A stretch of 64,000 bases of DNA from Chthoniobacter flavus Ellin428 (GTDB taxonomy: Bacteria; Verrucomicrobiota; Verrucomicrobiia; Chthoniobacterales; Chthoniobacteraceae), in contig NZ_ABVL01000011.1 of assembly GCF_000173075.1 (NCBI RefSeq), positions 1 to 64,000 on the forward strand, in the 5' to 3' direction. The translations under genes were made by a program, and so were the position numbers. The notes below the pieces were generated by a model, which was not told where the DNA came from, made no database searches, and was given only the letters and a program-made list of their open reading frames with translations. Positions within the stretch are counted from its first letter, which is position 1. Each line of letters begins with the position of its first letter. This document shows, one piece after another, positions 1 to 64,000 of the stretch.

Positions 1-502
1 CGCGCGGTCGGACTGCGCGTCAGCGAAGACCCGAGCAAAACCGAATGGGCGCAAGCCGCCCATGGCGCCTATCTGCTGCGCACCAACTGCACCGAAGAAG
101 ATCCCGGCAAGCTTTGGCGTTGGTATATCCAACTGACGGAAGTCGAAGACGCCTTTCGGACCAGCAAGAGCGACTTGGGACTGCGCCCAGTCTTTCATCA
201 AAAAGAAGATCGGGGTGCAGGCCCACATCCTGGTCTGCTTCCTGGCGCTGGTCATGTGGCGCACCTTGGAACTCTGGCTCAAAGCCAAGGCCATGGGAGA
301 CACCGCTCGGCAAGTGGTGCAGGAACTCGGCACCATTCATTCCATGGACCTCTTGTTCAACGTCCGTGACCGCGGCGAAACCCGGCTGCGCCTAGTCAGC
401 AAACCCGAACCGCTGGCCGCCGATCTGCTGGCTCACTTGGGCCTGAAACTGCCCACGCGTCCGAAAATCATCGAAAATGTAGTGGAGAAAAACCGCCTTT
501 AA
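1..502 (+). pseudogene. 3' part of an IS1634/IS4-like transposase, frameshifted
   Basis: The first ~70 codons (frame 1) read as the C-terminal part of a DDE transposase, with a YIQLTEVEDAFRTSKSDLGL stretch that matches the Y(2)R(3)E(6)K-type signature around the last catalytic Glu. After residue GLRPVFHQKEDR the homologous reading continues in frame 2 (QAHILVCFLALVMWRTLELW...) to the stop at 500-502. Deleting one G from the GGGG run at 212-215 restores DRVQAHI and one continuous frame, so a single-base insertion (or sequencing error) breaks the gene. The 5' part lies outside the window. The family name is from recognition of the C-terminal pattern; the element is probably immobile on its own. 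Confidence 0.75.
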
Positions 503-524
503 TCAACGTAAGCCCTTCAAAATC

Positions 525-564
525 AACCCAACTAACTTCGTAACTGTCGAACTTGGGTTAGTTG
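525..564. mobile_element. Probable right end of the insertion sequence
   Basis: Directly after the transposase stop there are two related, oppositely oriented motifs: CAACTAAC at 529-536 and GTTAGTTG at 557-564, preceded by CTGTCGAACTTGGG (544-557). IS1634-like elements end in inverted repeats shortly after the transposase stop, and the reading frame of a different gene begins exactly here, so I place the right end of the element at about 557-564. The left end and the target duplication are outside the window, so the exact border is inferred. Confidence 0.45.
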
Positions 565-917
565 CGGCGGCCGCTTACACCGTCCTTTCACCGAACTCCT
601 GGCTCAATCGTCCCTCGGCCATTGCCTGTGCTCTCGCTTGGGGACGGCTGGCCCCGTTTCCCGGCTCCGCGAAACATTTGGACATCACGACCAGCGGCGG
701 TCCTTTCACTCGCGCCTTTCGAGTCACCTTCACCGCTCCGCCGGCTGACATCGAGCGGTGGTTGCAACAATCGCCCGGCACTCTCGACGTCCACGCGACC
801 TCTCCGTCCACGGGAATCCGTCACTTTCAGATCGAGCCCGGTGAAGGCGCGGAGTGGGCGGAAGTCACGGTGGATGATACCAAGCACCGGGTGGACATTT
901 ACGTCTATTGGAGTTAG
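561..917 (+). pseudogene. 3' remnant of a gene interrupted by the IS
   Basis: Frame 3 is open from the IS end to the stop at 915-917 and has no credible start: it begins inside a protein-like stretch (AAYTVLSPNSWLNRPSAIA, a possible membrane segment) and continues with TRAFRVTFTAPPADIERWLQ and a C-terminus ending in DIYVYWS. The last ~80 residues look like the C-terminal domain of a small exported or membrane-anchored verrucomicrobial protein of unknown function; I recognise the style but no named family. The first plausible start (TTG at 678) would miss the hydrophobic part. The simplest reading is that the IS inserted into this gene and only the 3' half remains. Confidence 0.55.
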
Positions 918-930
918 TCGAGGACCGCGC

Positions 931-1146
931 GGCATTACCCACAGCTTTGGTCAGTAGAGACAGCGGTGAATTCGACTGCGGCTCACTGGGAGGGGCGACT
1001 TTCCAGTCGCCCTGCGTCGCGGAGCGACGCCCCAAAGATGGCGCTCCGCGCGTAAGTCTCGGTCGGCGACTGGAAAGTCGCCGATCCCAAGGCGCTATTC
1101 GTATCGACGTCCAAACGCCGAGCAAAGATGTGGGTTAATGCTTAGG
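931..1146. repeat. Repeat family A, copy 1 (terminal inverted repeats)
   Basis: About 216 bp. Ends: GCATTACCCACAGCTTTG (932-949, degenerate) and CGAGCAAAGATGTGGG...GCTTAGG (1119-1146), inverted with respect to each other. The core holds GGCGACTTTCCAGTCGCC and its mirror GGCGACTGGAAAGTCGCC. The same element occurs at 33914-34140, in reverse at 45985-46212, and as a core fragment near 48868-48980. No protein is encoded, so it looks like a non-autonomous MITE-like or REP-like element. The remaining gap 1147-1342 shows nothing recognisable. Confidence 0.75.
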
Positions 1147-1342
1147 GAGCACCGCCGCACTAGAGAACGCAAGCGCCCGTGGCTCGTCCTTTCGAATTCG
1201 TAAACACTGCTTAATGCTCTCACGTCACCAATCAAACGACACCCCGCCGCAAAACCCACGGCGGCCGCCGAATTGTGGGGCATAGCGACCCGTCTTCCCG
1301 GAGCAGCGGGTGTTCATCTGCAGCGCTGCCCCGCCATCGCGA

Positions 1343-2821
1343 TTACAGCAGCGGCGCCAGCGGCCGCAACAGGCTCTCCTTCAACCGCTGCGACCACGGG
1401 CGCACGAGAAACTCCTCGAGCACGATGGGCCGTGAATCGAGATCGAAATCATGCGCGAGGACCGCCTCGAGTTCCGCGGCGCGCTCGGGGTCACGCACGG
1501 CGACGTTCAGCTCGAAATTCAAGCGCATGGAACGGATGTCGAAATTCGCCGAGCCGACCATGAGCCATTTGTCATCGATCAGCGTCACTTTCGCGTGGTT
1601 GATGCCCTTATCGTATTCGTAGATCTTCACGCCGAAGCGGAGCAGTTCCTCGTAGTAAGAGCGGCCGACGTTGACGAGCAAGGGGTGGTCCGACTTCTCC
1701 GAGACGAGGAGGCGCACATCGACGCCGCGCGCGGCGGCCAGTTCCAGTGCGGTGAGCAGGGGCTCCTTCGGCACGAAATATCCGGCAGTGAGCCACACCC
1801 GGTGTCGCGCGGAGTTGAGCAGGTAGACCATCGACATCTGGATGGGGTCGTCCGGGGAGTCGGGCCCGTCGGGCATCGATTGCACGAGGTATTTCTGCGG
1901 CACGACCGGCTGGGGATAGTAGTGCTTTTCGAGCAGCTTCTCCTCGGTGACGAAAAACCAGTCGTCGGCAAAAGTCATCTGCAAGCGTTTGGCCACGCCG
2001 CCGGTGAGCTCGATCTGCACGTCCCGCCACGGGCCGACCTCCGGATCTTCGCCGGCGTATTCGCGGGCCATATTCATGCCGCCGACGAAAGCGATGCGGC
2101 CGTCGATGATCTGCAGCTTGCGATGGTTGCGGAGGTGGAAGGTCCAGCGATTGCGCAAAGGATGCGCGGTGCGGAACCAGGCAAACTTCCCGCCCGCTTC
2201 GCAGAGCGGATCGAAAAAAGAGCGGCGCAGGCCGAAGCTGCCGATTTGATCGACGAGCACGCGGACCTCCACGCCGCGCTTCGCGGCGGCGATGAGATGT
2301 TCGCGGAGCTCACGGCCGCGAGCGTCATCGCGCCAGATGAAGAACTCGATGTGCACATGCTCGCGCGCTTCGTCAATCCGCTGACCGAGCGCGGAGAAGA
2401 ATTGCGCTCCGCCGACCAGGAGGCGCGTGGACTGGACGGAGGAAACGGCGAGCTCGTTGATGTTGTTGAGCAGTTCAACCGCAGCGCGCTCCGGATCGGG
2501 CAACTCGTCGAGCAACGTGCGGGTGAAAGCGGTCACACGCCGTTCGGAGCGGGCACCCGAGGCGGCCATCTCACGGCGGGCGCGCAGCTTCTTGCGCTCT
2601 ATGCGTTCGGTGCCGAAGACGAAATAGAAAAGCGTTCCGACGTAGGGAAAAAGAATGACCGCCCAAATCCAGGCGAGCGTCGAGACGGGCGGCTTGTTGC
2701 GCAGGAGAATGTGCGGGATCGCTCCCAAGGTAAGGAGATAGCCAAACCAGGCGATGGACCAATGAAACGACACGCGTTTAAAAGGCGCGGAAATCGCGCG
2801 TTCGGCAAGTCTCGACGCCAC
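1343..2821 (-). CDS. cls: Cardiolipin synthase (phospholipase D family)
   Basis: A 492-residue membrane phospholipid synthase that transfers a phosphatidyl group to make cardiolipin. The N-terminus has two hydrophobic segments (about residues 22-40 and 48-70, ending in FYFVFGTERIERKK), as in bacterial Cls. Two HxKxxxxD catalytic motifs are visible: NHRKLQIID followed by VGGMN near residue 230, and NHAKVTLID followed by GSANFDIRS near residue 405. Length and order fit the Cls family. It is transcribed on the minus strand after the small heat-shock genes but separated from them by a strong hairpin, so it probably has its own promoter. Confidence 0.92.
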   Translation of the reverse strand: MASRLAERAISAPFKRVSFHWSIAWFGYLLTLGAIPHILLRNKPPVSTLAWIWAVILFPYVGTLFYFVFGTERIERKKLRARREMAASGARSERRVTAFTRTLLDELPDPERAAVELLNNINELAVSSVQSTRLLVGGAQFFSALGQRIDEAREHVHIEFFIWRDDARGRELREHLIAAAKRGVEVRVLVDQIGSFGLRRSFFDPLCEAGGKFAWFRTAHPLRNRWTFHLRNHRKLQIIDGRIAFVGGMNMAREYAGEDPEVGPWRDVQIELTGGVAKRLQMTFADDWFFVTEEKLLEKHYYPQPVVPQKYLVQSMPDGPDSPDDPIQMSMVYLLNSARHRVWLTAGYFVPKEPLLTALELAAARGVDVRLLVSEKSDHPLLVNVGRSYYEELLRFGVKIYEYDKGINHAKVTLIDDKWLMVGSANFDIRSMRLNFELNVAVRDPERAAELEAVLAHDFDLDSRPIVLEEFLVRPWSQRLKESLLRPLAPLL

Positions 2822-2854
2822 GCGAAATCGAGACGACTGCCATTACGCTACGAA

Positions 2855-2895
2855 GAAAAAAGCACGCCCCCGTGGTGCGCTGCCACGGGGGCGTG
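2855..2895 (-). terminator. Rho-independent terminator after hsp20
   Basis: Perfect 13-bp stem CACGCCCCCGTGG (2863-2875) / CCACGGGGGCGTG (2883-2895) with a 7-nt loop. On the minus strand the hairpin is followed by a T-run (complement of the A-run 2855-2861). It lies 29 bp beyond the stop of the minus-strand gene at 2924, separating it from cls. Confidence 0.85.
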
Positions 2896-2923
2896 GGTTA
2901 CCGAAACCAAATGAGGTCCGAGG

Positions 2924-3310
2924 TTAGCCGACGGTGATCTTGCGCGGCTTGACAGCTTCCGCCTTCGGCAGATGGAGCGTCAGGACGCCTTGATCGATCT
3001 TCGCGGTGATCTTCGTGGTGTCGATCGAGGGATCGAGTTCGAAGGCCCGGCGGTAATCGAAGGCACGGGATTCGCGATAGACTTCGCGGCCGCGGTTCTC
3101 GGCCACCGCGCGGCGGCCGACGATGGTGAGTTCGCCGTTTTCCACGATAACCTCGAGGCCGTCCTTATTCACGCCGGGCATCTCGGCTTCGAGGACGTAG
3201 CCGTCCTTCGACTCGAGGATGTTGGCCAGCGGGGTGACATAGTTGACCCGGTTCGCGCCATTCTGGGCGACGTCGGTGGAGGAAGTGGGTTTGTTCAAAG
3301 TGGCGTTCAT
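2924..3310 (-). CDS. Small heat-shock protein, Hsp20/alpha-crystallin family
   Basis: 128 residues. ATP-independent holdase chaperone. The alpha-crystallin domain covers about residues 25-125: LESKDGYVLEAEMPGVNKDG, a YRESRAFDYRRAFELP-like central strand and the C-terminal GVLTLHLPKAE signature, followed by a KPRKITV tail with the I-x-V motif that docks neighbouring subunits. The N-terminal arm is short (about 25 residues). It lies 94 bp downstream of a second Hsp20 gene on the same strand and ends before a strong terminator, so the two probably form one heat-inducible unit. Confidence 0.93.
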   Translation of the reverse strand: MNATLNKPTSSTDVAQNGANRVNYVTPLANILESKDGYVLEAEMPGVNKDGLEVIVENGELTIVGRRAVAENRGREVYRESRAFDYRRAFELDPSIDTTKITAKIDQGVLTLHLPKAEAVKPRKITVG

Positions 3311-3404
3311 AGATTTTCTGAAAGGTGAATTGGTTTGAGGTTTTGCAACTTGCTCCGGCGGGCCATGGCGAACCCACCGGAGGCTGGAAGTGAGCGTTGG
3401 TTGA

Positions 3405-3866
3405 TCAGGCGACGTTGACCGCGATCTGCTTCGGCTTGGCTTCCTCGGCTTTCGGCAGGTCGACCGTGAGGATTCCGTCCTTGTAGGAGGCGCTGACCTT
3501 GGTGCTGTCCACCGTGGCGGGGAGGGTCACGCTGCGGTGGAACTTGCCGAAGTAGCGTTCGCTGCGGAAGGACTCGCCCTCTTTCGACTCGTGCTCCTGC
3601 TTGCGTTCGCCCGAGACAGTGAGGACGCCCTTGTCGAGAGAGATGTTGATCTCGTCCTTGTTCAGACCTGGCAACTCGACTTTGACGACCAGGTTGTCCT
3701 TGTCATCGAAGACATCCAGCGCCGGGGACCAGCCGCTGAACAGGCCGCTATCGCGGCTCGGCCACGAGAAGTCGAACAAACGGTTCACTTCGTCGCGCAG
3801 GGAAGCCAGACGATCGGACGAGGACCAGTTGGGTACTTGCGGGAATTGGTAACGGATAATGCTCAT
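3405..3866 (-). CDS. Small heat-shock protein, Hsp20/alpha-crystallin family
   Basis: 153 residues from the ATG at 3866; a longer upstream reading to 4040 exists but has no family similarity. N-terminal arm RLASLRDEVNRLFDFSWP is typical of class A-like bacterial sHsps. The alpha-crystallin domain has ALDVFDDKDNLVVKVELPG, the YFGKFHRSVTLP strand, GILTVDLPKAE, and a KQIAVNV tail with the I-x-V motif. First gene of a two-gene sHsp pair; the two proteins are paralogues that could co-assemble (inference). The upstream gap 3867-4079 holds a short perfect palindrome but no clear HrcA/CIRCE site. Confidence 0.93.
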   Translation of the reverse strand: MSIIRYQFPQVPNWSSSDRLASLRDEVNRLFDFSWPSRDSGLFSGWSPALDVFDDKDNLVVKVELPGLNKDEINISLDKGVLTVSGERKQEHESKEGESFRSERYFGKFHRSVTLPATVDSTKVSASYKDGILTVDLPKAEEAKPKQIAVNVA

Positions 3867-4020
3867 AGGTTGGAATTGGTGAAGTTGGTTTTTGGTTTCT
3901 TCAGTTTCCTTGTCGAGCTTGGACAGTGCCACCGCTTTTCCTGCCGCAATTTTTATCCATAAATCGCTACAGATGTGGGATTTGTACCACGATTTCGAAA
4001 CGCAATCCGCTCGCCGAAAA

Positions 4021-4035
4021 GAGTCATATTGACTC
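4021..4035. promoter_or_regulatory. Palindrome upstream of the sHsp genes
   Basis: GAGTCATATTGACTC is a perfect 6-3-6 inverted repeat about 155 bp upstream of the start of the first Hsp20 gene, in the gap between it and the GspF-like gene. It has the size of a dimeric regulator operator. It does not match the CIRCE consensus. Function is inferred only from position and symmetry. Confidence 0.25.
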
Positions 4036-4079
4036 AGCAACGGCCGTGAGATAACGCACGCGACAGCGCCGATTTGGCG

Positions 4080-5081
4080 CTACTGGAGCATCTTCTCGAT
4101 CTGTCCGTAGTACCCTTGGTAGAAGCTGACAATCTTCCACCCCATATACAGCACAACACCGATGTAAATCAGCCTCGGCAGCCACTCGGTGAATGCGGCC
4201 AGGGCCACGAGCGCCCGGTCCCGGAACTCCATGCTGAGCCGCTGCAACTCGTCGTCGAGCGAGCCAGTTTCTTCGCCGACGATCAACGCCTGCGCCATAT
4301 CGCTCGGGAATGCGCCACTGGCCGCCAGCAACGGACCCACTTGGGAACCGCCGCGAATATTCGGCACCGCCGAATCCACTGCCGAGCGCACCAGTCCACT
4401 GCGACTGGAGCGACCGGCCGTGATCACGGAATCGATGACATTGATCCCCGCGTCGAGTTGCAAACCGTAGACGGTGCAGAAGCGCGAGAGAGCAAACGAA
4501 CGGCGAATCTGCCCGAGAATCGGAAATAGGATCAGGAGCCGATCGATGCCCGCGCTGACGGCGCCCGCATCGCGCAGCAGCGGCGCCGCGAACGCGATGA
4601 CGGCGACACAGGCGTAGACGAACAGGAAAGCCGTGCCCACCTGGCGGCCATAGGCGGCGGCACTCTGGGTGAAAAGCGTCGGCGCGTTCAGCAGCAGAAT
4701 ACCGAAGTGCAGCATGAATACGGGATAAGCGCAGCGCATCACAAAGTCCCGCCGGGCTTTATCGAGCGCCGCGAAGTATTCGGAGAGATCGCGCAATCCG
4801 CGATCGAGTTGCCCGCTTTTCTCGACGGCGCTGACCACGGCGCTCTCCAGCGAAGAGACGACCGATGGCATCGCGGTGAAGGCCTCGCCGACCGTGTGGC
4901 CCGAGGCCAGGGATTTGCGCGCCGCTTCGATCAGCCGGCGGGTATCGCCCCGGGCGCCCGGCGCGAGTTTATTCAGCGCGGCGGGGAAGGGGATGCCCTG
5001 GCGGACGAGTTGCGCCAGGCTATGGTAGAGGCGCTGCTTCTCCCGGAGGCTGAGTGACACGGCGTGAAGTTCCGGGTTCAA
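4080..5081 (-). CDS. Type II secretion/type IV pilus inner-membrane protein, GspF/PilC-like
   Basis: About 333 residues from a TTG at 5081 (a GTG at 5060 is equally possible; readings further up run into ribD on the other strand). GspF-type proteins are the inner-membrane platform of type II secretion and pilus machines. One F domain is near the N-terminus (LAQLVRQGIPFPAALNKLA...HTVGEAF), followed by a hydrophobic segment ending in LLNAPTLF and a second domain with RFCTVYGLQLDAGINVIDSVITA and ALIVGEETGSLDDELQRL, then a final membrane segment. It is shorter than the usual ~400 residues and stands alone, with no ATPase or pilin gene nearby, so its partners are elsewhere. Divergent from ribD with a 31-bp gap. 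Confidence 0.75.
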   Translation of the reverse strand: MNPELHAVSLSLREKQRLYHSLAQLVRQGIPFPAALNKLAPGARGDTRRLIEAARKSLASGHTVGEAFTAMPSVVSSLESAVVSAVEKSGQLDRGLRDLSEYFAALDKARRDFVMRCAYPVFMLHFGILLLNAPTLFTQSAAAYGRQVGTAFLFVYACVAVIAFAAPLLRDAGAVSAGIDRLLILFPILGQIRRSFALSRFCTVYGLQLDAGINVIDSVITAGRSSRSGLVRSAVDSAVPNIRGGSQVGPLLAASGAFPSDMAQALIVGEETGSLDDELQRLSMEFRDRALVALAAFTEWLPRLIYIGVVLYMGWKIVSFYQGYYGQIEKMLQ

Positions 5082-5112
5082 AGGCGGTTGCGCAAGGTTT
5101 ATTAACGAGGAG

Positions 5113-6147
5113 ATGCAAGACGAAGAATTCATGCGAGCGGCTCTGGCCGAAGCACGCCGGGGACTGGGCCAGACCAGCCCCAATCCGGCGGTGGGCGCAG
5201 TCATTGTGCGCGCAGGGAAGATCATCGCGCGTGGGTATCATCACCGCGCCGGATTGCCGCATGCGGAGATCGAAGCCTTGCGCGCTTTGCCGAAGCCGGC
5301 GCTGGCCAGGGGCGCGACGATCTACGTCACGCTGGAACCATGCTCGACGCATGGACGCACGCCACCGTGTGTGGAAGCGATCATCGCCGCTGGCTTCCGG
5401 CGCGTGGTGATTGGGACGATCGATCCGAATCCCTCCCACGCCGGGCGTGGAGTGAAGCTGCTCCGCGACACGGGGATTGCTGTCACCACCGATGTGCTGG
5501 AAGCGGAATGCCGCGCGCTGAACGCGGCGTTCAATCACTGGATCGTGACGAAGATGCCATTGGTCATCGCCAAAGCCGGGATGTCCCTTGATGGGCGGAT
5601 CACGCGCCCGCCGGGAGAAGGCCAGTGGCTCACGAATGCCGTCGCGCGGAAGGATGCGCATCGGTTGCGCTCGCAGGTCGATGCGATCCTCATCGGCGCT
5701 GAGACATTGCGACAGGATAATCCCCGGCTCACCGTGCGCGGCGTGCGCGGAGCGAGACAGCCCTGGCGGATCGTTATTACCCGCAGTGGGAAATTACCGA
5801 AGGAGGCGCACCTCTTTACGGACGAACATCGCGAGCGGACGCTGGTCTATCGCGAAAAATCATTGCGCACCGTTTTGCGCGACCTTGGCAAACGGCAGAT
5901 CACCAGCGTGATGATCGAGGGCGGTGGCGGAGTGCTCGGCGAAGCCTTCGACCGGCGGCTCGTGCAGCGCGCGCACTTTTATCTCGCTCCTTTGCTCTGC
6001 GGTGGACCCGCAGTGGTCGTGAAAGGACTCGGCGTCGGGTCGAATGCGGAAGCCGCCACGATTCGCAACGCCACTTACACGCGCCTGGGTGACAACCTTT
6101 GTCTTACCGGCGAAGTGGAATATCCGGCCCCTGTTCCCGCGGCGTAA
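5113..6147 (+). CDS. ribD: Riboflavin biosynthesis deaminase/reductase RibD
   Basis: 344 residues. Bifunctional enzyme of riboflavin synthesis: deaminates the pyrimidine intermediate and reduces the ribose side chain with NADPH. The N-terminal zinc deaminase domain has HAEIEAL (H about residue 50) and PCSTHGRTPPC (about residues 76-86). The C-terminal reductase domain has KAGMSLDGRI, NAVARKDAHRLRSQVDAIL and IGAETLRQDNPRLT, plus a VMIEGGGGVLGEAF stretch. Length is usual. The 31-bp upstream gap is too short for an FMN riboswitch and none is visible. Confidence 0.95.
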   Translation: MQDEEFMRAALAEARRGLGQTSPNPAVGAVIVRAGKIIARGYHHRAGLPHAEIEALRALPKPALARGATIYVTLEPCSTHGRTPPCVEAIIAAGFRRVVIGTIDPNPSHAGRGVKLLRDTGIAVTTDVLEAECRALNAAFNHWIVTKMPLVIAKAGMSLDGRITRPPGEGQWLTNAVARKDAHRLRSQVDAILIGAETLRQDNPRLTVRGVRGARQPWRIVITRSGKLPKEAHLFTDEHRERTLVYREKSLRTVLRDLGKRQITSVMIEGGGGVLGEAFDRRLVQRAHFYLAPLLCGGPAVVVKGLGVGSNAEAATIRNATYTRLGDNLCLTGEVEYPAPVPAA

Positions 6148-6226
6148 AGCGGTCCGTTGTCGCCGCCGACGGAGAGAACAGAGGACGGGAAAAAACGCGG
6201 GGTAATTTCTTGCGCTTTTCCGGCGC

Positions 6227-6952
6227 ATGGGTGACAAACCCGCCCCCGAAAAATTCGACCGCCATTTGCCTATGAAAATCAAAGGACTGAACGAGGCCCA
6301 ACTTCTCGCGCTGCTGCAAAAAGTGCTCCCCAAGGCGACGAACGATCCGCACCTGGCGACGGCGATTTACAATGAGGTGGCGAAGGAGGTTCAGTTGATG
6401 AAGAACATCGAGTCCTTCGAAAAATTCTGCGAGAAAGGCGCGATCCCGGATCTCGAGCCTCAGACCGTCACTGGCCTGCAGAACGAGCTTACCGCGCACT
6501 TCGGCGAGGAGAATGTGGCCATCACGCCCGATGAGGAGACGAAGCAGGTGGCAGTGGAAATCGTCCTGCCGGATCGCACCATCAGCAGCAAGGTGAAGGT
6601 CGATCCCTCCGTGAAGGAGGAAGAGGTGAAGGCGCCGTTTGTGCCGTTTCCCGTGGCGCTGCCGGAAGATCCGGAATTGGTCTGGCTGCTGGGACGGCGT
6701 GAGAATCTCGGACCCGATGAGGCCGCGCTCTCGCTGGCCAAGATCGAGGAAGAGTTTTGGGAGACGAAAAAGGGTGTCGAGCTCCAGCGGGATCGCGTGG
6801 AAAAAAGCTTCGCCGAGTTCATCACTCACGTGCCGGCGAGCGCGTTGACCGATAGCGGATTGCGGCGGCATTACAAGGAGCCTGAGGCGCTGCGGACATT
6901 GCGGTTGCTGAAGATCGGGAAGGGTCCGGAGCTGGCTGAAGCGAAGGCGTAG
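6227..6952 (+). CDS. Conserved hypothetical protein, possibly verrucomicrobial
   Basis: 241 residues, soluble and charged, with no signal peptide or membrane segment. I do not recognise a named family. The N-terminal half is helical (LNEAQLLALLQKVLPKA, AIYNEVAKEVQLMKNIESFE), the middle is strand-rich (QVAVEIVLPDRTISSKVKVD), and the C-terminus returns to helix with FWETKKGVELQRDRVEKSF. An internal ATG at 6272 (MKIKGLNEAQ) is a credible alternative start. It follows ribD by 79 bp and is followed by a long inverted-repeat element. Coding character is supported by clean third-position GC bias. Confidence 0.7.
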   Translation: MGDKPAPEKFDRHLPMKIKGLNEAQLLALLQKVLPKATNDPHLATAIYNEVAKEVQLMKNIESFEKFCEKGAIPDLEPQTVTGLQNELTAHFGEENVAITPDEETKQVAVEIVLPDRTISSKVKVDPSVKEEEVKAPFVPFPVALPEDPELVWLLGRRENLGPDEAALSLAKIEEEFWETKKGVELQRDRVEKSFAEFITHVPASALTDSGLRRHYKEPEALRTLRLLKIGKGPELAEAKA

Positions 6953-6980
6953 GTGGTGTTTGCGAATTATTGCTGGCCTA

Positions 6981-7386
6981 CGCGACAGCGTTTCAAAAAA
7001 ACGACGTCATCCTGAGCGAAGCGGGGAATCATGGGCGGAGTCGAAGGACCTCTGACTTCTGTGGGTTTTCGCGCGGAGCTTCCACGCGCTTGGGCAGGAC
7101 TGCGCGCCATTTTCCACCGCCTTCGCCCCCGGACACTGCGCTCAAGGATGACGGCGCCCAAAAATCCCTGTCATCTTGAACGAAGAGAGGGGGTGGCGAC
7201 CGAGCGCAGGCGAACGACCTCCCATATCGTTGTTCTTCATCCGCATGGCTGTCGAACGCGCTTTCTTGTCCGGAGATCGTCATGGCTCCGCGCGAAAACC
7301 CACGGAAATTGGAGGTCCTTCGACTCCGCCCATGATTCCCCGCTTCGCTCAGGATGACCCGTGTTTTTTTGGAAACGCTGTCGCGC
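6981..7386. repeat. Large inverted-repeat element (CATCCTGAGCGAAG type)
   Basis: A left arm 6981-7079 and a right arm 7285-7386 are nearly perfect reverse complements over about 100 bp: both contain CGCGACAGCG, GTCATCCTGAGCGAAGCGGG and GGCGGAGTCGAAGGACCT. The ~205-bp interior holds degenerate versions of the same motif (GTCATCTTGAACGAAGAGAG). The motif is a familiar dispersed intergenic repeat in several phyla (my recollection, not checked). It fills the 469-bp gap between convergent genes and encodes no credible protein. It would form a very long hairpin in RNA or single-stranded DNA and could act as a bidirectional terminator. Confidence 0.8.
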
Positions 7387-7421
7387 GTGGCGTGGCGTTG
7401 CTCTGCTTTTGACCGCCCTCA

Positions 7422-8045
7422 TCACCGCGGGGGAATGCCCGGGCGCTGCTTGGGCTGCGTGATGTGGGGTTCGCGCAGGTAGATGGGTTCGAGGTTTTCC
7501 GTGGCGATGATGCCGCGGTTGGCTGCGGCGAGACGGGCCAGCAGAGCGGCGGAGGGCAGGGCGATTTGCGCGGCGGGAAACGGGAGGACGGCTTCCGTGG
7601 CGAAGATGGGGAGCGCGGCGCAGGATCCAAGACGTTGTTTCAATTCCTCCTCAGTGGCGAGGAGCGGACCTTCCACGCACACGCCGTTTTCGATGCGGGA
7701 GAAGTAGAAGGAGTCACGGCGCGCGTCGCCGATGACGATATAGGTCGGTGCGTCGGTTTCGAGCGCGGCGACGGAGGGGATGCCGGCCAATTTTGCGTCG
7801 AGCGCGAGGCGGAGGCCAAGGGCGGCCGCGATGGCGATGCGCACGCCGGCGTAGGAACCGGGGCCAAGGCCGATGGCGATCTGGTCAACACGATCGGTTT
7901 GCGCGCGCACCTTTTCGAGGGCGACGAAGAGTGAAGCGCTGTGGCTGCGGTCGCCGATGAAATGCTCGTCGAAGAGCAGAGCATCATCGGCGAGCAGCGC
8001 GACGCTGCCGTGCGGAGTGGAGGTGTCGATGGCGAGCGTGATCAT
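7422..8045 (-). CDS. tsaB: tRNA t6A biosynthesis protein TsaB
   Basis: 207 residues from ATG 8045. TsaB is the catalytically inactive paralogue that assembles with TsaD and TsaE to make threonylcarbamoyladenosine at position 37 of ANN-decoding tRNAs. ASKHA-fold start MITLAIDTSTPHGSVALL, then a GLGPGSYAGVRIAIAAALGL stretch. Its ATG overlaps the TGA of tsaE by 4 bp, so translation is coupled. A longer in-frame reading to 8153 exists inside tsaE but lacks family similarity. Last gene of the minus-strand run from thiL. Confidence 0.9.
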   Translation of the reverse strand: MITLAIDTSTPHGSVALLADDALLFDEHFIGDRSHSASLFVALEKVRAQTDRVDQIAIGLGPGSYAGVRIAIAAALGLRLALDAKLAGIPSVAALETDAPTYIVIGDARRDSFYFSRIENGVCVEGPLLATEEELKQRLGSCAALPIFATEAVLPFPAAQIALPSAALLARLAAANRGIIATENLEPIYLREPHITQPKQRPGIPPR

Positions 8046-8458
8046 GCGGATTCCTCGATGACGCGGGCCCCGTCGGCGCGGTGGGTGAAGCGGAGCCACT
8101 GGGTGTGTGCGGGGAGCAGGCCGGGGAATTTGTCGCCCCATTCGATGACACACACGCCGTCACCGTTGAGATATTCGTCGAGGCCGATCTTGAGCGCCTC
8201 GTCTTCGTCCTCCAGGCGGTAGAAATCGAAATGATAGAGCGGGAGACGGCCGCCGAGGTATTCGTGGATGAGGGTGAAGGTGGGGCTGGTGACGCCGGCG
8301 GTGGCGCCGAGTGCGGCGACGAGGCCTTTCACGAAATGGGTTTTGCCAGCGCCGAGATCGCCACACAGGGCGAGGACGTCACCGCGCCGGAGGGCGGCGG
8401 CGTGGGCACGGCCGTGGGCGATGGTTTCGTCAGCGCTCTGCGAAATGATCGTACCCAT
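8042..8458 (-). CDS. tsaE: tRNA t6A biosynthesis ATPase TsaE
   Basis: 138 residues. Small P-loop ATPase that powers the TsaB-TsaD complex in t6A synthesis. Walker A is GDLGAGKTH at about residues 33-41, followed by VTSPTFTLIHEY and the HFDFYRLED stretch, all family hallmarks. It overlaps thiL by 29 bp at its 5' end and tsaB by 4 bp at its 3' end, which argues for a tightly coupled operon. Confidence 0.93.
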   Translation of the reverse strand: MGTIISQSADETIAHGRAHAAALRRGDVLALCGDLGAGKTHFVKGLVAALGATAGVTSPTFTLIHEYLGGRLPLYHFDFYRLEDEDEALKIGLDEYLNGDGVCVIEWGDKFPGLLPAHTQWLRFTHRADGARVIEESA

Positions 8459-9350
8459 GGGAATACGGAGTGCGGATTGCGGAATGCGGAATGAGACGGC
8501 CGATTTGCGTGAGCGGCAGACGGGGAAAGCGCTTTTTCCAAGCTGCTTCGAGGGCGGTTGCGGAACGCGCGGGCAACGCGAAGAGGAGTTCGAAGTCTTC
8601 GCCGTCGCTCATCGCTTGAGTGGGAGTGCAGCCGGTATTTAAAGGGAGGCACGCTTCGTCGATGGTGTAGCCGCATTGGCTGGCAGCGGCGAGGCGTGGG
8701 AGGTCGGCGGCGAGACCGTCGCTCAGGTCCATCATGGCGCGCGGTTTGAAATGAGAAACGAGCCAGCGGGCTTCCTCGATGCGGGGTTGGAAGTCGAGAT
8801 GCTTGCCGGCCAGTGAGCCACCGAGACGGCCGGTGACGTAGAGGGAATCGCCGGGCCGTCCACCGGAACGCAGCACGCACTGCTGACGCTCGACCCAGCC
8901 GGTGAGCGCGATGTTGAGAAAGAGCGGGCCGGGAGAACGCGATGTTTCGCCACCGACGATGCCCACGTCATATTTCCGCGCCGCTTTGCGCAGGCCGGCG
9001 TAGAGGGCTTTCACGCGGTCGACGGGTGTCGCTGCCGGTGCGGCGAGGGTAATGAGGGCGTGCGCGGGTATTCCGCCCATCGCGGCGATATCGCTGATCG
9101 CACGGCAGAGGGCTTTCCAGCCGACGCGGCGGGCGTCTTCATCCGGCAGGAAATGGATCCCTTCGATGACGACATCCGTTTTCAAGAGCTGCCAGCGCGC
9201 ATCACGCTTGCGTCCGATCACCGCGCAATCGTCTCCCGCGCCGACGAGCACTTCCGCGCCGTGCGGCAGGTCGCGCGTGAGGGCAGCGACGAGACGATCC
9301 TCGCCCCAATCGGCGAGCGTAGGAGAGGAGTTATGCCGGGAGCGAGGCAT
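8430..9350 (-). CDS. thiL: Thiamine-monophosphate kinase ThiL
   Basis: 306 residues. ATP-dependent kinase making thiamine diphosphate from the monophosphate. GDDCAVIG near the start binds Mg-ATP; TDVVIEGIHF, ISDIAAMGG, GGETSRSPG and MDLSDGLAADLPRLA are the other conserved blocks. The last ~15 codons (RLIPHSAIRTPYSHGYDHF) are read through a small AT/GC repeat (8461-8497), so the native C-terminus may have been replaced by repeat sequence. No TPP riboswitch is visible upstream. Spacing to the preceding protease gene is 6 bp. Confidence 0.93.
   Translation of the reverse strand: MPRSRHNSSPTLADWGEDRLVAALTRDLPHGAEVLVGAGDDCAVIGRKRDARWQLLKTDVVIEGIHFLPDEDARRVGWKALCRAISDIAAMGGIPAHALITLAAPAATPVDRVKALYAGLRKAARKYDVGIVGGETSRSPGPLFLNIALTGWVERQQCVLRSGGRPGDSLYVTGRLGGSLAGKHLDFQPRIEEARWLVSHFKPRAMMDLSDGLAADLPRLAAASQCGYTIDEACLPLNTGCTPTQAMSDGEDFELLFALPARSATALEAAWKKRFPRLPLTQIGRLIPHSAIRTPYSHGYDHFAER
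8461..8497. repeat. Short tandem GCGGAATGCGGANT repeat
   Basis: Four imperfect units of about 7-8 bp (GGAATACGGAGTGCGGATTGCGGAATGCGGAATG, read in two parts) inside the 3' end of thiL and just upstream of the tsaE start. Units of this kind are usually intergenic; here they encode the ThiL tail. Confidence 0.6.
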
Positions 9351-9356
9351 GCAATT

Positions 9357-10178
9357 CTAATGAGCGAATTGCACCTGCGCGTAGAGCACGAGCAGGCTGG
9401 TGAAATTGAAGAGCGCGTGCATGCAGATCGGCACGAGCAACGAGCCGGTGCGCTCGTAGGCGATATTCAGGCAGACCGCGAGGACGAAGAGACCGGCGAA
9501 GGCCGCGAGGCTGGTGTGAAAGGCCGCGAAAAGCAGGCAGGCAAAAAAGCCGGCGCTCCACGGGCCGACATAGCGTTTCCATACGCCGTAGAAAAATCCG
9601 CGAAATAGGAACTCTTCGCAAGCCGGCTGAATGAGCACGGCGGAGACGAGGATTTTGCTCATCGACGCGTAGTCGTGCTCCTTCGCCATTTTAGTGAAGA
9701 GATCGACCAGCGGCTGGGGCTCGAGTGCGCCGTGCGAAAGGAGCGCGGTAATGGCGTTGGCGACTGCGGCGAGGGGAAAGGCCGCAAGCAGCAGGCCGAT
9801 CGCCCAGCCCAGCAACGCCAGGGGCCCTACCCGGTCGAGCCCGAAAGCGCGCCGGAGCTGGATGCCGCGGAAGGCCATGAAGCCTCCGATGCCGATGACG
9901 AACGCGATGAAGAGCAGCGAGTTCGGCAGCACGGCGCTGATATCCACCTTCGTCTCTTCGTGCGCGTGTCGCTGCACGGCGCCGAGCGCCATGAAGCCGA
10001 AGAACCCGGCGAAGACCAGGCTCATCAGCAACTCGGGCAGGTCGAATTGGTCGACGAGCACCTTCCCGCCTTCGCGAATGATCCGGATCAACTGCCGGCC
10101 GTAGATCGCCAGGCCGATGAGGACGAAAAATCCCGCGACGAGAAAGTCCGCAAGCGTTGGGGAAGCGGAAACCGGCAA
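9357..10178 (-). CDS. CPBP-family intramembrane metalloprotease
   Basis: 273 residues from a TTG start. Polytopic membrane protein of the CAAX/bacteriocin-processing (Abi) family. The diagnostic motifs are CEEFLFRGF (motif 1, E-E-x3-R), FAAFH (motif 2) and HALFNF (motif 3) in the last third. At least six hydrophobic segments precede or include these. Substrate unknown; roles range from prenyl-protein cleavage to bacteriocin self-immunity. It starts 3 bp after the sppA stop, so both envelope proteases are co-transcribed with the thiL-tsaE-tsaB genes. Confidence 0.88.
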   Translation of the reverse strand: MPVSASPTLADFLVAGFFVLIGLAIYGRQLIRIIREGGKVLVDQFDLPELLMSLVFAGFFGFMALGAVQRHAHEETKVDISAVLPNSLLFIAFVIGIGGFMAFRGIQLRRAFGLDRVGPLALLGWAIGLLLAAFPLAAVANAITALLSHGALEPQPLVDLFTKMAKEHDYASMSKILVSAVLIQPACEEFLFRGFFYGVWKRYVGPWSAGFFACLLFAAFHTSLAAFAGLFVLAVCLNIAYERTGSLLVPICMHALFNFTSLLVLYAQVQFAH

Positions 10179-10181
10179 GGG

Positions 10182-11219
10182 TTACGGCGCGTAAGAGCCC
10201 GGCAGGAAATAGAGCCGCCCGGCTTCGAGCTTCGGTCGGATGGTGTTGGCCAGATTCACCTCAACGCTGGTCTTTTCACTTTGGCCCAGCAGACGGAAAA
10301 GTTTCCCGAGCTTGAAGGGCGACTCGTAGCGAATGACCGTGGCGCCCCGTGCGTTGCCGAGTTCCATGGCCTTGGCGTAGGCGTCTTCCACTTCGCCAGT
10401 GGCGTTGATCAGCTTGGCGGCGAGGGCGTCCTTGCCGGAGATGACGCGGCCATCGGCGAGGCCGTGGCGAAGTTCGTCTTCGTTGAGCTTGCGCTCCTTG
10501 GCCACGATGCCGACGAACTTGCCGTAGGTGTCCATGACCATCTTCTGGATGTAATCGCGCTCTTCCTGGGTGAGATCGCGCGAACCGCTGAGCATGTCTT
10601 TGAACTGGCCGCTCTTGAAGGTGACGGTCTGCAGCCCGAGCTTGCCGAAAAGCTCCTTGTAGTTGAGCGATTGCATGATCACACCGATGGAGCCGGTGAG
10701 CGTGGTTTCATTCGCCATGAGCCAGGTGCCGGCGCAGGAGATGTAATAACCGCCCGAAGCCGCGAGCGAGCCCATGTAGACGACGACCGGTTTCTTCTTT
10801 CCGTAACCGCCCTCGCGCACCTTGCGCACGGCATCGTAAATGGAATCGGAGGCGGTGACCTCACCACCGGGGGAATCGACATAGAGCACCACGGCCTTCA
10901 CTTTTTCGTCGGTGGCGGCCTGCTCGAGCTGAATTTTCAGGTCGTCGACCATCGATTCGCCGAGGGCACCCGGTTCGGAAGAGCTGATGACACCCCGCAG
11001 GTAAATGAGGGCGATTTTGGAGTCGGTCACCTTGCCATCCTTGGTCGGCTTGGCGTCCACGACGACGGATTCCTCAAAGCGCGGCGCCCTGGGCATGACG
11101 ACGGTGCGCACGCTGTTGCCGCTGGCTACGATGAAGACGATGGCTAGGACCGTGAGGAAGCCGAGGCAAAGGCCGAAGCCCGCCAGCATCCAGAGACAGC
11201 CTGAATTTTTCTGCGTCAT
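10182..11219 (-). CDS. sppA: Signal peptide peptidase SppA (36K type)
   Basis: 345 residues. Membrane-bound Ser-Lys protease that degrades cleaved signal peptides. An N-terminal anchor (LAGFGLCLGFLTVLAIVFIV) is followed by the S49 domain: VLYVDSPGGEVTASD, MGSLAASGGYYISC with the nucleophile Ser, LTGSIGVIMQ, and a later Lys-rich EERDYIQKMVMDTYGKFV region. Length matches the short bacterial form. Head of the 3' part of the minus-strand operon; a repeat at 11285-11380 separates it from nnrD/E. Confidence 0.93.
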   Translation of the reverse strand: MTQKNSGCLWMLAGFGLCLGFLTVLAIVFIVASGNSVRTVVMPRAPRFEESVVVDAKPTKDGKVTDSKIALIYLRGVISSSEPGALGESMVDDLKIQLEQAATDEKVKAVVLYVDSPGGEVTASDSIYDAVRKVREGGYGKKKPVVVYMGSLAASGGYYISCAGTWLMANETTLTGSIGVIMQSLNYKELFGKLGLQTVTFKSGQFKDMLSGSRDLTQEERDYIQKMVMDTYGKFVGIVAKERKLNEDELRHGLADGRVISGKDALAAKLINATGEVEDAYAKAMELGNARGATVIRYESPFKLGKLFRLLGQSEKTSVEVNLANTIRPKLEAGRLYFLPGSYAP

Positions 11220-11284
11220 GGAGGGGGAACGTTGGCGGATGTGGGGACGTTAGACAAGAGGGAAGCGGGGGAGGGGAAGGTGGA

Positions 11285-11380
11285 ACATCCAACATCCAAC
11301 ACCCAACATCGAACATCCAATTGCGCAGGCTACGTGCGCGAGCGGGCTTTTGGGTGGGACTAATTGGATGTTGGGTGTTC
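11285..11380. repeat. Inverted AACATCCAACA repeat
   Basis: The left arm has tandem AACATCCAACATCCAACACC-type units (11285-11322) ending in CATCCAATT; the right arm AATTGGATGTTGGGTGTT (11363-11380) is its reverse complement. It sits between nnrD/E and sppA. Such units are common in intergenic DNA of this group (recollection). A stem of about 18 bp could weaken read-through from nnrD/E into sppA. Confidence 0.65.
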
Positions 11381-11393
11381 TGCCCTTCCGCCT

Positions 11394-12893
11394 TCACCCC
11401 TTCCCCGCTCGCAGATCTTGGAAAGCCCGGCCAAGGTATCGGAATAGCAGTGTCGGAGTCAGGGATTCCTCGGATTCGTCGCCTACCGTCACCGCGAGTT
11501 CGGCGGCGCGGCCACAGAGCCAGGCCCCCACCCGGGCGGCGTCGTAGAGGGAAAGACCCTGCCCGGCGAGCGCGGCGCAGACGCCAGTAAGGATATCGCC
11601 CATGCCACCGGTGGCCATGCCGGGCGAGCCGGTGGTGTTGTAAGAAAAGGGGTGGTCACGCTGGCCTATGAGGGTGCGGGAACCTTTCAACAGGAGGGTA
11701 TGGGGCCAGCGGGTGGTGAAGGCTTCGACGGTCTCGCGGCGGCTGCGATCTTTGGACTTGGGATCGAGCCGGGCCATTTCCCCGGGATGCGGGGTGAGCA
11801 GGCGAGGGCCGGCGCAGCGATCCAAGAGATGGATGCTGTCGGAGAGGATATTGAGGGCGTCGGCGTCCACGACCATGGGCTGGGGGGCCTGTTCGATGAT
11901 TTGGCGCACTTCGCTGGCGTGGCCGCTACCCAAGCCTGGACCGATGGCGAGGACGTCGGTCTTGGCTTCGAGCACTTCCAGATAGGATTGCACCGGTTTT
12001 ACCATCACCTCGGGGCCGATGGCGGAGACGACGATGAGATAGATGTTTTCGGTGGCGAAGAGGGTGATGAGCCCGGCCCCGGCACGGACACAGGCCTCGG
12101 CGGACATGATGGCCGCACCGACGAAACCACGGGAACCGGCGACGATTCCGACCCGCCCGCACTGGCCTTTGTGCATGTCGAAATTGCGCCGGGGGAGCGT
12201 GGATTGGAGCTCTTCGGCGGTGGCCACGCCGTCAGGATTCCCGCCGGAGGCGCGCTTGCTGAGTTCTTCCAGTGGCAATACGGCCAGTCGGCCAACGAAG
12301 CGAGCGGCGGCATCGGCCAGTAACGGCTGCTTGGCGAAGGAAATAGTCAGCGTGTAGTCGGCGATCACGGTGTCCGGATCGGCGGCGCCGGTTTCGCTAT
12401 CGAGGCCGGTGGGCAGATCGATGGCGAAGACCCGGGCGTTGCTGGTGGCGCGGAGGCGATTGATCTCGCGGGTGGCGTCGAGAATGGGCGGGCGCAACGC
12501 TCCGCCGGCGCCGATCCCGAGCAGGCCGTCCAGGATGATCACCGGCTGTGGTCCCGGCCTCGACAGGATGCAATGGCGGCCGTCTGGTCCGGTGGCGATG
12601 TCGCGCACGACCTCCCAATTCTGGCGGGTCAAAGGCGCCCATTTGTCTTCTGGGAAGGCAGGCTTCCACTCGAGCGTCCAGCCCGCTTCCGCAAGGTGCC
12701 GGGCGGCGACCAAGGCATCGCCTCCATTGTGGCCTTTGCCGAAGACGACGATGCACTTGCCAGGAAAGGGGTAAAACTGGCGCACCGTTTCGGCGATCTT
12801 CCGGCCGGCTTCCTCCATCAGGGCCTCGGCGGTGATACCATCGGCAAAGGCGCGTTCCTCCAGCGCTTTCATTTCACGCGAAGTCAGGATCAT
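11394..12893 (-). CDS. nnrD: Bifunctional NAD(P)H-hydrate epimerase/dehydratase
   Basis: 499 residues; an NnrE-NnrD fusion that repairs hydrated NAD(P)H. N-terminal YjeF epimerase domain: VVFGKGHNGGDALVAARHL near residue 50 and FAIDLPTGLDSETG near residue 160. C-terminal ribokinase-like dehydratase domain: GRVGIVAGSRGFVGA, MVVDADALNIL, LLTPHPGEMARLD and TGSPGMATGGMGDILTG with the catalytic Asp. Length is typical of the fused form. First gene of the minus-strand run; its start faces a repeat-filled gap of 342 bp. Confidence 0.95.
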   Translation of the reverse strand: MILTSREMKALEERAFADGITAEALMEEAGRKIAETVRQFYPFPGKCIVVFGKGHNGGDALVAARHLAEAGWTLEWKPAFPEDKWAPLTRQNWEVVRDIATGPDGRHCILSRPGPQPVIILDGLLGIGAGGALRPPILDATREINRLRATSNARVFAIDLPTGLDSETGAADPDTVIADYTLTISFAKQPLLADAAARFVGRLAVLPLEELSKRASGGNPDGVATAEELQSTLPRRNFDMHKGQCGRVGIVAGSRGFVGAAIMSAEACVRAGAGLITLFATENIYLIVVSAIGPEVMVKPVQSYLEVLEAKTDVLAIGPGLGSGHASEVRQIIEQAPQPMVVDADALNILSDSIHLLDRCAGPRLLTPHPGEMARLDPKSKDRSRRETVEAFTTRWPHTLLLKGSRTLIGQRDHPFSYNTTGSPGMATGGMGDILTGVCAALAGQGLSLYDAARVGAWLCGRAAELAVTVGDESEESLTPTLLFRYLGRAFQDLRAGKG

Positions 12894-12943
12894 AGCGATG
12901 CTCCAGTGGTTTCAGAGATGTGGTGTCGGCAGTAAAGACGCGG

Positions 12944-13165
12944 CAGGAGGTCTCTGGGGAGCGCACTCGTCCCGAGTGCTGGTTTCGGCGTCTCGCCGAA
13001 ACGAACTTCTTCTGCGCCCTCACAGATATTGTCCGTTGCCTTGGAGAAGGAGGTGGGAAAAAGTCCGCGAAGGCGAGACGCCTTCGCCAGCACTCGAGAC
13101 CGAAGAGGCGGAGGGGAATAGTGGGGGTAGGTTGAAGGGTGAGCGTGCGCTCCCCGGAGCTCCTG
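12944..13165. repeat. Repeat family B, copy 1 (terminal inverted repeats)
   Basis: About 222 bp. Left end CAGGAGGTCTCTGGGGAGCG (12944-12963), right end CGCTCCCCGGAGCTCCTG (13148-13165), inverted. The interior contains GTTTCGGCGTCTCGCCGAAAC and GCGAAGGCGAGACGCCTTCGC, two perfect small hairpins. A second copy lies at 61737-61901, right behind the reverse transcriptase. No coding capacity. It fills the gap 12894-13235. Confidence 0.7.
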
Positions 13166-13235
13166 CGACTTCGCTGGATTGGAATGGCTTGGGCTCATTT
13201 CCAATCTAATTCGCAGACCTGCCTTGGACTGCGGG

Positions 13236-13835
13236 TCACTGATAGCGATCCATGATCCCGCGTGCGATGGCATCGGCGATCTTTTGCCGGTAGGCAGCCG
13301 AGTTGCCGACCTTGTCCGCGTCTTGGGGGTTACTCAGAAATCCCGGCTCGACGAGGATCGAGGGGATGATCGTGCGGCGAATGACGAAAAACCCGCGTCG
13401 GCGAACGTGCCGGTCTTCCAAGCCAGTCGCCGCGAGCAGTCGCCGATGCACGGCTGCGGCGAGCGAGGCGCTCTGCGACGAGTAGTAATAGGTCTCCACG
13501 CCGTCCGCCGCGATGCGCGGTGCGCCATTGAAATGGACGCTGACAAAGATGGCGTTGCTCTGGGCATTGGCGATGTCGCAGCGCTGGCGGAGGCCGACGA
13601 AGTAATCGCCATCGCGCGTGAGGATGACGTGAAACCCATGCGCGCGCAAAGTGGCCGCGAGCCGCAGGCCAACGTCGAGGGTATAAGGTTTCTCGGGTAC
13701 CCGCTGACCGGGAGCGCCACCACGATCGATGCCTCCATGGCCCGGATCGATAACGACGGTGAGCGCTCGCGCCGGGGAGACAGCGAGGAAGACCACAGTG
13801 AAAACCAAGGTAAGTAGGAAACCGGGGTATTTCAT
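13236..13835 (-). CDS. N-acetylmuramoyl-L-alanine amidase (Amidase_3), exported
   Basis: 199 residues from ATG 13835. Zinc amidase that cuts the bond between MurNAc and the stem peptide during cell separation. A signal peptide (FLLTLVFTVVFLAVSPARA) is followed by VVIDPGHGGIDRG with the first Zn His, VHFNG with the second, and SILVEPGFLSNPQDA with the catalytic Glu. The domain stands alone, without AMIN or SPOR domains, so localisation signals are missing or supplied by partners. A longer reading upstream to 14024 has no support. Confidence 0.92.
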   Translation of the reverse strand: MKYPGFLLTLVFTVVFLAVSPARALTVVIDPGHGGIDRGGAPGQRVPEKPYTLDVGLRLAATLRAHGFHVILTRDGDYFVGLRQRCDIANAQSNAIFVSVHFNGAPRIAADGVETYYYSSQSASLAAAVHRRLLAATGLEDRHVRRRGFFVIRRTIIPSILVEPGFLSNPQDADKVGNSAAYRQKIADAIARGIMDRYQ

Positions 13836-14095
13836 GGCAAACCGCGCCAAAGAGTTTGGAAAACCGGTGCGCTTGGCGAGAGGAAAATCGCTACAGGAAT
13901 TGATGGGCACGGCGAAAGTTTGAGAGATGGGGTAGTGGGAAGGACGGGTTGCGGGAGGCTTTGGAGCGTCGCAGGGCGGTTGGCGTTCGTTTTTTCCGAA
14001 CAGAATTTCAATCGCCGGTGGCATTCACGGGCATGCTCGTTAACATCTGGTGGCCGTGGCCCTCCATTGATTCTGCGGCCGCCGATTTTCCCGCC

Positions 14096-16561
14096 ATGCC
14101 AGTATCTCCACTCTCCACTCGCTCCCTCTTTGCCACGGCCTTGATCGCTTTGACGCTCCCGCTCTCGGCGCAAAAAATGGCCACGCGGACCGGCGAGGCG
14201 CCCGGGCCGTGGATTCTCGGTACGATCGGGGTGGGCAAGGGCGTGGACGCCAAAACACCGAAGGCGACGGCGCTCAAGGGAATCGCAATCAAGATCGGTG
14301 ACCAAGGGGAAGCGGCGATCGCTTATGATCTCGACCTTTGTCGCGTGGTGGGGGTGTGGACGGGCAAGTTTACCACGCCGATGAACCTGATGTCGCGGGG
14401 CGATTACCCGACGGCCTTGGGGGACGTGTCTTTCACGACCGGCGAAGGCCCGGGGTTCATCGCTGGGAAAGCGCCGCAGGTGTGGAAGGATGCGCGGCCG
14501 GAGCCGTTCGGGCCGTTGCCGCCGGGGCAGGCGCGTTTCAAGGGGTTCTTCGTGAACGGCCGCAAAACCATCCTGAAATGGAACATCGGTGGGATCGACG
14601 TATTGGAGATGCCGGGCTACGATGAGGTGATGAATGGCGGCGCCTACTTCACGCGCACTTTTTATGTGCCGCCGACGAAACAGCCGATGCAGATCCTCGT
14701 GGCGGGGAATCCGCAGGCGGACAATCCGTTCGACGTGCCGACGCACAAGCGCACCGAGGGGGCGGTCGAAGGGCTGGAAGACAAGGAGCGCGTGATGCAA
14801 TCGACGCCGTGGGTGCATGGCGATCATGGCGAAGTGATGATCTGGGCGGCCGGCGATCCCGATGGCTCGATGTGGCGGAAGCTCAACGGTCAGCTCGCGC
14901 TCGAAGTGGCGCCGCATGCCAGGCCGGCCACCTTCCAGGTCGCCTACTGGACGGCGCCGGCGCGCGACCCCGATGGCCGTGGCGCGCCGCTCTTTTTCCA
15001 CGAGCCGGACATCAACCTGCCCGCGTTGCTCAAAGGCGGCCCGGCGCATTGGCCGGAGCCGGTGGTCACCGAGGGCGATACTGCGACGGCGAAGGCGGAT
15101 TCGGCTTATGTGGTGGATACGATCAAGGTGCCGGAGCCGAATCCATGGAACGCGCCGATGTTCATCGGGGGATTCGATTTCTTCCCGGATGGCCGCGCGG
15201 CGGTGTGCACCTTTCACGGCGATGTGTTCATCGTCTCGGGAATCGACGACACGCTGGGGCACGTGACGTGGAAGCGTTTCGCCAGCGGGCTGTACCATGC
15301 CCTGGGATTGAAGATCGTGAACGGCGATATCTATGTGACGTGCCGCGATGGGCTGTGGCACTTGCGCGACCTCAATGGTGACGGCGAGGCCGACTCCTAT
15401 GAGGCGTTCAACTTCGACGTGAAGGTGACGAAGAGCTTCCACGAATTTGTCTTCGATCTGCAGACGGATCCGCAGGGGAATTTCTATTTCGCCAAAGCCG
15501 GCCCCGTGAAAAATGGCGGGCGCGGCTTCGATGAGGTCATGGCGCATCACGGGTCGCTCATGCGCGTGTCGCCGGATGGTTCGAAGCTCGATGTGGTGGC
15601 GACGGGATTCCGTGCGCCCAATGGAATCGGGTGCGGTCCGCACGGCGAACTGACGACGGGCGACAACGAAGGCACGTGGACGCCGGTCTGCCGGTTGAAT
15701 TGGATCAAGCCGGGCGGCTTCTATGGGGTGGTGCCGCTGGCGCATCGCGACCCGCTGCCGACGGACTATGACCGGCCGCTTTGCTGGATGCCGAAGCGCG
15801 TGGACAACTCGAGCGGCGGCCAGGTGTGGGTCCCGGATGACAACCGCTGGGGTCCGTGGCGCGGGCAACTGCTGCACACCAGCTACGGGACGTGCTCGCT
15901 TTTCGGTGTGCTGCGCGAGGAGGTCTCCGGCGCGAATGTGCCCTCGGCGATCAGTCCGCGACCGGCGACGGTGATGCAAGGCGGCGTGGTGCGTTTCCCG
16001 GTGAATTTCCAGAGCGGCATCATGCGCGCGCGGTTCAATCCGAAGGATGGGCAGCTTTATGTCGCCGGCCTGCGGGGCTGGCAGACGACGGCGGTGAAGA
16101 ACGGGTGTTTTCAGCGGGTGCGCTACCAATCCGCGGCACCCGTGCGGATGCCCATCGGGCTGCACGCGACGAAGCGCGGTGTGCGATTGGATTTCGCCTG
16201 CGAACTCGACGCCGCCAGCGCGGCCGACGTGCAGAACTGGGGCGTGGAGGTGTGGAATTACATCTGGTCGAGCGCCTACGGCTCACCGGAGATTTCGACG
16301 ATGGGCGCCGCAGTCACACCTACGGAACAGGGCAAGGACGGCGCGATGCAGTACACCAATCAGCAAATGGCGCAGAAGAAACACGACACGCTGACCGTGA
16401 AGAGCGCGACCGTTTCCGCGGACAAGAAATCCGTCTTCCTGGAGATCCCCGAGATCAAGCCGGTGATGCAGATGGCGATCAAGTTTGGCATCCGCTCAGC
16501 GGATGGCGGGGAGATCCGCAGCGAGGTGATCAACACGATCCACGCGCTGGCGGAGAAATAG
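14096..16561 (+). CDS. Exported DUF6797-type protein with a sorbosone-dehydrogenase-like propeller
   Basis: 821 residues from ATG 14096, which gives a signal peptide (SLFATALIALTLPLSAQ). The N-terminal ~250 residues (MATRTGEAPGPWILGTIGVG, YDLDLCRVVGVWTGKF) resemble DUF6797, found in large exported proteins of Planctomycetes and Verrucomicrobia. The middle reads like a beta-propeller (FLPDGRAAVCTFHGDVFIV-like, GLWHLRDLNGDGEADSYEAF, ATGFRAPNGIGCGPHGELTT), similar to glucose/sorbosone dehydrogenases. No CxxCH is present, so the cytochrome domain often attached in this group is absent. Role probably periplasmic sugar oxidation or binding; function inferred. Confidence 0.75.
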   Translation: MPVSPLSTRSLFATALIALTLPLSAQKMATRTGEAPGPWILGTIGVGKGVDAKTPKATALKGIAIKIGDQGEAAIAYDLDLCRVVGVWTGKFTTPMNLMSRGDYPTALGDVSFTTGEGPGFIAGKAPQVWKDARPEPFGPLPPGQARFKGFFVNGRKTILKWNIGGIDVLEMPGYDEVMNGGAYFTRTFYVPPTKQPMQILVAGNPQADNPFDVPTHKRTEGAVEGLEDKERVMQSTPWVHGDHGEVMIWAAGDPDGSMWRKLNGQLALEVAPHARPATFQVAYWTAPARDPDGRGAPLFFHEPDINLPALLKGGPAHWPEPVVTEGDTATAKADSAYVVDTIKVPEPNPWNAPMFIGGFDFFPDGRAAVCTFHGDVFIVSGIDDTLGHVTWKRFASGLYHALGLKIVNGDIYVTCRDGLWHLRDLNGDGEADSYEAFNFDVKVTKSFHEFVFDLQTDPQGNFYFAKAGPVKNGGRGFDEVMAHHGSLMRVSPDGSKLDVVATGFRAPNGIGCGPHGELTTGDNEGTWTPVCRLNWIKPGGFYGVVPLAHRDPLPTDYDRPLCWMPKRVDNSSGGQVWVPDDNRWGPWRGQLLHTSYGTCSLFGVLREEVSGANVPSAISPRPATVMQGGVVRFPVNFQSGIMRARFNPKDGQLYVAGLRGWQTTAVKNGCFQRVRYQSAAPVRMPIGLHATKRGVRLDFACELDAASAADVQNWGVEVWNYIWSSAYGSPEISTMGAAVTPTEQGKDGAMQYTNQQMAQKKHDTLTVKSATVSADKKSVFLEIPEIKPVMQMAIKFGIRSADGGEIRSEVINTIHALAEK

Positions 16562-16575
16562 ACGGCGTAGCGGGG

Positions 16576-16657
16576 TTCTTAATCTTACTCTTAATCCTAA
16601 TCTTAATCTCGGCCTTGCCGGAGAGAGTAAGATTACGATTAGGATTAAGATTAAGAA
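16576..16657. terminator. Inverted TTAATC-repeat hairpin between convergent genes
   Basis: Left arm 16576-16610 (TTCTTAATCTTACTCTTAAT...) and right arm 16623-16657 are imperfect reverse complements built from TTAATC units, with a 12-nt loop. It lies between genes that end toward each other (16561 and 16681), so a bidirectional terminator is a reasonable reading. The right arm does not end in a pure T-run on either strand, so efficiency is unclear. Confidence 0.5.
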
Positions 16658-16680
16658 GGAGAAGTGGCCTCCGGCCCAGG

Positions 16681-18084
16681 CTAGACGATCTCCGAGATCG
16701 GCCCGAGGCTGTCGACGAACTTCTCGGTGTGGATGTCCATCTTCTGGAGCATGGTGAGCATCAGGTTGCTCAGGCGGGCCTTGCCGTCTTTCGGCTTGCC
16801 GGAGATTTCGCGCCACTCGTCGTAGCCCAGGGTATACGTGCCGTTCTTGAGGAAGGGCTTGTTGTAATCGATGTGCTGGCCGTGCTTGAGGCCGAGACCG
16901 CGCCCGCCGGCGAGGAGGATGGGCAGGTTCGCATTGCAGTGGCTGTGGCCGTAGCTCATACCGCTGCCGAAGAGGATCATCGTGCGATCGAGGAGCGGCT
17001 CATCGCCGTCCTTCACCGCGGCGAGCTCGTCGAGGAAATGCGCGAACTGTTCCATGATGAACGCGTCGCTCTTGGCCAGGCGATCGAGCACCACGGGGTC
17101 GCCGTTGTGATGCGAGAGGCCGTGGCGGGCCTGGGTGATGCCGATTTCCGGAATGGCGAGGCCATTGCCTTCGCTGCCGTTCATGTAAGTGACCACGCGG
17201 GTCATGTCCGTGCGCAGCGCGAGGACGATGAGGTCGAACATCGTTCGCCAGTATTCGCCGGCCTTGGATTTCGGGACGTCGCGCTGGAAAGGCGCGGCGA
17301 GATTCTTGTCCACCGTGGGCTTGGGAATATCGAGCCAGGCGTCGAGGCGCTCGGTGCGCTGCTCCACGTCGCGGACGGAGTGGAGATACTCGTCGAGCTT
17401 GCCGCGGTCGTCGTCACCCAGCTGGCGGCGCAGGGAATTTGCATCCTCCAGCACGGCGTCGAGCACGCTGCGGCGTTTGCCGAGGCGGGCGCGTTGCGCG
17501 GCGAGGCCGCCCTGTTCTTCACCGAAGAGGCGATTGAAAACGAGGCGCGGATTGTCTTCCGCTGGCAGCGGCACGCCATCGCGCGAAAAGGCGAGCGTAG
17601 TGGAATTGAGCGGCCGGCCGGTGCCCGAGGAAATGGAAAGCTCGAGCGAAGGAAAGCGGGTCTGCTTTTCCGTGACCCCAGCCATGATCTGGTCGACGGA
17701 AATGGTGTTTTCGTATTTGCGGGCGCTCTGGGCGTCGATCTTCGCGCCGGTAAGCCAGGTATCGGCGCAAACGTGGGCCTGGCCGATGCCGTTCGGGTGA
17801 TGCAGGCCGCTGAAAATGGTCATGTCCCCGCGATGCTTGGCCAGCGGGGCGAGGGATTGGGAAAGCTCGTAATCGCGGCCGGATTTCGCCACCTGCCAGG
17901 TCATCCCGTTTACGCCGTTGGGGATATAGACGAAAACACTGCGCCGCGGCTTATCGAGCGCCACAGCGGCGCCGGCCCGCGAAGGGATCATCGCATTGAG
18001 CAACGGAAGGGCGACGGTCGCGCCGAGACCGCGGAGGAAGTGACGGCGATTGAGGAGCCACTTTTGGGAAATGATGTTGCTCAT
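16681..18084 (-). CDS. DUF1552 Tat-exported protein
   Basis: 467 residues. Tat-type start NRRHFLRGLGATVALPLL. Then FVYIPNGVNGMTWQVA, the conserved FSGLHHPNGIGQAHVCADTW and a C-terminal part with MTRVVTYMNGSEGN, HGLSHHNGDP and LFGSGMSYGHSHCNANLPIL. These are hallmarks of DUF1552, usually encoded beside a DUF1592/DUF1588 cytochrome protein in Planctomycetes and Verrucomicrobia. Here that partner lies 6 kb away at 24090-26576, with a sulfatase-esterase-GH set in between. Biochemical function unknown; structural similarity of the family to alkaline-phosphatase-like hydrolases is suspected. Confidence 0.88.
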   Translation of the reverse strand: MSNIISQKWLLNRRHFLRGLGATVALPLLNAMIPSRAGAAVALDKPRRSVFVYIPNGVNGMTWQVAKSGRDYELSQSLAPLAKHRGDMTIFSGLHHPNGIGQAHVCADTWLTGAKIDAQSARKYENTISVDQIMAGVTEKQTRFPSLELSISSGTGRPLNSTTLAFSRDGVPLPAEDNPRLVFNRLFGEEQGGLAAQRARLGKRRSVLDAVLEDANSLRRQLGDDDRGKLDEYLHSVRDVEQRTERLDAWLDIPKPTVDKNLAAPFQRDVPKSKAGEYWRTMFDLIVLALRTDMTRVVTYMNGSEGNGLAIPEIGITQARHGLSHHNGDPVVLDRLAKSDAFIMEQFAHFLDELAAVKDGDEPLLDRTMILFGSGMSYGHSHCNANLPILLAGGRGLGLKHGQHIDYNKPFLKNGTYTLGYDEWREISGKPKDGKARLSNLMLTMLQKMDIHTEKFVDSLGPISEIV

Positions 18085-18223
18085 GATCAGGATGTTGCGG
18101 GGTGAGAGGTGCGGATCGAGACGGATTTACGCCCCGGCTCTCTGTATTACCCCTTGGGAGAGGCAATCTTTGGCGTCGTCTGAAAAACTGCGTTTCGATT
18201 TAAATGATGGTTAACGCGAGTGC

Positions 18224-19927
18224 CTACGGCTGGGCGCTTTGGCCGACCGTATCCGTCGGACCGGTGAAACCGGGGCCTCCGGCGGCGACATAGCCATGGC
18301 TGGCACCGGTGGCTTCCGGACTGACCCAGAATGCGTAGAGGCTGGCGTCCTTGAGCAGGAAACGGATTCGCACCGGGCGTCCGCGCAGGGCTGAGAGGTC
18401 GTCGGCGCCTTTCCAGTGCACGGCCTGGAGGGTCTTGTCTGCGGTGAGCGGCTGGCAATTGTCGGCGGTGAAAGGTGCGATCGCTGCACCTTTTTCGTTG
18501 ACGATTTCCGCGCGCACTTCGCCCTTGGCGGCCGCCGCGTTGACGAAAAGATGTGTGCCTTGAAAGGTGATCGGGCGCGTTAGCAATTCACCGTCTTGGG
18601 CATCCGCGTCCATCGAGGCGAAACCGTCCCGGCGCAGAAAGGCGACATGCGTGCTCCCACCGGCGTAGAAATGCTTCTGCCCATCCGGCGCCACACCGGA
18701 GAAAGCGCTGTAGTAGAAATAGAGGCGATCGCCGACGACCGTGCAAACGCTGCCGATCGGGCGGACATAGCCGCGATCCCAATCGCCCTCCCGTTTCGTC
18801 GCCGCGATGAAGGAAGTGCGATCCGGCCGCGCGAAATGAAACCCATCGCGGCTGTAGCCGAGCTCAATTTCCGTCAGTTTCGGAAATTTCCCCTTCTGGC
18901 ATTCGCCATTCTCCGGTCCGTAGTGAATCGCGAAGGCGCCGAGCAGGATGCTTTCGTAAGCGATCGGGCTCAGGCAGTAGAGTTGGGTCGTTTTCTGCGT
19001 GGGGATTTGCGGATCGGCCGGATCGAGCTCATCCGCACCCGACCAAAAGACCGGATCGTCCGTCTTCATCGCCGCAAGTTGCGGGAAGGTATCCGTCTCG
19101 TAATAGAGCCGCGCGCGGCCGCGTTCGGGCACGTGCCGTCGCACACTCATCACCCACTTCTTGCGGAAGGGATTGTAGAAAATCGTCGTGTTGTCATCGA
19201 CGTTGGCTTTGACCTGCGCGGTGTCCGTCCAGTGGATGCCATCGGGCGAAGTGTAGAGATAACTGGCCCCGTGCCGCTTCGCTTCACCCGGCACCGCGAT
19301 GCGCGCGTAGATGAACGCCTTCCACCGCTCGGCAGGATTTGTCGCGGTCCAATCCAGCCACGGCGAAAAAGCATCGCGGTAAAAATCCGGCCGAAATGGT
19401 ATCACGACATTCGTGCCTGCCTGCACGTCGAGCTTCGGCCGTGTCCAGTGCAGGCCATCTCGGCTCGTGGCAAGACAGGTGTTCCGCCAGAACCCGCCCA
19501 TGTACCACATTTTGAAAAGGTGGTCGGTTGGATCGTAGAAGACCCCGTCATCGAACGGACACGCGGTGGCTGTCGGGTCATCGGCGGCGTGCGAATAAGC
19601 GCCGTGGATTTCCTCCGGTGTCTCCGGCTTGAGGATCGGATTGCCCTCGTACTTTTCCGCGTGATGAAACGTGCGGTGCAGCGTCGTCTTTTCGATGAGA
19701 AAATCGTCGACGAATAACTGCCGCCCCACATCGATCGGGATCACCGCCGGCGGCGCGTCGAGATAAGGCACCGGCGGCACCTCGCGCGAGGCCGCCTTCA
19801 CGTCATCGCGCGGTGGCCAATCATGCGGCAGACGAATGCCATTGTAGAGCAACTCGCCGTCATTATCCGCGGCGCAGACGATCGCGCCCGACAAGGCGAG
19901 GAGGACGAGGGGGAGCAGTCGGTTCAT
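18224..19927 (-). CDS. Exported GH43/GH32-like beta-propeller hydrolase
   Basis: 567 residues with a signal peptide (LLPLVLLALSGAIVCAA). A conserved GRQLFVDDFLIEKTTLHRTF block, NPILKPETPEE, FYDPTDHLFKMWYMGGF and TSPDGIHWTDT are typical of five-bladed propeller glycoside hydrolases and related 'glycosyl hydrolase family 32-like' proteins. The C-terminal ~120 residues form a beta domain (FVNAAAAKGEVRAEIVNEKG). The acidic catalytic triad cannot be assigned by eye. Last gene in a minus-strand chain with GH5-like, esterase and sulfatase genes; together they point to breakdown of a sulfated or acylated plant or algal polysaccharide (inference). Confidence 0.7.
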   Translation of the reverse strand: MNRLLPLVLLALSGAIVCAADNDGELLYNGIRLPHDWPPRDDVKAASREVPPVPYLDAPPAVIPIDVGRQLFVDDFLIEKTTLHRTFHHAEKYEGNPILKPETPEEIHGAYSHAADDPTATACPFDDGVFYDPTDHLFKMWYMGGFWRNTCLATSRDGLHWTRPKLDVQAGTNVVIPFRPDFYRDAFSPWLDWTATNPAERWKAFIYARIAVPGEAKRHGASYLYTSPDGIHWTDTAQVKANVDDNTTIFYNPFRKKWVMSVRRHVPERGRARLYYETDTFPQLAAMKTDDPVFWSGADELDPADPQIPTQKTTQLYCLSPIAYESILLGAFAIHYGPENGECQKGKFPKLTEIELGYSRDGFHFARPDRTSFIAATKREGDWDRGYVRPIGSVCTVVGDRLYFYYSAFSGVAPDGQKHFYAGGSTHVAFLRRDGFASMDADAQDGELLTRPITFQGTHLFVNAAAAKGEVRAEIVNEKGAAIAPFTADNCQPLTADKTLQAVHWKGADDLSALRGRPVRIRFLLKDASLYAFWVSPEATGASHGYVAAGGPGFTGPTDTVGQSAQP

Positions 19928-19942
19928 AGGAAATGAGCCCTC

Positions 19943-20066
19943 AGAGACTGTGAAAAAAGTGCCCGCGAATTACGCGAATGACACAAATGGGCGTATTTTT
20001 CATTGGCGTCATCTGTGTGATTCGCGGGCCAAATAATCTCACTGCCGCTTTATTTCACAGTCTCTC
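19943..20066. repeat. Palindromic element (CGCGAATNACGCGAATGACAC type)
   Basis: Ends AGAGACTGTGAAA (19943-19955) and TTTCACAGTCTCT (20053-20065) are perfect inverted repeats; inside, GCCCGCGAATTACGCGAATG pairs with CATCTGTGTGATTCGCGGGC. It fills the gap between the GH43-like gene and the GH5-like gene and touches the ancestral stop of the latter (20065-20067). Confidence 0.75.
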
Positions 20067-21097
20067 AGGATTTCTCCCAAGGCGGTCGCAGCTTGGGCGG
20101 TTCGGTGAGAAATTCCAGTCCATCGCGCAGCTTGCCTTCCTTGGTGAAGAACGGGTGATAGCCGACTCCGTTGATGCCGTTGCCATCCGGGCAAGTCGCG
20201 CCGGGTGGCAATCGCCTTGCCCTCGCGAATGACCCAGCCCATCCAGCCAAACCCCGCGGCGGACAGCATCTCCGAATAAAACCGCACGACCTCCGCGCGC
20301 ACGAGATCATCCATCGCGCCGGGGAAAGTCTCGTTCACCAGAAATGGTTTGCCCTCGTCCTTGCTCATCGCGGTGAAGGACGTGATCAGCGCTTCGAGAT
20401 TGTTGCGATGATGTCCGTAAGGATGGCCATTCAACACGTCCACCAGCGGCGCGAAGGTGGTGATGTTCACGCCGGACATCGTGCCGATGGTGATCGGTTG
20501 TTGCACGCCGCACTCGCGCGCGGTGGCCGCGATCTGGCTCAGCCATTGGAATTCCAGCGTGCTCCGATCGCGCGAACCCGGTTCATTGCACAGATCCCAG
20601 ATGAGCACGCGATCGTCCTTGGCCAGTGCCTTCGCGATGGTTTTCACGTATTCGAAATGAGGAGTCCAATCTCCGGCCAGCGGCGTTCCGAGGTAATCCA
20701 GCTTCCGATCATGCCAGTGATTGAACAGGCACGGCATGACCTTCATGCCCTTCTCCGCGATCCCCGCCACGGCGTCGAGAAACCGCTCCGTCATCTTGTC
20801 CGGATCGAGCTTCCACGCCGCGTATTCGATCCACAGGCGGATGCAATTGGCATGCACCTGTTTTGCCAGCGCCACCTCTTCACGAAAGCGTGCGCCATCG
20901 TAAAGCTGCCACGCTTCCACGACGTTCGCACCCCACGAAGGCACGATGCCGAAACCGCGCAACCAGCCGTAGTTGGGATAAACATGCAGCGTCGGTTTCG
21001 TTTCGGCGCCCAAGGCGGAGGGCGCGATGTGCGAGGCCGCGGCGCCGAGCAGGGCGCTGCCGAGGGTCTTCAGCGTCTGGCGGCGGGAGAGGTTCAT
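20065..21097 (-). pseudogene. GH5-like glycoside hydrolase with a 3' frameshift
   Basis: Tat start NLSRRQTLKTLGSALLGAAA, then a (beta/alpha)8 cellulase-type domain: LHVYPNYGWLRGFGIVPSWG, WDLCNEPGS with the proton-donor Glu, and FLVNETFPG with a second Glu that may be the nucleophile. Near 20190-20215 the reading shifts: the annotated frame continues as nonsense (GWQRHQRSRLSPVLHQ...) to a stop inside the palindromic element (20039), while the neighbouring frame gives the family-like tail DGNGINGVGYHPFFTKEGK ending at 20065. So one base is gained or lost, after both catalytic residues. The product may be partly functional. Its start is 2 bp after the esterase stop. Confidence 0.75.
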
Positions 21098-21099
21098 AG

Positions 21100-22506
21100 T
21101 TACTCGGGTTTGAGGGTCAATTCGGCGGGTGCTGTGGTCAGCGCCGCCTGGGGAATGGTCAGCAGATTAGCCGCATCCGGACGGACTTTCCCTGACGCAA
21201 ACGCGTGACCCTCGCGCGAAAGTTGCCAGGCGTAACTTTTGCCGTGCTCGACCTTGAATTGCTGCCAGCGCCGCACGGTCACATCGGCGGTCGCCTTGTC
21301 CGGCATGCCGATCGAACCCGTGATTTCGGGATGCGCGATCCAGAGCTGCATGTCGAATTCACCCGGCGTGTCGCGCTCGCTCTTCCAGCGAAAGTAGGCA
21401 TTCATCTGGCCGGAGTTGTCGTAATCCACCGGCGTATTCAGCCATGGGCAATGCCCATCGCTCGAGGCGTGGGTGAAAACCGGGTAAGCCTCGTTCTTGC
21501 GGATTTCGAGCCACGGATAGGCCAGCGCCACTTCACCGGTGGGATACTTCGCGATGGCGACGCTGTAGGTGGTGTGGCCAAACGGCCCCCAGCAAAGCAT
21601 CAGCGGCAGATGCCCGGCCTGCGCGGCTTGCACGAGCGCGGGCTGGGTCACGGACCACGTGTCGGTCTGCGAGGAGAAATCGGTGATGACCGGCGGATCG
21701 GGCATGCCGGCGGCCGCCGCCCGGAGAAGCCAGGCGTCGCGCTCCGTCTGCGGCGCATCCGGCGCTGGCGAAGGACCGAAGCCCCCCATGCGGCTCGAAG
21801 CGTAATCGGTGCCTGCGGGCACGTTGGCGCGAATGGCGGCGAATATGTCGCCGTGTGGCATTCCGATGCCGAGGGTGCCGCAACCGCCCATCGACACGCC
21901 GCAGAGATAGATGCGGTTGCGATCGATTTTGTGATTCGTCACCACCCACTCGATCGTGTCGAGCACGCGCAATTCGGCGGGCGTGGGCGCGTTGGTGTGC
22001 TTCGGGTCGTTCGGCTTGATCTGCTTCCAGCCCCACCACTCGGCATTCGTCGAACTGAGATAGAGCGAGTAGAAATCGTCCGGCGAGTTCGTCATCACCG
22101 TGGCCGGATCCTCACGGTCCTGGATTTTGCGTCCGAGGCAGCCGTATCCGAGGTAATCGAAGGCCGTGCGATTCGCCGAGTGGAGCACGACGCAGAGCGG
22201 CGCGTTCGCGCGCGGATGCTTCGGTGCCACGAGATAAAAGCAACAATGGTTCTGTTGTCCCACGCCGGTTTCGCCATTTGGCGGCGCGATTCATTCTCCG
22301 CTCGCGCCAGCCGGATAACCCCACGTCTCCCGCGGGCCGTGTACATAACGCTCGACGGTGCGGCCGTCCTTGGTTTGCGTGGTGGTGTTGGTGGAATCCA
22401 GCGTGGGCGGCCAGCTATTCGCGGAAGCCTGCGCGAGGGAAGAGGTCGTCCACAATAACGGGAGCAGCAGGGCGGCGCCCGCCGCTCGAAGAGTGTGCAT
22501 TTTCAT
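21100..22506 (-). pseudogene. Exported alpha/beta-hydrolase (esterase) with an in-frame TGA
   Basis: The reading from ATG 22506 gives a signal peptide (LRAAGAALLLPLLWTTSSLA) and YVHGPRETWGYPAGASGE, then a TGA at 22293-22291, and in the same frame continues IAPPNGETGVGQQNHCCFYL into a hydrolase with APLCVVLHSANRT and GVSMGGCGTLG (G-x-S-x-G nucleophile elbow). So a single nonsense codon, plausibly a TGG to TGA change, splits an otherwise intact ~468-codon gene. An internal GTG at 22263 could give a cytoplasmic 387-residue protein without export signal. The ATG overlaps the sulfatase stop by 4 bp, which fixes the ancestral start. Confidence 0.78.
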
Positions 22507-23927
22507 TTCCAGAGAGGATCGATCTGCTCGCTGTTCCACTTGTCCCACAGCGCGGAGAGTTCCGTCACACGGGCGGCGTTTTGCGCGGCCATGTTGTTCG
22601 TCTCGCCAACGTCGTGCGCGAGATCGTAAAGCTGCCATTCCTTGCTGCCCTGGCGGAGCAGTTTCCAGTCACCGTGCCGGAGTGCATTCTTGCGGCCGAC
22701 GCGCCAGAAGAGCGTGTCGTGCGGTGCGGCTGTCGTCTTACCGGTAAGCAACGGGAGGAGGTCGACGCCATCGAGCTTGGCCTGCTCGGTCTCCGCCCCG
22801 GCGAGTTTCAACGCGGTCGCCGTCAGATCCATGGAAATGGCGGGAGCATCGATCGTGTGGCCCGCGGGGATCTGGCCTTTCCAGGAAACGGCGAAGGGAA
22901 TGCGAATGCCACCATCCCACAGGTCGCCCTTGCCGCCGCGCAGCGGGAGGTTGCTCGAGGTGAGTTCTTTCGTCGGCCCGCCGTTGTCGCTGAGGAAGAC
23001 GACAAGCGTATTTTCTTCGAGGCCATCCGCGCGCAATTGCGCGCGGACCTTGCCGATATCTTCGTCGAGGTGGGCCAGCACCGCGGCGAAGATCCGGCGC
23101 TGGATGTCGCCGATGTGCGAGAACTTCTCCATGTACGTGTCCTCGCCCTGCAAAGGGCTGTGGACCGCGTTGTAAGCGAGATACAGGAACCACGGCTGCG
23201 CCTGATGCCGGTCGATGAAGGAACAAGCCTCGCGGGTGAAGGCGTCGGTCAGATTGGCCTTTTCTTCCACGGGCTGGCTGTTGCGCAGGAGCGGATTATC
23301 GGCGTCGTAGGCGGGTTCGTTTTCGTGGAGATCGGTGCTCCACACGGTGTGTCCGTCGGGTGAAGTCCAGCGGCCTTGTGAGCCATCGGGCAGGGCTTTG
23401 CGGCGCAGCCAGGTCGTCGCGCCGGACCAGGGCGGAGGGAGATAGAAATGGCCCTCGTGGAGGAAGCCGAAGAACTCGTCGAAGCCGCGCCGCTGCGGAT
23501 GAAACGGCGCGGTGCCGCCGAGGTGCCATTTGCCGACGAGACCCGTGGCGTAGCCGACATCGCGCAGGCGGTCGGCGACGGTCTTTTCGTTCACCGGCAG
23601 GCCGGTCCCCGGGTCGGCATTCTTGGCGCCGATGGGATTGTACTCGAAGCCGAAACGCGTTTGATAACGACCGGTCATCAGCGCCGCGCGCGAGGCGGCG
23701 CAGAAAGGCGCGCTGACATAGCCGCTGCTGAAGCGCACCCCGCTGGCCACGAGCTTGTCGATGTTGGGCGTCGGGATGTCCTTGCCGCCGTAGCAGCCCG
23801 GTTCGCCGTAGCCGAGATCGTCGGCGACGATGAAGAGGATATTTGGCCGCTTCGGCGCGGCGATGGCCAGTTGCGCGCAGAAGAGGAAGAGGGTGAGGAT
23901 GACTGAGGCCTGGGGGAGACGTCTCAT
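22503..23927 (-). CDS. Sulfatase (arylsulfatase family), exported
   Basis: 474 residues with a signal peptide. Hydrolyses sulfate esters. NILFIVADDLGYGEPGCYG supplies the first metal Asp pair; FCAASRAALMTGRYQTRFG is the C-x-A/P-x-R formylglycine signature, so activation by a formylglycine-generating enzyme is needed. FLSDNGGPT provides the later metal ligands. GKWHLGGTAPFHPQRRGFDEF is also characteristic. First gene of a coupled minus-strand chain with an esterase and two glycosidase-like genes, suggesting a sulfated carbohydrate substrate. Confidence 0.93.
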   Translation of the reverse strand: MRRLPQASVILTLFLFCAQLAIAAPKRPNILFIVADDLGYGEPGCYGGKDIPTPNIDKLVASGVRFSSGYVSAPFCAASRAALMTGRYQTRFGFEYNPIGAKNADPGTGLPVNEKTVADRLRDVGYATGLVGKWHLGGTAPFHPQRRGFDEFFGFLHEGHFYLPPPWSGATTWLRRKALPDGSQGRWTSPDGHTVWSTDLHENEPAYDADNPLLRNSQPVEEKANLTDAFTREACSFIDRHQAQPWFLYLAYNAVHSPLQGEDTYMEKFSHIGDIQRRIFAAVLAHLDEDIGKVRAQLRADGLEENTLVVFLSDNGGPTKELTSSNLPLRGGKGDLWDGGIRIPFAVSWKGQIPAGHTIDAPAISMDLTATALKLAGAETEQAKLDGVDLLPLLTGKTTAAPHDTLFWRVGRKNALRHGDWKLLRQGSKEWQLYDLAHDVGETNNMAAQNAARVTELSALWDKWNSEQIDPLWK

Positions 23928-23939
23928 GGGAATTTAAAG

Positions 23940-23997
23940 CTATAGCAGTTTAAGCAATACTGCGTCCGCGTTTTCACAGTATTGAACTCCGCTACAG
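23940..23997. repeat. Imperfect palindrome upstream of the sulfatase
   Basis: CTATAGCAGTTTAAGCAATACTG (23940-23962, given here in two halves: CTATAGCAGTTT and AAGCAATACTG) is an imperfect inverted match of CAGTATTGAACTCCGCTACAG (halves CAGTATTGAAC, TCCGCTACAG; 23977-23997). The hairpin lies 13 bp upstream of the sulfatase start and 92 bp from the stop of the cytochrome protein. It could be a terminator for the upstream gene or a dispersed repeat; only one copy is in the window. Confidence 0.45.
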
Positions 23998-24089
23998 CAC
24001 CCCGCCTCTGGCGCGATAGCCGGCCGTCGACGGAGCGCTTCCCTCCAGCTCCGATTCGGGAACGAGTTCCGAGAATCGGCATCCATCGC

Positions 24090-26576
24090 TCAGCGCTTTT
24101 GGAAAATGTCGCTGGTCACCAGGCTTTCGATGAGCGAGGCGAGCTTGTAATCGCTTGCCTTGGCTTGCTCGGTCACTTTGCGCAATTCGGCGCGGTCGGA
24201 GAAGGTCGTGCCGCGGCGCAGCGCATAGGTCGCGAGCTTCTCGGTGAAGGCGTTGGCGAATTTATCCGTGTCATCGAGCAGGATCTTCTTCAGCTCGACG
24301 GCATCCTTGAAGGTGCGGCCATCGTAGAGCTCGCCGCTCGGGTCGATCTTCGGATCTTCACCGGTCCCGGCGTGCACGGTCTCGACGGTCCGCCAACGGC
24401 CGATGGCGTCGTAATTATCGAACGCGAGGCCGAGCGGATCGATGCGCCGATGGCACGCCGCGCAATTCGCGTCCGAACGATGTGCCTCGAGTTTCTGGCG
24501 CACCGTGGTCTTCCGGGAATTGGCATCCGGCGTCGAGAGCGCAGGGACATTCGCCGGTGGTGGTGGCGGCGGCTTGCCGATGATCGACTCCAGCACCCAC
24601 ACGCCGCGATGCACCGGGCGATGACGTGTGCCGTCAGAGGTGAGGCTCAGGACTGCCGCCTGGGTGAGCAGACCGCCGCGATGATCCTCCGGCTTGAGGG
24701 TCACGCGCCGGAAATTGTCACCCTCCACGCCATCGATCCCGTAGAACTTTGCCAGGCGCTCGTTGAGCATCGTCCAGTTGGAATCGAGGAATTCGCGCAG
24801 GCTGGCATTGCGGTGCAACACATCGGCGAAGAAGTCGACTGTCTCATTGATCATGCTCTTCTCGAGATACTCGTCGTAATCGGGGTAGAGCACTTTGTCC
24901 GGTGGAAACATGCCCACGCGTCGCAATTGCAGCCACTGGCGGGGGAAGGACGACGCGAAGTCCGCGGCTTTCGGATCGGCGAGCATGCGGCGCACTTCTT
25001 CGCGCAGCGTCTCGCGCTCATGCAGCTTGCCGGCGTGGGCGAGCTCGAGCAGATGATCGTCCGGCATGCTGCTCCAGAGGAAATAGGAGAGGCGCGAGGC
25101 GAGCTCGTAGTCGTTGAGCTTGGGCGAAGGCGCCACGGGCTTGCCTTCCTCGATGTAGAGGAAACTCTTCGCGCACATCACCGCGGAAAGCGCGGTCTTG
25201 ATCGAGCCCTCGAAGTTATCGCCGAGTTGCTGGGCCTTTTCGGCGAGCTTCACGTAGCGGTCGAGTTCGTCATTCGTCACCGGCCGGCGCCAGGCGCGTT
25301 CGGTAAAGCGGCGGATGATCTCGCGAGCATAGGCGGAATCCTTGGTCGCATTCTCCCCGCCGAAGAAGATCTGCTGGTGCGCAGCCGTCGGCCACGAGTC
25401 CACGATCGGGCCATCGACTTCGATGTAGTCGATGAGCAGGAAGGGCAGGATCGGCTTGCCGTCGTCGTCCGTGAATTTCATCTGCCACGGAATGCGCGAC
25501 TGCAGGCTGGTGAAGGCGATGGTGTTCGGGCCGGGCCGCGAGCGGCGGGCCTCGGGATTCGGGCCGGGCACGGAATTCACGATGTGCACGGGATGCTGCC
25601 CGGGCGGAAGGTGCGTGCGGAATTCGATGACGATCGGCTTGTCCTCCGGCGTGTCGATGTCCTGCTCGAAAAGCGTGCGGCTGATATCCGCGGCGTAGAG
25701 GCGCAGGCGCGGGGCTCGGCCGCCGGGCGGGCGCAGGCCGCTCAGCTTCACGCGGACGATGTATTCGCCACCGGTCTTGATGTTGAACGTGCGATCGTCG
25801 AGCGCGCCGTTGTTCGGCACGATGTCCGCGCGCACCTGGTTGGCGATGCCTCGGGCTTCGTATTCCTTTTCGAGCCCCTTCCAGCCGCCGCCGCGCAGGT
25901 CGAAGGCGGAAATGTGCGTGAACTCGCGCTTCGGCGCCGGCCCGAGGGAAAGCGCTTCGCTGAGCACGGAATCCGCGGCGGCGAGATACTTCTCGATGTG
26001 GGCGGGCGAAATGGTGAGCACGGAGCCGATGCGCTGGATGCCGTGCCAGTCCGGATCTTCCGGCAGGCCGGTCGGATCGGTGACGTCGAAATTCACGCCG
26101 AGCAGGTCGTGCACGGAATTGGCATATTCCTCGCGGGTCAGGCGGCGCAGGGCCACGCGCTCACCGGCGGAGGATTGCCGGGCGGAATCGGCCTCCACCA
26201 GTTGGCCGGCGATGTATTCGGAGACGCGCGCGATGTCCTCCGGCTTGGGCCGCTTGTCCACATCATCCGGCGGCATGTCGCCGGAGTTGATACGGTTCAT
26301 GATCTCCTCCCAGTGCCCCATGATCTTCGGCGAATCGAAATCGATCATCAGGTTGTCCACCCGCAGGTCGCCCTTCTGTTTCTTTTCGCCGTGGCACTTC
26401 GTGCAGTTCTCCTTGAAGAAGGGACGGACGATTTTCTCGAGATTTTCCTGGGCCTGTGCGGCGGCATGGGCCGACGAGAGGCCAGCGGACAACAGGGCCA
26501 GGCCAGACGCGGCTACAGAACGGAGGGAAAACAGAATGCGACGATGCACGGCAGGGAAGACACGCGGGAGGGGCAT
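24090..26576 (-). CDS. Exported DUF1587/1592/1588/1585 haem-binding protein
   Basis: 828 residues. Signal peptide, then a planctomycete cytochrome C-like domain with NCTKCHGEKKQKGDLRVDN (CxxCH, residues about 57-61), INSGDMPP and a second haem motif CAACHRRIDPLGLAFDNYD in the DUF1588 part. DUF1587 is marked by RRLTREEYANSVHDLLGV; DUF1592 by ASRLSYFLWSSMPDDHLL; DUF1585 by the C-terminal FANAFTEKLATYALRRG. Such proteins are electron carriers or oxidoreductase partners in the periplasm of Planctomycetes and Verrucomicrobia and often pair with DUF1552. 42 bp from the next gene on the same strand. Confidence 0.93.
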   Translation of the reverse strand: MPLPRVFPAVHRRILFSLRSVAASGLALLSAGLSSAHAAAQAQENLEKIVRPFFKENCTKCHGEKKQKGDLRVDNLMIDFDSPKIMGHWEEIMNRINSGDMPPDDVDKRPKPEDIARVSEYIAGQLVEADSARQSSAGERVALRRLTREEYANSVHDLLGVNFDVTDPTGLPEDPDWHGIQRIGSVLTISPAHIEKYLAAADSVLSEALSLGPAPKREFTHISAFDLRGGGWKGLEKEYEARGIANQVRADIVPNNGALDDRTFNIKTGGEYIVRVKLSGLRPPGGRAPRLRLYAADISRTLFEQDIDTPEDKPIVIEFRTHLPPGQHPVHIVNSVPGPNPEARRSRPGPNTIAFTSLQSRIPWQMKFTDDDGKPILPFLLIDYIEVDGPIVDSWPTAAHQQIFFGGENATKDSAYAREIIRRFTERAWRRPVTNDELDRYVKLAEKAQQLGDNFEGSIKTALSAVMCAKSFLYIEEGKPVAPSPKLNDYELASRLSYFLWSSMPDDHLLELAHAGKLHERETLREEVRRMLADPKAADFASSFPRQWLQLRRVGMFPPDKVLYPDYDEYLEKSMINETVDFFADVLHRNASLREFLDSNWTMLNERLAKFYGIDGVEGDNFRRVTLKPEDHRGGLLTQAAVLSLTSDGTRHRPVHRGVWVLESIIGKPPPPPPANVPALSTPDANSRKTTVRQKLEAHRSDANCAACHRRIDPLGLAFDNYDAIGRWRTVETVHAGTGEDPKIDPSGELYDGRTFKDAVELKKILLDDTDKFANAFTEKLATYALRRGTTFSDRAELRKVTEQAKASDYKLASLIESLVTSDIFQKR

Positions 26577-26618
26577 TTCTTAGCCATTTCCAGAGGCGGC
26601 GCAAGCGATCCAGGCACC

Positions 26619-28451
26619 CTACTTCTTCGCCGTGGCGAGTTTTTTGGCCTGCTGTTCGGTGGCGGCTTTGTGCGTGTCTTCGCCGATCCAGATATCGGTG
26701 CAGTGCGCGGGCTGGCCGCTTTGTTCGCTGGTGCGATCGACGAGCAACAGGTCGCCTACGGCGAGGTCGGTGAGCTTCACTTGCTTGTCGCCTTTCCACA
26801 CGCGCGTCTCGGGCGTGACGAGCAGGATGCTTTGCCCGAGGTCGGGCTCGAGTTCCATGTCGCCGTTGTAATTCTTCATCTTCGTAAGCTGCCAGCCGAC
26901 GTCGATACGGCCCTGATCGAGCTTGAGTGCCGTGACGCGAAGCGTGGTGTTCTGCGAGGCGAGGTGGCTGAAGTCATCGCTCACCGTCCACGCCTGGCTG
27001 AAGGCGCCGTTGTGGTCCTGGTAGAGGCCGAAGGTGCAGCGCGTGCCGATGGGGATATCGGCGAGCGTGGCGTTGGCGTTGAGATATTGCACGCTGCCGC
27101 CGGGCACGAGGGTGAACTCCACGGTCTCGCCGGTGCGATCGGTGCGGAACTGGCAGGTGTGTTTTTCGGCGTCGACTTTCACGAGTTCGCCGAGGACGCG
27201 ATGCTCGGAATACTGCGGCGGCTTCTGCCCGGGCTTGAGCTTGAACCACGGCAGCGTGTCGTTGCCATAGTCGGTGCGATACGGGTACTGCAGCGGATAT
27301 TCCTTGGCGGTGTTCTCCTGGATCTCGGAGTTCGTCGGGCCGCGGTAGCCGTAATTCATCAGGCCCTGGCCATAAGGCGGATCCTTGATCGTCCAGCCGC
27401 TGCCGAAGACCCGCACCACGCGACCGCGACGGAAGCCTTCGAGCATGTAGGCCACCTGGATGACGACCTGCGTGCCGCTGCAGCCGTAACTTTCGGTCGG
27501 CACCTTGCTCACTTCCACGATCGAGCTCTTCTCCTTGTCCACCGGCGGATTCCACGTCCGCAGCTCTTCATTGGCCACGCAGAGGGCGACATCCTTGCCG
27601 ACGGCGAGATCGTCCGCATAGGTCTTCTTGAAAGTCGGCACGTCGTCGCTGAAGAGCGTGACAGTGACTTTGTTGCCCTCGGTCTTGTTGATCCAGCCGG
27701 GCAGACCGAGCTTTTTCACGCGCTCGGCAAATTTGGCCGTTTGCGCCTCGGTGACTTTCTGGTGCGTCTCGGCGCCGACCCAGATATCCGTGCACACGCC
27801 GGGGCTCGACGCGCTACGGCCTGTGAGATCGTAGAGCAGTTCGTCACCCGGCTTGAGGTCTTCGAGCTTGATCTGCTGGTCATCCTTCCACACGCGCGTG
27901 GCGGCATTGACGTGCAACTCGGCCTTGCCCAAGTCGGGCTGGTTTTTCGGGATGCTCTGCTTGGTGGCGAGCAACTTGCCCTCGCCGAGTTTCACCTCGT
28001 CGAGCTTGTAGGAAAAGCTGTGCCCGGCATCGATGCTGAACTGGTCCTGCATCGTGGCCAGCCGGGTGAAATTCCCGTGGCCGTCGTCGTTGAGGAAGAA
28101 AAGGAAATCCGTGCCGAGCGGCACATCGCGCAGGTCGGCCTCGGCTTTCAGGAAATGGACCGAGGCGTACGGCGGCATGAAAAATTCCACGACCTCACCC
28201 GTCTTGCTGACGCGGAATTGGCCGGTGCGATGGATGAAGTCCGCGCTGATCAGTTCGCCATTGATGCGCCGGTCCGAATGGTGCGGCGGAAATTCCAGCG
28301 GCTTCGGCTGATACCACGGCAGATTGGCGTTCGCGAAATCGGTGCGGAAAGGATAGCGCGGGTCGGTCTTCGCGGCGTCATCGGCGGCCAGGGTAAGCGA
28401 CACCGGCCAGAGCACTACGGATAAGAGAAGGAAAGAGCGGGGGAATGTCAC
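26619..28451 (-). CDS. Exported protein with two copies of an unnamed domain
   Basis: 610 residues from a GTG at 28451, chosen because a signal peptide follows (RSFLLLSVVLWPVSLTLAA); an in-frame reading to 28766 has no family character. Two halves are clearly related: RYPFRTDFANANLPWYQPKP with YPYRTDYGNDTLPWFKLKP, RRINGELISADF with HRVLGELVKVD, GTDFLFFLNDDGHGNF with GTRCTFGLYQDHNGAF, and LHVNAATRVWKDDQQIKLED with LLVTPETRVWKGDKQVKLTD. So an internal duplication of ~230 residues. I do not know a name for the domain. A YGCSGTQVV stretch joins the halves. It probably functions outside the cytoplasm with the DUF1592 protein downstream. Confidence 0.75.
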   Translation of the reverse strand: MTFPRSFLLLSVVLWPVSLTLAADDAAKTDPRYPFRTDFANANLPWYQPKPLEFPPHHSDRRINGELISADFIHRTGQFRVSKTGEVVEFFMPPYASVHFLKAEADLRDVPLGTDFLFFLNDDGHGNFTRLATMQDQFSIDAGHSFSYKLDEVKLGEGKLLATKQSIPKNQPDLGKAELHVNAATRVWKDDQQIKLEDLKPGDELLYDLTGRSASSPGVCTDIWVGAETHQKVTEAQTAKFAERVKKLGLPGWINKTEGNKVTVTLFSDDVPTFKKTYADDLAVGKDVALCVANEELRTWNPPVDKEKSSIVEVSKVPTESYGCSGTQVVIQVAYMLEGFRRGRVVRVFGSGWTIKDPPYGQGLMNYGYRGPTNSEIQENTAKEYPLQYPYRTDYGNDTLPWFKLKPGQKPPQYSEHRVLGELVKVDAEKHTCQFRTDRTGETVEFTLVPGGSVQYLNANATLADIPIGTRCTFGLYQDHNGAFSQAWTVSDDFSHLASQNTTLRVTALKLDQGRIDVGWQLTKMKNYNGDMELEPDLGQSILLVTPETRVWKGDKQVKLTDLAVGDLLLVDRTSEQSGQPAHCTDIWIGEDTHKAATEQQAKKLATAKK

Positions 28452-28594
28452 GGAGGGGCAGGATGGAGTGGTTCGGTTTGCTTGGTCTTGGCGCCAACAC
28501 TCTTCACCGGGCAAACGGCGTCTGATTAGCCAAATTTGTCGAACGAGGAGATTTCTTCCCGGATCTACCCAGCCATCGGCCCGGGCTGGTCGTC

Positions 28595-29218
28595 CTACGG
28601 AAGCGGAGGCAAGGTGGTGGAATCGCTCTTCTGCGGGATGTCCTCGAAGGAGCGGCGCACCTGCTCGATCTGCTGGCGGTAGTGCTCGGCGTCCCCGTAG
28701 TCGAAAAAGAATCGGTAGCGGCTGTGGATGGATTTCACGCGCAGGGCATGCTTGATCGGACACCAATACTGCTCGGTGCGGGCGGCTACCTCGGCCGCGT
28801 AGGCGAGAACGCCATTACCGTAGGCGCAGTATTCGCAGTTCAGCTTTTCGAGCACGTTGAGATAGGCCAGACGATGGCGATCGAGAAGGATGTAGTCGTC
28901 GCGCCGGACCTTCGGAATCCCGTAAATGCCAAAGCACAACGCCTGATAAATCGTGATCACGAGATCGAGGAAGGCGATCGGAATCAGACAGAACCAAATG
29001 ATAGGTGCGGTGAGGAGGACCAGGAAGGTGGAATCCAGCAGGAATCGATGGATCCGTTTGCTCAGCCGTCGATGCCGGGTATGCGCTTCCTCCGTGAACC
29101 GGACCTTCCGTTGCCGGACCTCATACAGAAATTCCGTCTCCTTTCGTCGCAGCTCCTGCATCATCTCCTTTTCCAGCTCCTGCATTTTGTGGAGAAGCGA
29201 ATCGAGCTTGTCGTTCAT
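28595..29218 (-). CDS. Coiled-coil membrane protein with a Cys-rich loop
   Basis: 207 residues. An N-terminal coiled coil (LLHKMQELEKEMMQELRRKE...) of ~45 residues leads into a basic segment and two membrane helices (FLVLLTAPIIWFCLIPIAFL; DLVITIYQALCFGIYGI). The C-terminal part contains LNCEYCAYGNGVLAYAAEV and TEQYWCPIKHAL, i.e. C-x2-C plus a later Cys-Pro and His, which could bind a metal. I have seen this C-terminal pattern in conserved bacterial proteins of unknown function. It is monocistronic, between the duplicated protein and the FAD oxidase. Confidence 0.7.
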   Translation of the reverse strand: MNDKLDSLLHKMQELEKEMMQELRRKETEFLYEVRQRKVRFTEEAHTRHRRLSKRIHRFLLDSTFLVLLTAPIIWFCLIPIAFLDLVITIYQALCFGIYGIPKVRRDDYILLDRHRLAYLNVLEKLNCEYCAYGNGVLAYAAEVAARTEQYWCPIKHALRVKSIHSRYRFFFDYGDAEHYRQQIEQVRRSFEDIPQKSDSTTLPPLP

Positions 29219-29324
29219 GCAACGACCTCTCTACGCGGAGCCGGGCCAGACAGCAATGGTAGTCGACCAGCGACGCGAGCTTCCGAGTGATCCGCGAAGG
29301 GATCGACCGCTGATTGCACAGCCT

Positions 29325-30794
29325 CTACGCGGCCGCGTGGATGGCCTCGGCCACGCGATTTGCGGTGCGCGTCGCGGCATCCTGACCGTGGGGCATGTTG
29401 TCGTAGGCGGAACCGGCGAAATAAATGCGCCCGACCGGCGTCCCGATGTGCGGCCACATCTTGTGCAGTTCCCCGAGATGAAAAGCCTGGCGCTCGCAAC
29501 CGAAACACGTCGGCTCTTCCTTCCACCATTGGTGGACGATGCATTGCTCGATCGTGTCCTTCGCCTTGCCGGGATAGAATTTGCGAAAGGCGGCGAGCGC
29601 TTCCTCCGGCGTCTCCACTGGTGCGCCGCTGCCCATCAGCACGCAGCGCTCCCCGGGCACATCATCTGCGGTGCGATAGACGAGGACCATTTTCGAGTCA
29701 CCGGTTTCGAGGTTGATGCTCGGTACGTCGCCTTCCCAAAAGCGGCTCTTCGCCTGCAACAACACCCGCGATTGCATGCCGATCTTCACGTTCTGGATGG
29801 CGTAGGCTTTTTCCGCCGGCCAATCCGGCGTGACCTTGATGCCGTTCAGCAACAGCGGCGAAAGGGAGATCACGAGATAATCGGCGGCGAGCTGCTTCGT
29901 CGCGCCGCCCTCCTCATATTCCACACGCACACCCTTGGCATCATGCTCGATGGCGGTGACGGGACAATTCCGGTGCACGCGATCACCGAGCATCTCGGCG
30001 AAGGTATCAGGCAGCCGTTGGTTGCCGCCCTTGAGATGATAGACCTCGCGCTGGAAGGTCGGCTGCCCGCGCAGTTTGGCGATGGCAGCCTGCCACAGGC
30101 GGAACAGTGCGGACGTATCGGTGCTCGTCGGCGGCTTCTCCGGCGTGCTGCGCCGGCCGCCGGCGATGAAGCGGATCGCGGCCCCCGACGCACCATCCTG
30201 GGCCAGCAGGTCACCGAGCAACACATGGTCGAGATGATCGAGTCCCACGCCGAAAGGCTGAAACTCGTCGGTGAACTTTGCCAGGTACGGCGCGAAGTAG
30301 AGCGTGCTCAAATCCGTCCAGCCGTGCGCGAGGATGTGATCGATCTCGCGTTGATTAAAGCCGAAGCTGGTCACTGTCGCGCGGTCGGCGAGTTGCTGCT
30401 CGGTGTACCATTTCCCGTCGATCTTCCGGTACATGTTCTCCCGCCGCTTCCATGGAAGATAGGGCAGGTTGAATTTCTTCACGTACCGCCAGTACTGCTC
30501 GTAACCCTCCTTGGTGAAATGCTCCGCGCCGACGTCGGCGTAGAGCCCGTCGGGCAGAGGGTCGCGAATCGTTTTCACGTGTCCGCCGGTGCGGCGTGAG
30601 GCTTCGAGTAGCGTTACGTCGTGCCCGCGCTCCATCAATTCGTACGCGCAACTGAGTCCACCGATGCCCCCACCTGCGATGATGACTCGCTTGCGCGGTG
30701 CCGTCGCGGCGGAAACCAGCCCGCCGCTGGCCAGCAAGGCGAGACCGGAAGTTTTCAGGACGTCACGACGGGTATAGGTCTGGGGAGTGTTCAT
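29325..30794 (-). CDS. FAD-dependent amine oxidase-type oxidoreductase, Tat-exported
   Basis: 489 residues from ATG 30794. Tat signal TRRDVLKTSGLALLASGG. Rossmann FAD-binding start RVIIAGGGIGGLSCAYELME with the GxGxxG pattern and acidic LLEASRRTGGHV, characteristic of the flavin amine oxidase/protoporphyrinogen oxidase/phytoene desaturase superfamily. The C-terminus has GRIYFAGSAYDNMPHGQDAA, the second FAD-contacting block. Export of a flavoprotein by Tat is in keeping with pre-folded cofactor loading. Substrate unknown. Divergent from the hydrolase at 30900. Confidence 0.85.
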   Translation of the reverse strand: MNTPQTYTRRDVLKTSGLALLASGGLVSAATAPRKRVIIAGGGIGGLSCAYELMERGHDVTLLEASRRTGGHVKTIRDPLPDGLYADVGAEHFTKEGYEQYWRYVKKFNLPYLPWKRRENMYRKIDGKWYTEQQLADRATVTSFGFNQREIDHILAHGWTDLSTLYFAPYLAKFTDEFQPFGVGLDHLDHVLLGDLLAQDGASGAAIRFIAGGRRSTPEKPPTSTDTSALFRLWQAAIAKLRGQPTFQREVYHLKGGNQRLPDTFAEMLGDRVHRNCPVTAIEHDAKGVRVEYEEGGATKQLAADYLVISLSPLLLNGIKVTPDWPAEKAYAIQNVKIGMQSRVLLQAKSRFWEGDVPSINLETGDSKMVLVYRTADDVPGERCVLMGSGAPVETPEEALAAFRKFYPGKAKDTIEQCIVHQWWKEEPTCFGCERQAFHLGELHKMWPHIGTPVGRIYFAGSAYDNMPHGQDAATRTANRVAEAIHAAA

Positions 30795-30899
30795 GGGGAG
30801 GGATGGGCGAGGGGAAAGCAGGGATTCGCCGACATGTATAAGAATCCCCGCATCGGTGGGTTTCCTAGGGACCGTCGCCTCTGTTACTTCGCTCCCGCT

Positions 30900-32228
30900 A
30901 TGCGCTTCCACGCCTTCGTTGTCCTCGCCTCGCTCGTTCTTTGTCTATCGTTGCCCTTGCGGGCCGCGGAATCGTCCGTCGATCCCTTTGCGCCCTATCT
31001 CACCGGTCGCCCGCCGGAGATTTTGCGCGACGTGCCCGATAACAGTCCGCCTCCCGAGGGCGTGAGTGTGCGCCGCGTCGTCTTTCGCTCGCGCGAGAAT
31101 GCCGAGATCTTCGCGGTCATCGTCACGCCGAAGACGGCTGGTCCGCATCCCGGGATGCTCGTGTTGCACGGCGGTGGCGGCAGCGCAGAAATCGACAAGG
31201 CGATCGCCTGGGGACAACGCGGCTATGTCGCTGTGGCGCCGGATCTGCCCGGCATCGCCAATCCGCAAAAGCTCACCGAGACCAAGGGCCGTTGGAATAC
31301 GATGAAGTACGGGGAAGGTCGCTATGTCGCCAGTCCCGATGCCACCGCGAGCCTGCTTTTCGATGCCGTGCTCTCGGCCATGCAATCGCTCTACCTGCTC
31401 CGCGTACAGCCGGACGTGGATACCAAACGCATCGGCGTCGTCGGCATTTCCTGGGGTGGCTATATGACGACGATGGTGTGCGGACTCGCCGGTGATCAGG
31501 TCCGCGCGGGCTTCGCCATCTTCGGGTGCGGCTTTTACGAACTCACTTCGCAGCAGCCGACGCTGCTGAAGATGCCGCTGGAGGAACGCGAACGCTGGCT
31601 GCGCGATCTCGACGCCGGCCGCCGCGCGCCGGGTATCAAGGCTGTCTTCTTCACCGCTGGCGCAGCGAACGATTTCTTTTTCTGGCCGCCCGCCGTGCAG
31701 GCCACGCTCGATGCCATTCCGGGAACGAAAAATCATCTCTTCGCGCCGAATGCCAATCACAAGGTGCCGCTGCCCGGTGGCACGGTTTTCCCGAAGGCGT
31801 CGTCGGATCCCTTCGTCCCCACGCCTTTCCAGCCTTTCCCCACGCCGAGCGGCAGCAAGGCGAACTGGCTGGCGATGGAGGTGCCTTACTTCGACTATTA
31901 TCTCAATGGAAAGGGCCAGCCGTTGCCCGTCGTCACGGTCGAGAAAGAGAACAACCCGTTGAGCGCGCGCTTCGACATCGCTTCGCCTCGGCCCATCGCG
32001 AAGGTGGAGGTTTACTGGAGCCTGCCCGGCGATTGGATGAAGCGCAACTGGCAGGCTTTGCCGATATCGAAGCTTTCCGATGATCGCTTTGAAGTGAGCT
32101 TTCCGACCGAGGCCGCGGAAGGCGCGGATTGGTTTGTCGTCGCGTCGGATGATCGGCCGGTCACCGTCTCCAGCGACTTCATGCACATTGGCAAACCCGC
32201 CAAAACACCGGAACATCCCGCGCCATGA
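30900..32228 (+). CDS. Exported alpha/beta-hydrolase, acetyl-xylan-esterase-like
   Basis: 442 residues from ATG 30900 with signal peptide AFVVLASLVLCLSLPLRA. ATPKTAGPHPGMLVLHGGGG-like oxyanion region, GYVAVAPDLPGIAN and IGVVGISWGGYMTTMVCGLA with the G-x-S-x-G nucleophile; NANHKVPLPGG may hold the His. Resembles the dienelactone-hydrolase/AXE1 group acting on ester-linked carbohydrates. Its stop overlaps the next start (ATGA), so it is coupled to the SGNH hydrolase. Confidence 0.82.
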   Translation: MRFHAFVVLASLVLCLSLPLRAAESSVDPFAPYLTGRPPEILRDVPDNSPPPEGVSVRRVVFRSRENAEIFAVIVTPKTAGPHPGMLVLHGGGGSAEIDKAIAWGQRGYVAVAPDLPGIANPQKLTETKGRWNTMKYGEGRYVASPDATASLLFDAVLSAMQSLYLLRVQPDVDTKRIGVVGISWGGYMTTMVCGLAGDQVRAGFAIFGCGFYELTSQQPTLLKMPLEERERWLRDLDAGRRAPGIKAVFFTAGAANDFFFWPPAVQATLDAIPGTKNHLFAPNANHKVPLPGGTVFPKASSDPFVPTPFQPFPTPSGSKANWLAMEVPYFDYYLNGKGQPLPVVTVEKENNPLSARFDIASPRPIAKVEVYWSLPGDWMKRNWQALPISKLSDDRFEVSFPTEAAEGADWFVVASDDRPVTVSSDFMHIGKPAKTPEHPAP

Positions 32229-32875
32229 AATCGCTTTTCGTTTTTCTCTTCCTCGCCCTGGCAGCGCTCCCGGTGCGCGCCGTGGATCCGCGGGTGGTCA
32301 TCGTCTTCGGCGATTCCATCACCGCTGGCAGCGCATTGCCCAAGGACCAGCAATCCCAGCTCTGGCTGCGTCTCGTGGAGGCGCGTTCGGAGGGGAAGCT
32401 CAAGATGATGAATGAGGGCAAGGGCGGGCGCCCGACGGATTCGCTGAAGGAATTCGATGCCATGCTGCAGCGTCAGCCAAAGGCGGACCTGCTCGTGATC
32501 CTGCTCGGGACCAACGATTCCCGCGACATCACCGACCAGTGTGTGCCCAAGGCCGTGGCGAATGAGCGGGCCATGATTACCAAAGCGCGCGACCATTTTG
32601 GGAAGGACCTTGCCGTGCTGCTCGTCGGCCCGACGAATATCCGGAAGGACGCGCTCGGTCCAACCAAGCCGATCGCCGATCAGCGTGATGCCAAGTTGCG
32701 CGAACTTGGCACCGCCTTCGAGGCGCTCGCTAAGGAGACACAGTGCGATTTCACCAGCCTTTACGGCGTCGTGCCCGCGGCGAGCCTGGCCAAGGATGGC
32801 GTGCACCCCGATCCCGCCGGCAACGAAGCCATCGCGCAAGCGTTGCTGCCCAAGTTACTGCCGACGAAGCCGTAG
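32225..32875 (+). CDS. Exported SGNH/GDSL hydrolase
   Basis: 216 residues with signal peptide SLFVFLFLALAALPVRA. Block I is VIVFGDSITAGS (Ser nucleophile), block III GTNDSRD (oxyanion Asn), block V DGVHPDPAGNEAIAQ (Asp-His). Typical small lipase/acylhydrolase of the SGNH clan, often a carbohydrate deacetylase. Translationally coupled to the upstream esterase by a 4-bp overlap and followed after 37 bp by a TIM-barrel gene. Confidence 0.92.
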   Translation: MKSLFVFLFLALAALPVRAVDPRVVIVFGDSITAGSALPKDQQSQLWLRLVEARSEGKLKMMNEGKGGRPTDSLKEFDAMLQRQPKADLLVILLGTNDSRDITDQCVPKAVANERAMITKARDHFGKDLAVLLVGPTNIRKDALGPTKPIADQRDAKLRELGTAFEALAKETQCDFTSLYGVVPAASLAKDGVHPDPAGNEAIAQALLPKLLPTKP

Positions 32876-32912
32876 ATTGCTTCCTTCGAAACGATGGTGA
32901 TCCGCTGAAGTT

Positions 32913-33824
32913 ATGCGCAAGTTTCCCCTGTTCGTCCTGTCGCTCCTCGCTCTCGCGCCGCTGCATACACAAGCCGCGACGCCTGCGGAACTTTTCGCGC
33001 CGGGCAATCTGCACGCTTGGTGCGTGGTGCCGTTCGATGCGAAACATCGTGGTCCGGAGGAGCGCGCGGAGATGCTGCAAAAATTGAGCTTCCAGCACTT
33101 CGTCTACGACTGGCGGGCGAAAGATATTCCGACCTTCGATGCCGAGATCGAGGCGCTGCAGAAGCATGGCATCGAACTGACCGCCTGGTGGTCGCCGACC
33201 GCACCGCACGATCCGGTGCTCCAGACAATGCTCGATGTCTTCAAGCGCCACAACGTGCATCCGCAATTGTGGGTGATGGGGGGCGGTGAGCCGACGAAGA
33301 GTCCCGAAGAACAAGAGGCACGTGTTGCGCAGGAGACTGAACGCATCCGCCAGATCGAAGCGCTGGCCAAGCCGTACGGCTGCAAGGTCGAGCTCTACAA
33401 TCACAACCGCTGGTTTGGCGTGATGGACAATGAAGTGGCAATCATCGAGCACCTGAAAAAACTCGGCGTGCACGATGTCGGCATCGTCTACAATTTTAGC
33501 CACGGGCACGACGACATCGCGGATTTCCCGGCGATCTGGAAACGCATCCAGCCGTATGTCGTGGCCGTGAATGTCACTGGCATGGTGAAGAACGGCGGCG
33601 GGAAACTGATGCCGCCGTCGCAGGGGGACTCCGAGTTGGGGATGCTGAAGGTGATCGTCGATAGCGGTTGGAATGGGCCGGTCGGCTTGATCGCCGAGCA
33701 GGGCGGCGATGCGGAGGTGACGCTCGGCAACTATTTGCGCGGGCTCGAGTGGTGCAAAGAGGAGCTCGAGCAACCCGGCTCCGGTGGCCCGAAGCCCGAT
33801 TTCAAAACGGCGGCGGCAAAGTAA
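32913..33824 (+). CDS. Exported sugar phosphate isomerase/epimerase-like TIM barrel
   Basis: 303 residues. Signal peptide FPLFVLSLLALAPLHTQAA, then an AP-endonuclease-2/xylose-isomerase-like barrel: LSFQHFVYDWRAKD, ALQKHGIELTAWW, YGCKVELYNHNRWFG, HDVGIVYNFSHGHDDI and GPVGLIAEQGGD. The Glu, His and Asp residues in the last strands are likely metal ligands. Families of this kind are expanded and exported in Planctomycetes and Verrucomicrobia; the substrate is unknown. Probably third gene of the unit starting at 30900. The following 382-bp gap holds repeat family A. Confidence 0.85.
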   Translation: MRKFPLFVLSLLALAPLHTQAATPAELFAPGNLHAWCVVPFDAKHRGPEERAEMLQKLSFQHFVYDWRAKDIPTFDAEIEALQKHGIELTAWWSPTAPHDPVLQTMLDVFKRHNVHPQLWVMGGGEPTKSPEEQEARVAQETERIRQIEALAKPYGCKVELYNHNRWFGVMDNEVAIIEHLKKLGVHDVGIVYNFSHGHDDIADFPAIWKRIQPYVVAVNVTGMVKNGGGKLMPPSQGDSELGMLKVIVDSGWNGPVGLIAEQGGDAEVTLGNYLRGLEWCKEELEQPGSGGPKPDFKTAAAK

Positions 33825-33913
33825 GGCAGTCTCTGCCAAATCGCAGAGCGTATTGCCGCACGAATTGCGTGTGGCGATGTGTCGCGGCTGCGTTTTGGGG
33901 TGCGGGGCTGCCG

Positions 33914-34140
33914 CCTAAGCATTCCCCACATCTTTGCTCGGTTTAGGGACAGGGGGAAAATCGGCTGCGGCTCACTGGGAGGGGGCGACTTTCCAGTCGC
34001 CCTGCGTCGCGGAGCGACGCCCTCAAAGAGAGGCGCTGCGCGCATTGGGTTTTCGGTCAGCGACTGGGAAGTCGCCGCTCCCAGTGGCGCCATCCCCTTC
34101 GATATCTAAACACCGAGCAAAGATGTGGGTAATGCTTAGG
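33914..34140. repeat. Repeat family A, copy 2 (best-preserved ends)
   Basis: 227 bp. Left end CCTAAGCATTCCCCACATCT followed by TTGCTCGG (33914-33941), right end CCGAGCAAAGATGTGGG followed by TAATGCTTAGG (34113-34140): a 28-bp terminal inverted repeat with one mismatch. The core matches copy 1 and runs in the same direction. It lies between convergent genes; no T-run follows, so I treat it as a dispersed element, not a dedicated terminator. Confidence 0.8.
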
Positions 34141-34206
34141 CTGCTGCGCCGCTTTTCGAGGACCGGCTCCCCGGATCGCACGGAAGCGCCGCTCTTGGAT
34201 TCGAAA

Positions 34207-35391
34207 TTACCGCGTGCCGGGCACGTAGTACGGCCCCATGGCCTCCAGCACCTTGGTGCGCAATTCATCGCCATCGACCGGGCCGTTGTGACGCCAGAGG
34301 ATTTCACCATTCGCACCGACCAGGACGGTGTGCGGGATGGCGCCGGGCCACTCGGGGTCCAGCGCTTTCATCATGTCGTCCGTGCTGTCGCCATTATAGA
34401 CGTAGCTGTTCGTGGTCCGGCCTTCGGATTTCACCGCGTTCTTCCCGCGCGCCGACAGACCCGCGCCGTGCTTCTCGAGGAAGGCTTTCACCGGCGCCGG
34501 ATCTTTCGGATCATCGGCGCTGATCGTGATGAATTCGAAATTGCGCAGGTCGAATTTCCGCGCGGTCGTGACGAGTTCCGGAAATTCCTGCACACAAGGA
34601 ACGCACCAGGTGGCCCAGACATTGAAGAGCCGTACGCGGCCGGAGCCGTTTTTGCGCAGGGCGCTGACGCCCGCGGTGTCGATCATTTGCACATCGACCG
34701 GCGTCTTGTCCCACTTCTCCATTTTCTGCGCGATGCCCGTGCTCTTGCTGTTCCACTTCGTCGAGCAACCGTGCGGCTTGGTCTCGGCCACCGGCACTTC
34801 CTTGCCGGCGAGCAGCGCTTCCACGGCATTGCGCGCGTCGGGCGATTTCACCGTCGAGGGATCGGCGTATTCCGAATCGTCGAAGCGCCCTTTGTAGCGC
34901 AGCTTGTGTTCGGCATCGAAGAGGAAGACGTGCGGCGTGGCCAGGCAGCCGTAGGCGTGCGCCACGGCCTGCGTCTCGCCGTCGTAGAGATACGGGAAAT
35001 CGAAGCCCTGATCCTTCGCATATTTCTGCATGTCCTCGAAGCTGTCGTTGTACTTCGAGTAGCCGAGTTCATCGAGGCTCAGGCCTTTCGGATTGTTCGG
35101 ATTGATGGCGACGAAGACGAACCCCTTGCCCTTCATCTCGGCAATGAGTTGCTTCATCCGGCCCTCCGCGGCGTGCGAGGAGGGGCAATGATTCGAGATG
35201 AACGCGATCATCAGCAGCTTCGCGTCTTTGTATTCCGCCAGCGTGTGCGTTTTGCCGTCGATGCCCGGCAGCGAAAAATCCGGCGCGGGGTCGCCGATTT
35301 GCAAATCGTGCAGGCCATCCTCCGCGTGAGCGGGCGCAAGGGAGACCAGGGCGAGAGAGAGAAACGCGAGCGTGAGACGGAGAAGTTTCAT
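34207..35391 (-). CDS. Exported protein with two thioredoxin-fold domains
   Basis: 394 residues from ATG 35391 with signal peptide LTLAFLSLALVSLAPAHA. The first domain is AhpC/TSA-like (IGDPAPDFSLPGIDGKTHTL, IAFISNHCPSSHAAEGRMKQ), where the usual second Cys is replaced by Ser; the second is TlpA-like with WATWCVPCVQEFPEL (active CxxC) and IPHTVLVGANGEIL. The middle has a lone CSTKW. The N-terminal half alone resembles the 'thioredoxin family protein' that answers oxidative stress in many bacteria. Probably a periplasmic thiol-disulfide protein. Confidence 0.85.
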   Translation of the reverse strand: MKLLRLTLAFLSLALVSLAPAHAEDGLHDLQIGDPAPDFSLPGIDGKTHTLAEYKDAKLLMIAFISNHCPSSHAAEGRMKQLIAEMKGKGFVFVAINPNNPKGLSLDELGYSKYNDSFEDMQKYAKDQGFDFPYLYDGETQAVAHAYGCLATPHVFLFDAEHKLRYKGRFDDSEYADPSTVKSPDARNAVEALLAGKEVPVAETKPHGCSTKWNSKSTGIAQKMEKWDKTPVDVQMIDTAGVSALRKNGSGRVRLFNVWATWCVPCVQEFPELVTTARKFDLRNFEFITISADDPKDPAPVKAFLEKHGAGLSARGKNAVKSEGRTTNSYVYNGDSTDDMMKALDPEWPGAIPHTVLVGANGEILWRHNGPVDGDELRTKVLEAMGPYYVPGTR

Positions 35392-35534
35392 GGGAGACGC
35401 GAGTGGGGAATGAACGGCGAAGAGTCTCCAAGAATACCGTGGACCTCCATTTTTCCTAGCGCCTTCCGTTGTCCTCCGGTTCCGAAATTTTACCACGACA
35501 GCGCAGCCGCCGCCGAAGAGCCGCCACGAAGAAG

Positions 35535-35617
35535 AACCGCGAATGGACGCCAATGAACGCGAATGAAGGAGGCGAAGGCTTTTTTCTATTCGCGTCTATT
35601 GGCGTCCATTCGCGGTT
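35535..35617. repeat. Palindrome (CGCGAATGGACGCCAATG type)
   Basis: Arms 35535-35564 and 35588-35617 are reverse complements over 30 bp with about two mismatches; both contain AACCGCGAATGGACGCCAAT. It resembles the motif in the 19943-20066 element (CGCGAAT units), suggesting one superfamily. It lies in the 363-bp gap 35392-35754, upstream of the redoxin gene; apart from it and the hairpin at 35701-35728, I see nothing in this gap. Confidence 0.7.
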
Positions 35618-35700
35618 TTAAAATCTCGCGCTTGGCGGCCTCGTCGTCCCTCCGGCGTTGTGGCGGGCGATACACGGAGCGCATCCCGTGAAAACGCATC

Positions 35701-35728
35701 GCCCTGCCCGGACGGTGCCGGACAGGGC
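35701..35728 (-). terminator. Hairpin after the VOC gene
   Basis: GCCCTGCCCGG (35701-35711) and CCGGACAGGGC (35718-35728) form an 11-bp stem with one mismatch and a 6-nt loop, 26 bp beyond the stop of the minus-strand VOC gene. On the minus strand no clean T-run follows; on the plus strand ATTTTTTC follows. Terminator function is therefore plausible but not certain. Confidence 0.45.
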
Positions 35729-35754
35729 GCGTGAATTTTTTCTTTCGTGTGGGA

Positions 35755-36180
35755 TCAGGCGTGCTGGCCGGGGACCATGACCATCCAATTCACGCCGAAG
35801 CGGTCGCGCAACATACCGAACGCGGGAGAGAAGAAGGTCTTGGTCAGCGGCATGCTGGGCTCGCCACCGGCGCTGAGCGCATCGTAAATGCGCTTCGCTT
35901 CCGCTTCGTTCGAAAGCGTGAGGGCCAGCGAAAAGCCGTCGAACTTCTTTTCGTCGCCACAGCCGTCGGACATGAGGATCTGATTGTTCCCGAATTTGAT
36001 GTTGGCGTGCATGATCTTCTTGTCCCAGTTGGGCGGCAACGGCATCTGGCTGGGCTCGGGGCTGTCGCTATAGCGCATCATCATCACGACTTCGGCATGG
36101 AGTGCGCCGCGATAGAATTCGATGGCTTCCTCGGTGCGTCCGCCGAAGAACAGATAGGGTTGAAGGGAGGTGTCGGACAT
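35755..36180 (-). CDS. VOC-family protein, PhnB-like
   Basis: 141 residues from ATG 36180. Glyoxalase/bleomycin-resistance fold: QPYLFFGGRTEEAIEFYRGA, a central GNNQILMSDG strand, then TFFSPAFGMLRDRFGVNWMV at the C-terminus, as in the PhnB/'3-demethylubiquinone methyltransferase-like' group. Metal-binding residues are not conserved enough to assign a reaction. A reading to 36435 is longer but begins in unrelated sequence. Last of five small minus-strand genes (38359-35755). Confidence 0.88.
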   Translation of the reverse strand: MSDTSLQPYLFFGGRTEEAIEFYRGALHAEVVMMMRYSDSPEPSQMPLPPNWDKKIMHANIKFGNNQILMSDGCGDEKKFDGFSLALTLSNEAEAKRIYDALSAGGEPSMPLTKTFFSPAFGMLRDRFGVNWMVMVPGQHA

Positions 36181-36320
36181 GGTGGTGAACCTTTCGTTTG
36201 GTTTGGTGATTTGGATTCGTCGGCGTCGCGGATTTGTTCGTGGCAATCCACGCGCCGACAAACCAATGACGTTTGGCCCAGCCGCTCCAGGACAGCCAGT
36301 TTCAATTTGGTGAACTTTTT

Positions 36321-36923
36321 TCAGCCGGCCCTGGCGGCCACCTGGGCCTCCAACTCCGCGAGACGGGCTTTGAGAGGTGCGATCCGTTGTTCGATCTCCG
36401 CCTCGGTGTAGCGCGGGGTGATGTATTGCGGGCAATTCCAGTCGTAGCTCACGGCGTGGACGAGAAAAAGGCGTTCGATGCGGTGGCGCAGCTCCGGCGT
36501 GGGGCTGAGTTGGTCGGCGAGTTCGGGATGCTCGCGGGCGTCGAGGACGCGGGCGTGGCCGAGAATCTTGAGCCGTTCGCGCCCCGGGTAATCCATGAGG
36601 AAAAGCGCGACGCGATCGTCGCCTTCGACATTGCCGGTGCTGAGGAGTTGGCGGTTGCCCTTGAAATCGGCGAAGCCGAGCAAGTTCGGCCCGAGAACTT
36701 TCAGGAAACCCGCCGGGCCGCCGCGATGCTGGATGTACGGCCAGCCGTCGGCATTGTTGGTGGCCATATAAAAGCTGTCGCGCGTGGCGATGAAGCTGAG
36801 TTCCTCCTCGGTCAGGGCATCACGCTCGGGCGCGTCGGCCATGACGAAGTGCCGGCCGAAGTAGCGATCCTGTGCGGCCTGTACGGCGGGCGTGAGGGCC
36901 ATTTGCATGAACTTGGCGGCCAT
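36321..36923 (-). CDS. Pyridoxamine 5'-phosphate oxidase-like flavin protein
   Basis: 200 residues. Split-barrel FMN-binding family: ATRDSFYMATNNADGWPYIQ and HRGGPAGFLKVLGP, then DDRVALFLMDYPGRERLKIL. These segments match the PNPOx-like clan of general stress or deazaflavin proteins (e.g. MSMEG-type). The C-terminus is a helical tail with ~30 residues of Ala/Glu/Arg. A start at 36908 (MQMALT) is also possible. Sits between VOC and DUF1348 genes. Confidence 0.85.
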   Translation of the reverse strand: MAAKFMQMALTPAVQAAQDRYFGRHFVMADAPERDALTEEELSFIATRDSFYMATNNADGWPYIQHRGGPAGFLKVLGPNLLGFADFKGNRQLLSTGNVEGDDRVALFLMDYPGRERLKILGHARVLDAREHPELADQLSPTPELRHRIERLFLVHAVSYDWNCPQYITPRYTEAEIEQRIAPLKARLAELEAQVAARAG

Positions 36924-37004
36924 GCGGAGGAAGTGGATGGTTGATAGTGGATAGTTGATAGCCGTCGCGGGTTTGCAGCATGGGTGCGCAAACGAGGGCG
37001 GAGA

Positions 37005-37430
37005 TCACCGGCGTTCCCAGTGGAACTTTCGTTCTGCTTCGGAAATCGGCTGGTCGTTGATGCTGGCGAAGCGGCGCGCCATGTAACCCTGCGCGTCGAA
37101 TTCCCAATTCTCGTTGCCGTGGCTGCGCCACCACTGGCCCGCGGCGTCGTGCCACTCATACTCGAAGCGCACGGCGATGCGATTTTCGGTGAAAGCCCAC
37201 AGCGTTTTGCGCAGGCGATAGTCCTGCTCCTTCACCCATTTGCGCCGCAGAAAGGCGACGACTTCCTCCCGACCGTGGAGAAACTCGCCGCGGTTGCGCC
37301 ATTCGGTATCGGGTGAATAACCGCCGGCGACGCGCTCGGGATCGCGAGAGTTCCAGGCGTCCTCGGCCATCTGCACTTTTTGCCGGGCAGTCTCGAGAGT
37401 GAAAGGTGGGAGCGGCAGGCGGGGAGTCAT
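37005..37430 (-). CDS. DUF1348 (NTF2-like) protein
   Basis: 141 residues from ATG 37430; an upstream ATG at 37466 adds 12 residues that are not typical. [61 protein letters not shown] and [20 protein letters not shown] are conserved blocks of the DUF1348 family, a cone-shaped NTF2-like fold of unknown activity. It lies in the run of small soluble enzymes. Confidence 0.88.
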
Positions 37431-37566
37431 GGCGAAGGTTTCTGGTTTCTGGTCCGCGGCAGTCATAATGCGCCACGCGCCCGCCCCGGCGTTTGGGTTT
37501 CACCGGAGCGGAGCGTCATGGGCTGTTGGGTGCGGGTGTTGGTGTTGAGGTGTTGGAGGCGGATGC

Positions 37567-38130
37567 TTAGACCGTCGCGAGCGTCGGTTCGAGTTCGCCG
37601 GGTTTCACTTCCGGAAAATCCAACACGGTGCGGGCGACTTCGTTGGTGTAATTGGTCAGGGTGTTCAGCGCGACGTGCTGGATGATCTCGACGATCTCCG
37701 CGTCGTTCAGTCCAGCGCTGCGGGCGTTCTGCAAATCGGCGTCGGCGATGTGGCCGCGCTGCAGCGCGACGGCGCGGGCCAGTTTCAGCGCGGCGTCGAA
37801 TTTATCGTCCGCCGAGGTCGACCGGCGCGCGGCGAGAACGTCTTCCTTACTCAGGCCAGCTTTGCCCGCGCTCAAAGTGTGGGCGCTCAGACAGTAACCG
37901 CAGCCGTTGATTTCGCCGACCGCCAGCGCGATCGATTCACGCAATTTCAAGGGCAGCGAGCCACGCATCAGCGCGCTGCTGAAATTCATGTAAGCTTCAA
38001 GGGCTGCCGGAGAATTAGCGAAGACCCGCATGAGGTTCGGCACTTTGCCGAGACGGGCCTCGACCGCGCCGAAGAGCTCCTGCGTTTTGCCTGTGGCCTG
38101 GGCAGGGTCGACTTGATGGAGACGATTCAT
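37567..38130 (-). CDS. Carboxymuconolactone decarboxylase/AhpD-like peroxidase-related enzyme
   Basis: 187 residues from ATG 38130. LRESIALAVGEINGCGYCLSAH carries the CxxC...H redox centre (C-G-Y-C) of AhpD-type alkylhydroperoxide reductases. Length and the FDAALKLARAVALQRGHI block match the 'peroxidase-related' subgroup of ~180 residues. Together with the neighbouring PNPOx-like and VOC genes it suggests a detoxification or oxidative-stress set (inference). The small membrane protein gene upstream ends 1 bp before its start. Confidence 0.9.
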   Translation of the reverse strand: MNRLHQVDPAQATGKTQELFGAVEARLGKVPNLMRVFANSPAALEAYMNFSSALMRGSLPLKLRESIALAVGEINGCGYCLSAHTLSAGKAGLSKEDVLAARRSTSADDKFDAALKLARAVALQRGHIADADLQNARSAGLNDAEIVEIIQHVALNTLTNYTNEVARTVLDFPEVKPGELEPTLATV

Positions 38131-38131
38131 G

Positions 38132-38359
38132 TCAGTGCAAAAGAAAAGCCAGCGCCCCGGTGATCGCCACGGCATGCAACCAGACGGTGATGATCTGCAC
38201 CTTGGTATAGGCGCGACCGCTGGCCGTCTCGCTGGGGATATTCGGGTCAGGCCCAAAGAAGCGGTTGAAATTCGCAATCAGATACCCCCCGAGAAGGAGG
38301 GTGCCGATGAAGATGGCGAAGAAGACGATCTGAATGATGTGGCCGGGGTCGTTTTCCAT
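38132..38359 (-). CDS. Small membrane protein, unknown
   Basis: 75 residues from ATG 38359. Two hydrophobic segments: IIQIVFFAIFIGTLLLGGYLI near the N-terminus and VWLHAVAITGALAFLLH at the C-terminus, joined by a polar loop NRFFGPDPNIPSETASG. No family recognised. Its stop lies 1 bp before the AhpD-like start, so they are co-transcribed. First gene of the minus-strand set, facing the divergent sigma-54 regulator. Confidence 0.65.
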   Translation of the reverse strand: MENDPGHIIQIVFFAIFIGTLLLGGYLIANFNRFFGPDPNIPSETASGRAYTKVQIITVWLHAVAITGALAFLLH

Positions 38360-38398
38360 GGAAAGGGGCGGATGGTTTGGTTTCGGACTGCCCCTTAT

Positions 38399-38420
38399 AT
38401 ACACAGGAGGCGTGCCAATC
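38399..38420 (-). promoter_or_regulatory. Candidate sigma-54 promoter for the small-gene operon
   Basis: On the minus strand TTGGCACGCCTCCTGTGTAT has a perfect -24 block (TTGGCACG) and, 10 nt after GG, GT where the consensus has GC. The predicted start would be ~30 nt upstream of ATG 38359. It faces a divergent gene for a sigma-54 activator. The imperfect -12 element makes it a weak candidate. Confidence 0.35.
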
Positions 38421-38431
38421 GGCTCGGAGGG

Positions 38432-38458
38432 CCTATTTACAGAGAAAAACAGGCCCTA
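38432..38458. promoter_or_regulatory. Inverted repeat in the divergent promoter region
   Basis: AGGGCCT and AGGCCCT are inverted copies separated by about 16 nt between 38427 and 38458, next to the candidate sigma-54 promoter and upstream of the activator gene. Such a site is where an NtrC-like activator could bind. Spacing is longer than a classic dimer site, so the assignment is weak. Confidence 0.25.
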
Positions 38459-38544
38459 ATTTGCCCGACAAAGTGCACTACGATATTTAGTAATGAACGA
38501 CTTTTCGTTGCGCCCGCTACGAGTCTTCGTATGCTCGTGGCCTT

Positions 38545-40149
38545 GTGAATTGCGTCGATTTTCCACGCGTCATGGTCTCCATGGCCGAAGGTCGCACCTT
38601 GCCTGACGTGCTCCGGTCGGTCGTCAGCGGCATCGCGGCGTGCAAGAACGTCGTCCTCGCCCGCATCTGGCTGGTCGAGATGGGCGATCTCTGCGCCACG
38701 TGTCGTTTCCGCGAAGAGTGCCCTGACCAATCGCGCTGCCTTCACCTCGTATCCAGCGCCGGCAATTCCTCCGATCTCAATCGAGATTTCACCCGCATCG
38801 ATGGCGCCTTCCGCCGCTTCCCGCTCGGCGAGCGCAAAGTGGGGCGCGTGGCGGCGAGCGGCCAGCCGATGCTCCTGCCCGGCGTCCGCGGCGATGAAGA
38901 ATGGATCGCGGACCGCGAATGGTTCGCCCACGAAGGCATCCGCACCTTTGCCGCGCAACCGCTCGTTTTCCGCGGCGAAACGCTCGGTGTGCTGGCCATC
39001 TTCGACCGCGCCGTGCTCGGGCCGCCGGATTTCGAATGGCTGCGCATCTTCGCCGACCACGCCGCGGTGAGCATCGCCAACGCGAATGCCTTCGAAGAGA
39101 TCGAATTTCTCAAGCAACGGCTGGAAGAGGAAAACATTTACCTGCGTGAGGAAGTCAGCGCGGTGAATGGCTCCGGCGACATCGTCGGCGGCAGCGCCGT
39201 CGTGCGCAAGATCCTGCAACAGATCGACCTCGTGGCGCCGACCGATGCCACGGTCCTCATCACTGGCGAGAGCGGCACCGGCAAGGAACTCGTCGCCCGC
39301 GCCATTCACGAGCGCAGCCCGCGGCGCGACCGCCCCATGGTGAAAGTGAATTGCGGCGCCGTGCCCGAGCCGTTGTTCGAGAGCGAATTTTTCGGCCACA
39401 TGAAAGGCGCTTTCACCGGCGCGATGCGCGACAAGCCTGGCCGTTTCGAACTGGCCAATGGCGGCACGCTTTTCCTCGATGAAATCGGCGAGGTGCCGCT
39501 GACCATGCAGGCCAAGCTCCTGCGCGTGTTGCAGGAGCAGGAGATCGAACGCGTGGGCGACACCCGTACCCGCAAGGTCAACGTGCGCATCATCGCCGCG
39601 ACGAATCGCGACCTGAAACAGGAAGTCGCCGCCGGCCGCTTCCGGCAGGACCTTTTCTATCGGCTGAGCGTTTTCCCGATCGACAATCCGCCGCTCCGTG
39701 AGCGCAGCGAAGATCTGCCACTGCTCGCCGAGCATTTCGTCAAAGCGGCCGCGCGCCGCCTCAATGCCCGCGCGCCAAAAATCTCCGCGCCCATGCTACG
39801 AATGCTCTCATCGCATTCGTGGCCGGGCAATGTGCGCGAACTGCAAAACGTGATGGAACGTGCGGTGATCCTCAGCCAGGGCGGCCCGCTGCAGTTCGAG
39901 AATCTCGGCGCTGCTTTCGGGCCATCCGCGGCGACCGCTCCCGCAGAAAATGTTCCTCTTTTATCGCCTTCCGGTGTCGTCACGCGCGCGGAAATCAAAC
40001 AGCGGGAAGCGCAAAACATCAGCGCCGCCCTGCAGCAGACCGCGGGCAAGATTTTTGGCCCCGGCGGCGCCGCGGAATTGCTCGGCATGAAGCCGACCAC
40101 CCTCGCCTCGCGGATCAAGGCGCTGGGGATCAAGGCGCAGAAGGATTGA
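38545..40149 (+). CDS. Sigma-54-dependent transcriptional activator with Cys-containing GAF domain
   Basis: 534 residues from a GTG start. N-terminal GAF-like sensor (to about residue 190) containing C50-x2-C53-x5-C59-x5-C65 (LCATCRFREECPDQSRCLHL), which could bind a metal or Fe-S cluster. The central AAA+ domain has Walker A GESGTGKE at 241-248, the sigma-54 contact loop GAFTGA at 288-293, and the sensor-like LRVLQEQEIERVG. The C-terminal Fis-type HTH follows QNISAALQQTAGK and ends GMKPTTLASRIKALGI. Activates sigma-54 promoters in response to a signal sensed by GAF. The divergent operon is its nearest candidate target. Confidence 0.9.
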   Translation: MNCVDFPRVMVSMAEGRTLPDVLRSVVSGIAACKNVVLARIWLVEMGDLCATCRFREECPDQSRCLHLVSSAGNSSDLNRDFTRIDGAFRRFPLGERKVGRVAASGQPMLLPGVRGDEEWIADREWFAHEGIRTFAAQPLVFRGETLGVLAIFDRAVLGPPDFEWLRIFADHAAVSIANANAFEEIEFLKQRLEEENIYLREEVSAVNGSGDIVGGSAVVRKILQQIDLVAPTDATVLITGESGTGKELVARAIHERSPRRDRPMVKVNCGAVPEPLFESEFFGHMKGAFTGAMRDKPGRFELANGGTLFLDEIGEVPLTMQAKLLRVLQEQEIERVGDTRTRKVNVRIIAATNRDLKQEVAAGRFRQDLFYRLSVFPIDNPPLRERSEDLPLLAEHFVKAAARRLNARAPKISAPMLRMLSSHSWPGNVRELQNVMERAVILSQGGPLQFENLGAAFGPSAATAPAENVPLLSPSGVVTRAEIKQREAQNISAALQQTAGKIFGPGGAAELLGMKPTTLASRIKALGIKAQKD

Positions 40150-40165
40150 TTGGCTGCTTTTGGAA

Positions 40166-40855
40166 ATGGCATACGCCGTCGTTCTCCTCGCGTTGGCCGC
40201 AGCGCTAATCACGTTGGGCATCACGTGGGCAGGCGTCGGCGGCGTTTTGCTGATCTGGCTTGCCGCCAATTTTCTATTGCTCGGAATCGCTCATGTGCGC
40301 CGGGCTCACCGACTCTTCGGAAAGCGATCCGACGGCACATTGCCTTGGTGGAGCTGGGTCGCTTTTCTGCCAATGCATCTCTCAAACCTCGCGGTCTGGC
40401 ATCTTTACCGGCTCGCTAATTCCGAGCCGGTGATCAACGAAATCTGTCATGAGGTGAGCATCGGCCGCCGGTTGTTGAGCCACGAGTTATCCCGCGGTTT
40501 TGCGAATTATGTAGACCTGACCGCGGAATTCGCCGAACCGCGCGCTCTGCGCAAAGCCCAGGGTTATTACTCTTTTCCCATCCTCGACGGGACGGCTCCG
40601 TCGCTCCAGCGATTGAAGGAAGCTCTCTCCAGCCTGGCACCGGGAAAGACCTTCGTGCATTGCGCGCAAGGGCACGGACGGAGCGGTCTCTTTGCTGTGG
40701 CCTATCTGCTTTCCACCGGCCGTATTACCTCCATCGAGGCTGGCTTGAAACTGCTGGCGGAGACGCGCCCGGCCGTTCGTCTCAACGAGGCGCAAATGGA
40801 ATGCCTTCGGTCGTACACCCAACTTGGGGGTGTCGGCAGCGCGCGACAGAAATAG
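40166..40855 (+). CDS. Membrane-anchored dual-specificity phosphatase-like protein
   Basis: 229 residues from ATG 40166 (a TTG 6 bp earlier is less likely). Two N-terminal hydrophobic segments (YAVVLLALAAALITLGITWA; VLLIWLAANFLLLGIAHV) anchor a cytoplasmic catalytic domain. VHCAQGHGRSGLFAVAYLL carries the HCx5R protein tyrosine/dual-specificity phosphatase signature (His 165, Cys 166, Arg 172), preceded by a possible general acid in YVDLTAEFAE. Similar architecture occurs in bacterial proteins near lipid or sugar-phosphate pathways. It follows the regulator by 16 bp, so may be co-transcribed. Confidence 0.85.
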   Translation: MAYAVVLLALAAALITLGITWAGVGGVLLIWLAANFLLLGIAHVRRAHRLFGKRSDGTLPWWSWVAFLPMHLSNLAVWHLYRLANSEPVINEICHEVSIGRRLLSHELSRGFANYVDLTAEFAEPRALRKAQGYYSFPILDGTAPSLQRLKEALSSLAPGKTFVHCAQGHGRSGLFAVAYLLSTGRITSIEAGLKLLAETRPAVRLNEAQMECLRSYTQLGGVGSARQK

Positions 40856-40946
40856 CATTCGTCAAATTTCTGCCAGCCAGAGCATATTCCGCCTGCGAAC
40901 CATCACGTTCGCCCATACCTCCTTAAACAAACCCAACTCCATACTC

Positions 40947-41429
40947 ATGCGTACCTATATCGCCGCCCTGGCTCTCATCCTTATCGGCTCCGCCGCTTTC
41001 GCCGAGGACAAGGACATCACCGTCACCGCGGGTGATGCTTCGTTGAAAGTCACCGTCCCGAAAGAGACCGAAGTTACCAAGAAAGCCGGCCGCACCATTC
41101 TCCACGGGAACAAGTGGTGGATCTATGTGTGGGAAGTCACCGGCGCCAAGACGGTGGCCGAGGCCGTGCCGAATGCCGCGAAAATCATCAAGAGCGAGTT
41201 CGTGGAATTCGTTCCTGGCGAGACGAAAGACATCAAGGTCGCCGGTCATGACGCCAAGCATCTCATCGGCAAGGGCGCTGAGGCTGACGACAACGATCCC
41301 GGCAGTGCCGACGTGGTCATCTTTACCGATGGCAAGCATGTCTTCGCCGCCTGCGTGCATGGCGAGAAAGACGAAGCCGCGAAAGAGCGCCCTGAATTGC
41401 TGAAGGTGCTCAAGTCGGTCAAGCCGTAA
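40947..41429 (+). CDS. Small exported protein, unknown
   Basis: 160 residues from ATG 40947. Signal peptide IAALALILIGSAAFA, then a mainly beta protein: ITVTAGDASLKVTVPKETEV, NKWWIYVWEVTGAK, then DVVIFTDGKHVFAACVHGE. No family recognised. It stands alone on the strand, and a rho-independent terminator follows 55 bp after the stop, so it is probably a single transcription unit. Confidence 0.72.
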   Translation: MRTYIAALALILIGSAAFAEDKDITVTAGDASLKVTVPKETEVTKKAGRTILHGNKWWIYVWEVTGAKTVAEAVPNAAKIIKSEFVEFVPGETKDIKVAGHDAKHLIGKGAEADDNDPGSADVVIFTDGKHVFAACVHGEKDEAAKERPELLKVLKSVKP

Positions 41430-41483
41430 GGCGCATCAAGCGGCAGCGGCGCCGTCCCCGGCCTCGGTCACTCCTGCATTTCC

Positions 41484-41526
41484 AAGATGGCGGTCCCGCG
41501 CAAGTGGGGCCGCCATCTTTTTTTTC
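41484..41526 (+). terminator. Rho-independent terminator
   Basis: AAGATGGCGGTCC (41484-41496) pairs with GGGGCCGCCATCTT (41506-41519; one bulge), followed by a run of eight T (41518-41525). It ends the transcript of the small exported protein gene. Confidence 0.88.
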
Positions 41527-41548
41527 CGCGTGGCCGAAGGGCATGATG

Positions 41549-41602
41549 GCAGCGGCATCCTGCCGCTGATCGTCCCAAGCCAACGGCAGGATGCCGCTGT
41601 CA
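41549..41602. repeat. Palindrome (AGCGGCATCCTGCCG type)
   Basis: GGCAGCGGCATCCTGCCGCTG (given as GGCAGCGGCATCC and TGCCGCTG; 41548-41568) and CAACGGCAGGATGCCGCTGT (41581-41600) are inverted repeats with one or two mismatches. Motifs of this type are frequent between genes in Verrucomicrobia (recollection). It lies between a terminator and the sulfatase stop. Confidence 0.65.
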
Positions 41603-41617
41603 CATTGAAAACTGCTC

Positions 41618-43198
41618 CTATTTTCCCGGCGCAAGGCCGAGCGTGTCGGCGTAACTTGCGTCCGTCCGATGCAATTCCTCGAGCAACACCGCACGGAGCT
41701 TTTCCAACCGTTCTTTTTGCTCCGGCGTGGCGGCGAGGTTGGTCAATTCCTCCGGATCCTTTCGCAGATCATACAGTTCCTCAATCTCCCCGGCGCGCAG
41801 ATAGTGGATGTATTTCCAGCCATCCTGCACCACGGCATCGTACCACGGTACATGCTGGTGCTCAGCTTTCTGCGGCTTGTTGCGCAGGATCTTGCCCACG
41901 TCCTTGCCATAAGTTTCACCAGTATGCTCGTAGAGGCAGGGATACGGCCAGGCCATGGCCGGATCGCGCAGCAGCGGCGTGATATCGCGGCCGTGCATTT
42001 TCCACGGCTGCTCCAATCCCGCGAAAGCAAAGAAGGTCGTGATGAGGTCCACACTGCTCACCACCTGCGGACACACTTTGCCCGTGGCCACCGTGCCCGG
42101 CATGGAAACGATAAACGGTGAGCGGTAATTTGCATCGTAAGGGGCGACCTTCATCCGGCAACCGTGCTCACCCATGGCAAAACCCTGGTCCGCAGAATAA
42201 ACGACGAGCGTATTCTCGAGCTGGCCGGTCTCGCGGAGCGCCGCGATCAGCTGGCCGACGCCGTCATCCACCACGGGCACACATTCGTTCACCTGCCGCA
42301 CCCAATCCTCGAATCCCTTCTTCTGTTTGCCGGGCTTGCCCGCGCCTTGTACACTGCCGGCCTTGCCGTCTTCGCTGGCTTCGCCACCGCCCGCGGAGAA
42401 GACGATGTGTCCATCCTCCGTCCGCGCCCACGCTTGCGTCAGGTTGAGATACTCGGGCTTGCCCGGTCGCGGTGGCAGGATGTCCGCCGGCTCCGGCACG
42501 GCGGCGTCTTGGTACATTCCCTTGTTCCGCGCGGGTGGGATGGAAGGCCCGTGAATGTTCCCGTAGCAGAGCCAGAGATACCAGGGCTTCTGCGGATCAC
42601 GATGCGCGCCGCGGATGTAATCGCACGCCCACTTGTTATAGTTATCCGCGGGATAGCCCGGGATCGTTTGCTCCTCGCCGTTCGCCGCGATGATCTCGTC
42701 CTTATAGTACGCACCCGCATTTTCCGGATGCTTCGGACGATTCCAGACCATCTGGTAGTCCCAATCGCGTCCCCAGCCGGCGTCCTCGCCGGTGTGCCAC
42801 TTGCCGATCTGCGCCGTCTGGTAGCCGTGCTCCCGAAATACCTTCGGCCAGAACGGGCACTGCTGCGGATCATAGGTGCTGTCCGGATATTTCCCCGCCA
42901 TGCGCATCGACTCGATGCCGTGTGGCCAGTGCCCGGTCAGCAAGGCCGCGCGCGAAGGCATGCACCACGAGCCGAGATACGCCCCTTGGAAACGCACGCC
43001 ACTCGCCGCCAACGCATCGATATTCGGCGTCTTCACCCAGGGCCACGATTCCGGATAGCCCCCGACGGTTTTGTAGCTCTGGTCATCGGCGAGGATGAAA
43101 AGGATGTTCGGCGGCTTGTGATCCGCAGCCGAGGAAGGGGACGCGAGCGCAGCGATGAAGAGGATCGCCACGAGCCATGGGAACTGGGAGGGTTTCAT
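41618..43198 (-). CDS. Sulfatase, exported (choline-sulfatase/AtsA-like)
   Basis: 526 residues from ATG 43198 with signal peptide FPWLVAILFIAALASPSSA. NILFILADDQSYKTVGGYPE holds the metal Asp pair; GSWCMPSRAALLTGH is a C-x-P-S-R formylglycine signature; SADQGFAMGEHG carries later metal ligands. GKWHTGEDAGWGRDWDY and an acidic Gly-rich insert (FSAGGGEASEDGKAGS) are also seen. A longer upstream reading to 43471 overlaps the divergent DUF1501 gene and is rejected. It is divergent from DUF1501 (113-bp gap), so a shared regulatory region is likely. Confidence 0.93.
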   Translation of the reverse strand: MKPSQFPWLVAILFIAALASPSSAADHKPPNILFILADDQSYKTVGGYPESWPWVKTPNIDALAASGVRFQGAYLGSWCMPSRAALLTGHWPHGIESMRMAGKYPDSTYDPQQCPFWPKVFREHGYQTAQIGKWHTGEDAGWGRDWDYQMVWNRPKHPENAGAYYKDEIIAANGEEQTIPGYPADNYNKWACDYIRGAHRDPQKPWYLWLCYGNIHGPSIPPARNKGMYQDAAVPEPADILPPRPGKPEYLNLTQAWARTEDGHIVFSAGGGEASEDGKAGSVQGAGKPGKQKKGFEDWVRQVNECVPVVDDGVGQLIAALRETGQLENTLVVYSADQGFAMGEHGCRMKVAPYDANYRSPFIVSMPGTVATGKVCPQVVSSVDLITTFFAFAGLEQPWKMHGRDITPLLRDPAMAWPYPCLYEHTGETYGKDVGKILRNKPQKAEHQHVPWYDAVVQDGWKYIHYLRAGEIEELYDLRKDPEELTNLAATPEQKERLEKLRAVLLEELHRTDASYADTLGLAPGK

Positions 43199-43310
43199 GA
43201 GGCGGAGACGCCAAAATAAACCGTCAGCGGTGCGATTCGTTGCAAAGATCTCTGGGATTCTCCCTAGTGACCTCGGCCTGAATGGGTTATCCCTATGCTC
43301 CCGCACGTCC

Positions 43311-44744
43311 ATGTCTTCCCTTCCAGAAACGCCTTCCATTCTTCCGTGCTCCGGCCCGATCGGCCGTCGCGGATTTATGCGCATCGGGCTCACGGGATTT
43401 GCGACTTTGAGCTGGCCAGGCTTGCTGCGGCTTCGCGCAGAGAATGCCACCAAGTCTCCCAAGGAACGCACCGCGGTGATTCTCGTCTGGCTGCGCGGGG
43501 GATGCTCCCATCTCGATACCTACGATCCGAAACCGGATATCGGCAGCGAATATCGCGGCCCGTTCAAGACGATCTCCTCCAAGGTGCCCGGCATGCAGCT
43601 CACCGAGCTCATCCCGCTGCAGGCGAAGATCGCGGATAAATTCACCCTCGTCCGCTCGATGACCCACACCGGCGGCGGACACCCGGCCGGTTCGCTGCAG
43701 ATGCTCTCGGGCGATCCCGATTCGCGCGACAAGCCGAAGCCCGTGTTGCCCGATTGGATGACCGTGGCGAATTACCTGCGCACCAAGGGCGGCCGCAAAA
43801 ATCCGATCCCGAACTACGTTGGCGTCAATCCGATCGTCAATTACGACAGCTTCACCATCGCGGGCCCGGCCTATGTGAGCCCGGCGTATTCGCCCTTCGC
43901 GGTCCTCGGCGACCCGAGCCGGCCGGATTTCGAAGTGCCAAACATCGGCCTGTCCGATCCTTCGAAGGCGGCGCGGCTCAGCGATCGCGTGGCCCTGCGG
44001 CGCAACCTCGACACGCTCGAGCGCAGTCTCGATGACGCGGGCGAAATGCACGCGCTGGATGAGTTCGAAAAGCAGGCCATGACGCTGCTCACGAATCCGC
44101 AGACGCGCAACGCCTTCGACCTCAACAAGGAAGACGCGCGCACCCGCGACCGTTACGGGCGCCATCGCTGGGGTCAGCAATTGCTCCTGGCGCGCCGGCT
44201 CGTCGAATCGGGCGTCGAGATCATCACCAGTTGCCTCGACGGCCCGCAGTGCGGCCGTGTGGCGAATTGGGACGATCACGCGGTGAATCATCACATCTTC
44301 GACGCGCTGCGTTTCCGCATGGGGCCATTCGATCAGGCGGTCTCGGCACTCATCGAGGATGTCTATGCGCGTGGTCTCGACAAACGCGTGCTCGTGGTGG
44401 TCAGTGGAGAATTCGGCCGCACCCCGAAGATCAGCCACCAGCCGAGCTCTGGCGGCGGACAATGCAGCGGCCCGACCGGCACCGTCCAGCCGGGGCGCGA
44501 TCACTGGCCGCGCGCTTTCACCAATCTCTGGGCCGGCGGCGGCATTCAGACCGGTGGCGTGGTCGGCGCCAGCGACGCCCGCGGCGAAGACGTCGTCGAG
44601 CGCGCCTGCTCGCCCGGTGATTTCCTCTCCACGATCTATCGTCACCTCGGTATCGACTCGGACAAGGTCACGATCAAGGATTTCAACGGTCGCCCCACGC
44701 CCATCGTCAACAACGGCCGGGCGATTCCGGAGTTGATTGGATAG
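43311..44744 (+). CDS. DUF1501 Tat-exported protein
   Basis: 477 residues from ATG 43311. A twin-Arg start GRRGFMRIGLTGFATLSW is followed by VILVWLRGGCSHLDTYDPKP, LTELIPLQAKIADKFTLVRS, MTHTGGGHPAG and VVVSGEFGRTPKI..., the hallmarks of DUF1501, an alkaline-phosphatase-like exported family nearly always found with a DUF1549/DUF1553 cytochrome partner; that partner is not adjacent here. Divergent from a sulfatase, with which it shares the superfamily fold. Function unknown. Confidence 0.93.
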   Translation: MSSLPETPSILPCSGPIGRRGFMRIGLTGFATLSWPGLLRLRAENATKSPKERTAVILVWLRGGCSHLDTYDPKPDIGSEYRGPFKTISSKVPGMQLTELIPLQAKIADKFTLVRSMTHTGGGHPAGSLQMLSGDPDSRDKPKPVLPDWMTVANYLRTKGGRKNPIPNYVGVNPIVNYDSFTIAGPAYVSPAYSPFAVLGDPSRPDFEVPNIGLSDPSKAARLSDRVALRRNLDTLERSLDDAGEMHALDEFEKQAMTLLTNPQTRNAFDLNKEDARTRDRYGRHRWGQQLLLARRLVESGVEIITSCLDGPQCGRVANWDDHAVNHHIFDALRFRMGPFDQAVSALIEDVYARGLDKRVLVVVSGEFGRTPKISHQPSSGGGQCSGPTGTVQPGRDHWPRAFTNLWAGGGIQTGGVVGASDARGEDVVERACSPGDFLSTIYRHLGIDSDKVTIKDFNGRPTPIVNNGRAIPELIG

Positions 44745-44843
44745 GAAGCGAGGGTGCCGGAGTGTTCTGGGGAGCGATCGCTTTCCAGAAGAGCGGGTAA
44801 TCATTATTGCTAAGTTTGAGCGAAGTTTTGCATTATCGTTGCC

Positions 44844-45860
44844 ATGAAGTTTTCGTTCCTCCTCCCCGTTTTCGCCCTCGCTTTGGCCGCCACGGTGCGT
44901 GCCGATGAACCGAAACCACTCCGTGCCGGCATCATCGGACTCGATACCTCGCACGTGCTCGCCTTTACGCAGACGCTGAACAAAGGGCCGAAGAATCCGG
45001 ACGACGCGGCCAAGGTGGCGGGCATCAAGGTGGTCGCCGCGTATCCGCAGGGGAGCAAGGATATCCCGAGCAGCACCACTCGCGTGCCGGAATACACCGC
45101 CAAGGTGAAAGACCTCGGCGTGGAGATCGTCGATTCCGTCGATGACCTGGTGAAGAAGGTTGACGTCGTCTTTCTCGAATCGAACGATGGCCGGGTGCAT
45201 CTCGAGCAGGTCAAGCCGGTGCTCGCCGCCCACAAGCCGTGTTTTATCGACAAACCGATCGCCGGTTCGCTGGCCGATACCATCCGCATCCTCGACCTGG
45301 CGAAGAAGTCGAACACGCCGCTGTTCTGCTCGTCGTCGCTGCGCTTCGGCAAAGCGGTGCAGGCGGTGCGCAATGGTTCCATCGGCCAGGTGAAGAGCGC
45401 GGAGACGTTCAGCCCCGCGCATCTCGAGCCCACGCATCCCGATCTCTACTGGTATGGTGTGCATGGCTGCGAAGCGCTCTACACGGTGATGGGCACGGGT
45501 TGCCAGTCGGTGAAGCGCGGCACGACAGATGACGGCAAGATCATGGTCACCGGCACGTGGTCGGGCGGGCGCACGGGGATTTTCCGCGAGGAGAATGGCA
45601 AGGACCGCAAGAGCTACGGCGGCAAGGCCGTGGGCGACAAGGGCGAAGCGGCGATCGGCACGTATGACGGCTATGATGTGCTCCTCTTCGCGATCGTGGA
45701 TATGTTCCGCACCGGCAAGGTCCCGGTGACGGCCGACGAGACGCTGGAACTCTACACCTTCATGGAGGCCGCCGATGAAAGCAAACGTCGCGGCGGCGCC
45801 GAGGTGTCACTGAAGGAAGTGCTCGACAAGGCGAAGGCGGAAGTCGCGGCGAAGCCATAA
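44844..45860 (+). CDS. Exported Gfo/Idh/MocA-like oxidoreductase
   Basis: 338 residues with signal peptide SFLLPVFALALAATVRA. N-terminal Rossmann part: LRAGIIGLDTSHVLAFTQTL, DVVFLESNDGRVHLEQVKPV and PCFIDKPIAGSLADTIRIL (variant of the E-K-P motif, here D-K-P). GIIGLDTSH replaces the usual GxGxxG, so cofactor binding may be altered or lost. The C-terminal part GYDVLLFAIVDMFRTGKVPV is typical. Probably acts on a carbohydrate in the periplasm if NAD(P) is carried along (Tat-independent signal makes this unclear). Confidence 0.82.
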   Translation: MKFSFLLPVFALALAATVRADEPKPLRAGIIGLDTSHVLAFTQTLNKGPKNPDDAAKVAGIKVVAAYPQGSKDIPSSTTRVPEYTAKVKDLGVEIVDSVDDLVKKVDVVFLESNDGRVHLEQVKPVLAAHKPCFIDKPIAGSLADTIRILDLAKKSNTPLFCSSSLRFGKAVQAVRNGSIGQVKSAETFSPAHLEPTHPDLYWYGVHGCEALYTVMGTGCQSVKRGTTDDGKIMVTGTWSGGRTGIFREENGKDRKSYGGKAVGDKGEAAIGTYDGYDVLLFAIVDMFRTGKVPVTADETLELYTFMEAADESKRRGGAEVSLKEVLDKAKAEVAAKP

Positions 45861-45903
45861 GGCGCAAGGCAGGACATCCAATAGGGCTGTTCGTGCGTTG
45901 ATC

Positions 45904-45920
45904 TCAGCCCTCCGGGCTGA
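45904..45920. repeat. Short palindrome TCAGCCCTCCGGGCTGA
   Basis: A perfect 7-bp stem (TCAGCCC/GGGCTGA) with a 3-nt loop, 43 bp after the Gfo/Idh-like stop. No T-run follows, so it may be a small repeat unit or a weak terminator. Confidence 0.4.
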
Positions 45921-45984
45921 AACCGACGCGCTAAACGGATACTTCGGGGTGGTGCCCAGGCTGGCATGGAGTGCGCCGTTGGCG

Positions 45985-46212
45985 CCTAAGCGTTACCCAC
46001 ATCTTTGCGCGGTGTTCAGACGTCGAAGGGGATGGGGCCACTGGGAGCGGCGACTTCCTAGTCGCTGACCGAAAACCGATGCGCGCAGCGCCTCTCTTTG
46101 AGGGCGTCGCTCCGCGACGCAGGGTTTTTTCTAGGAAGTCGCCCCTCCCAGTGAGCTACGGCCGTATTACCCCTGGTCCTAAATCCGAGAAAAGATGTGG
46201 GTAATGCTGAGG
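45985..46212. repeat. Repeat family A, copy 3 (reverse orientation)
   Basis: 228 bp. Ends CCTAAGCGTTACCCACATCT (45985-46004) and AAAAGATGTGGGTAATGCTG (46191-46210), inverted. The core is the reverse complement of copies 1 and 2 (GGCGACTTCCTAGTCGCTGA, then CGTCGCTCCGCGACGCAGGG). It fills much of the 648-bp gap 45861-46508; the rest (46213-46508) shows nothing recognisable and may hold the antiporter promoter. Confidence 0.8.
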
Positions 46213-46508
46213 TTGGCGCGCCGGGGGCTATTCGTTACGCGTCTCCACTCCAAAGCCGAGCGATGAAAAGGAAAGCGGCGCCTGGCCCGTATGGTGAGCA
46301 GAAATATCGTAAATTTCTAGCGTCCACCAGAGCGGGGAGGGGCGATTTTTTCGGAGCCGCAACCGCTTGATGGGAAGTTTTATGCGGTGCTGCGCCCTGT
46401 CCGGAGCGAGTCTTTGGTGCCCTCAATCGGTCGACATCGGAACAATCTACGATTAAAGTTGTAGGAATTCGCCGAAAGTACTGCTGACATCCCGCTCCCT
46501 GACATTTG

Positions 46509-48800
46509 ATGGCAGCGCTCAACCTCCAACTGCAAACCCTGGCCGCGGCGGCTCCTCACGGCAACGACGCCGTGCTCTTCTTCTTTGCCCAGGTGGCGTT
46601 GCTCATCGTCATCGGGCGGTTGCTGGGAGAGCTGATGCAGCGGATCAAGCAGCCGGCTGTGATGGGGCAACTGCTGGCGGGCATCATCCTCGGGCCGAGC
46701 GTTTTCGGCACCATCTGGCCGGAGGCGCACGCGCTCATTTTCCCGACCCAATCCTCGCAGCGACAGATGCTCAGCGCGGTTTCCGAATTGGGCGTGCTCA
46801 TGCTCCTGCTCGTCACGGGCATGGAGACGGACCTCGCCCTCGTGAAGCGTGTGCGGCGCACCGCGGCCGTGACTTCCATCGCGGGCATTGCCTTCCCTTT
46901 TACGTGCGGTTTCCTGCTCGGTGAATTCCTGCCGCAGGACCTGCTGCCCGATCCGAACCGGCGCCTCATTACCGCGCTCTTCCTTGCCACGGCGCTTTCC
47001 ATTTCCTCGGTGAAGATCGTCGCCGCGGTGCTCCAGGAAGTCGATTTCCTCCGGCGCAATCTCGGGCAGATCATCATGGCGACGGCGATTCTCGATGACA
47101 CCGCCGGGTGGACGATCCTCGCGCTGATCGGTGGTCTGGCGGCGAAGGGCAAGATCGTCCTCGGTCCGGTGTTGATCAGCGTGCTGGGCACGATCGTCTT
47201 CCTCGCTTTCTGCCTCACCATTGGACGCCGCTGGATCGCGCGCCTCATTCGCTGGACGAACGACCATTTCACCATCGAGATGCCGGTCATCAGCCTCATC
47301 CTCGCGGTAATGATCGTCCTGGCGCTGATCACGAATGCGATCGGCGTGCACACGGTGCTGGGAGCGTTTGTCGCCGGCATCATGATCGGCCAATCCCCGA
47401 TTCTCACGAAGCACATCCAGGAGGAATTGCGCGGCCTCATCGTCGCGCTCTTCATGCCGGTCTTCTTCGGCGTCGCGGGTCTCTCCATCGATCTCAAGGT
47501 GCTGCACGATCCGCACTTGCTGGGGCTGGCGCTCTTACTCATCGCCGTCGCCAGCCTGGGCAAGCTCGGTGGCTGTTATGTCGGCGGGTTGGTGGGCCGC
47601 TTGCACAACATGGAATCGCTGGCCGTGGCCTTCGCGATGAATGCCCGCGGCTCGACCGAAGTGATCCTCGCCACCGTCGGCCTGAGCATGGGCGTGCTCG
47701 ACCAGAAGCTCTTCACGCTCATCGTGGTCATGGCCGTCGTGACCACGCTCTGCATGCCGCCCCTGTTGCGCTGGGCGCTGGCGCACGTGCCCTTGCGCGA
47801 GGAAGAAAAGAAACGCATGGAGGCGGAGGATAAGGAAAAAAAAGACATCATCCCGCGGCTCCAGCGCGCCTTGGTCGCGGTCGATCGCAGCGCCGCGGGC
47901 GAGTTTGCCGCAATGCTCGCGGGTTGGTTGATCGGCTCGCGTCATCTCTCGGCGACCATCATGGAAACGGGGGAAGCCGATAGCCGCCCGGAAGAAGCCT
48001 TTTCGCCGTCGAAACGCCTGCTCGAATCGGCCAGTGGCGCTGCGCACAAAATCGAAGTGCGCGAGGAAAAGGAGATGAAGGAGCATCCTCCCGAACGCGA
48101 CCCGCTCGATGCCGCCGCCCACGCGGCGCACACGCAGCAACTCCGCATTCAGGATTTGATCACCCTCATGCCGGCGAAAAAGCGCGCCCATGGAGGAGAA
48201 GACCCGATGGCCGACAGCATTTTGACCGAAGCGAAGAACAGCTACGAACTCATCTACCTGGCGGTGGGGGGATATCTGCTCGACGGCTCCTCGAAATTCC
48301 CGGCCAGCGTGGAAAAGATCGTGCGTGATTTCAAAGGCGCGATCGCCATTTTTTGCTGTCACGAAAGTCATCGCGCGAAACTCGGTGAGCCGTTGCGCCG
48401 GATTCTCGTGCCCACCACTGGCGCCGATTTTTCGCGCTTCGGTGCGGAGGTCGCGGTGGCCATTGCCAAAGGTTGCAATGCGGCGGTTACTGCTCTGCAT
48501 GTGTCGCTGCCCAAGATGACCAGCGAACTGCAGTATCGCGCCGGAGAGTTACCGCGCAGCGGCCGCGCGATCATCGAGGACATGGTCTCGCTGGCGGATC
48601 GCGAATCCGTGCACGTGGTGACGAAGATTCTCTCCGGCCCGATGAAGGAAAACTCCATCCTCAACGAAGCGGTGGAGGGCGGGCATCAACTCATCGTCCT
48701 CGGCTCGAAGCCGCGCCCTGGTGAGACCCTGCATTTCGGCGAGAGCGTCTCGACGGTCATCGCCAATGCACCGTGCCCGGTGCTGGTGGTGACGACGTAA
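46509..48800 (+). CDS. Kef/NhaS-type cation:proton antiporter with universal-stress C-terminus
   Basis: 763 residues from ATG 46509. Residues about 25-425 form a CPA2 antiporter (Na_H_Exchanger) with ~12 hydrophobic segments, e.g. VMGQLLAGIILGPSVFGTIW, LGVLMLLLVTGMETDL and AILDDTAGWTILALIGGLAA with the DD pair typical of electrogenic exchangers. After a charged linker (REEEKKRMEAEDKEKKDI) come UspA-like parts: LVAVDRSAAGEFAAMLAGWL, LTEAKNSYELIYLAVGG and a complete RILVPTTGADFSRFGAEVAV...HQLIVLGSKPRPGE. Exchanges K+ or Na+ for H+; the Usp part probably binds a nucleotide for control. Confidence 0.9.
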   Translation: MAALNLQLQTLAAAAPHGNDAVLFFFAQVALLIVIGRLLGELMQRIKQPAVMGQLLAGIILGPSVFGTIWPEAHALIFPTQSSQRQMLSAVSELGVLMLLLVTGMETDLALVKRVRRTAAVTSIAGIAFPFTCGFLLGEFLPQDLLPDPNRRLITALFLATALSISSVKIVAAVLQEVDFLRRNLGQIIMATAILDDTAGWTILALIGGLAAKGKIVLGPVLISVLGTIVFLAFCLTIGRRWIARLIRWTNDHFTIEMPVISLILAVMIVLALITNAIGVHTVLGAFVAGIMIGQSPILTKHIQEELRGLIVALFMPVFFGVAGLSIDLKVLHDPHLLGLALLLIAVASLGKLGGCYVGGLVGRLHNMESLAVAFAMNARGSTEVILATVGLSMGVLDQKLFTLIVVMAVVTTLCMPPLLRWALAHVPLREEEKKRMEAEDKEKKDIIPRLQRALVAVDRSAAGEFAAMLAGWLIGSRHLSATIMETGEADSRPEEAFSPSKRLLESASGAAHKIEVREEKEMKEHPPERDPLDAAAHAAHTQQLRIQDLITLMPAKKRAHGGEDPMADSILTEAKNSYELIYLAVGGYLLDGSSKFPASVEKIVRDFKGAIAIFCCHESHRAKLGEPLRRILVPTTGADFSRFGAEVAVAIAKGCNAAVTALHVSLPKMTSELQYRAGELPRSGRAIIEDMVSLADRESVHVVTKILSGPMKENSILNEAVEGGHQLIVLGSKPRPGETLHFGESVSTVIANAPCPVLVVTT

Positions 48801-48867
48801 GTTGCAGCGGCGGTCGATATTCGGACCATCTTTCCCGGTTGCGCATTCGGAGGCGGTCGTGCACGGG

Positions 48868-48980
48868 CGACTGGGAGCGGCGACTTCCAAGTCGCTGACC
48901 CAAAAACTCCCGGTGCGAAGCGCCCGCGGTGTCGGCCACCACCTCGCGGGACAGGATTTTTCCAGGAAACCGCCCCTGAG
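48868..48980. repeat. Repeat family A, copy 4 (degenerate core)
   Basis: CGACTGGGAGCGGCGACTTCC-type core (first part at 48869-48888) with AAGTCGCTGACC and TTTTTCCAGGAAACCGCCCC follows copy 3 in orientation, but the inner CGTCGCGGAGCGACG block is replaced by an unrelated CGGTGTCGGCCACCACCTCG and the ~28-bp ends are not recognisable. It lies between convergent genes (48800, 48996). Confidence 0.55.
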
Positions 48981-48995
48981 CGCCGCCGCTATTGG

Positions 48996-49460
48996 TTACT
49001 TGCCGGTGGCCGGCTGAGGCGGGCGGTTCCCCACGTTTTCTCCAAAAGCTTGCAGGGTCTGGAAGATCGAGTTCACGGCTTTGCCCACGGTCGCGGCCGC
49101 AGCCGGGCCGGCCGCGTGAATCTGATCTTTCGTCGCGTTGAGGCGGGTCCGGAATTCCGGCAGCTTCTTCTTCAACTGCTCCATCATGTGGACGCTCTCC
49201 TCTTTGCTCGGCTGCTCCGCGGTCCGGATCTGTTCGTTGATCTTGCGCAGCTTGTCCTCGATCACCTTCAACTGGTCCGCCGCCTTGTTGGCGGAATCCT
49301 CGTCCTTCACGGTCTGCACCACATCGATGACGCGATCCAGTTGCGCAAAAAGGTCATTGGTAATCGCCTCGGCCGCTTCGTCGGCGGGGCTCGCCGCCTG
49401 CGCCAACACTGCGGAGAGGGTGAAGACAACGACGGTAAGCCAGCGGCGGAGGTTCATCAT
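48996..49460 (-). CDS. Small exported helical protein, unknown
   Basis: 154 residues from ATG 49460. Signal peptide WLTVVVFTLSAVLAQAAS, then mostly helix: FAQLDRVIDVVQTVKDEDSA, ADQLKVIEDKLRKINEQIRT (coiled coil), VHMMEQLKKKLPEFRTRLNA and a proline-rich end GNRPPQPATG. No family recognised. Convergent with the antiporter, divergent from the GH28 gene. Confidence 0.7.
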   Translation of the reverse strand: MMNLRRWLTVVVFTLSAVLAQAASPADEAAEAITNDLFAQLDRVIDVVQTVKDEDSANKAADQLKVIEDKLRKINEQIRTAEQPSKEESVHMMEQLKKKLPEFRTRLNATKDQIHAAGPAAAATVGKAVNSIFQTLQAFGENVGNRPPQPATGK

Positions 49461-49576
49461 GCTGGGGACGGTGCCCGATTGCCTCCGGCAGGTCAACCGT
49501 GGGGGCAGAAAGCGCGAGCCAGCGCTGGTCAGGCTCGCTATTCCCTCGCGAATGGCGTTGGGGTATAGGCACACCC

Positions 49577-51109
49577 ATGCGCTCTCTTTCCTTCCTCGCC
49601 GGGCTGATCCTGCTCGCCGCAGGCTGCTCGGCGTTCGCCGCGGCCACCTTGGATCCCCGGCAATACGGCGCGGTGGGCGATGGCAAAACAAAGGACACCG
49701 CCGCCTTGCAACGCGCGATCGATGCCGCGGCGAAGGTTGGTGGAACGGTGCGTCTCGCCACGGGCACTTACCTCAGCGGCACGGTGATTTTGAAAAGCGG
49801 GGTGACATTGCAGATCGACAAGGGCGCCACGCTGCTCGGCAGTCCCCAGCAAGCGGACTACACCAAGAACCGTTGGTTGGCGCTGATCGAAGCTCGCCGG
49901 CAGCATAACATCGCTATCGTGGGTGACGGGGTGATCGATGGCCAGGGCACCGCACTGGCCGCGGATGTGATGCGGCTCGTGCAGGAAAAGAAGATCGTCG
50001 ATCCGCTGGCCAGTCATCGGCCGGCGGAACAGAACCGCCCGCAACTCATCGAACTGCTCGAGTGTCACGGCGTGACGCTGAAAGGCATCACGCTGAAAAA
50101 TTCCTCCTGTTGGGTGCAGACTTATCTCACCTGCGAGGATGTCACCCTCGATCACGTGACGGTGCGGAGTACGGCTTATTGGAATAACGACGGGCTCGAT
50201 CTGGTTGATTGCCACCGCGCGCATGTCACCAATTGCGACATCGACAGTGCGGACGATGGGATTTGTTTGAAATCAGGCGAGCGCCATGCTTGCACGGACA
50301 TCGTGGTGGAAGACTGCACCGTACGTTCGAGCGCGAATGCCTTCAAGCTGGGGACGAGTTCGCGCGGCGGGTTCAAGCACATCCAGGCGCATCGGTTGCA
50401 CATTCACGACACGTTTCGCTCCGCGATTGCGCTCGAGAGCGTGGACGGCGCGGCCATGCAGGACGTGGAGGTTTCCGATGTGGATGCGAAAAACACCGGC
50501 GGCGCCATTTTCATCCGCCTCGGCAATCGCCAGCGCGACACCGGTCCCGGCAGCATCCGCGATGTGCGCATCAGCAACGTCACCGTGGAGATTCCCGCGA
50601 CGGCGCCGGACGCGGGTTATCCACTGGCCGGTCCGGCGGTCCGGGGAGCGCACAATCTTTTTCCTTCGTCCATCACCGGCCTGCCCGGTCATCGCGTGGC
50701 GAATGTTTCGTTGAAGAACATCACGATCACCACCGCGGGTGGCGGTCGTCGTGAGATCGCGAATCTTCCGCTGGAAAATCTCGCCTCGGTGCCCGAGCAG
50801 GAAGACCGCTACCCGGAGTTCTCGATGTTCGGCGAACTGCCGGCCTGGGGTTTTTATGTGCGGCACGCGGAAGGCATCACTTTCGAAAACGTCACCCTGC
50901 GCGCCACGGCGAAAGATTTTCGCTCCGTCATGGTTTTCGACGATGCCTCGAACGTGCAGCTCAATCACGTGCAGATGGGTCCTGCGGGGGACAATCCGGT
51001 GATTGTTCTGCGCGGCGTCGATGGCTGGAAACTCACCGACACGCCGCAGCCCGAGGGGACCCGGGAATTTATCCGCACTCTCGACGCGGCGGTCGCCAAA
51101 AAGCCTTGA
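49577..51109 (+). CDS. Glycoside hydrolase family 28 (polygalacturonase-like) lipoprotein
   Basis: 510 residues from ATG 49577. Signal with a lipobox LAGLILLAAGC, so probably lipid-anchored. The right-handed beta-helix starts RQYGAVGDGKTKDTAALQRA; catalytic-type blocks are NNDGLDLVDC (about residue 203) and SADDGICLKSG (about 223-233), followed by a Gly/Arg-rich SSANAFKLGTSSRGG. Enzymes of this family cut galacturonan or related rhamnogalacturonan-type pectin. Its stop is 61 bp before an SGNH hydrolase, which may remove acetyl groups from the same substrate (inference). Confidence 0.9.
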   Translation: MRSLSFLAGLILLAAGCSAFAAATLDPRQYGAVGDGKTKDTAALQRAIDAAAKVGGTVRLATGTYLSGTVILKSGVTLQIDKGATLLGSPQQADYTKNRWLALIEARRQHNIAIVGDGVIDGQGTALAADVMRLVQEKKIVDPLASHRPAEQNRPQLIELLECHGVTLKGITLKNSSCWVQTYLTCEDVTLDHVTVRSTAYWNNDGLDLVDCHRAHVTNCDIDSADDGICLKSGERHACTDIVVEDCTVRSSANAFKLGTSSRGGFKHIQAHRLHIHDTFRSAIALESVDGAAMQDVEVSDVDAKNTGGAIFIRLGNRQRDTGPGSIRDVRISNVTVEIPATAPDAGYPLAGPAVRGAHNLFPSSITGLPGHRVANVSLKNITITTAGGGRREIANLPLENLASVPEQEDRYPEFSMFGELPAWGFYVRHAEGITFENVTLRATAKDFRSVMVFDDASNVQLNHVQMGPAGDNPVIVLRGVDGWKLTDTPQPEGTREFIRTLDAAVAKKP

Positions 51110-51170
51110 GCCGCGGCTAAGGCGCGCGGATTCCGGCGGTTACTCTCCCGCCTCCCTCATTCGTTATTCC

Positions 51171-52496
51171 ATGAAACCCCTGCTGCTCGCGGCTGCTGTC
51201 CTGTCCCTTTCCATCGCCACCCTTCACGCCGTGGATTTCGCGGCACAGGGCACCACGCTGACCGTCGCCGCCGGGGACGCGGACGTCGCCGGTCACAAGG
51301 TCGCGGTCAAGCAAGCCGCGACGCTCAACATCGCACCGGCTCCGGTTCAATCGGTGACCGACGAGGCGCTGAAGCTTTCCACCGACAAACCCGCCGGCTG
51401 GGCCAAGGGCACGCGCCTTCGGGGCTGCAATGCCCGCGACGTCAACGCCGCTGGGTCTTTCGTTCCTGGTTCGCTCGAGATCCGCGCGACCAAAGGCGGC
51501 GATTTGCTCAAGGAAGGGGACGATTATCTCGTCGACTCCGAATGGGGTCACGTGGGCCTCGGTCCGAAGAGCCGGGTTACGGCCAATGATACCGTCTACG
51601 CCAGCTACCGGGTTTCGCTGCGGCGCCTGGATACCGTGCAAGTCGACCCGAGCGGCAAGGTCTCTCTGAAGCAAGGCGAGCCGCATATCAGCGTGCCCGT
51701 GCCGCCGGAGGCCGATCCGGGTTGCACCGCCATCGCGCACGTCTTCGTCGACCACGGCGTGAAGACCATCACCAACGACGACGTTTATCCCATTCTCGAA
51801 TCGCCCGCGCAAGCCGTCACCGCCAGCACGCCCGGACGGATTCCGAAAACGCTCGCCAAGCTCAAGGCCGGCCAACCCGTGACCATCGTCTGCCTCGGTG
51901 ATTCCGTGACCGCGGGTGGCAACGCTTCCAAACCCGAGACGCGTTATGTCGACGTCTTCGCCGCAGGCCTGCGCGAACGCTTTCCCCAGGCGAAGATCGA
52001 CGTGCAGAATATCAGCGCCGGCGGTTCGAACAGCCGCCAGTGGCTCGATCCGGAAAAACATCCCTACCGGAACCTGCACGGTGCGGAAAATCCCGCGCGC
52101 TTCGATCGTGTTGTGGCCGCGAAGCCCGACCTCGTCACCATCGAGTTCGTCAACGATGCCGGGCTCAATCCCGCGGGAGTGGAGGAGAGCTACAGCGAAA
52201 TTCTCAAGCGTCTCGAACCGACCGGTGCCGAAGTCATCCTCATCACGCCGCACTTCACCATGTGGCGCATGATGGGCTTCAAATCGATGCGTGAAACGGA
52301 GCACCGCCCCTACGTGCTCGGCCTGCGCGAATTTGCCAGCAAACACCAGGTCGGCCTCGCCGACGCCTCGGCGCGCTGGGAACATCTCGCCAAGGAAGGG
52401 ATTCCGTATCTCACACTCTTGCACAACACGATTAACCACCCCGACGACCGCGGTCACCGCCTCTTCGCCGAGGAGTTGTGGAAGTGTTTTCAGTAA
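51171..52496 (+). CDS. Exported SGNH hydrolase with an N-terminal beta domain
   Basis: 441 residues from ATG 51171 with signal peptide LLLAAAVLSLSIATLHA. Residues ~25-235 are a beta-rich region (TLTVAAGDADVAGHKVAVKQ; GHVGLGPKSRVTANDTVYAS). Then an SGNH domain: IVCLGDSVTAGGNASKPETR (block I), ISAGGSNSRQW (block II-like), VTIEFVNDAG (block III with Asn) and INHPDDRGHRLFAEELW (block V, Asp-x-x-His variant). Probably a carbohydrate esterase; follows the GH28 gene. Confidence 0.85.
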   Translation: MKPLLLAAAVLSLSIATLHAVDFAAQGTTLTVAAGDADVAGHKVAVKQAATLNIAPAPVQSVTDEALKLSTDKPAGWAKGTRLRGCNARDVNAAGSFVPGSLEIRATKGGDLLKEGDDYLVDSEWGHVGLGPKSRVTANDTVYASYRVSLRRLDTVQVDPSGKVSLKQGEPHISVPVPPEADPGCTAIAHVFVDHGVKTITNDDVYPILESPAQAVTASTPGRIPKTLAKLKAGQPVTIVCLGDSVTAGGNASKPETRYVDVFAAGLRERFPQAKIDVQNISAGGSNSRQWLDPEKHPYRNLHGAENPARFDRVVAAKPDLVTIEFVNDAGLNPAGVEESYSEILKRLEPTGAEVILITPHFTMWRMMGFKSMRETEHRPYVLGLREFASKHQVGLADASARWEHLAKEGIPYLTLLHNTINHPDDRGHRLFAEELWKCFQ

Positions 52497-52604
52497 GGTG
52501 ACACCCTTCGCGTTCTCTTGACGCTCCTTTCCGACCGTCGGCGCAACGGGGTGCGATTCAGATTGGAGAAGGTCTTTTCCGGCCCTCTCGAATCCTGAAC
52601 GCAC

Positions 52605-53060
52605 ATGAAAAAGCAGATCCTTTCCCTCGTCCTCCTGACGGTTCTGCCCCCGGCTCTCCATGTGACCGCCGCGCCGACCAACGCGCCCGGTTCGACGGAA
52701 GAAGCCGACCGCCAATTTCTCCAGAATCTCGAAAAAGCAGACGCCGCCAAAACGCGTGCGCCTGCTACCACTCCGGCGCCCGTGGTCATCGAAGCTGCCA
52801 AACCGGCTTCCCAGCCTGCGACCGCACAAACAAAAGTCATTGTGAAGCGGCCGAACACGATCGTGTTGGCCGACGACTACGAACAGGCGACGCAACCAGA
52901 TGAAATTGCCGATGATGGATCCGGCCCCGCGGAGGCTCCGGTGACGCACGTCACGGTCGAGCGCCCGACCCGAGTCGTTCGCGAACACCACCACGCCGAG
53001 CGTCATCCGCTCCACCACCTTCTTCGCCGCTTGTTGAGTTTTCATCCCGAGGATTGGTGA
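52605..53060 (+). CDS. Small exported proline/alanine-rich protein, unknown
   Basis: 151 residues. Signal peptide ILSLVLLTVLPPALHVTAA followed by a low-complexity region rich in Ala, Pro and Thr (RAPATTPAPVVIEAAKPASQ) and a His-rich C-terminus (REHHHAERHPLHHLLRRLL). No family recognised; the His cluster may bind metal. Placed between SGNH and membrane-protein genes on the same strand; 108 bp after the first and 83 bp before the second. Confidence 0.6.
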   Translation: MKKQILSLVLLTVLPPALHVTAAPTNAPGSTEEADRQFLQNLEKADAAKTRAPATTPAPVVIEAAKPASQPATAQTKVIVKRPNTIVLADDYEQATQPDEIADDGSGPAEAPVTHVTVERPTRVVREHHHAERHPLHHLLRRLLSFHPEDW

Positions 53061-53143
53061 CCTGTCGGCAGCCCGTGGTTTTGAATTCCGTTCGTGGCCG
53101 GGCGTCTGAATAACGTTGCCCTTCTAGCGGTCCCACGTTCTCC

Positions 53144-53716
53144 ATGGCCAGGATCATGTCCGCGCACCACCACCATCTTCCCGACCAGTTGGCCTCACTC
53201 CCACCCGTGGCCGCGCTCGGCGTGGGGCTCGTCCTGCTCTTCTTCGGCCGCAAACTCTTCTGGCTCTTCGTCGGCGCGGTGGGCTTTGTCGTCGGCCTCG
53301 AGGCGGCGACCGTTCTCTTTCCGCATCAGCCGGACTGGGCGCTCATCGCCGGGCTCATCCTGGGTCTGATCGGCGCCATCATCGCCATCTTCGTGCAGAA
53401 GATGGCCATCGGCATCGCCGGCTTCCTCTCCGGCGGCTATTTCCTGATGACCGCCCTGCGATCGTGGGAATTGCAGTCGCCGGAAAGTTCGTGGGTCTCG
53501 TTTCTCATCGGCGGCGTGATCGGCGCGCTCCTCATGTATGTCGTTTTCAATTGGGCGCTGATCATTCTCTCCTCGATTAGCGGCGCGCATCTCATCATCC
53601 ACCCGTTCGCGCTGAGCCATCAGGTGGCGTCCGTGGCCTTTCTCGCCCTCGCACTGTTCGGCATCCTCGTGCAGGGGAAAGTCCTCGAAAGCTCGCGGCG
53701 CCCGGAAACCGACTAA
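53144..53716 (+). CDS. Multi-pass membrane protein, DUF4203-like
   Basis: 190 residues from ATG 53144 (ATG 53156 is also possible). Six or seven short hydrophobic segments: VAALGVGLVLLFFGRKLFWL, FVGAVGFVVGLEAA, ALIAGLILGLIGAIIAIFVQ, MAIGIAGFLSGGYFL, WVSFLIGGVIGALLMYVV. The Gly-rich pattern resembles the DUF4203/TMEM198-like fold. Function unknown. Its stop overlaps the end of the convergent DUF2062 gene by 4 bp. Confidence 0.7.
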   Translation: MARIMSAHHHHLPDQLASLPPVAALGVGLVLLFFGRKLFWLFVGAVGFVVGLEAATVLFPHQPDWALIAGLILGLIGAIIAIFVQKMAIGIAGFLSGGYFLMTALRSWELQSPESSWVSFLIGGVIGALLMYVVFNWALIILSSISGAHLIIHPFALSHQVASVAFLALALFGILVQGKVLESSRRPETD

Positions 53717-54261
53717 GCCGGCGGCGTGAGGTGCCGGTGATGCTTGCTCTCGTAACGCTCCAGCGCCCACTTCACGATCCAGTAAGTGACCAGTGCGATC
53801 GGCACGCCGATCACCACCGACCCGACGAACGTCGGCCACAGCACGCCGAGCGTCTTCCACTGCAGCAACTCGGACATGTGAATCTTGCCAATCCCCAGCT
53901 TGGGCGGAAAACGGTGCGGCCGATTCAGGATCCAAAAGCCGAGATCGTATTCCCAGCGGAGGATGATCGGCCACACCGGGATCAAAATGTCGTGCAGCGT
54001 CACGGCGATGACCGCCGGGATCTTGCTGCAGCGCGTTATCCACGCCGTGAAAATGGACAGCAATGTCTTGAGCCCCGTCAGCGGCGTGAATCCCCAGAAG
54101 ACGCCAATGGCCAGCCCTCCGGCGACCGCATGCGGCGCGTCGCGCAACTGGCGCAAACGAAGCCATGCTTGCCGGAGGAGTTGTTTCGGATGCAGACGGA
54201 ATCTCACAAATAAAATTCGCTCAGAACGTGACGCACGGACTGAAAACGGGGCACCGCTCAT
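53713..54261 (-). CDS. DUF2062 membrane protein
   Basis: 182 residues from ATG 54261. RLRQLRDAPHAVAGGLAIGV followed by FWGFTPLTGLKTLLSIFTAW is the DUF2062 hallmark (GxxxGxxP-type motif before a membrane helix). Three hydrophobic segments, ending with IGVPIALVTYWIVKWALERY. Unknown role; DUF2062 is found alone or fused to glycosyltransferases. A much longer upstream reading to 55311 is the opposite-strand shadow of the metallophosphatase gene. Confidence 0.85.
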   Translation of the reverse strand: MSGAPFSVRASRSERILFVRFRLHPKQLLRQAWLRLRQLRDAPHAVAGGLAIGVFWGFTPLTGLKTLLSIFTAWITRCSKIPAVIAVTLHDILIPVWPIILRWEYDLGFWILNRPHRFPPKLGIGKIHMSELLQWKTLGVLWPTFVGSVVIGVPIALVTYWIVKWALERYESKHHRHLTPPA

Positions 54262-54317
54262 ACTCCACTGGTCCGCTTCTGCCCAGTGGTATTCTCGTAA
54301 AATCTGCGTTCCGTGCG

Positions 54318-55493
54318 CTATCCCATTAATGCCGTGAGATCGACTGCGCGCCACAGTTCCCGGCTCGCTCCCGCATAGATTCGCGCAGTCACGCGAGCGG
54401 TCGTCACGTCGACCACGGCATGCCCCGGCAGGTCCGCGTACTCGAATGATGTCACAAGCGGGCGCTCTTCGTCGTAAACCGCGCGGCGGGCGGCTTCCGT
54501 ATCCGGCGAAAATGCCGGTTCCACCCGTACCTGATCGCCATTGTAATCCCCGACGCCGGAGAGCGCATCCTTGGCCTTGGTGCCGGCTGCGTTGATGACG
54601 CTGCTCACCGCCAGTTGCACAAATCTTCCGCCCCCCGCCGTGGTGCGGGTCAGCGTGTTGAACCGGTGGATGTGTCCGCCAAGGACAAACGCATTCTGCC
54701 GGCCCAGCATCTCGAGCAATTTCTCCCGCTTCGCCTTGTCGCGCGCGGCCCCGTAAATATTCCACGTCGCCCGCGCCCCGTACGGCACGACCGGCGGGTG
54801 AATGATCACGAAACAATGGCGTGCGGTCCGCTTCGCCAGCGCCGCTTCCAGCGAGGCGAGACTCTGCGTGTCGTAGGCGTCGAAAAAGCAAAACAGGGCG
54901 CTCCCATGCTCGATCGTATAGTTCGCCGCCGTTTTCGGTTTCCCGTCGCCGGTGAAATTCACGGCCTGCTCGCCGAGAAATCGGTGGCATACCTCCGCAA
55001 ATGCCTCCGGCGCGCCGTCGCCAGTCACATCGTGGTTGCCCTTGGCAAAGACGAAGGGCACTCCCAACTGTGCGCCGCGAACGAAATCCAGGGCTTCCTG
55101 GTTCTGCCGTACGGCGCGCTCTTCGCTCCCGCACAATCCTTCCACGAGGTCGCCGACCTGGAGAACGAAGGGGACCCGGGTCGCGGCATCCCGGTTCAAA
55201 TCTGCGACCGTTTCCCGGACCGCGCCGAAGAGCTTGGGCATGATCTCCGCGGTAATCCGCGAGTAGTTTTTGATCTGACCGAGGTCTCCTTTCTTGTTGC
55301 GATCCAACCACTCCATGTCGTGATGCTCCAGCTTGTCGAAATGCAGATCGCCCAGGAGCGGAAAGGAAAACGATGAGGACGTTTCCTGGGCTGGCGGCGG
55401 TGTTTCTTCACCGCGCACCGCGCTGGCCAGCGTCACGCCCACCGCCGCAGATGCGGCGGTTTGCAGAAATTGTCGGCGGGGGAGGGCCTTCAT
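54318..55493 (-). CDS. Metallophosphoesterase, exported (Tat-like)
   Basis: 391 residues. Start LPRRQFLQTAASAAVGVTLA is a Tat-type signal. The metallophosphatase fold: FPLLGDLHFDKLEH (D-x-H), LQVGDLVEG (GDxx), FAKGNHDVTG (GNH-D), IIHPPVVPYG and LGGHIHRFN (GH-x-H). So a two-metal phosphoesterase in the periplasm, acting on unknown phosphomonoesters, nucleotides or phosphodiesters. Monocistronic, upstream gap 55494-55623. Confidence 0.92.
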   Translation of the reverse strand: MKALPRRQFLQTAASAAVGVTLASAVRGEETPPPAQETSSSFSFPLLGDLHFDKLEHHDMEWLDRNKKGDLGQIKNYSRITAEIMPKLFGAVRETVADLNRDAATRVPFVLQVGDLVEGLCGSEERAVRQNQEALDFVRGAQLGVPFVFAKGNHDVTGDGAPEAFAEVCHRFLGEQAVNFTGDGKPKTAANYTIEHGSALFCFFDAYDTQSLASLEAALAKRTARHCFVIIHPPVVPYGARATWNIYGAARDKAKREKLLEMLGRQNAFVLGGHIHRFNTLTRTTAGGGRFVQLAVSSVINAAGTKAKDALSGVGDYNGDQVRVEPAFSPDTEAARRAVYDEERPLVTSFEYADLPGHAVVDVTTARVTARIYAGASRELWRAVDLTALMG

Positions 55494-55623
55494 ACAGCGA
55501 TCTTTCCCCGAAATCTTTGGAAACGCGAACGCAAATCACCGGGCGGATGTCCCAAGAGGAGGTTTCCGTTCGTCACGGATTGGAATAACTAACCTCCACC
55601 GCCTCAACGAGCCATTCCCGATC

Positions 55624-56115
55624 ATGACTACGACCATCGTTCCCTGCCTCTGGTTTGACACCCAGGCCGAAGAAGCCGCCCGCTACTACGTTGGCATCTT
55701 CAAGAACTCGAAGATCACCGCCATCACCTATTACCCGGACGAAGGAAACGAAATCCACGGGAAGAAAGCGGGGACAGTGTTGACCGTGGCCTTCGAGCTG
55801 AATGGCCAGCCCTTCACCGCGCTCAATGGCGGGCCGCAATTCCAGTTCAGCCCGGCTGTTTCGTTGCAGGTCATGTGCGAGGATCAGGCCGAGATCGACT
55901 ACTACTGGGAGAAGCTCGGCGTCGATGGCGATCCCACCGCGCAGCGCTGCGGCTGGGTGGAAGACAAATTTGGTTTTTCCTGGCAGGTGGTGCCGAAGCT
56001 GGTGCCGGCCTTGCTCCTCGACCACAACAGCGCCGCCTGCCGGCGGGTCTTCGCCGCCATCATGGAAATGGACAAGATCGATATCGCAGAGCTGCAGCGC
56101 GCCTACGCGGGATAG
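55624..56115 (+). CDS. VOC-family protein (3-demethylubiquinone methyltransferase-like fold)
   Basis: 163 residues from ATG 55624. IVPCLWFDTQAEEAARYYVG, FKNSKITAITYYPDEGNEIH, FTALNGGPQFQFSPAVSLQV and EDKFGFSWQVVPKLVPALL are typical of the PhnB/YjdN-type group of glyoxalase-fold proteins, usually annotated as '3-demethylubiquinone-9 3-methyltransferase' although the activity is doubtful. Followed by a palindrome and then the retron cassette. Confidence 0.9.
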   Translation: MTTTIVPCLWFDTQAEEAARYYVGIFKNSKITAITYYPDEGNEIHGKKAGTVLTVAFELNGQPFTALNGGPQFQFSPAVSLQVMCEDQAEIDYYWEKLGVDGDPTAQRCGWVEDKFGFSWQVVPKLVPALLLDHNSAACRRVFAAIMEMDKIDIAELQRAYAG

Positions 56116-56134
56116 GACGGGCATGACCGTCGGC

Positions 56135-56214
56135 GGATAGGAGGAATAGGAGAAATAGGAAGAATAGGAATGGTGGGACTCCTATAACTCCTATTCTTCC
56201 TATTTCTCCTATCC
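56135..56214. repeat. Palindrome (GGATAGGAGAAATAGGAAG type)
   Basis: GGATAGGAGGAATAGGAGAA...ATAGGA (56135-56169) and TCCTATTCTTCCTATTTCTC...CC (56189-56214) are reverse complements apart from an extra AATAGGAG unit in the left arm. It lies between the VOC gene and the retron operon and could terminate the former. With repeat B copy 2 it brackets the retron cassette. Confidence 0.7.
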
Positions 56215-56329
56215 GTCGACAGCGAGAGACCGCTGCCACAGAATGAGCCACCTCAGGGCGCACGGGCGCTCAAATTCACAGCCATGCGCTTGACACTCCC
56301 GTACGGGTAGCGGCAGCCTGCCGAAGTCG

Positions 56330-58108
56330 ATGCCTTCCACCCCGGAGAACAGCCGCAGCTCCATGCTTCTGGTCGAGGATTGTTTCGCGTCGCAGGACGC
56401 GAGATTCCTCGAAGCCTTGCGCGGCGTCACCTCCGCGAAGTGGCTCGCCAGCTTTGCCGATCGCTGGAAGAAGGACCCACGTCCCTGGGCGAGACAGCAG
56501 ATCTTCGCTTATCTCGATCTCCCGCTGAGTTGCCCCGGGCACCAGCCCATCGTGAAGCGCCTCTTCAAGCAAGCCGAGGAAAACAAGGATACCGAGCTGA
56601 TGGGCGCCTTTCTCGCGGCGTTCGATACGCTCGTCCGCCGCGTCCGTCGCCAGAAATGGCATTGGGATCGCGCGACGCGTCAATCTTACACGACAGAGCG
56701 CCTCGCCACGCCACGCGATACCATCCCCCTCGATGGCCAGACGCGCACCGTCTCCACTTACGACTATCGCGCGCGCAAGATGATCACGCGACAGGAGCCC
56801 ATGCGCATGCCGCGCCACGGGCGTCTCTTCTCGCAACGCACGCGTTACTATCTGCACCGCCGGGTGTGGCGCTTTTTCCGCTGGCTCGGTTATCGACAGC
56901 CCGCGGACTATCCCGCGGCTATCGCGCCGGCGTTGAAGCATTATCGCGACGAAGACCTGGAGAAGGGGGAGCACATCCTCGATAGCTGGTCGCTGCTGAA
57001 CATCTGCTTCCGCGGTAGTGAGGCGCTGGCCTTCAAGCCCGATCACATCGGCCTCGCCGAGGGGCACTCGCTTGCTGAGTTAAAAGCCGCACCGCGTTTT
57101 GCCAAAGCCTGGGAAACGCCCGAAGCCGCGCGGGTGTTGCATGGAGTGATCATCGGCGCGCACTCGCAACTCGTGCGCATGTGGGCGATGGAGATGTTCC
57201 GGCGGGTTGGTAAATCGCTCGAGCTCACCCCAGTGGAATTGCTCGCCTTGCTCGATCATGAAGACGAGCGTGTGCAGCAATTCGGCGCGGAGCTTTTCGA
57301 AACGCAGAGTGGCCTGGAGAAGCTTTCCGTCACCACGTGGCTGGACCTGTTGCGCACGAAGAATCTGACCGCGCTCGCTACCCTGTGCGCCGCTTTCGAA
57401 AAGCACGTGACCGGGGAACGCCTCGCGCTCGCGCAGTGCATCGAGCTCACGTGCGCCAGGCCGGTACCGGTGGCGAAGCTCGGTTTCCGTTTCCTGCAAG
57501 CGCGCTCGATTTCTCCCGATGTGACTCCGGCTCTGGCCGCGTTGGCCTCCGCGCAATGCGCCGTGGTCGCCGGTGAAATCGCTACCTGGACGCTCGCTCG
57601 CCTCGGCACCGCGGAGGCTTACAACCTCAATGCGGTGAGCCGCTTTTTCGACAGCCTCCTGCCGGAAACCCGCGCGGCCGCGTGGACCTGGCTCGTGGCC
57701 GAAGGTTCGCTCGGCTACCGCGACTCCGCGCTGTGGAGCCGGCTCGCCGAGACACCTTTTGAAGATTTGCGGCTGAAGATGGTCGACGAACTCGAGCGCC
57801 GCGAGCGTCAACCCGATCCCGATCGCCTCGCGCAAGTCTGGTCCGCGGTGCTGCTCGGCGTGCATCGTGGCGGACGTCAGAAAGCCAAGGCCGTGCGACA
57901 GCTCGCGGAAGCGATTGCCGCCGAACCCGCGCGCTCGCCGGCGCTGCTGCCCGTGCTGGTGGTGGCCATCCGCAGCGTGCGCGGTCCGGAAATGCGCGTC
58001 GGTCTCGCGTCGGTCATGACCCTGCTTGCGCAACGCCCCGAGCTGATCGATGCAGTGCGGGCGAACTTGCCGGAATTGAAATTCACCACGGAGGCGGCGA
58101 CGGCATGA
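56330..58108 (+). CDS. ARM/HEAT-repeat protein of the retron cassette
   Basis: 592 residues, soluble, no signal peptide. The C-terminal two thirds are a string of short amphipathic helix pairs as in ARM/HEAT repeats: HSQLVRMWAMEMFRRVGKSL, LLALLDHEDERVQQFGAELF, GLEKLSVTTWLDLLRTKNLT, LAALASAQCAVVAGEIATWT, TRAAAWTWLVAEGSLGYRDS. The N-terminal ~200 residues are basic and less repetitive (WDRATRQSYTTERLATPRD; RTRYYLHRRVWRFFRWLG). Its ATGA stop/start overlaps the WH-SWIM gene by 4 bp. An ARM protein plus a WH-SWIM protein next to a retron RT is the composition described for type XIII retrons, where they are the putative effector partners; molecular activity is not known to me. Confidence 0.8.
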   Translation: MPSTPENSRSSMLLVEDCFASQDARFLEALRGVTSAKWLASFADRWKKDPRPWARQQIFAYLDLPLSCPGHQPIVKRLFKQAEENKDTELMGAFLAAFDTLVRRVRRQKWHWDRATRQSYTTERLATPRDTIPLDGQTRTVSTYDYRARKMITRQEPMRMPRHGRLFSQRTRYYLHRRVWRFFRWLGYRQPADYPAAIAPALKHYRDEDLEKGEHILDSWSLLNICFRGSEALAFKPDHIGLAEGHSLAELKAAPRFAKAWETPEAARVLHGVIIGAHSQLVRMWAMEMFRRVGKSLELTPVELLALLDHEDERVQQFGAELFETQSGLEKLSVTTWLDLLRTKNLTALATLCAAFEKHVTGERLALAQCIELTCARPVPVAKLGFRFLQARSISPDVTPALAALASAQCAVVAGEIATWTLARLGTAEAYNLNAVSRFFDSLLPETRAAAWTWLVAEGSLGYRDSALWSRLAETPFEDLRLKMVDELERRERQPDPDRLAQVWSAVLLGVHRGGRQKAKAVRQLAEAIAAEPARSPALLPVLVVAIRSVRGPEMRVGLASVMTLLAQRPELIDAVRANLPELKFTTEAATA

Positions 58109-59805
58109 ACCTTTCCTTTGCCTACCTCGGCCGCAGTGCGCTCACCGACGGCTCGCTCTCATTCTCTCCGAATCTCTCCCGCGAACCGGTGGCCTTTGAT
58201 GCCGCATTGCGTCACACCTTGCGCTTTCGTGAGGCCATCTCGGCGCTGCACGATGTCGTCATCAGCGACCACCGCTACAAGAAGCGCGACAAAAGCGCTT
58301 ACGAGGCGTGGAAAGCTTCCGAGGCCGCTCGCGTGCGCAATGTCCGCAGCGAAGCGTTGAAGCAGGCCAAGGCCGACGTTTACGCCAAAAGCCGGGTGCC
58401 GCTGCCGCCGGATTTCGAACGCCAGCACCATCGCCTCCTCAATCAATATTGGGATGCCCGCCGAAAATACGCCGACCATTTGCGCCAGACGGACATGGAG
58501 CTCTGGCGGCTGCTCATGCCGTGTGATCCCGTGGTGACGGTGGCCAACGACGTGGTCTTTTTCGAGTGCTTCAGCGCGGATGAATCGAGCTACGGCTGCC
58601 TGACCGTGAATCGCGACGATGGCTTCGGCCCGAGCGAGCAGCTCCAGCTCGGCACAACCAATGTCGATTACTCGTGGGATCTCTATCACGAGTTCCAGGC
58701 GCTGCGCTCCTATCGCGAAACGCGTTTCCGCGTGGACCCGCAAGGTTTCGACGTGGCCACGCACGGGCGCATGGAATATCGCGAGGAAAAGATCGATCTT
58801 CCCGATGGCTGGCTGCGCGGCTTCATGCAATTGCAAAGCGCGATGACGCTGCCGATGCGCCGCGTCACGCTGACCCGCGAAGCGCTTTACTCCGTGATGG
58901 TGTGGCTGAAGCGCCATCGCGCCCGCACCAGTCCACGCGCCTTGCGCTTCGAGCGTCACGGCGGAGGCCTCACGCTCGTCCTCGAGCCGTGGGAGACGCG
59001 CATCCCGGTTTACGGCGCCACGGCCGAAGCGGATTGGGCCGAGCCCGTGCGCATCTGGGGACGCCAGCGCTTGCTCGCGCTCGCGCGACTGTTGCCTATG
59101 ATCGAGAGCGTGGATGTCTACCTGCTCGGCACCGGCTTCCCGAGCTTCTGGGTGGCGCGCATGGGCGAGATGCGGCTCACCCTCGGCCTCAGCGGCTGGA
59201 CGGCGAACGATTGGACGCACGGCTCCGCGCTCGACATGCTCGCACCGCCCGCGCCGGCCAGCGCGGTGCAGATCGAGACCGTGGCGCAGCACATGCGCAC
59301 CGTTCGCGCGCAATCTTTCAACGACATCGTCCGCGCGGTGAATCATCCGCCTTCCTTCGTCGCTTCGGCGTTGAAGCATCTCGCCCATACCGGTCAGCTC
59401 ATCGCCGATCTCGACGCGGGCTTGTATCGCTGGCGGCAGATCATGCCGCGCGTCCTCGGCGAGGCCGAGCTCGGGCCGGAGAATCCGGAATTCGCCGCCA
59501 TGCACGATTTGCTCGTGCGCAAGCGCGCGATCGTCGAAAGCACCGTCGCCGCGCCGAGTGGCGGTTTTATTTTCACCGGCAAGGTCGAGTCCAAGCCGGT
59601 CGAGGTCCTCGTCGATACCGATGGCCGGATCAAGCGTGGACGCTGCCTATGCGGGCATCATCAACGCGCGGGCATTCGGATGGGTCCGTGCCGGCATTTG
59701 CTGGCCTTGCGCTGGCTCGCTTTGAATCAGACGCCCTCCACCGGTGGAAACGACGAATGGTTTGCCCGCCTCCGCGCGCAAGCTGGCGAGAAAGGAGGCG
59801 CGTGA
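58105..59805 (+). CDS. Winged-helix + SWIM zinc-finger protein of the retron cassette
   Basis: 566 residues. The C-terminal SWIM zinc finger is clear: RGRCLCG...GPCRHLLAL with C514-x-C516-x12-C529-x-H531. Before it, residues ~388-448 (ETVAQHMRTVRAQSFNDIVR; HPPSFVASALKHLAHTGQLI; DLDAGLYRWRQI) form a winged helix. The N-terminal ~380 residues have no family I can name but contain a helical region (YKKRDKSAYEAWKASEAARV) and a beta-rich middle. WH and SWIM domains bind nucleic acid, so a role in recognising or holding msDNA or target DNA is plausible. Coupled to the ARM gene by a 4-bp overlap; its stop is 14 bp before the predicted retron RNA. Confidence 0.85.
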   Translation: MNLSFAYLGRSALTDGSLSFSPNLSREPVAFDAALRHTLRFREAISALHDVVISDHRYKKRDKSAYEAWKASEAARVRNVRSEALKQAKADVYAKSRVPLPPDFERQHHRLLNQYWDARRKYADHLRQTDMELWRLLMPCDPVVTVANDVVFFECFSADESSYGCLTVNRDDGFGPSEQLQLGTTNVDYSWDLYHEFQALRSYRETRFRVDPQGFDVATHGRMEYREEKIDLPDGWLRGFMQLQSAMTLPMRRVTLTREALYSVMVWLKRHRARTSPRALRFERHGGGLTLVLEPWETRIPVYGATAEADWAEPVRIWGRQRLLALARLLPMIESVDVYLLGTGFPSFWVARMGEMRLTLGLSGWTANDWTHGSALDMLAPPAPASAVQIETVAQHMRTVRAQSFNDIVRAVNHPPSFVASALKHLAHTGQLIADLDAGLYRWRQIMPRVLGEAELGPENPEFAAMHDLLVRKRAIVESTVAAPSGGFIFTGKVESKPVEVLVDTDGRIKRGRCLCGHHQRAGIRMGPCRHLLALRWLALNQTPSTGGNDEWFARLRAQAGEKGGA

Positions 59806-59819
59806 GGTAAAGACGATTT

Positions 59820-60045
59820 GAGAGTGGCGGGCTGGTCTTCACTGAGACCACCATGCTGCGGCGTTCCGCCGCGGTTGCGTTTGCCCAGCCATGCTTCCCC
59901 AAGGCCGTTGTTCGTTTGGCACCGCCCGCTACCGTCGCGGGCGGCCAAGACAACCCAAGGGTTCCGCCCACGACGGTAGCGGGCGGTGCCTTGGTTAACG
60001 GTCTCGGTCCTGAGCGAGTAGTCAGTGAGACCACCCGCCACTCTC
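59820..60045 (+). ncRNA. Candidate retron msr-msd non-coding RNA
   Basis: 226 nt between the WH-SWIM stop and the reverse transcriptase, the usual place for msr-msd. The ends pair: GAGAGTGGCGGG...TGGTCT...CACTGA (59820-59845) with TCAGTGAGACCA...CCCGCCACTCTC (60022-60045), a 24-bp helix with bulges at C59832 and T59839, as expected for a1/a2. In the msr half: hairpins TGGTCT/AGACCA (59833-59838/59845-59850, competing with a1/a2) and GCGGCG/CGCCGC (59858-59863/59867-59872). In the msd half: 27-nt arms 59918-59944 and 59964-59990 with one mismatch and a 19-nt loop, flanked by CCGTT/AACGG. The branching G is not certain. It could instead be an unrelated palindromic repeat. Confidence 0.6.
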
Positions 60046-60069
60046 CTTCTTCTCCTCGACGCGAGTTTC

Positions 60070-61725
60070 ATGATTCCCCTTGGCGCCATTGCTGGAGCCC
60101 TCGTCGTGCTCTTGAGGCAGCTTTTCAAAGGCTCGAAGCCCCAACCCCGGCGATCGTCTCCGCCTCCTCCGGTACCGCGTCCGGGGGATCGGCCATACAC
60201 GCCCGGCGCGCCACCGCCGATCCCTCCGGCCGCTGGAGCCGCTCGGCCGGCCCAACCGTCGCCGCCGCGCTCGGCACCTCCGCGGAGCACAACGCTGAAT
60301 CTCGACGCCGGCCAGTTCACGCCGGTGAGCGCCGAAGAAGCGAAGAAACAGGCGCGCGGCATCAAGTGGAATTGGGCGAGTGTCAATTATGACCGGCGCG
60401 ACCAGATTCCCGCGCCCACCCAGCCGCGCACCTTGCTCATCGATCGCGCGATGGTCGCGCAAGGTCTGCTCACGCCCGAGCAACTCGTGGAGATTCATGA
60501 TGTGGGCGCGAAGATGGCCGAGCTGCGGCCCGATCTCGCCGGTATCGGCAATGTGGCCGACCACGCCGTTGCCGCGGACCAGGAGGAACGTCGCCGGCGC
60601 AAGGAACAGAAGATCGCCGAGTCCGCCGAACGCCAACGGAAGCACGCCGAGGCCGTCGCGCAGCGGCGCGCCACCGATATCATTTTCCTCGGCCGTGGCG
60701 TCTCCGGCGGCCTCGCGGATCGCCGGGCGAATGTCGAGAAGCTCCAGCAGCTTAACCTGCCGGTGCTGGCCACTTCCGGCGATGTCGCCAAAGTGCTCGA
60801 CCTCGAAATTTCGCGTCTGCGCTGGCTCGCCTTTCACAGCGAGGCGTGTGCCGTCACGCATTACGTGCGGTTCACCATTCCCAAGAAATCCGGCGGCACC
60901 CGCGAGCTCGCCGCGCCGCACCGCGAGATGGCGCGGTGCCAGCTCTGGATCAAGCTCAACATCCTGGATCGCATTCCGCTGCACGAGGCCGCCCATGGAT
61001 TCGTCGCCCATCGCGGCACGATGAGCAACGCCGTGCCACACGTCCGCCGCGATGTGGTGGTGAATGCCGATCTGAAGAACTTCTTCCCGACGATCACCTT
61101 CCCGCGGGTGAAGGGTATCTTTCAAGAACTCGGCTACTCGCCCGCCGTCGCCACCATCCTCGCGCTGCTCTGCACCGAGTGCCCGCGCCAGCGCGTGACT
61201 TACGCCGGCCGTGAGTTGCACGTCGCGACTGGCCCTCGCGCCTTGCCGCAGGGCGCCTGCACCAGTCCCGCGCTTTCCAATCTCGCCGCGCGTGGCCTCG
61301 ACGCCCGCCTCACCGGACTCGCCCGCAAGCTCGGCTGGGATTACACGCGCTACGCCGACGACCTGACCTTTTCCACCAGCGGCGCACCCGCGCAGAAAAC
61401 CGCCTGGATCCTCGCCCGCCTTCGCCACATCGCGCAGGAAGAAAACTTCACGGTCAACGAAACCAAGACGCGCGTGCAGCGTCCGAGCGCGCAGCAGACG
61501 GTCACCGGCATCGTCGTCAACAAACGCCCCAACGTTCCGCGCGAAACCGTGCGCCGCCTGCGGGCCATTCTGCACCGGGCGAAGACCGAAGGGCTCGCCG
61601 CGCAAAACCGCGAACAGCACCCGCACTTCGCCGCCTGGGTCGGCGGCATGATCGCCTATATGCAAATGGTGAATCCTGAACGCGGCAAAAAGCTGAAGGC
61701 GGAATTCGACGCACTGCCAAAGTAA
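60070..61725 (+). CDS. Retron-type reverse transcriptase with N-terminal extension
   Basis: 551 residues from ATG 60070; a GTG at 60025 is in frame but lies inside the a2 arm. RT motifs, numbered from that ATG: NAVPH 320-324 (retron NAxxH, region X), NADLKNFFP with catalytic D334, PQGACTSP 393-400, YADD 428-431 and VTG 478-480 (retron region Y). So it is a retron RT, not a group II intron or DGR enzyme. The first ~100 residues are unusual: a hydrophobic helix PLGAIAGALVVLLRQLF and a Pro-rich stretch (SSPPPPVPRPGDRPYTPGAP, PPIPPAAG), then a Glu/Arg/Lys-rich helical part (EERRRRKEQKIAESAERQRK). It makes msDNA from the adjacent RNA; the extension suggests membrane or partner docking (inference). 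Confidence 0.93.
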   Translation: MIPLGAIAGALVVLLRQLFKGSKPQPRRSSPPPPVPRPGDRPYTPGAPPPIPPAAGAARPAQPSPPRSAPPRSTTLNLDAGQFTPVSAEEAKKQARGIKWNWASVNYDRRDQIPAPTQPRTLLIDRAMVAQGLLTPEQLVEIHDVGAKMAELRPDLAGIGNVADHAVAADQEERRRRKEQKIAESAERQRKHAEAVAQRRATDIIFLGRGVSGGLADRRANVEKLQQLNLPVLATSGDVAKVLDLEISRLRWLAFHSEACAVTHYVRFTIPKKSGGTRELAAPHREMARCQLWIKLNILDRIPLHEAAHGFVAHRGTMSNAVPHVRRDVVVNADLKNFFPTITFPRVKGIFQELGYSPAVATILALLCTECPRQRVTYAGRELHVATGPRALPQGACTSPALSNLAARGLDARLTGLARKLGWDYTRYADDLTFSTSGAPAQKTAWILARLRHIAQEENFTVNETKTRVQRPSAQQTVTGIVVNKRPNVPRETVRRLRAILHRAKTEGLAAQNREQHPHFAAWVGGMIAYMQMVNPERGKKLKAEFDALPK

Positions 61726-61736
61726 GGCGCGGCGCG

Positions 61737-61901
61737 ACAGAGCTCCGGGGAGCGCATGCGTCCCGCGTGCTGGCAACGGCGTCCCGCCGTCGCGGACTTC
61801 CATCCCGCTCGGCTGCACGAGAACTTTGAATCGTCAGCGAATCAAAGTTCGTTTCGGCGAGACGCCGAAACCAGCACCCGGGACGGGCGCGCTCCCCAGC
61901 G
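61737..61901. repeat. Repeat family B, copy 2
   Basis: About 165 bp, starting 12 bp after the reverse transcriptase stop. Left end GAGCTCCGGGGAGCGCATGC, right end GGGCGCGCTCCCCAGC, inverted; the interior has GTTTCGGCGAGACGCCGAAAC as in copy 1 (inverted orientation) and a GGCGTCCCGCC hairpin. Shorter than copy 1. Could end transcription of the retron operon through its hairpins, but no T-run is present. It lies in the gap 61726-61974. Confidence 0.65.
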
Positions 61902-61974
61902 ATTCGCCGCCACCCTTTCTCCTCGTCTCCACGAGGTTGGCGCGGCACGCTCAGACTCGGAATTCAACCCCGGA

Positions 61975-62319
61975 ATGTCTATGTCTTCTCCAACCCAGCC
62001 CGCTTCGTTTCCCGACCCGCTACCCGATGAACTCAAGGCCATGCTTGAACTCAATCGCGACGCGCAAAGTGGCATTTGGGGTCAATACCTGTTCCTAAAT
62101 ATTGTCTTCTGGCTCGTCGCCGGATTCCTGGCGGCTGTGATCTTCCATTCCCACCTTTCGCCGGGATTGGTGAATGCGTTGTTTCCGTGTTTCCTACTGC
62201 AAAGCGCGTTAATTGGCCTGCAGGGTGCCGCGGAGCGTCGCGCCCAACGCCGTCTGCAATTGCTGCTCACCGTCATCCGCGGCATGCAGCATCGCAAGGA
62301 CGCGGCGTCGCTTTCCTGA
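61975..62319 (+). CDS. Small two-helix membrane protein, unknown
   Basis: 114 residues from ATG 61975 (ATG 61981 possible); a longer reading to 61756 begins inside repeat B. DPLPDELKAMLELNRDAQSG is followed by two hydrophobic segments (YLFLNIVFWLVAGFLAAVIF; LVNALFPCFLLQSALIGLQG) and a basic tail (RRAQRRLQLLLTVIRGMQHR). No family recognised. It is behind the retron cassette but separated from it by repeat B, so I do not count it as part of the system. Confidence 0.6.
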   Translation: MSMSSPTQPASFPDPLPDELKAMLELNRDAQSGIWGQYLFLNIVFWLVAGFLAAVIFHSHLSPGLVNALFPCFLLQSALIGLQGAAERRAQRRLQLLLTVIRGMQHRKDAASLS

Positions 62320-62401
62320 TCACCTCATTTCCCAGCGAATTCGGACATTGTCCCTAACAAATCGGCGCGCTAAAGCTTCGCTCCCTCACACTCTACTCCC
62401 C

Positions 62402-63154
62402 ATGCGTTTCCACACCCTCCTGACCCTTGCTCTCCTTTCGTCTGCTGCTTTCGCCGCCCAGCTTCCGGAGATTCCGAAAGAGTCCATCGCCAAGAAAGGC
62501 GAGTTGCTCTTCTCCGATGATTTCAATGGCACCACCCACGATGCGAAGTGGCATCGCGTGGTCGACACTTTCACCTTTGAAAACGGCGTCCTCAAGGGCA
62601 CCCAAACCCGCGATCAGGACGTCCCCGCGCAGGACGGCAAGCCGGCGGTCACCAAGCACGCTGCCGTCTACGGCCTCGAATTGCCCACCAAGGACAGCGT
62701 CGTCGAAGTGAAGATCCGTTTTGAAGGCAACACCCTGATGGACGTCGAGTTCGACGACCGCAAATTCACTGGCTCGCACTACGGCCATCTTTGCCGCGCC
62801 CAGGTCCTCCTCGACCAGGTGAAAATCCTCGACGAGCGCGACGGCACGCAGAGCAACCAGCTTATCGAGCTCCGCAAAGACCCGGTCAAGAACAAGGAGG
62901 AGATCGGCAAGCTCCTCTCGACCCACACCATCAGCTTCCCGCTCGCGCACAAGCTCGAGCAGGGCAAGTGGTACACGCTCGTCGTCGAGACCGTGGGTGA
63001 ACAAATGCGCGTGACCATCGACGGCACGCCGGTCGCCTACTTCAAGTCGCCGGGCATCGGCCACGAGACCAAGTCCAAGATCGAACTCGGTGTCTCCGGC
63101 AAGAGCGGCCTCTTCGACGACATCAAGGTCTGGAACGCTTCGCCGGCCAAGTAA
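62402..63154 (+). CDS. Exported LamG/DUF1080-like protein
   Basis: 250 residues from ATG 62402 with signal peptide LLTLALLSSAAFAA. ELLFSDDFNGTTHDAKWHRV, FTFENGVLKGTQTRD and KWYTLVVETVGEQMRVTIDG with VSGKSGLFDDIKVWNAS are typical of concanavalin-A-like jelly-roll domains (DUF1080 or LamG), common in exported carbohydrate-binding proteins of this phylum. The 83-bp upstream gap holds nothing recognisable. Confidence 0.8.
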   Translation: MRFHTLLTLALLSSAAFAAQLPEIPKESIAKKGELLFSDDFNGTTHDAKWHRVVDTFTFENGVLKGTQTRDQDVPAQDGKPAVTKHAAVYGLELPTKDSVVEVKIRFEGNTLMDVEFDDRKFTGSHYGHLCRAQVLLDQVKILDERDGTQSNQLIELRKDPVKNKEEIGKLLSTHTISFPLAHKLEQGKWYTLVVETVGEQMRVTIDGTPVAYFKSPGIGHETKSKIELGVSGKSGLFDDIKVWNASPAK

Positions 63155-63208
63155 GCTGCCAGCCGACAGCCCGAGGAACCCGCTCGATAAAACAGGGAAC
63201 AATCCTTC

Positions 63209-63245
63209 ATGGGACAATCGGCAGGTAATCTGCTGATTGTCCCAT
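63209..63245. terminator. Bidirectional terminator-like hairpin
   Basis: ATGGGACAATC (63209-63219) and GATTGTCCCAT (63235-63245) form an 11-bp perfect outer stem with an inner GCAG/CTGC pair; TTTGTTTTC follows on the plus strand. It separates two genes that converge (63154 and 63300). Confidence 0.75.
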
Positions 63246-63299
63246 TTGTTTTCCGCGTTCTCTCAAATGAATTCATCTCGCGAATTCGTTGCCGGTGTC

Positions 63300-64000
63300 C
63301 TATTCGCTCGTGACGGCGCTCCGCAGGAATTTCAATACCGCGGCCCGCGTCGGCAGGGCCGGTTGCGCCCCGAGTTTGGTGGTCGCGAGAGCGGCTGTGA
63401 CGTTGGCGAAGTGCGCGGCGTTCGGAATCGGTTGTCCTTCAGCGAGTGCCACGGCCAGGGCCGCGGCGAAGGCGTCACCCGCGCCGGTGGCGTCGATGGC
63501 TTTCACCCGCAGACGGGGAAGGTAGAAAGTGCGGAGGGGAACAGTGGATGGGGGACGGCGCACGGCCGACGCCGACTCGTGCCAGACGGCGAGGTTGCCT
63601 TGCCCCGCAGCGATGACGGTCGCGCGGAGGCCGAATTTGGTGAGCAAATATTCGGCGGCTATTTGGGCGGTGGAACCGTCCGTCACGCGGATGCCGGTGA
63701 GGGCCTCGGCTTCGTGTTCGTTGGCGCGCAGGACGGTGACGGTTCGCAAGAGCGCGGTTAGCTGTTTCGCGATATTCGGCGGCGGATTGCGCAAAGCCGG
63801 CGCTGGATCGAGGACGATGGGAACGCCGGCGCGATGAGCAAGGCGAGCAGCAGCGAGACTGGCCGTGAGGGGGACTTCGAATTGGAGAATGAGGACATCG
63901 GCGCCGGCGATAGCGCGAGCCACGGCAGGGCGCCGCACATCGGCCGCGCTGAGGCGCTGATTGGCGCCGGGAGACACGAGGATTTGTTTCTCGCCGCCGG
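63300..64000 (-). CDS. PfkB-family sugar kinase (ribokinase-like), 5' end missing
   Basis: C-terminal ~230 residues; reading continues beyond the window end, so the N-terminus is missing. ILVSPGANQRLSAADV, ADVLILQFEVPLTA, PIVLDPAPALRN, LRANEHEAEALTG and KAIDATGAGDAFAAALAVAL (ATP-binding, with the catalytic Asp in the GAGD motif) are typical of ribokinase. Phosphorylates ribose or a similar sugar. The GTG at 63977 is internal to the conserved reading and not a real start. Confidence 0.9.
   Translation of the reverse strand, partial: GGEKQILVSPGANQRLSAADVRRPAVARAIAGADVLILQFEVPLTASLAAARLAHRAGVPIVLDPAPALRNPPPNIAKQLTALLRTVTVLRANEHEAEALTGIRVTDGSTAQIAAEYLLTKFGLRATVIAAGQGNLAVWHESASAVRRPPSTVPLRTFYLPRLRVKAIDATGAGDAFAAALAVALAEGQPIPNAAHFANVTAALATTKLGAQPALPTRAAVLKFLRSAVTSE

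Follow-up and report, generated by a model that had tools for sequence, protein, structure and literature searches.

A putative msr-msd RNA in a type XIII retron operon of Chthoniobacter flavus, and a sliding-clamp-like fold predicted for its SWIM partner protein

The retron operon and its class

The segment 59820-60045 of the window (the whole 64,000-nucleotide stretch of Chthoniobacter flavus Ellin428 DNA that was analysed) is very probably a retron non-coding RNA of the msr-msd kind, belonging to a type XIII system whose operon would run from 56330 to 61725 in the order HEAT-ARM, SWIM, ncRNA and reverse transcriptase (RT). A preliminary description, made from the letters of the sequence, had proposed the msr-msd reading, and it is upheld by the type XIII RT directly downstream, by covariation in both main helices, by homologous RNAs at like loci and by the presence of a single copy in the genome. 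At the level of sequence, the comparisons below establish the structure of the RNA, its conservation through compensating changes and its linkage to the type XIII gene set.

All features of the operon lie on the forward (+) strand. Its first gene (56330-58108) encodes a 592-aa protein of HEAT-like helical repeats without a WGR domain, which matched the PADLOC model HEAT-ARM_XIII at 2.7e-251 and, more weakly, WGR_XIII at 1e-20. The second gene overlaps the first by 4 nt (58105-59805, 566 aa) and matched SWIM_XIII at 2.4e-171, and the RT gene (60070-61725, 551 aa from an ATG start) matched RT_XIII at 1.1e-157, with RT_other second at 8e-109. The RT_XIII match and the SWIM_XIII and HEAT-ARM_XIII genes upstream of it therefore place the system among the type XIII retrons: an RT of the type XIII clade, a SWIM zinc-finger partner and a HEAT-ARM partner are all present, each matching a type XIII model, and the RNA falls into a family common to many such loci. 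Compared with type XIII retrons generally, the Chthoniobacter locus sits in the HEAT-ARM branch, which is without the WGR domain. Since the HEAT-ARM and SWIM genes overlap and the 5' end of the RNA lies only 15 nt downstream of the SWIM gene, whose stop is at 59805, a single transcript is likely.

A search of genomes of the same family for a close copy of the RT found none: the RTs recovered there share only 38-39% identity with it, which points to a patchy distribution of the operon in its lineage. The plasmid search gave one RT-level match, in Methylobacterium only. Immediately 5' of the operon lies a perfect 24-bp inverted repeat (56146-56212) built of AGGAATAGGA-type repeats, which is a candidate terminator or boundary element.

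Architecture of the RNA

The preliminary description had reported a 24-bp end helix with two one-base bulges closing 59820-60045, and a 27-bp hairpin with one mismatch in the 3' half; the coordinates of the first are exact to the base, and those of the second (59918-59944 paired with 59964-59990) are equally exact. In the end helix, which is supported by both fold and covariation, the 5' arm a1 (59820-59845) contributes 24 paired and two bulged bases, and the 3' arm a2 occupies 60022-60045. Its outer 12 bp (59820-59831/60034-60045) are followed by the bulged base 59832, a middle run of 6 bp (59833-59838/60028-60033), the bulged base 59839 and an inner 6 bp (59840-59845/60022-60027). The a1 arm closes on a GAG (59844-59846) that is invariant in 10/10 sequences of alignment A4, and G59846, the first unpaired G after a1, may, by analogy with characterised retrons, be the guanosine that primes synthesis and bears the 2'-5' branch.

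Downstream of a1 stands a 9-bp msr hairpin (59855-59875; GCTGCGGCG/TTC/CGCCGCGGT), also backed by covariation. Between it and the msd lies a conserved block of single-stranded type, CATGCTTCCCC (59890-59900), whose type-wide form is CAYGCNTCMC. The msd region (59899-60007) comprises a lower helix (59899-59909/59997-60007) around the 27-bp stem and its loop (59918-59990), and the cDNA template would start close to a2 (about 60021) and end at some point 5' of the msd stem. The features of a retron layout, namely an a1/a2 end helix, an msr hairpin, a long msd hairpin and an RT alongside, are thus all found together.

Folding with an RNA program, as had been suggested beforehand, gave a minimum free energy of -155.7 kcal/mol for 59820-60045, compared with -101.3 +/- 4.7 kcal/mol in dinucleotide shuffles (z -11.6), and 0/200 shuffles were as low. 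In block-shuffled windows, inverted repeats did not exceed 13 bp. Unrelated long palindromes also occur in the real window, at 33913-34141, 16583-16656 and 56146-56212.

Compensating changes in the helices

Compensating changes across relatives, which the preliminary description had proposed to seek in both helices, were found, and both helices covary strongly. In alignment A2, made by MAFFT from sequence only and holding 8 rows (7 distinct), 92.6% of cells could pair, and 29/64 pairs had both partners substituted. The covariation score of this alignment was 0.419, compared with 0.186 +/- 0.020 when shuffled and 0.070-0.108 when the pairing partners were slid; the two-sided changes included 6 pairs of the end helix and 19 of the 24 pairs of the msd stem. 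A wider, model-fitted set of 48 distinct rows, whose alignment leans towards the model, had two-sided change in 42 of 43 pairs, and within that set the msr hairpin changed on both sides in 8 of its 9 pairs.

As an alignment-light control, each arm was paired with its own partner and with foreign partners across 30 RNAs. The a1/a2 helix reached a mean of -46.8 kcal/mol with its own partner and -24.8 kcal/mol with foreign ones, the own partner ranking first in 26/30; for the msd stem the corresponding means were -56.4 and -27.7 kcal/mol, with the own partner first in 28/30. The invariant positions are instead the GAG that closes a1, the CATGC-TCCC block and some stretches of the msd flank.

The reverse transcriptase

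The RT begins with a hydrophobic N-terminal helix (residues 2-18) and a Pro-rich linker, followed by an RT domain that carries NAVPH at 320 (NAxxH, region X), YADD at 428 and VTG at 478 (region Y). Its start is relevant to the boundary of the RNA: as the preliminary description had pointed out, a2 reaches past the GTG at 60025, which lies inside that arm. The ATG at 60070 stands 24 nt beyond a2. In relatives that have the RNA before the RT, the start codon also falls 3' of a2 and the RT opens with a short hydrophobic N-terminus, which supports the start at ATG 60070. The retron motifs of the RT are kept in the WGR-type loci L014 and L015, and there the RNA fold is alike.

Among solved structures, the nearest relatives of the RT are the chains of the retron Ec86 RT (2e-62); group II intron and DRT enzymes are much weaker matches. 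The RT domain aligns with that of Ec86 (Eco1) over its full length, and both systems have an a1/a2 helix, an msr hairpin and a long msd hairpin; the Chthoniobacter enzyme differs in its extra N-terminal hydrophobic helix and Pro-rich linker, and the partner proteins differ too. The partner of Ec86 is a nucleoside deoxyribosyltransferase-like effector. These comparisons bear on the reading that the RNA serves a different sort of defence RT (DRT-like) as template and is copied without a 2'-5' branch, for example through protein priming or repeated copying. This we consider improbable. Structured RNAs do adjoin RTs in DRT2-like systems too (PMC12039810), and the long N-terminal extension, absent from Ec86, would be compatible with such an enzyme; the RT is, however, far nearer to retron RTs (Ec86 2e-62, RT_XIII 1e-157) than to Drt2/Drt3 (1e-7), it possesses the retron motifs NAxxH and VTG, and an a1/a2 helix with a single long msd hairpin is the layout of a retron RNA.

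Position of the RNA in related loci

Among related loci drawn from GTDB genomes, SWIM and RT genes occur together in L016, L017, L018, L020-L024, L026-L030 and L039, nearly all of which have the HEAT gene as well, and the hosts are Verrucomicrobiota, Planctomycetota and Myxococcota-type genomes. An RNA of the same layout, 215-226 nt long, lies between SWIM and RT in L016-L018, L020, L023 and L026-L028. In five further loci it follows the HEAT gene and precedes SWIM, instead of lying directly before the RT: L021:3932-4109, L022:3957-4134, L024:2062-2239, L030:3613-4043 and L039:3652-3831, those of L022, L024 and L030 having been located by a covariance model. In L039 (Rhodopirellula baltica BR-MGV) the RT reading frame stops soon after YADD, and the gene may be broken.

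The covariance model was built from 10 sequences. Outside its training set it matched L022, L024, L030 (two matches) and L032 at E values of 1e-24 to 1e-35, and weaker matches were obtained in some 25 further loci, nearly all of them within about 1 kb upstream of an RT or upstream of a SWIM gene. Two loci carry tandem copies of the RNA with different arms (L030:3613-3791 and 3864-4043; L040:5191-5375 and 5440-5624). The literature that we searched on type XIII retrons contained no description of the RNA layout, its relocation or its tandem copies. The alignment thus offers a covariation-backed template for a retron type on which the literature searched holds little published work, and one whose predicted msDNA can be tested directly; the covariance model can serve to search further genomes for type XIII RNAs.

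The relocation of the RNA also speaks to the view that it is a cis-acting leader of the RT (an attenuator, riboswitch or thermosensor), with a TGGTCT/AGACCA hairpin as its alternative state. The RNA does end shortly before the RT start, and the alternative hairpin that the preliminary description had noticed is present in the Chthoniobacter sequence (59833-59838/59845-59850). The RNA switch that it was proposed to form with a1 does not hold up, since the hairpin is not conserved: the two segments pair in 52.4% of cells across relatives compared with 50.6% in shuffles, with one two-sided pair, and the hairpin is missing in the closest relative, L016. An Rfam 15 search of the RNA returned no family and no riboswitch or leader match, only a chance match to a plant microRNA. 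An RT leader, moreover, would not move between sites of an operon as this RNA does in the five loci with the RNA between HEAT and SWIM, and it therefore acts as a separate module; we regard the leader as very unlikely.

Copies and repeats in the genome

The whole RNA is single-copy in the 7.85-Mb genome, the next match of the covariance model having an E value of 0.6, and the msd stem pattern recurs with fewer than 3 mismatches at one other genomic place. The preliminary description had named a dispersed 226-bp repeat as what would speak against its reading. A rival of this sort would be a palindromic element that landed by chance before the RT; such elements do exist in the genome (three in the window, and one just past the RT with a copy elsewhere), as do two short fragments of the RNA (27/27 and 31/33 nt), but this idea is rejected because the RNA is single-copy in its genome, its stem pattern has just the one other near-match, and its homologues accompany retron RTs in distant phyla.

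One of the two fragments of the putative msr-msd RNA is a 27/27-nt copy of 59988-60014 on contig C35 (L005:1501-1527), followed by a GAAGTCG-like a2 sequence and, some hundreds of bases further downstream, by the ORF of a group II intron maturase; it may be a remnant of a second retron RNA. The other is a 31/33-nt copy of 59961-59993, in the 3' arm of the msd stem, on contig C61 (L003:1501-1533), behind a terminator-like hairpin. We considered these fragments as possible traces of cDNA insertion; the genomes of L016 and L030 hold no such fragments. Compared with viral contigs, the msd stem gave 34 exact 16-mer matches, about what chance may give at that length, and no match was obtained with a 22-mer taken from the msd 3' flank.

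Two families of palindromic elements were seen in passing. A dispersed family of about 235 bp is represented at 932-1161, 33902-34152 and 45967-46223 (76-87% identical), and an element of about 150 bp just downstream of the RT (61760-61902) has a copy at 12951-13100 that is 75% identical.

Partner proteins and a predicted clamp fold

The SWIM protein was assessed through PADLOC, an AF2 model, Foldseek searches of PDB and viral structures and alignment A6. It is predicted to consist of a PCNA-like two-domain clamp fold (residues ~30-362), a winged-helix-like part (~375-443) and a C-terminal SWIM zinc finger with the CxC..CxH ligands C514, C516, C529 and H531. The model, built from 18 sequences, has a mean pLDDT of 73 and a pTM of 0.70. 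Foldseek matched it to 494 PDB chains at E <= 0.001 (best 9e-9); among the best 50 of these 494 matches nearly all are PCNA, with TM by target mostly 0.55-0.71, and matches to viral PCNA and DnaN proteins were also obtained. The element order of the second domain (strand 252-256, helix 258-270, four strands, helix 320-332, three strands) fits the processivity fold, and the first domain carries a coiled-coil insertion (64-129).

The predicted likeness to sliding clamps therefore lies in this two-domain processivity fold. In contrast to PCNA, the SWIM protein has only ~10% identity to it, gives no profile match, bears the coiled-coil insertion and adds the winged-helix-like part and the SWIM finger. 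Its channel-type helices, again unlike those of PCNA, are basic in domain 2 only, where K269, R270, R320, R322 and R328 are conserved, and those of domain 1 are not basic. A profile of the 18 SWIM proteins searched against PDB sequences found no clamp, and a Pfam search of the protein returned SWIM only and no clamp domain. Since the structural matches come without sequence-profile support, the clamp fold is put forward as a structurally well-supported prediction, which does not establish the protein as a member of the clamp family. In the SWIM protein of L020 (3739-5424) the zinc-ligand cysteines are lost.

The AF2 model of the HEAT-ARM protein consists mostly of helical repeats (pLDDT 84), and a fold search of the PDB gave a weak and generic HEAT/ARM resemblance only. 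Comparison of the SWIM and HEAT-ARM proteins with solved structures by sequence yielded nothing usable. No relevant report of a sliding clamp as a retron partner was found in the literature searched. The RNA appears to belong to an already known kind, and the modelled clamp-like SWIM fold is the part for which we found no precedent among retrons.

A proposed mechanism

In characterised retrons, RT, RNA and RT-DNA hold a toxic effector, and phage triggers its release (PMC12548924). By analogy, a1 and a2 would pair and close the RNA, and the RT would bind the msr hairpin and prime on a G just after a1 (candidate G59846); copying would start close to a2 and proceed leftwards along the msd, through the 27-bp stem. 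The product (msDNA) would be RNA and DNA joined by a branch, its DNA part folded into a long hairpin. Together with the RT, this msDNA would form a complex in which SWIM and HEAT-ARM stay inactive, and a phage that interferes with the DNA or with this complex would set off an abortive response. The production of msDNA, its branching, and the guarding, killing and defence that may depend on it are all carried over from those better-known systems.

The predicted sliding-clamp fold of the SWIM protein suggests the DNA replication machinery as a possible site of action for the guarded or executing step. We tentatively extend this, with more doubt than confidence, to type XIII retrons as a whole: they might be a clamp-based defence in which a SWIM clamp, partnered by a HEAT or WGR-HEAT protein, is held or loaded by way of the msDNA hairpin and the RT is tethered by its tail (at membrane or clamp), so that phage replication forks are monitored or blocked without a classical enzymatic toxin. 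If true, the SWIM clamp fold would give a first concrete idea of how type XIII retrons act, and a DNA clamp would join the known retron partners; the fold is informative in this respect because neither partner protein has an obvious enzyme domain.

The RT may itself be tethered through its hydrophobic terminal tail, as a prediction. Inspection by eye of type XIII RTs (L014-L095) indicated that in many of them a flexible linker is joined to a short terminal stretch of hydrophobic or aromatic residues, at the C-terminus in most. Outside the HEAT branch these tails are C-terminal (PWWKFW, KKWWKLF, PWWDVL or a transmembrane-like helix), and in the HEAT branch they are N-terminal and either MGLFGDIFRTLFGR-like or transmembrane-like (L020). 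Because some tails are plain transmembrane helices, anchoring in the membrane is the more economical reading, and a clamp-binding peptide is possible. The tail of the Chthoniobacter RT (60070-60124) has a mean hydropathy of 1.85 over residues 2-18.

What the first reader, a model, noticed from the sequence alone, without database searches (positions are those of the whole stretch)
60070..60400. Retron RT carries an N-terminal membrane-like helix and a Pro-rich region
Classic retron RTs are ~300-330 residues and start close to the RT fold. Here about 220-240 extra residues precede it: a hydrophobic helix near residues 3-20, a ~60-residue stretch very rich in Pro/Ser/Arg, and a charged helical region. 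This points to a tether (membrane or a partner), which would place msDNA surveillance at the envelope. Function is inference.
Basis: partly seen in the sequence, partly recalled or inferred. Interest (0 to 1): 0.65.

Follow-up and report, generated by a model that had tools for sequence, protein, structure and literature searches.

The report
Retron enzyme with a membrane tether
A bacterial anti-phage reverse transcriptase carries a short greasy helix on a flexible proline-rich leash, and its relatives carry similar or different greasy ends at the start or the end of the protein, which suggests that this little-studied type of retron may work attached to the cell membrane.

Summary
Window 56330-61725 is a type XIII retron: HEAT-ARM gene, SWIM gene, a structured ncRNA with a1/a2 repeats (59820-60045), then the RT (60070-61725, 551 aa). 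The RT start codon lies 24 nt after a2, so the N-terminus is placed with fair confidence. Residues 1-20 form a hydrophobic helix, 22-75 hold 21 prolines, 136-202 are modelled as one long charged helix, and the RT core follows.

Relatives turn a single-protein oddity into a pattern. The query and 18 relatives share the N-terminal extension. In 17 of the 19 it starts with a short hydrophobic/amphipathic helix (consensus MGLFxxLxxxLFG, resembling MinD/MreB membrane-targeting helices); in 2 a similar helix sits internally. This group is one clade (support 100/99). Other type XIII RTs lack it; many instead end in a linker plus a transmembrane segment (9 of 65) or a Trp-rich tail (30 of 65); 22 have neither. 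No TM end and no WW tail occurred in 94 control RTs, though 6 of 94 pass the amphipathic cut-off.

Best reading: the retron ribonucleoprotein is tethered to the inner membrane. The tether is supported by comparison only; msDNA surveillance at the envelope is untested. New variant of a known kind.

The parts
56330..58108 (+). HEAT-ARM partner gene of the type XIII retron, 592 aa
   Evidence: PADLOC HEAT-ARM_XIII E 2.7e-251 over residues 5-591; same gene order in relatives
58105..59805 (+). SWIM partner gene, 566 aa; overlaps the HEAT-ARM stop by 4 nt
   Evidence: PADLOC SWIM_XIII E 2.4e-171; SWIM homologue in 70 of 84 RT loci examined
59820..60045 (+). predicted retron ncRNA (msr-msd); a1 59820-59831, a2 60034-60045, long stem arms 59918-59944 / 59964-59990
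   Evidence: perfect 12-nt a1/a2 and 27-nt stem; fold z -10.3; 83 consensus pairs, 23 with compensatory change, in an alignment of 4 loci; single full-length copy in the genome. Not in Rfam at gathering scores
60070..61725 (+). type XIII retron reverse transcriptase, 551 aa
   Evidence: PADLOC RT_XIII E 1.1e-157; NAVPH 320-324, YADD 428-431, VTG 478-480
60070..60129 (+). N-terminal hydrophobic/amphipathic helix, residues 1-20 (putative membrane tether)
   Evidence: KD19 1.9; best amphipathic 11-mer GALVVLLRQLF, shuffle p 0.0095; modelled helix 5-19 at low pLDDT; equivalents in clade relatives
60133..60294 (+). Pro/Ser/Arg/Ala-rich linker, residues 22-75
   Evidence: 21 Pro of 54, net +7; modelled without secondary structure, pLDDT 43-64; variable in sequence in the clade
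60295..60474 (+). conserved clade-specific N-domain, residues 76-135 (LNLDAGQFTP...RRDQIP...PRTLLIDRAMVAQGLLTPEQL)
   Evidence: R109, I113, P114, T121, D125, G132 invariant in 15 RTs
60475..60675 (+). long charged helix, residues 136-202
   Evidence: AlphaFold2 model, helix 136-202
60676..61722 (+). retron RT core, residues 203-551; no C-terminal extension
   Evidence: AlphaFold2 model and Foldseek hit to retron Ec86 RT 7v9x E 3.7e-24; tail length 0

Best explanation
This is the RT of a type XIII retron whose N-terminal helix (residues 1-20) docks on or in the cytoplasmic membrane and whose Pro-rich segment (22-75) is a flexible leash; the RT core, its ncRNA/msDNA and the SWIM and HEAT-ARM partners would hang from it on the cytoplasmic side. 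Shown by computation: the operon, the ncRNA, the start-codon position, the helix plus linker, and the recurrence of such helices across the clade. Inferred: that the helix binds lipid; that, as for MinD and MreB helices, single copies bind weakly and several are needed, so that assembly of the retron complex could control attachment; and that the location matters for phage sensing or for the effector step.
For: (1) In 17 of 19 N-extension RTs a short hydrophobic/amphipathic helix opens the protein, consensus MGLFxxLxxxLFG, followed by a Pro/Ser/Thr/Ala-rich variable linker; in 2 (L052, L063) a similar helix is internal after an extra domain (starts chosen by eye). (2) With the blind rule 'first ATG of the open frame', 11 of 19 pass the amphipathic cut-off, 0 of 59 other type XIII-like RTs do, 6 of 94 control retron-like RTs do. 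(3) The group is one clade, 100/99; its sequence drifts freely while the hydrophobic character stays. (4) Outside it, 9 of 65 end in a TM segment and 30 of 65 in a Trp-containing tail; 0 of 94 controls have a TM at either end or WW in the last 16 residues. (5) The query's N-terminus has no basic residue before the hydrophobic run and R16, K20, K23, R27, R28 after it, which fits a cytoplasmic RT by the positive-inside rule (rule recalled). (6) Precedent: a 9-residue N-terminal helix mediates membrane binding of MreB, two copies fully localising GFP (PMC3163269, passages), a C-terminal one that of MinD (PMC6803595, passages), a 15-residue helix that of RNase E (PMC9848016, passages).
Against: No experiment. 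The hydrophobic core (residues 2-15) is short for a full membrane span, and the AlphaFold2 helix has low confidence. The shuffle test is at or below 0.05 in only 12 of 19, and fails clearly for L046, L053 and L063. The 19 RTs are related, so they are not independent trials. 22 of 65 RTs outside the clade, including cyanobacterial and Corallococcus ones, show neither a TM nor a Trp tail, so an anchor is not required by all type XIII retrons. Many Trp tails (e.g. KPWWDVV) are not evidently lipid-binding. 6 of 94 controls pass the amphipathic cut-off.
Confidence: 0.62

Rival explanations
1. The N-terminal helix is a docking motif for a partner protein (for example the HEAT-ARM repeat protein), joined by a flexible linker, and does not touch the membrane.
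For: HEAT-ARM repeat proteins are common binders of short helices (recalled); the N-helix clade goes with a HEAT-ARM protein of about 600 aa, while the C-tail clade goes with a larger protein of about 1000-1080 aa beginning with a WGR-like sequence. Trp tails such as KPWWDVV look like peptide motifs.
Against: The helix sequence is not conserved beyond a hydrophobic pattern; a strongly hydrophobic segment replaces it in L041 and the query; TM segments occupy the other end in 9 RTs.
Confidence: 0.22
2. The N-terminal region is a loosely constrained disordered extension with no specific function, or the true start is further downstream.
For: The linker is variable; RTs of the other clade begin at about query residue 75-80; an in-frame GTG exists near residue 86.
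Against: 17 of 19 relatives keep a hydrophobic helix at the very start; the ATG follows directly on a2 of the ncRNA, 24-36 nt after it in the query, L037 and L038.
Confidence: 0.08
3. The Pro/Arg-rich leash is the functional part: a basic, disordered segment that binds RNA or drives condensates, the helix being secondary.
For: Residues 22-75 have net charge +7.
Against: Linker charge and composition vary in relatives, for example Glu/Lys-containing in L048 and Ala/Thr/Gln-rich in L043, while the helix persists.
Confidence: 0.06
4. The hydrophobic N-terminus is a Sec-type export signal.
For: A hydrophobic run near the N-terminus.
Against: No basic n-region; basic residues follow the run; clade relatives have amphipathic MGLFxxLxxxLFG helices that do not look like signal peptides; RT and ncRNA would have to meet in the cytoplasm.
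Confidence: 0.02

Closest known systems
Type XIII retron (RT + SWIM + HEAT-ARM/WGR; PADLOC RT_XIII, SWIM_XIII, HEAT-ARM_XIII)
   Same: All three protein models hit at very low E-values; ncRNA next to the RT
   Different: RT has an N-terminal helix plus Pro-rich leash and a conserved clade-specific N-domain that the PADLOC RT_XIII model does not cover (it aligns only from residue 152, model position 47); no C-terminal tail; HEAT-ARM of 592 aa, best matched by HEAT-ARM_XIII (WGR_XIII only 1e-20)
Retron Ec86 (Eco1) RT and other solved retron RTs
   Same: RT core fold; 7v9x best Foldseek hit, E 3.7e-24, 29% identity; best PDB sequence matches are Ec86 chains
   Different: Ec86 RT chains are 314-349 aa in these listings, with no room for a comparable extension
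Myxococcal retron RTs with extended N-termini (Mx162, Mx65, Sa163, Ne144)
   Same: Review PMC6868368 (passages) says that these RTs have N-terminal extensions of unknown function
   Different: Their sequences were not compared here; no membrane role is stated in the passages seen
MinD, MreB and RNase E membrane-targeting helices
   Same: Short amphipathic helix (PMC6803595, PMC3163269, PMC9848016, passages); clade consensus MGLFxxLxxxLFG resembles the MinD C-terminal helix as recalled
   Different: Those are experimentally shown; here it is prediction, and the query's own helix is more hydrophobic than amphipathic

Membership tests
Retron | RT with NAXXH (region X) and VTG (region Y) motifs (PMC6868368, passages) | tested here: met
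   NAVPH 320-324, YADD 428-431, VTG 478-480
Retron | ncRNA beside the RT with a1/a2 inverted repeats enclosing msr and msd | tested here: met
   predicted only
Retron | Production of branched msDNA with a 2',5' link | not testable with these tools
   Needs RT-DNA isolation
Retron type XIII | RT, SWIM and HEAT-ARM/WGR partner genes in one operon | tested here: met
   PADLOC RT_XIII, SWIM_XIII, HEAT-ARM_XIII
Retron type XIII | Anti-phage activity | not testable with these tools
   No experiment; no paper found in the held library
Protein with a terminal membrane-targeting helix | Terminal helix with hydrophobic face and flexible linker, conserved in relatives | tested here: met
   17 of 19 by inspection, 11 of 19 by blind rule
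Protein with a terminal membrane-targeting helix | Helix binds lipid and is sufficient to place a reporter at the membrane | not testable with these tools
   Bench test needed
Single-pass transmembrane protein | Hydrophobic segment long enough to span the membrane | tested here: inconclusive
   KD19 1.9 for the best 19-residue stretch but a core of only 14 uncharged residues, 2-15

The most novel reading that the evidence does not exclude
Type XIII retrons are membrane-associated immune complexes: different lineages have gained tethers at opposite ends of the RT (N-terminal amphipathic helix; C-terminal TM segment or Trp tail), so that the msDNA-bearing complex patrols or acts at the inner membrane, where phage DNA enters, with weak single helices making attachment depend on assembly of the complex.
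Probability: 0.4. Interest if true: 0.8.

Novelty: new variant of a known kind. Interest (0 to 1): 0.6.

Why it matters
In the retron passages seen here (PMC6868368) N- and C-terminal RT extensions are 'of unknown function', and no paper on type XIII was found in the held library. A tether at one or other end of the RT would give those extensions a simple testable role, would place a reverse transcriptase and its msDNA at the membrane, and would separate type XIII from retrons with compact RTs such as Ec86. It also gives a ready handle (delete 20 residues) to ask where a retron senses phage.

Tried and rejected
Rfam: no match at gathering scores near the ncRNA; the 14 listed matches are microRNA-like and sRNA hits far below cut-off on hairpins. 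The ncRNA hairpin as a dispersed genomic repeat: rejected, since the full 246-nt stretch occurs once and the other four matches are its own reverse stem or fragments of 27-37 nt. The 2-TM ORF downstream (61978-62319) as a fourth, membrane component: rejected, since among the ORFs of the 84 loci searched only the window's own copy and one E 0.049 hit appear. Membrane segments in the SWIM or HEAT partners as a substitute anchor: a few SWIM ORFs pass KD19 1.6 (L038, L045, L051, L074, L091, L109) and one HEAT ORF (L064), in most cases apparently inside the folded protein (the L074 segment is at the very start of the open frame, before a start codon was chosen), so no clear substitute. Viral contigs: 80 loci, best 38% identity, none examined for SWIM; used as controls only. 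Convergence: six control RTs of the window's own phylum (L017, L018, L019, L023, L024, L027) also seem to begin with a GLLxxLFG-like helix, noted but not followed far. A combined p-value over the 19 RTs was computed but is not used, because the rows are related. In one search the starts were chosen by eye at the helix, which favours the reading; one search repeats it with a blind rule and is the fairer figure. Rows left out of trees: L047, L054, L063, L082, L083, L100, L113, and 17 further near-copies or long branches. One search left out L047, L054, L082, L083, L100, L113 of 84.

Full report
What is there. The window holds a complete type XIII retron at 56330-61725. PADLOC models name the three genes: HEAT-ARM_XIII (56330-58108, E 2.7e-251), SWIM_XIII (58105-59805, E 2.4e-171) and RT_XIII (60070-61725, E 1.1e-157). 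Pfam sees only RVT_1 in the RT. The RT has the retron motifs NAXXH (NAVPH, 320-324), YADD (428-431) and VTG (478-480) (motif definitions from passages of PMC6868368). Between SWIM and RT lies a stretch with perfect 12-nt a1/a2 repeats (59820-59831 and 60034-60045) and a 27-nt stem, folding far better than shuffles (z -10.3). Three relatives (L037, L038, L039) have a similar structure; in the alignment of the 4 sequences, 23 of 83 predicted pairs show compensatory change. It occurs once at full length in the genome. No Rfam family matches at gathering score.

The start codon. The ATG at 60070 is 24 nt after a2; in L037 and L038 the distance is 27 and 36 nt. The longer in-frame start (GTG 60025) lies before the end of a2.

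The extension. The best 19-residue stretch at the N-terminus averages 1.9 on the Kyte-Doolittle scale; residues 22-75 contain 21 Pro of 54 with net charge +7, against at most 6 Pro in any 54-residue window of the HEAT or SWIM proteins or the rest of the RT. AlphaFold2 with a 29-row alignment gives mean pLDDT 86.8, a helix at 5-19 (pLDDT about 53-68), mostly no structure at 20-87, short helices to 130, one long helix 136-202, then the RT core. The core matches Ec86 RT best (7v9x, Foldseek E 3.7e-24; profile search E about 2e-69). No solved chain matches the SWIM protein.

Relatives. One genome-contig scan gave 80 loci, L037-L116; with the query, L010, L011 and L031 that makes 84 RTs, of which 70 have a SWIM homologue in the DNA held; several of the rest are cut by contig ends. 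The sample is the 80 loci most like the query, not all type XIII retrons.

The N-extension clade. Nineteen RTs (query, L037-L046, L048-L053, L055, L063) carry a long N-terminal extension and no C-terminal one. In 17 the protein starts with a short hydrophobic or amphipathic helix: for example MGLFSALFGWL (L037), MGLLSLIARLF (L038), MGLFGDIFRTLFG (L039), MFDWLEKLFGG (L040), MGFFSRLIERLFG (L042), MKWLLRLLASLFG (L055), and the very hydrophobic MRTVFYLFLLFWIGRFIW (L041); the alignment consensus of 15 of them is MGLFxxLxxxLFG. In L052 and L063 a similar helix is internal, after an extra domain. The linker that follows varies in length and sequence. A conserved block (query 76-147) is shared by the clade. 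With starts chosen by eye, the best amphipathic 11-mer beats composition shuffles at p 0.05 or better in 12 of 19, and clearly does not in L046, L053 and L063. With a blind rule (first ATG of the open frame) 11 of 19 pass a fixed cut-off, against 0 of 59 other type XIII-like RTs (6 of the 84 left out) and 6 of 94 control retron-like RTs. The blind rule misses L037 and the three Polyangium RTs because of an upstream ATG and a GTG start. Only the query passes the KD19 1.6 cut-off for a TM segment in this clade (1 of 19). The tree puts the N-extension RTs in one clade: 18 rows, SH-aLRT 99; 16 rows, bootstrap/SH-aLRT 100/99 in a careful tree of 65 rows.

The other RTs. Of the remaining 65, 9 end in a TM segment after a long linker (Methylobacterium, Enterovirga, Variovorax, Pseudoduganella, Phytobacter, Vibrio, Enterovibrio), 30 end in a Trp-containing tail such as KKPWWKFW, KPWWDVV or LLGKIRRWFGGK, 4 have other tails and 22 have a short or no tail. 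Among 94 controls none has a TM at either end or WW in the last 16 residues. The C-TM RTs need 3 changes on the tree and the Trp tails 5, so ends have been gained, lost or exchanged repeatedly. RTs with neither exist (cyanobacteria, Corallococcus, a small clade L057-L060/L064/L075), so a tether is not universal.

How it most likely works. Shown by computation: operon, ncRNA, start, helix and leash, recurrence. Inferred: the helix binds the inner leaflet of the cytoplasmic membrane (or spans it, N-terminus out, by the positive-inside rule, recalled), and the Pro-rich leash gives the RT-ncRNA-msDNA complex and its partners reach. MinD and MreB helices bind weakly and act in multiple copies (PMC6803595 and PMC3163269, passages), and RNase E shows that an RNA enzyme can be held on the membrane by a 15-residue helix (PMC9848016, passages). 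By analogy, attachment of the retron could depend on assembly. Whether sensing or the effector step needs the membrane is unknown. The main rival is a docking helix for the HEAT-ARM protein, whose size and domain content change together with the position of the RT's end element.

Known or new. Type XIII and RT extensions as such are known; PMC6868368 (passages) lists N- and C-terminal extensions of retron RTs as being of unknown function. PMC12548924 (passages) says retrons fall into 13 types and its main text holds neither 'membrane' nor 'XIII'. Searches of the held library for retron with type XIII, XIII and msDNA, or WGR found no paper, and retron with transmembrane or amphipathic/inner membrane gave no listed paper that by its title or abstract start concerns a membrane-bound retron RT (listings only, 25 of 866 and 15 of 75). 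The 2020 classification paper is not held, so its remarks on type XIII could not be checked.

Noticed in passing
window 56116-56240: A strong hairpin built of TAGGA-rich units just upstream of the HEAT-ARM gene is a dispersed repeat: 76 matches in the own genome on both strands. It gives spurious microRNA hits in Rfam.
   Followed up: partly
L017, L018, L019, L023, L024, L027 (N-termini): Retron-like RTs of other groups in the window's phylum also seem to begin with a MinD-like helix, e.g. MGLLNWLFGKK and GILHKIQDFFFNIFSGKRK; L023 and L027 score best with PADLOC RT_X, L017 and L019 with RT_XIII at lower scores. Terminal membrane helices may be more widespread in retron RTs.
   Followed up: partly
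G000 contig C35 17147-17173 (locus L201) and window 59988-60014: A 27-nt stretch of the retron ncRNA recurs exactly near a second RT hit of the same genome (C35:15678-16310); a shorter piece of the msd stem recurs on C61. Unexplained.
   Followed up: no
L045, L051, L052, L063 RT N-termini: Some relatives have an extra domain of about 80 residues in the N-terminal extension (winged-helix-like by eye), before or after the hydrophobic helix.
   Followed up: no
L061 and L089 RT C-termini: Two cyanobacterial RTs end in a shared domain of about 65 residues (ILECYKQGSKLKVRVIS...) instead of a tail.
   Followed up: no
L067, L071, L086, L091 and others, gene upstream of SWIM: In the C-tail clade and the cyanobacterial RTs the partner is a protein of about 1000-1080 aa with a WGR-like N-terminus (YEVDL...VNFRYGRRG), replaced in the window's clade by a 592-aa HEAT-ARM protein without it.
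   Followed up: partly
L047: The RT of this contig is fused in frame to what looks like a beta-lactamase-family N-terminus, probably a rearrangement or assembly artefact.
   Followed up: no
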